Shown here piece after piece: positions 1 through 20,044 of a stretch of 20,044 nt of DNA. Numbering within the stretch: the stretch's first letter is position 1; each line of letters opens with the position of its first letter. The stretch comes from a virus. The translations under genes were made by a program, and so were the position numbers. The stretch covers positions 1 through 20,044 of the IMG/VR virus record IMGVR_UViG_3300021139_000205; one strand, written 5' to 3'. Under the pieces are notes generated by a model that saw nothing but the letters and a program-made list of their open reading frames with translations, did not search any database and was not told the DNA's origin.

Positions 1-210
1 GTAACGAAGGAAGTTCACACGAAGACCAGGAGCAACTCCTAGTTCAGTCTTCTTAACTGCGAATTGTTCGAAACGAAGAATTGGCATTGCCTGGAACAAA
101 ATTTCTTTTGACCAGATTGTTTGAATTGCTTGGTTCAGGCTGCTATTAGCACCTGAATAAGCCGTTGGGGCACCAGCGAGTTGCCCTGTTCCTGTAATTG
201 CACTTGCCAT
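1..210 (-). CDS. Major capsid protein, N-terminal 70 residues (cut by window edge)
   Basis: The open frame runs from an ATG at 210 to the window edge without a stop, so only the first 70 residues are visible. The start has an AAAGGA ribosome site about 11 bases upstream. The peptide begins MASAITGTGQLAGAP, then has a helix-like stretch (around residues 24-45, with IWSKEILFQAMPILRFEQFA) followed by GVAPGLRVNFLRY. This layout resembles the N-terminus of N4-gp56-type major capsid proteins, where a short arm precedes a basic 'GxxVxFxRY' strand. Its position directly downstream of portal and scaffold supports a capsid role. Family assignment is by eye from a fragment; another head protein is possible. 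Confidence 0.7.
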   Translation of the reverse strand, partial: MASAITGTGQLAGAPTAYSGANSSLNQAIQTIWSKEILFQAMPILRFEQFAVKKTELGVAPGLRVNFLRY

Positions 211-247
211 CTGAGGTCAAGTCCTTTCTTAGTTGGTTGATTGGGTT

Positions 248-1021
248 TTAACCGAAGAGACCCTGGCCTCTATTTGATGCAGCGCTGCCAAGTAATTTGG
301 CTCGATTCTTCGCATAGTCTGCCAATGACATTTCCCTGATTGAATCAGGAGTAGAGATTTGTTGGTCCGTATCGTTATCGAGGGGTCCTGATGCAGGAGC
401 GGTAACACGTGCTCCCGCCATTTGTTGTCTCGCACTTTGCATAGCCTGCTGTGCAGAACTTAAAATACGAGAAGACTTATCTTTGAGCATTGCAATGCTT
501 TGCTCAACTTCTTCAGCATTATTACCGTCAATTAAATCTAGAAGTTCTGGCACGATATTCTCGCGCTCTTCTTCAATTCGTTGTGCACGGTAATTCATGA
601 CTTCTTGGAACTTTCGTTCTTGCTCTAATAGAGCAAAAGCCTTTTCTCTTTCAAGACGTTCCTGCTCAAGTAGAGCCTGGAATTCTTGCTCCTTCTTTAT
701 GAGGAGTTCTTTTGCGGAAAGTTCTTCTTCTGCCTTTGCTTTTGCAGCAGCGGCTTCTTGTGCATCGCGTTCAGCAACTAGTGCTGCACGTCGTGATGCT
801 TCTTCTTCGCGTTCTTTCTTAAGGGACGCAAGTTCTTCTTTCATTTTTTCCATTTGAGGATACAACTTTGCTTTCTCTTGTTCACGAGCCTTAGCAATGT
901 CGTCTGCGGTATAAGCCACGAATTCCTCACTTGGTGCTTGTTGAATTTCTACGACTCCATCAATAGGGTGTCCCATCAATGTGTCGCCTACTGCTTCTAC
1001 TTGGTTATCCATAGTATTCAC
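248..1021 (-). CDS. Capsid scaffolding protein, coiled coil
   Basis: The 257-residue product is dominated by a long charged, Ala/Glu/Lys/Arg-rich coiled coil from about residue 40 to 165, with no hydrophobic core motifs and a disordered Ser/Ala/Asp tail ending GQGLFG. Phage scaffolds have this composition and sit between portal and capsid genes, as here. They fill the prohead interior and leave before DNA packaging. The start is a GTG at 1021 with AGAAAG just upstream; an ATG three codons later (1012) is an alternative. No serine-protease motif was seen, so a fused prohead protease is not supported. It is separated by 37 bases from the capsid gene. Confidence 0.75.
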   Translation of the reverse strand: MNTMDNQVEAVGDTLMGHPIDGVVEIQQAPSEEFVAYTADDIAKAREQEKAKLYPQMEKMKEELASLKKEREEEASRRAALVAERDAQEAAAAKAKAEEELSAKELLIKKEQEFQALLEQERLEREKAFALLEQERKFQEVMNYRAQRIEEERENIVPELLDLIDGNNAEEVEQSIAMLKDKSSRILSSAQQAMQSARQQMAGARVTAPASGPLDNDTDQQISTPDSIREMSLADYAKNRAKLLGSAASNRGQGLFG

Positions 1022-1035
1022 TTATCTTTCTTGGG

Positions 1036-1095
1036 TTATTGTCCGAATGGGCCGAAGCCCGTGCCACTTTGGGGTTTGTTACGAGATAATTGCAT
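1036..1095 (-). CDS. Possible 19-residue peptide between portal and scaffold
   Basis: An ATG at 1095 opens a 19-codon frame ending in TAA at 1036-1038; the peptide is MQLSRNKPQSGTGFGPFGQ. Its glycine/phenylalanine tail is reminiscent of the scaffold's own GQGLFG end, and the frame spans the UUCG hairpin. No convincing ribosome site precedes the ATG. It may be real, a decayed fragment, or chance. Confidence 0.15.
   Translation of the reverse strand: MQLSRNKPQSGTGFGPFGQ
1049..1060 (-). promoter_or_regulatory. Intergenic mRNA hairpin with UUCG tetraloop
   Basis: On the transcribed (minus) strand the sequence reads GGGC-TTCG-GCCC, a four-pair stem closed by C-G around a UUCG loop, the exceptionally stable cUUCGg type. 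It lies between the portal stop (1144) and scaffold start (1021). No U-run follows, so it is not a standard terminator; transcript stabilisation or processing is an inference. A six-pair palindrome, CTGATA/TATCAG, sits at 1127-1140. Confidence 0.5.
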
Positions 1096-1143
1096 AGCAT
1101 TTACTTGCTTTTGTCTCGTTATATTCTGATATTTATCAGAAAC

Positions 1144-2733
1144 TTAGTTGTCTTTGTCGACCGTCCTTCTCTGTGGAATTTTAGTTCCATAGGCTTGGGT
1201 CACAAGCGCTTCACGAATTGAACTCTCGGATTGGTCCTCAAAACCAGCAGCGGCTTTGTTTTCAGGGCTGTCAATGTTTTCAGAAGTCTCTGGTCCTTGA
1301 ATACCATCGCCCATTACATCTCCGTCACCCAACTCTTGAGGGGCCATAGGAATAGCAGAGTTTCCATCTGGACCAGGCATCATTCCTGTCATATCCATAA
1401 TTTCTTTCTGAATCTGAATCTTGACCAATTGCAATGCGCCATCTGCAGTTGCATCTGAAATAAGTTCTTGACGAATCTCTTCTAGTTTCTCCTCTGGGAA
1501 TTCCTCACCAAGAGTACGAAGAGCACCTTCTTTAGACTCAAGCCCCATACCCAACTTAGTTTGAATTTCGTTAAGAATAATCAACTTATCAAGAGGCAAT
1601 GGAGGTGGGAACTGAACATAGTTCATGTAGGTAATAGAGTCATTAGGGTCAAGTTGTGTCAACTGACCTGGCTTAATTGGCCCATCTGTATCTGGGTTGT
1701 ATAAGAAAGTATCTGGCTCTTTGAAGGCAAGAGTACGAAGTACGAGTTCGTTAATCTTCTCAATGCCTTTACCGTATTGAGCAACTTTTTGGCTGTATCG
1801 GTTCATCAATGGCTGGTACTGAATAGAAAGAGCAACACCAGAAGTATTTGAAATTGGTTGAACTTGTCCAAGAGCAGTCTCTGGGATGTTCATAATCTCG
1901 TGCATAGACGTCTTAAGAAGGTCTAAATATTTAAGCGCTCCATCAATTCCTGATGCTCCACCTTCAAGGTTAAATACTTGTGAATCCTTTGGAAGACCGC
2001 CCCATACTTTCTTGGCGCCCTTTTCAAGGTTAGATGCTTTAGCACCGATGATAACTGTCACAGGAGAAGCGTGATAGTTAATGATGTCTGCTATATCTGT
2101 AGAGATTTCATTGTAAGCACGGTTAATAGTAATGATGTCATGTGCATCTGCTAGTCCCCATGGTGAGCCTGATACAGGCACATTAGGAATATGCACCACT
2201 GGAACTACTCCAAGTGGATTTGGGCGTGAGTCAATCAACTCATCATTAATGTATTCTTCAATAACATCATCAGTAAGAATCTCAGTATATGTGAATACTT
2301 GGCGCGTTCCTTCAAGAGAAGTTCCCCAGAAACGATACTTCTGCTTAAAACGAAGTAGACGTGTACGGTCGTGTGGGTGAAACTCAGGGAAACAAAATGA
2401 TGAGTTCATAGGAAGGATACGAACACGACCAGGATGTTGTCCTCCTGCTGAATCTACCCATGGCTCTTCGTATGCAACTTTAACAAATACATCGCCAGTA
2501 ATTCCGCCTTGCTGTGCCATTTCAAGTAGCACACGCATCTTGTCATTATCAACTTCCCACACACGCTCTAAGCGGTCAGGAACAATTGCTTCCGTTGCTT
2601 TTGGCGAACGAAAATGCACGCCTTTACCAAAAGTAAAACGTGCTAAGAAGTCATTAAATGCACGGTAGTAGTTAACTGCGATTTGCATTTCGCCAGTTTC
2701 TCTACGATAACCCCAATGGTGTCCCAAGTACAT
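1144..2733 (-). CDS. Portal protein, main body
   Basis: The 529-residue frame is a phage portal: an N-terminal region with YRRETGEMQIAVNYYRAF, a stem/wing region with GDVFVKVAYEE and LPMNSSFCFPEFHP, a central 'HIPNVPVSGSPWGLADAHDII' block (about residues 185-205), and a Gly/Asp-rich tail ending in DKDN. The portal forms the dodecameric ring through which DNA is packaged and ejected. The ATG at 2733 is probably not the true start. It lacks a good ribosome site, and the same frame upstream (2734-2778) reads EVHGPRLNRYSLNWA, which continues a portal N-terminus found one frame away at 2780-2887. Joined, the product would be about 580 residues. Confidence 0.88.
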   Translation of the reverse strand: MYLGHHWGYRRETGEMQIAVNYYRAFNDFLARFTFGKGVHFRSPKATEAIVPDRLERVWEVDNDKMRVLLEMAQQGGITGDVFVKVAYEEPWVDSAGGQHPGRVRILPMNSSFCFPEFHPHDRTRLLRFKQKYRFWGTSLEGTRQVFTYTEILTDDVIEEYINDELIDSRPNPLGVVPVVHIPNVPVSGSPWGLADAHDIITINRAYNEISTDIADIINYHASPVTVIIGAKASNLEKGAKKVWGGLPKDSQVFNLEGGASGIDGALKYLDLLKTSMHEIMNIPETALGQVQPISNTSGVALSIQYQPLMNRYSQKVAQYGKGIEKINELVLRTLAFKEPDTFLYNPDTDGPIKPGQLTQLDPNDSITYMNYVQFPPPLPLDKLIILNEIQTKLGMGLESKEGALRTLGEEFPEEKLEEIRQELISDATADGALQLVKIQIQKEIMDMTGMMPGPDGNSAIPMAPQELGDGDVMGDGIQGPETSENIDSPENKAAAGFEDQSESSIREALVTQAYGTKIPQRRTVDKDN

Positions 2734-2776
2734 CGCCCAATTAAGTGAATAACGGTTTAGGCGAGGACCATGGACT

Positions 2777-2887
2777 TCATTCGAATTCCTCGTCTGCTAA
2801 TTCAACTAACCCCAGTGGGGAAATAGAAATTGTTAAATCAGAAGACGCCGCTCTATAAGAGGGCGGAGAAAAATCTAGGAAACTCAT
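2777..2887 (-). CDS. Portal N-terminal segment, 36 codons, separated by an apparent +1 frameshift
   Basis: An ATG at 2887 follows a near-perfect Shine-Dalgarno, AAGGAGGTGAT, at five-base spacing, one of the strongest ribosome sites in the window. It overlaps the upstream HNH stop as ATGA. The frame encodes 36 residues (starting MSFLDFSPPSYRAASS, ending ELADEEFE) and meets TGA at 2777-2779. Skipping one base puts translation into the portal frame at GAA 2776-2778, giving DEEFE-EVHGPRLNRY and then the 529-residue body. So this is almost certainly the real portal N-terminus. The break could be programmed +1 frameshifting at UGA, a genuine mutation, or a single-base assembly error. Confidence 0.75.
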   Translation of the reverse strand: MSFLDFSPPSYRAASSDLTISISPLGLVELADEEFE

Positions 2888-3525
2888 GGCATCACCTCCT
2901 TAATCTTAGGGAGGTTACGAACCTCAGTTGCAATTGCTTTTTTCATCTCATTTGTAAAAGGCCATGTTGCATTTTTTCTTACATTACAAGGATTGCATGC
3001 GGGGCGTAAATTATCAACAGTATGCGTTCCCCCCTTAGCAAGGGGCTGAACATGGTCCCAAAATACTTTAGTTAATTCTGTTTCACAAATCCAACAAGAG
3101 TTGTTATACATGTCTAATATTTTAGAATAATCTGCTTTTGTAATTTTTGCTACTTCTGTAGATGCTTTTTTAGCACGTCTTTCACGTTCTGAACGTGTCT
3201 GTACTTCTCTACGATAAATTTTGAACTCTGGGTCTGTAGCAAGACGTTCTTTAACTTTGTTGTATCTACGTTCTTTATTCTCTTGATGCCACTTACGTAA
3301 AGTTTCTTTGCTCCATTCAGGATTTGCCAAATGATATTCACGTGTTTTTTGAATTTTACTTTGTGGGTTTTGAGCGTATTTATCCCGTATACGAGCGTTG
3401 TTGCATTCACGGCAGTATACTTCTACGCCATCAAGTCTAGCCTTGTTTTTATGAAACCCATTTAAAGGTTTTTCAATGCCACACTTAGAACAGGTCTTCA
3501 TGCCTGTAATACTAGCAGTGGTCAT
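2884..3525 (-). CDS. HNH endonuclease with N-terminal zinc module
   Basis: The 213-residue protein has an N-terminal C-x2-C...C-x2-C module (Cys12, 15, 38, 41), a basic helical linker (about 45-125), and a C-terminal HNH domain: CWIC (144-147), DH (157-158), DNLRP (171-175) and a second CNPC pair (177-180). HNH proteins cut DNA using a beta-beta-alpha metal fold. Sitting alone between head genes suggests a free-standing homing endonuclease. It starts one base inside the previous gene's stop (TAATG) and ends in an ATGA overlap with the portal start, so the portal's ribosome site lies in its last codons. Its first 41 residues closely match the HNH protein at 13632-14102. Confidence 0.88.
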   Translation of the reverse strand: MTTASITGMKTCSKCGIEKPLNGFHKNKARLDGVEVYCRECNNARIRDKYAQNPQSKIQKTREYHLANPEWSKETLRKWHQENKERRYNKVKERLATDPEFKIYRREVQTRSERERRAKKASTEVAKITKADYSKILDMYNNSCWICETELTKVFWDHVQPLAKGGTHTVDNLRPACNPCNVRKNATWPFTNEMKKAIATEVRNLPKIKEVMP

Positions 3526-3776
3526 TACTTCTTCTTATCTTTCTTAGAAGGCTTCTTATCGGTAACAGACTCTTTAGTCTTCTTACGTTCTGCCTTCTTC
3601 TTTTCAATACCTTTGCGACGGTCTGCTTCTGTTGTTTCAATAAAGCGACCGCCATGTTCAACATACGTTTTATGTACCCAATGTGATGCACCTGGATTTG
3701 GGTAATTGGAGTATTTGGCTTTTGCTTGCGCAATAATCATCGCCCACATCTTTGGGTTGGCTGGTTTGCTTGCCAT
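3525..3776 (-). CDS. Small basic phage protein, function unknown
   Basis: The 83-residue product has an ordered N-terminal half with MWAMIIAQAKAKYSNYPNPGASHWVHKTYVEHGGRF and a lysine-rich tail from about residue 53 that looks disordered and nucleic-acid binding. Small proteins of this 'YPNPxASxWVHxxYxxxGG' style occur beside head genes in other phages, but no function is claimed here. The start is an ATG at 3776 and the stop overlaps the HNH start by one base, so the two are translated in tandem. A strong hairpin lies just upstream (3796-3828). Confidence 0.7.
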   Translation of the reverse strand: MASKPANPKMWAMIIAQAKAKYSNYPNPGASHWVHKTYVEHGGRFIETTEADRRKGIEKKKAERKKTKESVTDKKPSKKDKKK

Positions 3777-3795
3777 GTATTACTCCTCTCCATAC

Positions 3796-3828
3796 CCTAT
3801 TGCCCCCACACTAGTGTAGGGGCATAGG
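3796..3828. promoter_or_regulatory. Long imperfect hairpin between head genes
   Basis: An inverted repeat of roughly 16 pairs centres on CTAG at 3811-3814: CCTA and TGCCCC on the left match GGGGCA and TAGG on the right, with ACAC/GTGT inside, one mismatch and one bulged T. It fills the gap between the 131-residue and 83-residue genes. On the minus strand no U-run follows; on the plus strand a T5 run lies about ten bases away. An RNA processing or stabilising element is more likely than a terminator for the head operon. Confidence 0.5.
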
Positions 3829-3842
3829 AGTGTCTTTTTAAA

Positions 3843-4238
3843 CTAGTCGTTAACTACAGTTGCAGATTGACGTTGTGAACGTCCACCTGAGCGAACTGCT
3901 GTTTCAATCTTTGCCGCTGAGTTGTCAGCATATGTTCCATGAGCGAACTCACCAAGGAATGTTGGTGCTTCTACCCATGATGCTGAACCAACGTGAGCAC
4001 GCTCTGCAAGAGTTTCTGCAGCAGGCTTCTCGAATACGTTAGCGTTGCGGTTTGGACGACCTGCAGCAGGGACAAGACCTTGGGTCATGCCCTTCTGGAA
4101 ATCTGTTGGGACGTCAGTATCAGTTGCGATACCTTCTTCAAAACGAAGTGGTCCACGACGGGTTGCATTATCTGCACCCTTTACTTCATACACATTAGGC
4201 GCACGCTCTGGGAAGCGTGGTGCTGGTGAAATTGTCAT
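3843..4238 (-). CDS. Hypothetical head-region protein
   Basis: The 131-residue protein is rich in Ala, Arg, Pro and Thr with little hydrophobic core, and has no cysteines. It holds repeated 'NVxE/NVFE' and 'RPNRNANVF' segments and ends GGRSQRQSATVVND. I do not recognise a family. A virion or assembly role is inferred only from its place between terminase and portal. The start is an ATG at 4238 with a strong AAGGAGT ribosome site at about five bases. Plus-strand frames overlapping it look like shadows, since they lack ribosome sites and gene neighbours. Confidence 0.65.
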   Translation of the reverse strand: MTISPAPRFPERAPNVYEVKGADNATRRGPLRFEEGIATDTDVPTDFQKGMTQGLVPAAGRPNRNANVFEKPAAETLAERAHVGSASWVEAPTFLGEFAHGTYADNSAAKIETAVRSGGRSQRQSATVVND

Positions 4239-4262
4239 TCTTACTCCTTAAGGATTGTTGAT

Positions 4263-4280
4263 AGGAAAGGCCTTTTTCCT
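4263..4280. promoter_or_regulatory. Short hairpin downstream of terminase
   Basis: AGGAAA and TTTCCT form a six-pair stem around AAGGCC on the minus strand in the 79-base gap between the terminase stop and the next gene's ribosome site. A second small stem, CCC-AAAA-GGG, lies at about 4296-4305. Neither is followed by a U-run on the transcribed strand. Confidence 0.35.
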
Positions 4281-4317
4281 TGGTAATAGTTTCCACCCTT
4301 TTGGGCAGATTGTGTTG

Positions 4318-5901
4318 TTAAAAGAAGGGATTACTAGAAGCCACTACTTCTGGCATTACTAGGTTCTGGGTAAGGCTACAAGCAATAGAAAGTGAATCTA
4401 CAAAATCATCATGAGCATAGGTTTCTTCAGGAGCCGCTACAAGGAAATTTGGTCCTTTAAATGTAACTTCGGCATCAACCATTTGTTGATAAAACCTTTT
4501 GAAAGTACGAAGGCGCCGAGTTTTTGCATGGGCAGGCCAACTAATCATTTTGCGTTGAATAAGGGCTTGTAGGTGCTTCCATCTCTTAGATTGCTCTGAT
4601 GGGCTAGAAGTAATTGAACTTACTTCAGCACGTGGCAAGAGAAGTTTTAATCTTTGCGCTACAGCATCGCCCACACCGTTAGCGTCTACGCCTACGGCAA
4701 GGACATCATAATTTTCTAAGAAGTTAACAATTTGGAAGTACTGCTCTTCCCAATCGTCTCCTTGAATTTCTAGCCAATTCAAGACACGGTGGTCAAAATA
4801 CCCAAACTCATCTGGTCTATCCCAGTCTACCCACACAACAGTTACCACTGTTGAGTCAGTTTTACGTGCTGGGTCAACGCCAACTACTACTGGAGTTTTA
4901 TGCCAGGCTTTAACAATCTCTTGAGAGGTATCTCCAAGTTCATCCATGATTGTTGAAGTAACAAACATTCCACGTTCCAACAACCACTTACAGTTATACG
5001 ACATCTGGAACTCGTCAGAATCTTCACCAATACGAAGCATCTCTTTACGTATGAACTTTTCGTAATTTGCTTGAACTTTTGCTACATCTTTCCAATCCCA
5101 TTGAAAATGGTTTTGACGTGCACCACGTGCAGTTTGGCGTCTACGGTTAAGTTGGATACTTCTATAGAAGTTATTCTTACTGGTTGTAGGAGTACCTGTT
5201 TTAACCATTGTTCCAGCATAATAAGCAAGCATAGGTGAGATTGACTTAGACACAACAAAGTCATCTGCTTCTTGACACTCATCAATAACAACAACATGGA
5301 AAGACTTAGACTCAATTTTTGCACGAGGGTTTGCAGTCATCATCGTAATAGTAGAACCAGATTTCTTAAGTTTAATTTGACGAGTAACTCCACCTACACG
5401 TGCAGCGCTATCGTCAATTTCTGGGTCATCCATAATCTCAATAGCACGCTCAGATGTAAGACGTGTGACGGTACGTCCAAATAAAGTTTCAGCCTGTCCT
5501 TCTGTTGGGGCAAACAAACCAACCCATAAACCATCTTTAAATTTTCCAAGAAGGTCTGGGTATAACTTAGCAAGCCGAGGTAAAAGAACCATCAATGTCG
5601 CTACTGTATCTGCCACTGTTTCAGATTTACCTGATTGACGGGAAGCAAGGGCTGTAATTTCTTCACCATCGTTAATGACGACAGACTCAATAATGCGACG
5701 TGCTAAAGGTTTTTGATAAGGGTGCAAGTCATGACCAACTAGGACTACAAGAAAGTCCATAATCTTATCTATAAGTTTATTTACAAAATCTTGAGAAAGT
5801 TCATCCAGGTCATTGATAACCTCTTCTTCAACAGGTGTCTCATCTTGAAGATAAAATTCGGGGTTTATCTCTTCAAATTTTTCTTCGTTATAGTTTTCCA
5901 T
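4318..5901 (-). CDS. terL: Terminase large subunit
   Basis: The 527-residue protein is the packaging motor ATPase-nuclease. The ATPase half has the Q-motif-like HPYQ (60-63), Walker A SRQSGKS (87-93), Walker B VVVIDE (203-208) and a TGTPT coupling motif (235-239). The C-terminal RNase H-like nuclease has acidic residues at D343 (GVDPARKTDS), D406 (VGVDANGVGD) and D498/D502 (HDDFVDS). Length is normal for the family and the gene is intact. The ATG at 5901 follows AGGGAATT. It uses ATP to thread DNA through the portal into the prohead and cuts the concatemer. No separate small terminase was recognised beside it. Confidence 0.96.
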   Translation of the reverse strand: MENYNEEKFEEINPEFYLQDETPVEEEVINDLDELSQDFVNKLIDKIMDFLVVLVGHDLHPYQKPLARRIIESVVINDGEEITALASRQSGKSETVADTVATLMVLLPRLAKLYPDLLGKFKDGLWVGLFAPTEGQAETLFGRTVTRLTSERAIEIMDDPEIDDSAARVGGVTRQIKLKKSGSTITMMTANPRAKIESKSFHVVVIDECQEADDFVVSKSISPMLAYYAGTMVKTGTPTTSKNNFYRSIQLNRRRQTARGARQNHFQWDWKDVAKVQANYEKFIRKEMLRIGEDSDEFQMSYNCKWLLERGMFVTSTIMDELGDTSQEIVKAWHKTPVVVGVDPARKTDSTVVTVVWVDWDRPDEFGYFDHRVLNWLEIQGDDWEEQYFQIVNFLENYDVLAVGVDANGVGDAVAQRLKLLLPRAEVSSITSSPSEQSKRWKHLQALIQRKMISWPAHAKTRRLRTFKRFYQQMVDAEVTFKGPNFLVAAPEETYAHDDFVDSLSIACSLTQNLVMPEVVASSNPFF

Positions 5902-5922
5902 AATTCCCTATCTAAATAGCGA

Positions 5923-5940
5923 GACCCACCGAAGTGGGTC
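5923..5940 (-). promoter_or_regulatory. Hairpin with UUCG tetraloop upstream of terminase
   Basis: The minus strand reads GACCCAC-TTCG-GTGGGTC: seven perfect pairs closed by C-G around UUCG. It lies 22 bases upstream of the terminase start and after the stop at 5973. With the hairpin at 1049-1060 it is the second cUUCGg element between head genes. No U-tract follows, so partial termination, RNase protection or processing are all possible. Confidence 0.55.
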
Positions 5941-5972
5941 CGCCAGACCTGGAGAGAGGTGAAGCAAAGAAA

Positions 5973-6155
5973 TCATAGCATAGATTCAGAGCGTCTTTGT
6001 AATTCTTTAGCAATTTCATGAAAGGCTTCTGTACCCATTAAAATTTCATTCATGTAGTCTTTATTGCTCGGATTCTTTTGCCAAACGGTAATAAGTTTGC
6101 CAATCGTGTACATCGACTGTTCCATCCATTGAATCAAGTCTGGAGTAGATATCAT
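5973..6155 (-). CDS. Small helical protein upstream of terminase
   Basis: From the ATG at 6155 the product is 60 residues, MISTPDLIQWMEQSMYTIGK through to QRRSESML, almost entirely helical by composition. An upstream in-frame ATG at 6218 would add 21 basic residues but would overlap the previous gene by 158 bases. The 6155 start has GAGAG about six bases upstream and cuts the overlap to 95 bases; it still overlaps, which is unusual here. A small-terminase role is conceivable from size and position, but no DNA-binding motif is visible, so the function is unknown. Confidence 0.6.
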   Translation of the reverse strand: MISTPDLIQWMEQSMYTIGKLITVWQKNPSNKDYMNEILMGTEAFHEIAKELQRRSESML

Positions 6156-6459
6156 CGAGACTCTCTTTTGAATCCGAGTCTGGGGCTGGTATCCAGCCTT
6201 TTTCTTCCGTAAAATCATCGTAAGTTACTTCCCGTGTCTGTAGTGCTCCGCTAAGAGCGCTCTCTTCATTTGTTGTTCCAGTCCATCGTCCCAAGACTAA
6301 TGCCTTGTACCTAGGCAAGCGTACTATAAATGGCTTTGAAGTTCTAAAAGGGTCTTCAATTTCTTGAGTCCAACCACGCACAATAAACTTTGCGCCCCAT
6401 TTATAGGGGAAGTTAGTAATTTGTACAAATGTTGGTCCGATGTTGTGTACCTTGGGCAT
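6061..6459 (-). CDS. Hypothetical phage protein
   Basis: The 132-residue product has a beta-rich first half (MPKVHNIGPTFVQITNFPYK, then KPFIVRLPRYKALVLGRW) and an acidic, probably disordered second half with DDIYSRLDSMDG. No family is recognised. The ATG at 6459 is preceded by AAAGGTAGCA and lies just after the stop of the KTSC-protein gene, and its 3' end overlaps the next gene in another frame. A head or packaging accessory role would fit the location but is inference. Confidence 0.65.
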   Translation of the reverse strand: MPKVHNIGPTFVQITNFPYKWGAKFIVRGWTQEIEDPFRTSKPFIVRLPRYKALVLGRWTGTTNEESALSGALQTREVTYDDFTEEKGWIPAPDSDSKESLDDIYSRLDSMDGTVDVHDWQTYYRLAKESEQ

Positions 6460-6461
6460 TG

Positions 6462-7280
6462 CTACCTTTTCTTTGTAGTAGTCCGTTTCTTAGCCGCTTT
6501 CTTACGCTCTGCGTAGAAATTGCGCCCTCTTTTTTGTACCTGCACAGCACGAGCAATCCTATAAAGGTTCTCACGAACTTTAGGACTAACGTCGTTAGTA
6601 TTTGCTGGACCACGAGGATGGTAGTCTAAAACTGAGTAAATATAAACACCTTTGGATTTGGTACTTTTAAAGGCTGACCATTCATTTGTATTAACTTCGT
6701 AATAATTATAAAAAGTACCATCTCTAAAAATAACAGTAAGTACTTGACGTGCTGAATCATAGCCAGCACCAACAGTACGTGGACGTTCTGGGTTAGAGGT
6801 TGAAGTAGGAACCATGCTAATAGGGGCAGGGGCTGTACCTTCATCTGCCTGTGGTCCTTTAATACCAGGAATAATTAATTCGCCTGTATCTTCATCTTCA
6901 TCGTAGGACTGACGGTAAGAAGAGCGGTCTACTGGATTACCAGCAGCGTCAAAATAACCAAGACCTGTATCTATGCCTGTAGCAATTGCTTCTCCCGCTT
7001 GGTTACGGGATTGTGCTGTTCTAAAACTTTGTGGGTTGTAGTAACTGAGAATACTCTCATCGTTACTTAAATCAAGAAATTCATTAAATGAGCCCTTAGA
7101 TGCTGCAGTTGGAACATTTGATAAAGGACTTGTAAGACCTACATTAAACAGGCCTGTCATCTGGGCTTTAGTGTAACCCAGCATTCTTCCTGCGCCAATT
7201 GCGCGTTGCAATTCCTGTGCAGACGGTTGGGCCATCTTGCGGCCGCCCGTTGACCCACCGCCTGCACGAGAAATTGGCAT
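6462..7280 (-). CDS. Structural-region protein with C-terminal KTSC domain
   Basis: The 272-residue protein has a glycine-rich N-terminus, an Asp/Glu-rich middle (about 126-150) and, at about 163-222, a compact beta domain: VGAGYDSARQVLTVIFRDGTF, then NYYEVNTNEWSAFKSTKSKGVYIYSVLDYHP. This is the signature of KTSC domains ('xVGYDxxxxxLxVxFxxGxxYxYxxV...SxGxxxxxxI'), named for resemblance to a lysyl-tRNA synthetase C-terminal region and often found in phage proteins. The tail after residue 250 is strongly basic. The KTSC biochemical role is unsettled; nucleic-acid or protein binding is possible. The ribosome site is weak. An ATG at codon 16 is an alternative. Confidence 0.8.
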   Translation of the reverse strand: MPISRAGGGSTGGRKMAQPSAQELQRAIGAGRMLGYTKAQMTGLFNVGLTSPLSNVPTAASKGSFNEFLDLSNDESILSYYNPQSFRTAQSRNQAGEAIATGIDTGLGYFDAAGNPVDRSSYRQSYDEDEDTGELIIPGIKGPQADEGTAPAPISMVPTSTSNPERPRTVGAGYDSARQVLTVIFRDGTFYNYYEVNTNEWSAFKSTKSKGVYIYSVLDYHPRGPANTNDVSPKVRENLYRIARAVQVQKRGRNFYAERKKAAKKRTTTKKR

Positions 7281-7289
7281 TTACTTAGA

Positions 7290-7943
7290 TTAAGCCCAAG
7301 GAGTGATGGTGATTGCTGAACCTGCTGCAACACTTGATGTACCTGCTGCAACTGACTGAGCCTTGATTGTTCCAGAAACAGCGATTGCTGCGCCTGAAAG
7401 ACCTGTCAATGAGAGTGCAGAAGTTGGAGTTGTTCCAACAACAAGTGTGTTAGCGGTTGTTGAGCCATCAACAATCCATGTTCCGTTAGCAGTTGCATCT
7501 ACGCTTGAGATTGTAACCAACTGGCCTGCTGAGAAGCCGTGTGCAGTTGATGTCAATGAGAGTAGGTTTGAACCACTTGTACGTGAGGCTGCTGTTACTG
7601 TCTTTGAAGAGTTGGTTGCAGAACCAGCAACTGTAACAACGAGTTCAAGGTCTTGCAAAGTATCCTGTGCTGTAGCGGTGACTACACCGATAACGCTAGG
7701 AACTGTGACATACGCAGTTGGAGGGTTTCCACCATCTGTGTTGCCTTGAGTGTTAGGTGTGTAGAGAGGGTAGCCATTCCAGCCAGCCTCTGCAATGTTG
7801 TGTGAATCAAGAGCGTAGTTCAAGGTTGAACCGCCATTGGTTGTACGCACATCATTAGGTTGAAGTGGGAAGTTACCCCACACGAAATCTACTACGACGT
7901 TACCGCCATCATCGAGAAGATGACCGTCATTATTTGTAGCCAT
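7290..7943 (-). CDS. Virion structural protein with interrupted PASTA-like domain
   Basis: The 217-residue protein is Thr/Ser/Gly/Val-rich and beta in character. Residues 80-106 (TVPSVIGVVTATAQDTLQDL...) match the first half of a PASTA domain. Residues 191-215 (GTIKAQSVAAGTSSVAAGSA, then ITITP) match the second half. Between them, about 107-190, is an inserted beta domain with TAHGFSAGQLVTISSVDATA, the 'AHGxxxGxxVTIxxV...GTWxV' style found in phage tail and capsid decorations. PASTA folds can bind peptidoglycan-like polymers, so a decoration or host-contact role is plausible. The ATG at 7943 overlaps nothing but follows GAAAGGATATAA directly from the upstream stop. Confidence 0.75.
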   Translation of the reverse strand: MATNNDGHLLDDGGNVVVDFVWGNFPLQPNDVRTTNGGSTLNYALDSHNIAEAGWNGYPLYTPNTQGNTDGGNPPTAYVTVPSVIGVVTATAQDTLQDLELVVTVAGSATNSSKTVTAASRTSGSNLLSLTSTAHGFSAGQLVTISSVDATANGTWIVDGSTTANTLVVGTTPTSALSLTGLSGAAIAVSGTIKAQSVAAGTSSVAAGSAITITPWA

Positions 7944-8177
7944 TTATATCCTTTCACAATCATGATTGTCGAGTTCAGTCTCTAGAAGTATTTCTTCGCA
8001 GTCGCGACATCTGAAGAAACGTACATTATCTAATCCAACGTGTAAGGAGTCCGAATGGTTTTCCTCGTATTCCATCTGAGGTTGGGCTAGAACTTCGGGT
8101 GGAAACGGTCCTCTAGGGCTGTGCGCTACCGATGGTACAGCATGACCCTGCTTGGCGAACTTGCGAATTAGGGGCAT
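7944..8177 (-). CDS. Small zinc-finger-like protein
   Basis: The 77-residue product ends with a putative single zinc site, CRDCEEILLETELDNHDC (Cys-x2-Cys, then His-x-Cys), after a proline-rich, probably extended N-terminal half. No further family can be named. Its stop is adjacent to the ATG of the structural protein at 7943, and it starts one base after the stop of the next gene upstream, so it belongs to the same polycistronic unit. Function in the virion or in host interaction is unknown. Confidence 0.65.
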   Translation of the reverse strand: MPLIRKFAKQGHAVPSVAHSPRGPFPPEVLAQPQMEYEENHSDSLHVGLDNVRFFRCRDCEEILLETELDNHDCERI

Positions 8178-8178
8178 T

Positions 8179-8481
8179 TTATTTATCTGTTTTTTTAGCA
8201 GATTTCTTTTGAGCAGGTGCTTCTACTAGTGCATCAACTGTCTCTTCAACGATAGGTGCTTGCTCTGGAGAATCCTCAATAACAGGCTCAACAATTACTG
8301 GAGCCAATTTCTCAACAATAACTTTACGTTCTTTTTCCCAAGTATCTGTTGTACGAAGAAGACCAGCCTTCTTACGTGGTTCTAGAAAGCGTGGTAAATG
8401 TTCTCCGCAATAAGGGATATTTACTTTTGGAGTAATATCGTAGATAAAGACAGCAGGGTTATTGCAGTTAGCACACTTCAT
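8179..8481 (-). CDS. Small protein with N-terminal zinc site and Ala/Lys tail
   Basis: The 100-residue product begins MKCANCNNPAVFIYDITPK and continues to YCGEHLPRF, a C-x2-C...C-x2-H arrangement (Cys3, Cys6, Cys25, His28) fitting one zinc ion. After residue 60 it becomes a Val/Glu/Pro stretch and then a Lys/Ala tail, probably disordered. It overlaps the preceding gene's stop by four bases (ATGA). No function is assigned. Confidence 0.65.
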   Translation of the reverse strand: MKCANCNNPAVFIYDITPKVNIPYCGEHLPRFLEPRKKAGLLRTTDTWEKERKVIVEKLAPVIVEPVIEDSPEQAPIVEETVDALVEAPAQKKSAKKTDK

Positions 8482-8798
8482 TTTTTGCCCTTCTGAGCAT
8501 CGTATCGTTTCAAAAGAGAAGCGCCTTTTTTCTTTGCATCGGCTTTAGATGAAGCGCCCCATGCTTGAAGAGACAATAGCAAACGTGTTGGTTCACCATT
8601 TGGTTTACGTTCTGGTCCTGGACTATTACCCATACGAGTAAGGAATGAACCTTTTCTACGCATTTCGGTAGGACCTTTAGGAGTTGCCTTAACAGGGGCT
8701 TTTAAATTATGCCCTTCTTTTTTAGCCGAAGCACGACCCTTAGCGTTCAATCCGCCTTTTGGGTTCTGTCCTTCTTTTCTTTGCCATGCTGCTGTCAT
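8478..8798 (-). CDS. Small basic phage protein, DUF6321-like pattern
   Basis: The 106-residue product is very basic and begins MTAAWQRKEGQNPKGGLNAK, followed by GRASAKKEGHNLKAP...KGPTEMRRKGSFLTRMGN and GEPTRLLLSLQAWG. That series ('GLNAKGR', 'NLKAPV', 'RRxSFxxRM', 'PTRxxLxLxxWG') resembles a small uncharacterised phage family I associate with DUF6321; the match is from memory. The ATG at 8798 is chosen over a TTG at 8810 because GGAG sits six bases upstream of it. A DNA- or capsid-associated role is inferred from charge and location only. Confidence 0.7.
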   Translation of the reverse strand: MTAAWQRKEGQNPKGGLNAKGRASAKKEGHNLKAPVKATPKGPTEMRRKGSFLTRMGNSPGPERKPNGEPTRLLLSLQAWGASSKADAKKKGASLLKRYDAQKGKK

Positions 8799-8810
8799 TT
8801 TATGCTCCAA

Positions 8811-9284
8811 TTATTTTTTGAGAGAAACGATTCTTCCTGTTTTCTTATCGCGAGTAACTGATGGACCAGATGGCTTAGCAGGTGCACTTGGTTCTGCAAC
8901 TGGCTCAGCCTTTGGTGTACGTGGCTTTAAAGCCTTTTTTGTAAACGATGTTGACATATCACCTGACTGGAATGTAACACCTGTTCCAGGTTGTGCATGT
9001 TTAGTCGCGTGTGTTAAAAATTCTTGTCTACGACCATGCTCTGCTTCAGCCATTCCTGACTCATGCTGTTGTTGCATTCCCATAAGTTCTTTGTTATGTC
9101 CATGTTGAGCATTTGTTGCTTCCATAGTATTTGTATGGTGTTGGTTCAACAAAGCCATTGACATGTGGTAGTTCAACAACTGGTGTTGCAATCCGCCTAC
9201 GCTAGACAAGCGCTTGTTAATCCCAGACTGCATGGCGCCAAAAATGTTGGCATTATTGTTGTTTAAGTTAGGAAGGTCAACCAT
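8811..9284 (-). CDS. His/Gln-rich helical protein with basic tail
   Basis: The 157-residue product has an Asn-rich N-terminus (DLPNLNNNNANIFGAM), a helical middle very rich in His, Met and Gln (about residues 33-95, with many HH and HGH pairs), and a Lys/Pro/Ala tail ending TGRIVSLKK. No family is recognised. The His/Met density could bind metal, or simply reflect an amphipathic virion helix. It is the first gene after the terminator at 9332-9360, so a promoter for the structural operon should lie at about 9285-9331 or read-through must occur. Confidence 0.6.
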   Translation of the reverse strand: MVDLPNLNNNNANIFGAMQSGINKRLSSVGGLQHQLLNYHMSMALLNQHHTNTMEATNAQHGHNKELMGMQQQHESGMAEAEHGRRQEFLTHATKHAQPGTGVTFQSGDMSTSFTKKALKPRTPKAEPVAEPSAPAKPSGPSVTRDKKTGRIVSLKK

Positions 9285-9331
9285 GGATAAATGGTCTCTT
9301 ATTGAGGGCTTTTCTTGGTGCTAAACAAAAG

Positions 9332-9360
9332 AAAAAACCCCCACCTTTTTAGATGGGGGC
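9332..9360 (-). terminator. Intrinsic terminator after the lysis cassette
   Basis: On the minus strand GCCCCCATC is followed by a short A-rich loop and then GGTGGGGG and TTTTTT. The stem is GC-rich and ends directly in six T residues, the standard form of a rho-independent terminator. It follows the stop of the holin candidate at 9376 and precedes the structural gene at 9284, separating lysis and structural transcription. Confidence 0.85.
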
Positions 9361-9375
9361 TAATTCTTGAAAAAT

Positions 9376-9570
9376 TTACTTCTTTGTAGAGTTCCCTGTT
9401 GCTACTACGGCATGCTCATAAGCAGACTTTAGGACAGGTCCTAGGACACCAATAACTGCAGCCCATGCTACAGACTTTAAGTGATGGTTACCTGTTTGCC
9501 AGATACCAACTGCTGCTACTGCAACTGAGATGATGTAGTGCTCAACGAGAGCCTTTGTTTTTGCTGACAT
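9376..9570 (-). CDS. Small membrane protein, holin candidate
   Basis: The 64-residue product has two likely membrane segments, about 11-25 (HYIISVAVAAVGIW) and 33-48 (SVAWAAVIGVLGPVL), a short charged N-terminus and a hydrophilic tail ending NSTKK. This matches small two-segment holins, which form the inner-membrane pores that let the endolysin reach the wall. It is the last gene before the terminator and lies just downstream of the other lysis genes. The ATG at 9570 has AGAGGAG eight bases upstream. The holin role rests on topology and context. Confidence 0.65.
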   Translation of the reverse strand: MSAKTKALVEHYIISVAVAAVGIWQTGNHHLKSVAWAAVIGVLGPVLKSAYEHAVVATGNSTKK

Positions 9571-9575
9571 TATTT

Positions 9576-9800
9576 TTACTCCTCTAAGTTATTTACATAT
9601 GGTGTTTGTATATGCGAATCTGCCGAAACGTTTGGTTTTGACGAATTTGCACTTGGTGATGCTACACCCGCTAAAGCGGCTGTCGCAACCGCAATCAGCG
9701 TACCAGGGTCTGTAGAAAAATGCGAAGCCTTCCAAGTGGCTAACCCAGCCGTAGTTGCCAACCCGCTTGACACTGGGTTAGAGAGATTTATCTTTAACAC
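9576..9800 (-). CDS. Small hydrophobic protein, possible second holin or antiholin
   Basis: The product is 74 residues from GTG 9800, or 79 from TTG 9815. GTG 9800 is preferred because GGAG lies seven bases upstream; it overlaps the DUF1003 gene by 23 bases. A Gly/Ala stretch (SSGLATTAGLATW) and a hydrophobic segment (GTLIAVATAALAGVA) precede a polar Ser/Asn/Pro tail. Length and neighbours suit a holin partner, but the segments are weakly hydrophobic, so a membrane-associated peptide of other function is possible. Confidence 0.55.
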   Translation of the reverse strand: MLKINLSNPVSSGLATTAGLATWKASHFSTDPGTLIAVATAALAGVASPSANSSKPNVSADSHIQTPYVNNLEE

Positions 9801-10110
9801 GGATATGCTCCACAATCTCGTTTATATGGCGCCTAAGTTCCTCAATATGATTATGAGTCTCTTGGTCCAATTTAAGGTCTTTACTAATGATACGCCTGTC
9901 TTCGTCCCCTGAACGGTTAGTCGCATTTAACAGAAGCCCTGACAATAAGATACTTTCTAAGGAAACTGTCAGGGTTAGTAAATTAAATGGATAAGGGTCA
10001 AAAATAGCAAAGGTCATCCAAAATCCCCAAAAGATTATGTGAAAGATAATGAACCAAGGAGAACCAAATGCAATGGAACACCAATCAGATATTTTTTGAA
10101 AATACTTCAT
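9778..10110 (-). CDS. DUF1003 family membrane protein in the lysis cassette
   Basis: The 110-residue product contains GSPWFIIFHIIFWGFWMTFA then FDPYPFNLLTLTVSLESILLSGLLLNATNR, the diagnostic core of DUF1003: two membrane helices (about 17-37 and 43-62) separated by a 'DPYPFNLLTL' turn. A cytoplasmic helix (about 68-105, with DRRIISKDLKLDQETHNHIEEL) follows, as in cellular homologues. DUF1003 has no settled function. Between the endolysin and two holin candidates it could act as holin, spanin-like or regulator; that is inference. The ATG at 10110 overlaps the endolysin stop as ATGA. Confidence 0.85.
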   Translation of the reverse strand: MKYFQKISDWCSIAFGSPWFIIFHIIFWGFWMTFAIFDPYPFNLLTLTVSLESILLSGLLLNATNRSGDEDRRIISKDLKLDQETHNHIEELRRHINEIVEHIRVKDKSL

Positions 10111-10967
10111 GATGTAGCCTTTGCAACCATTGAAGCGTAAGTATCAGAATCTAAAGTTTTTTTGCCTTTAAGTCCAGGATATTTTGCTTGGTACAAAGGT
10201 ACTAATGCTACATCTTCTGCTGTCATTGTTCCCTTTGCTAAAGCAGCGGGCATTAAACCTGCCTTGACTAATGCTTCTTCAACAATAAGAACTGCTTTAC
10301 TTTTGGTTCCTACTTTAAATCCTGCTGTTCCTGGAAATGGTGGTGCTACAACAACTGTTGGTGGTTTAAATGTAGAAGCAGGAGTGTTGTTATGAATAAC
10401 TGCAGCACCTCCACCACCTAATGCTGCTGCTCCTGCAACACCTGCTGCTAATCCTCTATTTTGACTTAACGAAGAAGAAGGCTTAACTGCACCTGGATAT
10501 GCTGGACGAACAATTGCCATAACATTTAAGTAAGGGCGATGACGAAGATAAACTCCGTTTCCGTCTGCTTGTGAACCAGAAGTGGAATGGTCAGGACTAG
10601 TGTTTCCTTCAATAGTTGTAAGGCCATCTGAAGAAGCACCTACAACAATACCTACATGGTCTGGCTGTGCTGCGTTAGTCCAACTAAAAAAGACAATATC
10701 GCCAGGTTGTGCGGAATACTTACCTACAACTTGCTTTTTCTTTTGAAACCAAAGCAAACCTGTTGGACAATAAGAAAAGCCTTTTTCTGTTTGAGCCGCA
10801 ACAATTGAACTTAAACCTGCTTGTTCAAAACACCAAGATACAAACATTGCACAGTAGGACTCATGGTCCATGCCATACCATTGCCCATATTTACTTTCGT
10901 TGTTTGGTCCTTCAATATACCCAATTTCTTGGCGTGCTATATTGACAACATCTATTCCACTACTCAC
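10107..10967 (-). CDS. Endolysin, CHAP-type amidase/peptidase
   Basis: The 286-residue product has an N-terminal CHAP domain (about 5-155). The catalytic Cys39 is in SYCAMFVSWC, His104 in QPDHVGIVVG, and the IEGN motif at 119-122 supplies the polar residue. Related motifs PGDIVFF and GVYLRHRPY are present. A Gly/Ala segment (172-190) links to a C-terminal domain (about 210-286) with 'FKVGTKSKAVLIVEEALVKAG', which resembles a degraded peptidoglycan-binding repeat. CHAP enzymes cleave peptidoglycan peptide or amide bonds to release progeny. It starts with GTG in a GTGA overlap with the previous gene. A tail-borne lysin is a weaker alternative. Confidence 0.88.
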   Translation of the reverse strand: MSSGIDVVNIARQEIGYIEGPNNESKYGQWYGMDHESYCAMFVSWCFEQAGLSSIVAAQTEKGFSYCPTGLLWFQKKKQVVGKYSAQPGDIVFFSWTNAAQPDHVGIVVGASSDGLTTIEGNTSPDHSTSGSQADGNGVYLRHRPYLNVMAIVRPAYPGAVKPSSSLSQNRGLAAGVAGAAALGGGGAAVIHNNTPASTFKPPTVVVAPPFPGTAGFKVGTKSKAVLIVEEALVKAGLMPAALAKGTMTAEDVALVPLYQAKYPGLKGKKTLDSDTYASMVAKATS

Positions 10968-11443
10968 TGATAAATCAACCTTTCAGCCAAATCTCCTGGT
11001 GTAACAATGTTTGCTGGTTTATTGCACAAATTAATGCTTGCTGCGTCATACGCAAGTGCAACCAACTCGGAACAAATAACACCGTAACGTTCAGCCATTT
11101 TCTCTAAAACTTTTGTATTTGCTAGTGCTTTTAATCCAAGAATTCTTAAAATTAAATTTGCAATATCTAGAAAACCATAAGGACGGTCTACTAAACGCTT
11201 TGCTTCTGTAACAATTTTATCTCTTTGTTCGTCAGTTAACTCTTCATGCTGGTTCCAACCAATAACTGGATATTGAGTAACTTTTCCAATAGCAACGCCT
11301 GTTGGATTGGCTTGGACAATAAGTCCATCACCAATATAGATAAAAGCATGATTCCATCGTGACATAGTCCCAAAACGAATCAACTTACCAAAGACTCCGC
11401 TAGTTTTAACTACTCCGTAATCTCCTAGACGTGGTTCATACAT
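10964..11443 (-). CDS. Permuted NlpC/P60 (YiiX-like) cysteine peptidase
   Basis: From the ATG at 11443 the product is 159 residues. GGAGGT lies eight bases upstream, so this start is preferred over an in-frame start at 11530 inside the HNH gene. The order of motifs is that of circularly permuted papain-like enzymes: GDYGVVKT, then His32 in WNHAFIYIGDG, and later Cys124 in GVICSELVALAY, followed by TPGDLAERL. Relatives include YiiX/YebB-like and LRAT-like proteins. It overlaps the HNH stop by eight bases and precedes the endolysin, so a second wall- or lipid-acting lysis enzyme is plausible; the substrate is unknown. Confidence 0.8.
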   Translation of the reverse strand: MYEPRLGDYGVVKTSGVFGKLIRFGTMSRWNHAFIYIGDGLIVQANPTGVAIGKVTQYPVIGWNQHEELTDEQRDKIVTEAKRLVDRPYGFLDIANLILRILGLKALANTKVLEKMAERYGVICSELVALAYDAASINLCNKPANIVTPGDLAERLIYQ

Positions 11444-11870
11444 TTTTCTGTACCTCCGCTGCTGGTAGTGTCCCTCTTTTACGAAAACGCAATGACTCCC
11501 ACAATGGGGCTGGTATTGAATGAATACCAAAATGTGTTCTGTGATGTGCAGTACATAGCACTTCTAAGTTTCCTGGGCTTTCAATCCATCTTTGAAAATC
11601 TTCATCATTGTCAAAATGAAGACCAAAATACTTTGCAACCCTTTCAGGGTCAACATTGTTAATTTGAGAAAATTCAACGTGGGTATGGTGTAACTCTGGT
11701 TGACCTGAACATAGGTCATCATTAATCACACATTGCCAAAGACCTTGGCGTTTAATTCGAGCCTTTGCTTGGTTAAACAAATGGTAATAAGAGTCTAACT
11801 CTCTTGGAGAGTGTTCAGGAACATTTGTTATAAGGTGAATAGCAAGGTGCTCAGAATGAGCCTCTGTCAT
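11436..11870 (-). CDS. HNH-type nuclease protein
   Basis: The 144-residue product has a zinc-stabilised HNH core: Cys47 and Cys54 (CVINDDLC), a PELHHTHVEF strand with His61-His62, an insertion with GLHFDNDEDFQRW, then SPGNLEVLCTAHHRTHFGIH with Asn101, Cys106 and His109-His110, and a conserved-looking PAPLWESLRFRKRG tail. The LHHTHVEF and PGNLEVLC spacing indicates a stable phage gene lineage, not a recently inserted homing enzyme. It starts in a TAATG overlap with a strong AAGGAG ribosome site. HNH proteins near packaging genes assist terminase in some phages; here it is in the lysis block. Confidence 0.8.
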   Translation of the reverse strand: MTEAHSEHLAIHLITNVPEHSPRELDSYYHLFNQAKARIKRQGLWQCVINDDLCSGQPELHHTHVEFSQINNVDPERVAKYFGLHFDNDEDFQRWIESPGNLEVLCTAHHRTHFGIHSIPAPLWESLRFRKRGTLPAAEVQKNV

Positions 11871-12145
11871 TATTCTCCTTCGTCTAAGTGTTGCTCGAAT
11901 CGTCCTTCTAGGCGTGCTTGAGCAACTTTTACTTCTGTAACGTCTTCTCGAATTTCATCTTGACGACGGTCTAATTTCTTAAGTAAAGGAATAATTTCTA
12001 AAACAATTTTGTCATTTAATGACGTACCGTGATTTGGCTTTAACTCATTTAGATAATGCTTAACAATCCAACGCAAGGAAATACCAATACCTCCAACGAT
12101 TCCTATAGCAGCGGAAATTGCTTGAAGCCAATTAGAGACATTCAT
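11870..12145 (-). CDS. Membrane-anchored coiled-coil protein
   Basis: The 91-residue product has one hydrophobic segment (about 7-27, with AISAAIGIVGGIGISLRWIV) followed by a helical, charged coiled coil (about 45-88, with LLKKLDRRQDEIREDVTEVKV). Proteins of this shape occur in actinobacterial phage lysis cassettes, some as holin-like products. It starts the lysis operon: GAGGAT lies seven bases from the ATG at 12145, and a 118-base gene-free gap lies upstream. A holin or membrane scaffold role is inferred. Confidence 0.65.
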   Translation of the reverse strand: MNVSNWLQAISAAIGIVGGIGISLRWIVKHYLNELKPNHGTSLNDKIVLEIIPLLKKLDRRQDEIREDVTEVKVAQARLEGRFEQHLDEGE

Positions 12146-12228
12146 TTGATAATCCTCACTAGAAAGATATTGAGCGACATACCGTGAGTTTTTTCCGTAT
12201 TAAGAACTGTAACGATGCAAGTAATTGT

Positions 12229-12252
12229 ATTTTACTCTTATAACAGTAAAAT
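12229..12252. promoter_or_regulatory. AT-rich inverted repeat, possible operator/promoter of the lysis operon
   Basis: ATTTTACT and AGTAAAAT form perfect eight-base arms around an eight-base centre in the 118-base gap 12146-12263. On the minus strand the centre holds TATAAG, with TTTACT 15 bases upstream, a poor but possible -10/-35 pair reading into the lysis genes. A protein-binding dyad is the other reading. Neither is proven. Confidence 0.35.
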
Positions 12253-12263
12253 GTACTAGTAAA

Positions 12264-12479
12264 TTAAATTGGTCGCCAATTTTTGTTAATAATTTGATTT
12301 GCAGCATTGTTAGTTGAGTTTGTAGACTCGCCCTCTACACCACGACCACGACTACCCCAACTAAATACACTTGGAGTTGCTTTTGATTTAAATCCAAGGT
12401 TTGTGTGAAAGTCAAATTCTTGTCTAATACCACGGCGTTGATTAACCATTAATGGTTGTCTAATAAGTTTCTTACCCAT
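12264..12479 (-). CDS. Hypothetical protein
   Basis: The 71-residue product is basic and polar (MGKKLIRQPLMVNQRRGIRQ..., then SWGSRGRGVEGES and an Asn-rich end INKNWRPI). It has no membrane segment or cysteine and no family is recognised. Its ATG at 12479 overlaps the previous stop as TAATG, so it is coupled to the 96-residue gene upstream. It is the last gene before the 118-base gap ahead of the lysis operon. Confidence 0.55.
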   Translation of the reverse strand: MGKKLIRQPLMVNQRRGIRQEFDFHTNLGFKSKATPSVFSWGSRGRGVEGESTNSTNNAANQIINKNWRPI

Positions 12480-12769
12480 TACATACCAATCGCAGTAGTC
12501 ATTGTTCCACCTTGGCTCATGCCATTAGTCATTGGAACAGTCTTACCTTTTCTTGTAACTTTCTTTGGTTTGTTATGTTCTACAGAACGTGCAGTAGTAG
12601 AACTACGTGGGTCAATACCTGAACCCATAGCACCTAGTTCATAAGGCATTAAAGCCTGTTGGTAACGTGCTCCTGAATAACCAGACTCTTTTTTGCGCCC
12701 ATACCGTGCACGGATACGTGCTTCAAAACGTTCTGTGTCTTTCATTTGTTTGTTATTTAAATTACTCAT
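12479..12769 (-). CDS. Hypothetical basic protein
   Basis: The 96-residue product has a charged helical start (NNKQMKDTERFEARIRARYG), a middle with GARYQQALMPYELGAMGSGI, and a Met/Thr/Gly-rich tail ending TTAIGM. No family is recognised. The gene is coupled at both ends by ATGA and TAATG overlaps, which supports it being translated. A virion-associated or nucleic-acid-binding role would fit the charge but nothing is specific. Confidence 0.55.
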   Translation of the reverse strand: MSNLNNKQMKDTERFEARIRARYGRKKESGYSGARYQQALMPYELGAMGSGIDPRSSTTARSVEHNKPKKVTRKGKTVPMTNGMSQGGTMTTAIGM

Positions 12770-13068
12770 CCTGAAACACCTGCTCCACCATTAGAACTAC
12801 CAGCAGTAGATGCTGCTGCTTCTGACTCTCCACTACCACCAGAAACTTCTCCTGCTTCTTGTGTAGCATTTTCGGCAGACTCTCCAGCACCTGTATAACC
12901 TTCAGTTGCTTCATTGTCCCCAACTTGTGCAGCACCCATTCCCATTGTTACATATGGGTAGTTACCAAATGCATAGTTGTTATTAATTAAACCTAATCCC
13001 ATCTCTCTACGACGACGGTGTTCTTCTGCAACTGCTGCTTGGAATTGTTCTCTTGAAAGACTATTCAC
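12766..13068 (-). CDS. Hypothetical protein with Ser/Gly/Ala/Glu low-complexity tail
   Basis: From a GTG at 13068 the product is 100 residues: a helical start (SLSREQFQAAVAEEHRRRRE), a short middle with NNNYAFGNYPYVTMGMGAAQ, then a tail of mainly Gly, Ser, Ala and Glu that looks disordered. The GTG is preferred to an ATG at 13155 because AGAGGC precedes it and it overlaps the previous stop by only eight bases, whereas 13155 would overlap by 95 bases. No family is recognised. Confidence 0.55.
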   Translation of the reverse strand: MNSLSREQFQAAVAEEHRRRREMGLGLINNNYAFGNYPYVTMGMGAAQVGDNEATEGYTGAGESAENATQEAGEVSGGSGESEAAASTAGSSNGGAGVSG

Positions 13069-13273
13069 CTGTTTGCCTCTGTCTCGGTTGTTTGAAATCG
13101 CTTCTTTGTTCGTTAGGGCCCATTTGATATCTTCCGTAAGTTCCATTAGGTCCACCCATCATTCCTTGACCAATCTGATAAGACTGCTCAGGAGTGAACA
13201 TGCTATTGGGATGTGACTTTGTGGCGTAGTACGCCGTAGTAGTCATATCAATCTGGTGTTCGTTATTAGGCAC
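13061..13273 (-). CDS. Hypothetical Gly/Gln/Met-rich small protein
   Basis: From a GTG at 13273, with AAGGA seven bases upstream, the product is 70 residues: PNNEHQIDMTTTAYYATKSH, then FTPEQSYQIGQGMMGGPNGT and a basic PRQRQTGE end. An ATG at codon 10 lacks a ribosome site. It overlaps the zinc-protein gene upstream by eight bases and the next gene downstream by eight. No domain is recognised. Confidence 0.55.
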   Translation of the reverse strand: MPNNEHQIDMTTTAYYATKSHPNSMFTPEQSYQIGQGMMGGPNGTYGRYQMGPNEQRSDFKQPRQRQTGE

Positions 13274-13460
13274 CGATTAATCCTTCTGGGTCAAATATTG
13301 ATACTGCTTGTAAAGCCAACTTGTAGCCAACTTCTTTTGCGTGGTGTCCACAGAAAAATAACTCCCCTGTGATAAACGTTGCTCGAACTAATGCTCTAGC
13401 AGAGCACTTATCGCATCTATCTTCCGCTTTTAATTCTTGGGTTTCAACGACTGTGCTCAT
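13266..13460 (-). CDS. Small zinc-binding protein, DUF7455-like
   Basis: The 64-residue product reads ELKAEDRCDKCSARALVRAT then FITGELFFCGHHAKEVGYKL. The Cys-x2-Cys...Cys-x-His-His arrangement (Cys16, Cys19, Cys37, His39, His40) with an 'AxDRCDxC' start matches a small family widespread in actinobacteria and their phages, annotated DUF7455. It likely binds one zinc ion; its role is unknown. It supports an actinobacterial host. The ATG at 13460 overlaps the stop of the peptide gene upstream as ATGA. Confidence 0.75.
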   Translation of the reverse strand: MSTVVETQELKAEDRCDKCSARALVRATFITGELFFCGHHAKEVGYKLALQAVSIFDPEGLIGA

Positions 13461-13600
13461 GGATTAATTTTGCCCCTTTTTTCGGTAAATGTATGTGCAT
13501 AATATGTGTCATAGATACTCGCTGGAAAGACTACTACTGTTCCGTGTGTGGGACAGGATTTGTCGTTGCGTCCATGGCAAGGTATTGTGAGCAGAAGCAT
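13457..13600 (-). CDS. Small 47-residue protein at the divergent junction
   Basis: From an ATG at 13600 the product is 47 residues: MLLLTIPCHGRNDKSCPTHG, then VVVFPASIYDTYYAHTFTEK and RGKINP. AGGAG lies five bases before this ATG, and the stop overlaps the next ATG as ATGA, the join typical of this genome; both favour a real gene. A longer start at 13654 would run into the opposite-strand HNH gene. Cys8, Cys16 and His19 could join in a metal site. Function unknown. Confidence 0.5.
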   Translation of the reverse strand: MLLLTIPCHGRNDKSCPTHGTVVVFPASIYDTYYAHTFTEKRGKINP

Positions 13601-13631
13601 AGGGGCTCCTATACCGAGAGAAAGACAGACC

Positions 13632-14102
13632 ATGAAGACATGCAACAGATGCAAGATAGAAAAACCTCTAACTGAGTTTAATAAGAAGAGGGAATCTGGC
13701 GTTCAGCCATATTGCAAACCTTGTCAAGGTGAGTATCAACGAGAGTTTTATGAAGATACTCGTTTAGATACACAGGCCAATATCTATAAAAATCGCAAAA
13801 TAAGAAAGAAATCTATTCATCAGTTTTTAGGGGACTTTTACTCCTCCAATCCTTGTGTAGATTGTGGGGAAGATGATATTCTGGTCCTAGAGTTTGACCA
13901 TGTGATAGGCAAGGAGTTTGGCTTAAATGAAGCCATACGAGATGCAGTATCTATAGAAAGAATAAAAGAAGAATTAACAAAGGGCGAAGTAAGATGTTGC
14001 AATTGCCACAGGCGGTTAACCTCTCATCAGCAAAATAGTTGGCGTGTTAAATACGTAAACGGAGAATTAGAAGATATGGAGTATGAAAATGGAAATAGTT
14101 AA
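13632..14102 (+). CDS. HNH endonuclease with N-terminal zinc module
   Basis: From the ATG at 13632 the product is 156 residues. It begins MKTCNRCKIEKPLTEFNKKR and has YCKPC at 27-31, an N-terminal C-x2-C...C-x2-C module almost identical in pattern to that of the HNH protein at 2884-3525. The C-terminal core has CVDC (75-78), EFDH (87-90) and a CCNCHRRL block (122-129), giving a zinc-held HNH fold. An upstream in-frame ATG (13548) adds 28 residues of no domain character; 13632 is preferred. It opens a three-gene plus-strand island, suggesting a mobile or homing origin. Confidence 0.85.
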   Translation: MKTCNRCKIEKPLTEFNKKRESGVQPYCKPCQGEYQREFYEDTRLDTQANIYKNRKIRKKSIHQFLGDFYSSNPCVDCGEDDILVLEFDHVIGKEFGLNEAIRDAVSIERIKEELTKGEVRCCNCHRRLTSHQQNSWRVKYVNGELEDMEYENGNS

Positions 14103-14598
14103 ACTAACCGAAACACAAATGATTAGAGCCTATACAGCAGGTATTAAACGCCAATGGCGCCATCGTGACCCAATTACAGGGGAGCGCTTCTCTACTCATC
14201 GCTTTACAGCCTATGACACCGCATTTGATGGTGACATTAAGGGTTGCTTAGTTGAGTGTGCAGTTGCCACTTACTATGGAACTCAATGGAACAGTGAAGA
14301 TTGGGACCTTGCAGAACATAGCGAACATAAGGGGTTACCAGATGTTGAGCCATACTTTGAGGTAAGACGTGCCAGAACAACAAAAGGGCAGTTAACTATT
14401 CGTAATACAGATGCCATTAACAAAGTGGCAGTACTTGGATGCGTAGATGAGAAGAACGAAAACATTGTCTATCTGCTAGGTGCTATCAAGATACGTGATG
14501 CACGTGAAGGAGTCTTTGAACAAGACGACAATGGGAACGTGTATGTTCCACAATCACTGCTACATACCGTCGCAGAGTTTGCGCCAGTCCATGCCTAA
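14083..14598 (+). CDS. PD-(D/E)XK-like phage protein
   Basis: The 171-residue product has spacing typical of a PD-(D/E)XK nuclease core: Glu58 in GCLVECAVATYYG, PDV at 86-88, and EVR at 93-95 in place of the usual E-x-K, followed by a strand with LTIRNTDAINKVAVLG. The protein at 18211-18771 has the same layout with an intact EVK, so they are diverged paralogues. The Arg in place of Lys could weaken catalysis. Starts at 14083 and 14089 are both in frame; 14089 has the better-spaced GGAG. It overlaps the HNH gene's end by up to 20 bases. Nuclease activity is inferred. Confidence 0.65.
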   Translation: MKMEIVKLTETQMIRAYTAGIKRQWRHRDPITGERFSTHRFTAYDTAFDGDIKGCLVECAVATYYGTQWNSEDWDLAEHSEHKGLPDVEPYFEVRRARTTKGQLTIRNTDAINKVAVLGCVDEKNENIVYLLGAIKIRDAREGVFEQDDNGNVYVPQSLLHTVAEFAPVHA

Positions 14599-14767
14599 AT
14601 ACGAATACTCATGTATAACGTGTGATATTACTATTGAACACGAACGTAGCATCCACGATGAAGAGCCTAGATACCCTTGCCCATCATGCGGTTACTCATT
14701 AACCCGTGTGTACACACCTTTTGGTTTACAGTTTAAGGGAAATGGCTTTTATAAAACAGGCGGTTAG
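14591..14767 (+). CDS. FmdB-type zinc-ribbon protein
   Basis: The 58-residue product reads MPKYEYSCITCDITIEHERS, then CPSCG (30-34), and ends FGLQFKGNGFYKTGG. 'MPxYEYxCxxC...CPxCG...FKGxGFYxT' is the FmdB zinc-ribbon pattern, with Cys8, Cys11, Cys30 and Cys33 as the zinc ligands. The family was named for a putative regulator of formamidase genes and is common as a small accessory protein in bacteria and phages. It overlaps the previous stop by eight bases. Its stop overlaps the converging minus-strand gene by four bases. Confidence 0.9.
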   Translation: MPKYEYSCITCDITIEHERSIHDEEPRYPCPSCGYSLTRVYTPFGLQFKGNGFYKTGG

Positions 14768-15060
14768 TCTGCTTGAATGCCCATAGATTCTAAGTAAATG
14801 TCTTTTTCAGACATGAGGAAATCTCTAATCTGTGTAGTGCGAGCCGTAATCTGCTCTTCTGTCTGTGTAATAATGTCTTTTTCCAATTCTTCTTTATGCG
14901 CTTCGTATTGTTCAATGGCGTAATCTAACACCGATTGTGCAGTTGCCGCTTTTAATTGTGCATCTTCCCAACGTGCTTTAGCGCGTTCTTCTTTTGTCTG
15001 CAATATAAAGGCATTTGCCTCCATCTGCTTTTGTTCAATCTTTTCTTTTGCCTTACTCAT
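14764..15060 (-). CDS. Coiled-coil partner of the proteasome-like protein
   Basis: The 98-residue product is helical throughout, rich in Glu, Lys, Ala and Gln, with a long coiled coil (about 2-75: KAKEKIEQKQMEANAFILQT, then QYEAHKEELEKDI) and a short end with SEKDIYLESMGIQAD. There is no ATPase motif and no HbYX-type C-terminus of proteasome activators. Its ATG overlaps the stop of the Ntn-hydrolase gene as ATGA, so the two are translationally coupled. An adaptor, substrate or lid role is a guess from that coupling alone. Confidence 0.65.
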   Translation of the reverse strand: MSKAKEKIEQKQMEANAFILQTKEERAKARWEDAQLKAATAQSVLDYAIEQYEAHKEELEKDIITQTEEQITARTTQIRDFLMSEKDIYLESMGIQAD

Positions 15061-15608
15061 TTTTTTAATTGCTCCACAACTTGATATGGTCCTGATGTAT
15101 ACACGGTTAGTTTAGCAGCGATATCAACTGCTTCAACTGGGGTGGCTCCTGCATGAAGAGCGCCCAAAGCATATGGTGCACCTGAACCTACGCCATAGAA
15201 ACCGTCTTCTGAACGACAGACAGATAAGTCATCTGCTATGTCGAATAATTCGCCATTAATAGAAATAATGAAATGAAAACGCTGTTCATCAGCCTTTCCA
15301 TCGCCCTTACCTTCTGCAAAGTCATAGCCGTTATCCACAAGGCATTTGCGAAAGGATGGCATCGCTTTAGTAATTACATAGTGATAAATGTCTTTTTTAT
15401 CTTTAACAGTCAACGCTGGTGGATTCCACAGGTGTTGAATGACGTCGCATGGTTGAACCTCGCCACTTCCTGCAACAAGAATAGGACCACGTTCTGCAAT
15501 CTTCTTCATGTCAGGATGGTTAAAACGACGACCCGTGTCATCAGTTACTTGATTATCGGCAACAATTACCGATTTGTTCTTGTACTGAACTCCAACGATG
15601 GTCGTCAT
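15057..15608 (-). CDS. HslV/proteasome-beta-like Ntn hydrolase
   Basis: The 183-residue product begins MTTIVGVQYKNKSVIVADNQ. Removal of Met leaves an N-terminal Thr, the nucleophile of HslV and proteasome beta subunits. Asp18 matches the family's Asp17, and the KK pair at 35-36 matches the catalytic Lys33 region. Later motifs are AGSGEVQ (46-52), FIISINGELFDI (113-124), the diagnostic GVGSGAPYALGAL (139-151) and AVDIAAKLTVYTSGPYQVVE near the end. Length equals HslV, with no propeptide. The ATG at 15608 has AAGGAG at about eight bases. No ATPase partner gene is visible; it could use a host unfoldase, act alone, or mature virion proteins. Confidence 0.9.
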   Translation of the reverse strand: MTTIVGVQYKNKSVIVADNQVTDDTGRRFNHPDMKKIAERGPILVAGSGEVQPCDVIQHLWNPPALTVKDKKDIYHYVITKAMPSFRKCLVDNGYDFAEGKGDGKADEQRFHFIISINGELFDIADDLSVCRSEDGFYGVGSGAPYALGALHAGATPVEAVDIAAKLTVYTSGPYQVVEQLKK

Positions 15609-15708
15609 GAGGCTTCTCCTTCTCTATGGTCGAGATAAGGGTACCAGATGGGCTTGGGGGGCTTTGTAGCAACTTTTGCCTTGTAGGAGACGTGCTGGGC
15701 GCCTGAAG

Positions 15709-15735
15709 TGCCCTAGATGCCCTCTATGCCCGTTT
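15709..15735. repeat. Three 9-base tandem units beginning TGCCC
   Basis: TGCCCTAGA, TGCCCTCTA and TGCCCGTTT follow one another exactly every nine bases in the 166-base gap 15609-15774 upstream of the proteasome-like gene. Only the first five bases are fully conserved. They could be a binding array or chance; no clear promoter was found in this gap. Confidence 0.35.
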
Positions 15736-15774
15736 TAACGCCGCCCTTGTGTTTTTTCTTTAGTAACGACTATC

Positions 15775-16116
15775 TTACTCGTGAATAACAGGGATAAGCA
15801 TATGAGGGTCAATAGAAGCCGCTGCTGCCACCCTGTGGTGCCCATCATTGAGGATATGACCTCCCATGAACTCCATCATACGAACAGGCTTCTGAACGCC
15901 CTTCTTCTTAATGCTAGAGGTAAGGCGTTCGCTCTTGGCTTCCTTGGCTTTCCTATCCCACATCTGGTCTGCTGACTCCCTGCCGTTGGTAACAGTAGGT
16001 CCTGCAAAAGGCATATGGAACCATTGACGGTCAGGTGACTTCTTGCCTGTCATAGCCTTGACTTCCCCTGCAGGCATGAACATGGCTAATTGCTTATGGG
16101 AGAGGGGTGCGCTCAT
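15775..16116 (-). CDS. ParB/sulfiredoxin-fold protein
   Basis: The 113-residue product has a C-terminal ParB-like core: LTSSIKKKGVQKPVRMMEFM, then GGHILNDGHHRVAAAASIDP and MLIPVIHE. 'LxDGHHRxAAA' is the GxHRxxAA nucleotide-binding motif of the ParB N-terminal/Srx superfamily. The DNA-binding helix-turn-helix and dimerisation domains of true ParB are absent, so this is a stand-alone domain, as in many phage proteins. It could bind or hydrolyse a nucleotide. It starts in an ATGA overlap with the HNH gene upstream and closes that coupled cluster. Confidence 0.8.
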   Translation of the reverse strand: MSAPLSHKQLAMFMPAGEVKAMTGKKSPDRQWFHMPFAGPTVTNGRESADQMWDRKAKEAKSERLTSSIKKKGVQKPVRMMEFMGGHILNDGHHRVAAAASIDPHMLIPVIHE

Positions 16117-16385
16117 CGGTTCTTGTTACCTTTGCCAATATTTTTAGACGCCTTCATCACCTGGAGGTTCTTAGAACCATTGTTATGTTTGTTATTGTCT
16201 TTGTGGTCGACGTGCTCATCTTTCTTGAGTTTGCGCCCCAGCGACTTTTCCTTCTTGTAACGTGCCTCATGAGTCGAGGTGGTCTTTTGAGTCTTAGGGT
16301 CGTACTCGACCATCATTGTACGTCCGCCCTTGTTTTTATCTTTGTACGGCCCGTACACTTTTTTCTTCTTGGATGGCAATGTCAT
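16113..16385 (-). CDS. Small HNH-type DNA-binding/nuclease protein
   Basis: The 90-residue, lysine-rich product reads VYGPYKDKNKGGRTMMVEYD, then ARYKKEKSLGRKLKKDEHVD and HKDNNKHNNGSKNLQVMKAS. 'ARYxxEKxxGRxLxxxExVDHKDxNKxNNxxxNLQ' is the HNH motif of short homing-type nucleases (H-N-N core). It lacks zinc-binding cysteines. It is coupled by ATGA at both ends, to the ADP-ribosyltransferase upstream and the ParB-like gene downstream, so it is embedded in a stable operon. Nicking DNA at a phage or host site is the family expectation. Confidence 0.8.
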   Translation of the reverse strand: MTLPSKKKKVYGPYKDKNKGGRTMMVEYDPKTQKTTSTHEARYKKEKSLGRKLKKDEHVDHKDNNKHNNGSKNLQVMKASKNIGKGNKNR

Positions 16386-16738
16386 TCTTTAATCTCCTCC
16401 ATTGTATCTGGATGGTGCTTGCTCAGAACGACTGCCTCACGGAAGTGGTAAGAGATGCCCTTCATGCCCCACTTAACTTCTTTATCGTGACGCTTCTGAC
16501 CTACTGGCTTCACTTTGTAGATGTGGCCTGATGGACCAGTCTCTGATGTGTCTTCTGGTCCGTGTGCATAGATGCGAGCGGTGATTAAGTGCAATGGTGT
16601 CACATAGACACGGTCATGGTGATATAAAGGATTGCTTGGTCGTGGGTTTGGTAATCCACGAGCAGCAGGTGACTGGATGACATCTCCTGGCTTAAAGTGT
16701 GCTGTGGAACCGTGATAGAACTCTTCTTGTCTAGGCAT
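16382..16738 (-). CDS. Arr-like (rifampin-type) ADP-ribosyltransferase
   Basis: From the ATG at 16738 (AAGGTT upstream; a TTG at 16744 is also possible) the product is 118 residues. Numbering from that ATG, it has FYHGSTAHFKPGDVI (7-21), a SPAARG turn, RVYVTP (43-48), ARIYAHG (54-60) and GHIYKVKPVG (71-80). This follows the Arr pattern 'YHGTxADLxPGDxI...VYFT...A...GRIYxVEPxG', in which the YHG and VYVT segments line the NAD site. Arr enzymes modify rifampin, but phage relatives more probably modify a host protein or nucleic acid. It overlaps the zinc-peptide gene upstream by eight bases. Confidence 0.75.
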   Translation of the reverse strand: MPRQEEFYHGSTAHFKPGDVIQSPAARGLPNPRPSNPLYHHDRVYVTPLHLITARIYAHGPEDTSETGPSGHIYKVKPVGQKRHDKEVKWGMKGISYHFREAVVLSKHHPDTMEEIKE

Positions 16739-16847
16739 TAGCAACCTTGCAATACTGACATGGGCATGAGTGGGTAAAGCATGGGCATTCTTCTCCTGAT
16801 TGCATCATGCCCTCGCCCTGACAGAGATAGCAGACTTTGGTGCTCAT
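16731..16847 (-). CDS. 38-residue cysteine-rich peptide
   Basis: An ATG at 16847 opens 38 codons ending TAG at 16731. The peptide reads MSTKVCYLCQGEGMMQSGEE, then CPCFTHSCPCQYCKVANA, with seven cysteines (6, 9, 21, 23, 28, 30, 33). CYLCQGEG is a DnaJ-type zinc-ribbon half. The start overlaps the upstream stop as ATGA and the stop lies within the ADP-ribosyltransferase start, so it is coupled at both ends, good evidence that it is translated. Probably binds one or two zinc ions; function unknown. Confidence 0.65.
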   Translation of the reverse strand: MSTKVCYLCQGEGMMQSGEECPCFTHSCPCQYCKVANA

Positions 16848-17020
16848 TGCTTACTAGCCCCTGCCACTGTGCCATCGGGAGCCTCACCAATGTGGAATTG
16901 TTCTTCTCTCAGTAACGACATATCGGCATTGAAGTCATCACGGCGATATCGCTTCTTATTACGGATAGGTGTTGCAGCACTTGACCTACGTAACTCTTGG
17001 ACTCTTTGGACCTTACCCAT
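16844..17020 (-). CDS. 58-residue basic protein of unknown function
   Basis: The ATG at 17020 has GAGGT seven bases upstream. The product reads MGKVQRVQELRRSSAATPIR, then NKKRYRRDDFNADMSLLREE and QFHIGEAPDGTVAGASKQ: a basic first half and an acidic end, without cysteine or membrane segment. Its stop overlaps the cysteine-rich peptide's ATG as ATGA and its start overlaps the upstream stop as TAATG. A plus-strand frame over this region is a shadow. No family is recognised. Confidence 0.6.
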   Translation of the reverse strand: MGKVQRVQELRRSSAATPIRNKKRYRRDDFNADMSLLREEQFHIGEAPDGTVAGASKQ

Positions 17021-17142
17021 TACCAGACCTCGTCATTGGTGTATTCGCCCTTGGTAGGGATAGCCTCACAGATACATTTACAGGTCTCTACTGAGCAGAC
17101 TCCACCTACGATGCTATGTTCACACTTGATGCATCTGTCCAT
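17020..17142 (-). CDS. 40-residue zinc-ribbon-like peptide
   Basis: An ATG at 17142 opens 40 codons ending TAA at 17020-17022. The peptide reads MDRCIKCEHSIVGGVCSVET then CKCICEAIPTKGEYTNDEVW, with six cysteines (4, 7, 16, 21, 23, 25), enough for one or two metal sites. The stop overlaps the next ATG as TAATG. No clear Shine-Dalgarno precedes the start. Function unknown. Confidence 0.55.
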   Translation of the reverse strand: MDRCIKCEHSIVGGVCSVETCKCICEAIPTKGEYTNDEVW

Positions 17143-17179
17143 ATGATAAGTGTGTCATTTCTGGGAAAAAGAATCTTAT

Positions 17180-17359
17180 TTAACTATTCCACAATTCTTC
17201 TTCAACTAATGGGTCAAACTCCGACTCGTTGACGGGCTGATGTTTCATCTGACTCTGACTATATTGATAGGCCTTTAGTACTTCTGGCTTCCAGTCTTTT
17301 GGAGCAAACTGCTTGGCCTTCTTGTAGGCTTGGGCGTACTGGTCTTTAGTTGCTGGCAT
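17180..17359 (-). CDS. Small Lys/Gln/Tyr-rich protein
   Basis: From the ATG at 17359 the product is 59 residues: MPATKDQYAQAYKKAKQFAP, then KDWKPEVLKAYQYSQSQMKH and an acidic end with DPLVEEELWNS. It looks helical and soluble. A TTG three codons earlier (17368) is an alternative start. It overlaps the end of the zinc-ribbon gene at 17346 by 14 bases. No family is recognised. Confidence 0.5.
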   Translation of the reverse strand: MPATKDQYAQAYKKAKQFAPKDWKPEVLKAYQYSQSQMKHQPVNESEFDPLVEEELWNS

Positions 17360-17513
17360 AGTAGTCAATCATCTCTACGCCGAGTACGTCCTCCACGCAA
17401 TCTTCACAGATGACAAATGTGTACTCAAACTTCTGAGGGGTGTTCTTACCCTCTGGGTCATCGACCATGAACAAGAACTCTTCTGACTTCTGTAGGCAAA
17501 CTTCACATTTCAT
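17346..17513 (-). CDS. 55-residue zinc-ribbon-like protein
   Basis: An ATG at 17513 opens 55 codons ending TAA at 17346. The product reads MKCEVCLQKSEEFLFMVDDP, then TPQKFEYTFVICEDCVEDVL and EMIDYYASN. Cys3-x2-Cys6 and Cys36-x2-Cys39 are a classic four-cysteine zinc ribbon with about 29 residues between pairs. The ATG overlaps the membrane-protein stop as ATGA. Function unknown. Confidence 0.65.
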   Translation of the reverse strand: MKCEVCLQKSEEFLFMVDDPEGKNTPQKFEYTFVICEDCVEDVLGVEMIDYYASN

Positions 17514-17716
17514 GCTTTACGCCATTCTCGGTAGTTTCGTAGGTACACAATAACATATCCCACCGATGCGACGATAAAGCCATACTGGTGAGTAATCAAT
17601 GAGTAGGTAGTCCAAAGAATCTCGTTGAAGATAAGGATGAGCCAAGCCCAAATACTCTTCCTACCAAGGAAGAATATGCCAGTTGTCCCAACTGCTGCTA
17701 ATACCCATGACCACAT
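17510..17716 (-). CDS. Small membrane protein with two or three helices
   Basis: The 68-residue product has hydrophobic segments at about 3-17 (SWVLAAVGTTGIFFLG), 22-38 (IWAWLILIFNEILWTTYSL) and 44-60 (YGFIVASVGYVIVYLR), ending with a basic RNYREWRKA. Aromatic-rich three-helix peptides of this kind resemble fragments of PnuC-like or related small actinobacterial membrane proteins, though the match is loose. AGGAG lies about seven bases before the ATG at 17716. Its job, perhaps membrane protection or transport, is unknown. Confidence 0.6.
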   Translation of the reverse strand: MWSWVLAAVGTTGIFFLGRKSIWAWLILIFNEILWTTYSLITHQYGFIVASVGYVIVYLRNYREWRKA

Positions 17717-17719
17717 GAC

Positions 17720-17860
17720 CTACTCCTCAAAAGACTCCTGGGTAGACCAGAAGTCATCAAAACTCTTATCCTTATAGATGATATACCACTCTGTGGCTAT
17801 AGATATAAATACTGTTGCAAAAATAGAAGAACAAATAAGGGCCGTTAAAAATATACTCAT
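17720..17860 (-). CDS. 46-residue single-pass membrane peptide
   Basis: From the ATG at 17860 the product is 46 residues: MSIFLTALICSSIFATVFIS, then IATEWYIIYKDKSFDDFWST and QESFEE. One membrane helix (about 3-24) precedes a short acidic cytoplasmic tail. A longer start at 17926 would lie inside the upstream gene; the 17860 ATG overlaps that gene's stop as ATGA, so it is preferred. No family recognised. Confidence 0.6.
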   Translation of the reverse strand: MSIFLTALICSSIFATVFISIATEWYIIYKDKSFDDFWSTQESFEE

Positions 17861-18084
17861 CTGCAATCCCAACAGTAGTAAGGGGTACGTGCTTCTTGCC
17901 TTGGCAAGAGAGTGTGGGTACCACAACGAAAACAGGTAAGTGTCACTTCTTTCAATGCAGGTACGAACTCTGAATACTTTTTCTCAACCTGCACGTAGCA
18001 AAAGCCTAGGGCTATCCATGCTGAGAAGTTATTAACTCCAACTCCCAACTGGAACCACTTGAGCAGACCTGCGCTGAATTTCAT
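17857..18084 (-). CDS. 75-residue protein with hydrophobic start and C-terminal zinc ribbon
   Basis: The product begins MKFSAGLLKWFQLGVGVNNF then SAWIALGFCYVQVEKKYSEF, a moderately hydrophobic half that may lie at the membrane. It ends with LTCFRCGTHTLLPRQEARTP then YYCWDCR. Cys51-x2-Cys54 and Cys71-x2-Cys74 form a four-cysteine zinc ribbon. AAGGA sits about five bases before the ATG at 18084, which overlaps the upstream stop as ATGA. Function unknown. Confidence 0.6.
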   Translation of the reverse strand: MKFSAGLLKWFQLGVGVNNFSAWIALGFCYVQVEKKYSEFVPALKEVTLTCFRCGTHTLLPRQEARTPYYCWDCR

Positions 18085-18206
18085 TTGTCCTTACCAATCC
18101 CAATAGCAAAGTACCACTTAATAAAATCAATCGAGATATCTTTATAATCAGGGTTGTACTTCAAAGCAAACCCCCACTCACTTGTTCTTCCATAGGCAAT
18201 GTGCAT
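18081..18206 (-). CDS. 41-residue peptide of unknown function
   Basis: An ATG at 18206 with AAGGG about seven bases upstream opens 41 codons ending TGA at 18081. The product reads MHIAYGRTSEWGFALKYNPD, then YKDISIDFIKWYFAIGIGKD and K, aromatic-rich and probably folded with a partner. It starts four bases after the stop of the PD-(D/E)XK-like gene and overlaps the next gene by ATGA, so it is well placed in the operon. Confidence 0.6.
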   Translation of the reverse strand: MHIAYGRTSEWGFALKYNPDYKDISIDFIKWYFAIGIGKDK

Positions 18207-18210
18207 CTTC

Positions 18211-18771
18211 TTACCCTTCGTTTACTGCTCTAAGGCTACTGCCTTTACTGGAAATTGAAAAATCTTCTGGGATAGGGGAGGTATCGTCAAATTCTGACAA
18301 AGGTACCCTCCACGACCCCTCTGGTGCATAGAGCCATTCGCTATGCATTGGAATCTCATCCATAGAAACCCAACCATAGACTTCAACTTCAGAGTAGTAG
18401 TCCCTATCTTCCACACGCGCACCTACCAAGACCCACCCCTCATGTAAGTCTTTAGGGAAAACAGGGACCTCATCCCTCGTTCTAATACTTTTTACTTCGA
18501 TATTAGGAAAGACATCTGGAAAGTCTTTTCTAAAAGAATGCTCTTCATTGGGGTAGAAGGGGAAGACCATCGCTTTCTTATACAATTTAGCCACTGCGTA
18601 CTCCGCAACGATGGTTCTCACGTTTGCGGCTATCTCAGGTTCAAGGAAACGTTTGTTATCACCCGCATAATTGGGTCTATCAACACTTCCAAACTTCATT
18701 AACCAGCGTTGTTGGGCGATAGAGGCGCATGCAGCGACCTCTGCTTGGGATAAATGGACGATTTTGCTCAT
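18211..18771 (-). CDS. PD-(D/E)XK-like nuclease-fold protein
   Basis: The 186-residue product carries a full candidate PD-(D/E)XK active site: Glu57 in RTIVAEYAVAKLY, Asp86 in FPDVFP, and Glu92-x-Lys94 in NIEVKSIRTRD, followed by a strand with EGWVLVGARVEDRD and EVYGWVSMDEI. The spacing of Glu, Asp and Glu-x-Lys is the same as in the plus-strand protein at 14083-14598, where Lys is replaced by Arg. This fold is typical of restriction-like and recombination nucleases. It heads the minus-strand run and lies next to the 1.27 kb gene-free region. Nuclease activity and substrate are inferred. Confidence 0.65.
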   Translation of the reverse strand: MSKIVHLSQAEVAACASIAQQRWLMKFGSVDRPNYAGDNKRFLEPEIAANVRTIVAEYAVAKLYKKAMVFPFYPNEEHSFRKDFPDVFPNIEVKSIRTRDEVPVFPKDLHEGWVLVGARVEDRDYYSEVEVYGWVSMDEIPMHSEWLYAPEGSWRVPLSEFDDTSPIPEDFSISSKGSSLRAVNEG

Positions 18772-18956
18772 ACGAGCACTCTAGCACGAGTTTTCGGCTA
18801 CTGCCTAACCTCAAACCCTTCAACCATGCCTCTCACCTGGCCGTTCCATGAGCGTTTTTGGCTTAACTGTGGGGTATCACGCAACAACAACTAACTATTT
18901 ATTGCGCTATTACACTCACAACAAGTTTCTATAACTTGTATTTATTGTTCAATCCC

Positions 18957-18971
18957 CGCGTGAAACACGCG
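18957..18971. repeat. Perfect hairpin with AAA loop, TGAAAC unit
   Basis: CGCGTG and CACGCG form six perfect pairs around AAA. A near copy, GCGTG/CACGC around AAA, is at 19547-19559, about 590 bases away; both share the core ACGCGTGAAACACGC or close to it. Confidence 0.6.
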
Positions 18972-19245
18972 TTATTAAATAGTTTGATAGCAGTTTCGAT
19001 AGCAACTGTTATGTAACTGTTTGGCTACTGTCGCAAAGTAGTGTGGCACGCTGTTTGTACCACCAGCCTTTCAGACAACTTTTCCAGTTGTTATCAACTC
19101 ACATAAGCATTGTGAAACACTAACAATGTGTATCTATCTGTCATGTCTAGTAGTTATCTAGTAGCAGTATTCAATAGCCACAACAAAGTATCTATCTCTC
19201 TCTCTTATCTCTCTAATAGACACTAACTATTCTTCAATGTATTTA

Positions 19246-19260
19246 GGGGGCGTTGCCCCC
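19246..19260. repeat. GC-rich hairpin GGGGGC/GCCCCC
   Basis: Six G/C pairs enclose GTT, followed by TATAACCCCC. It is by far the most stable stem in the AT-rich region. No T-run follows on either side, so it is not a standard terminator. A structured origin element or pause site is possible. Confidence 0.55.
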
Positions 19261-19365
19261 TATAACCCCCACCGCACTTATCTTTAGAACTATTACATAC
19301 TTATTGTTATTTTGTTAAGTTGATGCCAGTAGTAACTGTAATAACGCCCAGTTGTACCAACTGCC

Positions 19366-19455
19366 AATAAATAACTTATTACTATCTTCTTTAACTATTA
19401 ACTATTTATCGTTACTGAAAATAAACGCAGAAAATAAATAACAATCTTCTTTAAC
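19366..19455. repeat. Direct repeat pair in AT-rich region
   Basis: AATAAATAAC occurs at 19366-19375 and 19433-19442, and ATCTTCTTTAAC at 19384-19395 and 19444-19455. Both elements recur in the same order about 60-67 bases apart. AT-rich direct repeats next to hairpins are often seen at origins; this is suggestive only. Confidence 0.4.
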
Positions 19456-19481
19456 AACTGTAATCACAGTATGTAGGACTC

Positions 19482-19652
19482 ATGGGGTCTGGAGAACGGG
19501 AAAGTATCAAGGGCTGGCAATCTGCCAATTCCCACCCCCAATTCACGCGTGAAACACGCTCAATTTCGGGTGAGTTGCGTTCTTGCCCTGATGTCACATA
19601 CAATTCTCTTGTTAGCCCGCCACCGAGAAATCGGTTCGTGGAAATCCGATAG
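19482..19652 (+). CDS. Possible 56-residue frame in a GC-richer block
   Basis: An ATG at 19482, with AGGA four bases upstream, opens 56 codons ending TAG at 19650-19652. The peptide reads MGSGERESIKGWQSANSHPQ, then FTRETRSISGELRSCPDVTY and NSLVSPPPRNRFVEIR. It is the only open frame in the region with coding-like composition, but it runs through two hairpins and a pair of competing stems, and has no neighbours. It may be chance read-through of a structured RNA or DNA element. Confidence 0.2.
   Translation: MGSGERESIKGWQSANSHPQFTRETRSISGELRSCPDVTYNSLVSPPPRNRFVEIR
19622..19650 (+). promoter_or_regulatory. Two mutually exclusive stems sharing one arm
   Basis: ACCGA and TCGGT (19622-19635) pair around a GAAA loop of the GNRA type. 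The overlapping ATCGG (19630-19634) can instead pair with CCGAT (19646-19650). The shared arm means only one stem can form, the logic of an attenuator or RNA switch. No terminator follows, so regulation is unproven. Confidence 0.35.
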
Positions 19653-19683
19653 AGCAGGTTGTATTTATTACAACGCCACTATT

Positions 19684-19726
19684 GAAGTTGTGAAACTTCT
19701 TAATCGGTGCGAGTGAAACTCTCGCA
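19684..19726. repeat. Two adjacent hairpins carrying TGAAAC
   Basis: GAAGTT/AACTTC encloses GTGA at 19684-19699, and TGCGAG/CTCGCA encloses TGAAACT at 19708-19726. Both have six perfect pairs with different stem sequences but the same TGAAAC across or beside the loop, suggesting conserved loops with variable stems. Confidence 0.5.
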
Positions 19727-20021
19727 ACAGTAATTTAACTTCACTAATTGTTATGAAGTATGAAAGTCAATGTGTGACTTGTTATGAAACTTCTTTAACA
19801 CTTAGCAGTTAATTACACCGCGCAACAAAATGCGTTGGCTAACACTTGGGCAGACAATCTTCTGCTAATAATCACACCGCTAATTGACTACGCCTAGTGC
19901 GACAAATACATGGTCAAATGCGAAATCAAATCGTGTGCGCTTATTACTACTTATCTTTAACAATTATTTTTAGTCGCTCACTTGTTACCTGTTATGAGCA
20001 GTTGTGACAAGTGAACGGCTA

Positions 20022-20044
20022 TGAATACTTGTTGTAAGTATTCA
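20022..20044. repeat. Nine-pair hairpin at the window end
   Basis: TGAATACTT and AAGTATTCA pair perfectly around GTTGT, ending at the last base of the window. It follows a CACTTGT/ACAAGTG stem at 19979-20013. It may extend beyond the window. Confidence 0.5.

Follow-up and report, generated by a model that had tools for sequence, protein, structure and literature searches.

A proteasome-like peptidase gene of freshwater actinophages is associated with a conserved gene for a small helical protein

Introduction

Twenty-two (22) proteasome homologues outside the classical systems have been defined, and both PPH and AAH have been reported in phages (Fuchs, Alva and Lupas 2021, PMC8665760). PPH, with some 140 aa, lacks helix H2 and is known mainly from proteobacterial phages and hosts; the same survey contained no AAH from a phage specific to Actinobacteria and saw nothing informative in the gene context (PMC8665760). 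Together with the family phrog_1040, PPH and AAH represent phage-encoded proteasome-like peptidases that have neither a propeptide nor a known AAA+ partner, and the annotation 'peptidase HslV family' is found in many GenBank phages. The betaproteobacterial proteasome homologue (BPH; PDB 5OVS and 5OVU) is cellular and has a long pore loop and no known unfoldase. Its authors detected no protease activity of BPH in their assays and suggested an unknown cofactor; no helical partner gene has been described for BPH. Neither substrates nor cofactors are known for BPH, PPH, AAH and the other non-classical proteasome homologues.

Here we analyse a 20,044-nt virus fragment (IMG/VR record IMGVR_UViG_3300021139_000205, positions 1-20,044), hereafter the window, which encodes a peptidase of this kind. 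A preliminary description had suggested that this peptidase and the small helical protein encoded after it could form an undescribed phage proteolysis system. Phage proteasome homologues have already been described and the window peptidase is a member of this known kind of phage gene (PPH/AAH 2021; phrog_1040), so what may be new is at most its pairing with the helical protein.

Results

A virus of freshwater actinobacteria

The window carries a terminase, an SPP1-type portal, a scaffold-like gene and lysins (Table 1), and its head module lies about 10 kb away from the peptidase gene. An HNH endonuclease gene sits amid the head genes (2884-3525; Pfam HNH_5, E = 6e-10), and there is a second, putative HNH-like ORF on the plus strand (13548-14102). 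Related records reach 95-100 kb and carry putative contractile-tail-like genes. WhiB genes were present in 13/13 long records tested, and Corynebacterium was the only positive among 14 control genomes; the hosts are therefore actinobacteria, and the window virus infects freshwater actinobacteria. A scan of the genome collection with the A1 peptidase profile returned zero relatives. A second genome scan, using one peptidase as the query, found BPH-like genes alone (27-31% identity) and therefore gave no host genome. These cellular relatives were all betaproteobacterial genes of the BPH clade, one of which matches the PDB BPH at 1e-66.

Table 1. Coordinates of the main features of the window and the evidence for each
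Feature	Position	Strand	Basis
Proteasome-like (Ntn, N-terminal threonine) peptidase, 183 aa, predicted group I / BPH-like fold, phrog_1040	15057..15608	-	ORF, profile, model, conservation
ATG start and first Thr codon; no propeptide, catalytic Thr1 would be exposed by loss of Met	15603..15608	-	Homologue starts, RBS
Two-helix (hairpin-like) protein, 98 aa, proposed partner/cap/adaptor of the peptidase	14764..15060	-	ORF, model, linkage
ATGA stop/start overlap of peptidase and helical genes	15057..15060	-	Sequence
Terminase large subunit	4318..5901	-	Pfam and PHROGs matches
SPP1-type portal	1144..2733	-	PF05133, E = 2.7e-23
Lysis-type hydrolases (CHAP; NlpC/P60-like)	10107..11530	-	Context of peptidase

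An N-terminal-threonine peptidase with invariant catalytic residues

The peptidase begins MTTIVG, and its close homologues start at the same point with MTT or LTT. A Shine-Dalgarno-like AGAAGGAG is located 7 nt ahead of the ATG. This agrees with the preliminary description, in which removal of the methionine alone was expected to expose the catalytic threonine. Numbered from that threonine, the Asp is residue 17 and the equivalent of Lys33, shifted by a 2-residue insertion, is residue 35. The Asp17/Lys33 region and the glycine-rich motif that had been singled out are likewise retained: the window copy contains GSGAPYALGAL, and T2, D18, K36, G47-S48-G49 and S142 (window numbering) were invariant in 52 distinct close sequences. 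The Thr, Asp, Lys and Gly were also invariant across 15 divergent phage homologues, including Arthrobacter and Microbacterium proteins only 23-25% identical. The position of proteasome Asp166 varied, being Thr in the window copy and Asp, Ser and Thr in 29, 21 and 2 of the 52 sequences, respectively. The median dN/dS of 0.085 (372 pairs) indicates that the peptidase is under purifying selection. Taken with its match to the phrog_1040 'peptidase HslV family' (E = 2.6e-31, residues 1-180), which places it in that family by profile, and with a confident model of the Ntn fold, this identifies the peptidase as a real gene.

All of the divergent relatives tested matched phrog_1040 as well. The match of the window peptidase to Pfam Proteasome fell just short of the cut-off (E = 2.6e-4), and 30/34 aligned relatives match that family. 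The AlphaFold (AF2) model of the peptidase (mean pLDDT 90.1, pTM 0.86) has helices at residues 51-60, 68-72/74-92, 144-152 and 157-167. Foldseek placed this model closest to BPH (5ovs, E = 3.7e-11), followed by HslV and proteasome beta subunits, and the best match of the sequence profile in the PDB was also BPH (5ovu, E = 5.6e-7). The modelled protein thus has the Ntn fold that the preliminary description had required, and it combines the core fold of the proteasome-like Ntn superfamily with an N-terminal Thr nucleophile, Asp17, Lys33 and the Gly47 oxyanion hole. Judged by sequence and predicted structure, its identity as a phage-encoded N-terminal-threonine proteasome-like peptidase, as first proposed, is secure.

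The more specific label of HslV/proteasome-beta-like stands for a proteasome-like Ntn peptidase and falls for HslV proper. With equivalog cut-offs at 137 and 157.75 bits, the protein reached 25.9 and 23.7 bits, respectively, and among solved structures its closest relative is BPH. With HslV it shares the fold, the MTT-type N-terminus and the GSG motif; unlike HslV, it has no adjacent hslU, and none was recognised in the long relatives. Membership of BPH was rejected because BPH formed a separate clade in the peptidase tree (support 100/99). PPH was rejected on the grounds that the window protein has 183 aa and, in its model, both helix pairs. On its length and the presence of both helix pairs, membership of AAH would be possible. 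Unlike the PPH and AAH of PMC8665760, the present peptidases belong to phages of actinobacterial hosts and have a conserved partner gene. In the tree, the window clade (A), clade B, the Planktophila-phage lineage (P39) and BPH each formed a single clade. A, B and P39 grouped with phage proteins from DSL-LC01, Arthrobacter and Pumpernickel, apart from BPH and the coliphage forms; deep joins and long-branch places (HslV, LeeroyJenkins) were left out of our conclusions.

The closest matches in annotated collections were from LanE43AprE7 (E7) and F5, both isolated on Ca. Planktophila LanE-43 (OX376640, OX376641; PMC10202952), with peptidases 39.5% identical to that of the window. Their clade is the sister of the window clade (support 94/91), and the F5 record contains a WhiB gene. 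Unlike the window lineage, these phages have 39-kb genomes, with the peptidase gene after the portal and no helical gene; in its place, an 84-aa gene overlaps the peptidase stop. The 84-aa gene was directly downstream of the peptidase in 35/58 loci of the lineage (L338-L417; for example L078:20534-20788), in many of them with a 4-nt overlap. Distinct from the helical gene, it is another candidate partner and was assigned to no family.

A helical gene accompanies two diverged peptidase clades

The 98-aa product of the gene after the peptidase was modelled by AF2 (pLDDT 91.8) as two helices, at residues 3-58 and 61-92. We found no credible relative of it in Pfam, PHROGs, NCBIfam, INPHARED or the PDB (sequence and fold). 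No homology to Bpa/PafE was found, there being no PDB profile match below E = 0.17 and no fold match below E = 0.5, and Bpa/PafE was absent among the fold matches listed. Bpa, the mycobacterial ATP-independent proteasome activator, is the longer protein and works on the 20S core, to which it binds through a C-terminal GQYL motif. It is an analogy only, in that a small all-helical protein could feed an actinobacterial core without ATP.

The junction of the two genes reads ...AAAAAAATGAGTAAG, and the ATGA overlap from which their synthesis had been taken to be tied together is present in the window. Only a minority of relatives keep it: the overlap occurred in 10/75, gaps of up to 30 nt in 35/75 and larger gaps in 30/75, so coupling by ATGA was rejected as a conserved feature. 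Linkage of the genes themselves extends far beyond the window. The helical gene was found at most 1.5 kb downstream in 73 of the 82 distinct A-type peptidase homologues that were testable, that is, had enough downstream sequence. In the reverse scan, starting from the helical gene, an A-type peptidase lay within 2.5 kb at 67 loci, and the remaining helical loci were at a contig end or had a B-type peptidase alongside. In this independent scan, all testable copies (upstream sequence present) adjoined a proteasome-like gene. Each of the six B-type loci was compared with the A-type locus whose helical protein was most alike: the peptidases were 27.7-37% identical and the helical proteins 77-91% identical. 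L109, a truncated A-type copy, was excluded from the B-type set.

Presence and absence of the pair were also scored with the terminase as a peptidase-independent bait. Twelve of the 14 terminase-selected contigs (12/14) contained the peptidase. The contig of G026, which lacked it, was cut just before the helical gene, and G025 (95.7 kb) had neither gene. The helical gene was missing from the L052 and L208 subgroups, from G024 and from the Planktophila-phage lineage, and the peptidase can therefore do without it. The preliminary description would have been weakened by homologues never linked to the helical gene; they are linked in close relatives and unlinked only in distant ones (the L052 subgroup, the Planktophila-phage lineage and coliphages).

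These observations are good evidence for an association of the peptidase and helical genes. Two readings of it remain: the helical protein is a functional partner, or both genes sit in a conserved late cluster whose peptidase gene was exchanged in situ. If the latter, the peptidase would be a real proteasome-like enzyme and the helical gene a mere neighbour with no action on it. The gene upstream of the peptidase is likewise kept, being a lysin in 60/76 loci, and peptidase subgroups without the helical gene do exist. In some relatives the peptidase and helical genes are 1-2 kb apart with other genes between them, and translational coupling is not conserved. Identities of the peptidases and helical proteins were only weakly correlated (r = 0.35), and recombination at a fixed site may have exchanged A-type for B-type peptidases. 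Against this, every testable helical gene adjoins a proteasome-like gene, across two peptidase clades, and both genes are jointly absent from G025. The pair also holds where the flanking genes have changed: the gene 3' of the helical gene is highly variable (at least 12 families), and in the window the pair is intact though the lysis-type hydrolase gene found directly upstream of the peptidase in most relatives does not lie there, a ParB-like gene taking that position. We consider a mere neighbour unlikely, while giving that explanation appreciable weight.

Several other genes lie near the pair. The ParB-like protein (113 aa, 15775-16116) has weak PHROG matches, and several similar-looking genes stand in a row in G025. 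An FmdB-like zinc-ribbon gene (14480-14767, plus strand) is convergent with the pair, and a gene of FmdB-like type is inserted between the peptidase and helical genes in L015, L030, L031 and L035. The 120-aa protein at 16382-16744 weakly matched a rifampin ADP-ribosyltransferase (Arr-ms, E = 0.0087, below the cut-off), and relatives carry similar 'HGSTxHLKPGDVIQSPAARG' genes (for example G001:24534-24890). A putative secreted subtilisin-like protein of 298 aa is encoded at G003:91876-92772 and G001:49010-49906; in G003 its gene adjoins the lysis and peptidase region.

No unfoldase gene of HslU or ARC type was found

The preliminary description had seen no HslU or ARC/Mpa-like ATPase, and a wider survey agrees. 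In the 20-kb window, no ATPase gene was recognised apart from the terminase. In 16 long relatives, which are possibly incomplete, no HslU- or ARC-type gene was found, and no match to AAA_2 (HslU/ClpX type) exceeded the cut-off. Weak AAA matches were rejected as unfoldases: those scanned, in two genomes, were of the CobS/MoxR-type AAA_5 and belonged to a separate module on the other strand. The CobS-like AAA_5 gene stands beside a large gene in relatives of about 100 kb (G001:28-31 kb; G003:78-82 kb; L236, L243/L244), and in G001 this large gene is CobT-like VWA.

Discussion

With moderate confidence, we interpret the peptidase as a phage-borne, self-compartmentalising enzyme of group I (HslV/BPH-type) that works independently of ATP, with the helical protein as its cap or adaptor, late in infection. 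On sequence and model, the Ntn-fold subunit would expose its N-terminal Thr by Met removal and use the conserved equivalents of Thr1, Asp17, Lys33, Gly47 and Ser129. By analogy with its relatives, the enzyme would be a double ring, with six or seven subunits per ring, that encloses the active sites. The absence of an ATPase gene suggests that no dedicated phage ATPase is needed, and unfolded or peptide substrates may enter unaided, as has been proposed for BPH and the free 20S core. Linkage points to the helical protein as the partner, which would most likely serve as a cap or a substrate adaptor that needs no ATP; a role in inhibition or assembly is less likely. Location in the late lysis/packaging region suggests late action, and the probable task would be removal of specific host or phage proteins or the recycling of unfolded protein. 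We favour such a chamber because no unfoldase gene was found, because BPH, likewise with no known ATPase, offers a precedent in which a cofactor was suggested, and because the lowest-pLDDT loop of the peptidase model (residues about 93-110, after the second helix), predicted to be flexible, falls where BPH has its long pore loop. More tentatively, we propose a two-component module in which a dedicated helical-hairpin cap or adaptor serves two deeply diverged, ATPase-free cores.

Alternatively, a host unfoldase (Mpa/ARC, ClpX or ClpC) could use the peptidase as its chamber, and the phage would thereby redirect host degradation to host or anti-phage proteins. The lack of a detected phage AAA+ unfoldase would fit, as would the actinobacterial hosts. 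Actinobacteria typically possess Mpa and Clp ATPases. To our knowledge, they mostly lack HslU. We found no alpha-type subunit that would offer docking pockets. No AAA+ protein was reported to co-occur with such homologues either (Fuchs et al., PMC8665760), and we regard recruitment of a host unfoldase as improbable.

A third role put forward earlier, prohead maturation, would have the peptidase replace the usual serine protease and cleave scaffold or capsid inside the prohead. In the Planktophila-phage lineage the portal gene is immediately followed by the peptidase gene at 53/53 testable loci. Between portal and capsid of F5 the peptidase was the only protease recognised, and no other maturation protease was seen in the head module of the window. 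In the window lineage, however, the gene is distant from the head genes, and G025, whose portal, scaffold and major capsid protein are 80%, 58% and 85% identical, lacks the peptidase; its region from terminase to auxiliary genes is contiguous, but the record is possibly incomplete and the gene may have been relocated to the missing sequence. Microbacterium phage LeeroyJenkins has a proteasome-like protease and a separate canonical capsid maturation protease. We know of no maturation protease that is an Ntn hydrolase. Because G025 has neither gene of the pair and LeeroyJenkins has both proteases, the peptidase does not fit the class of serine-type capsid maturation proteases needed for heads in the lineage; such a role is unlikely in the window lineage and possible in the Planktophila-phage lineage, and as a general account of the peptidase we find it very improbable.

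The new element is the conserved helical partner gene, common to two peptidase clades in actinophages. Kept beside two diverged clades, it provides a concrete first candidate cofactor for non-classical proteasome homologues. If the two-component module proposed above is correct, the helical protein would be the first cofactor identified for a proteasome homologue of BPH, PPH or AAH type, and this could explain why BPH alone showed no activity. The homologues in E7 and F5, the first cultured Nanopelagicales phages, provide a system in which the peptidase may be studied during infection.
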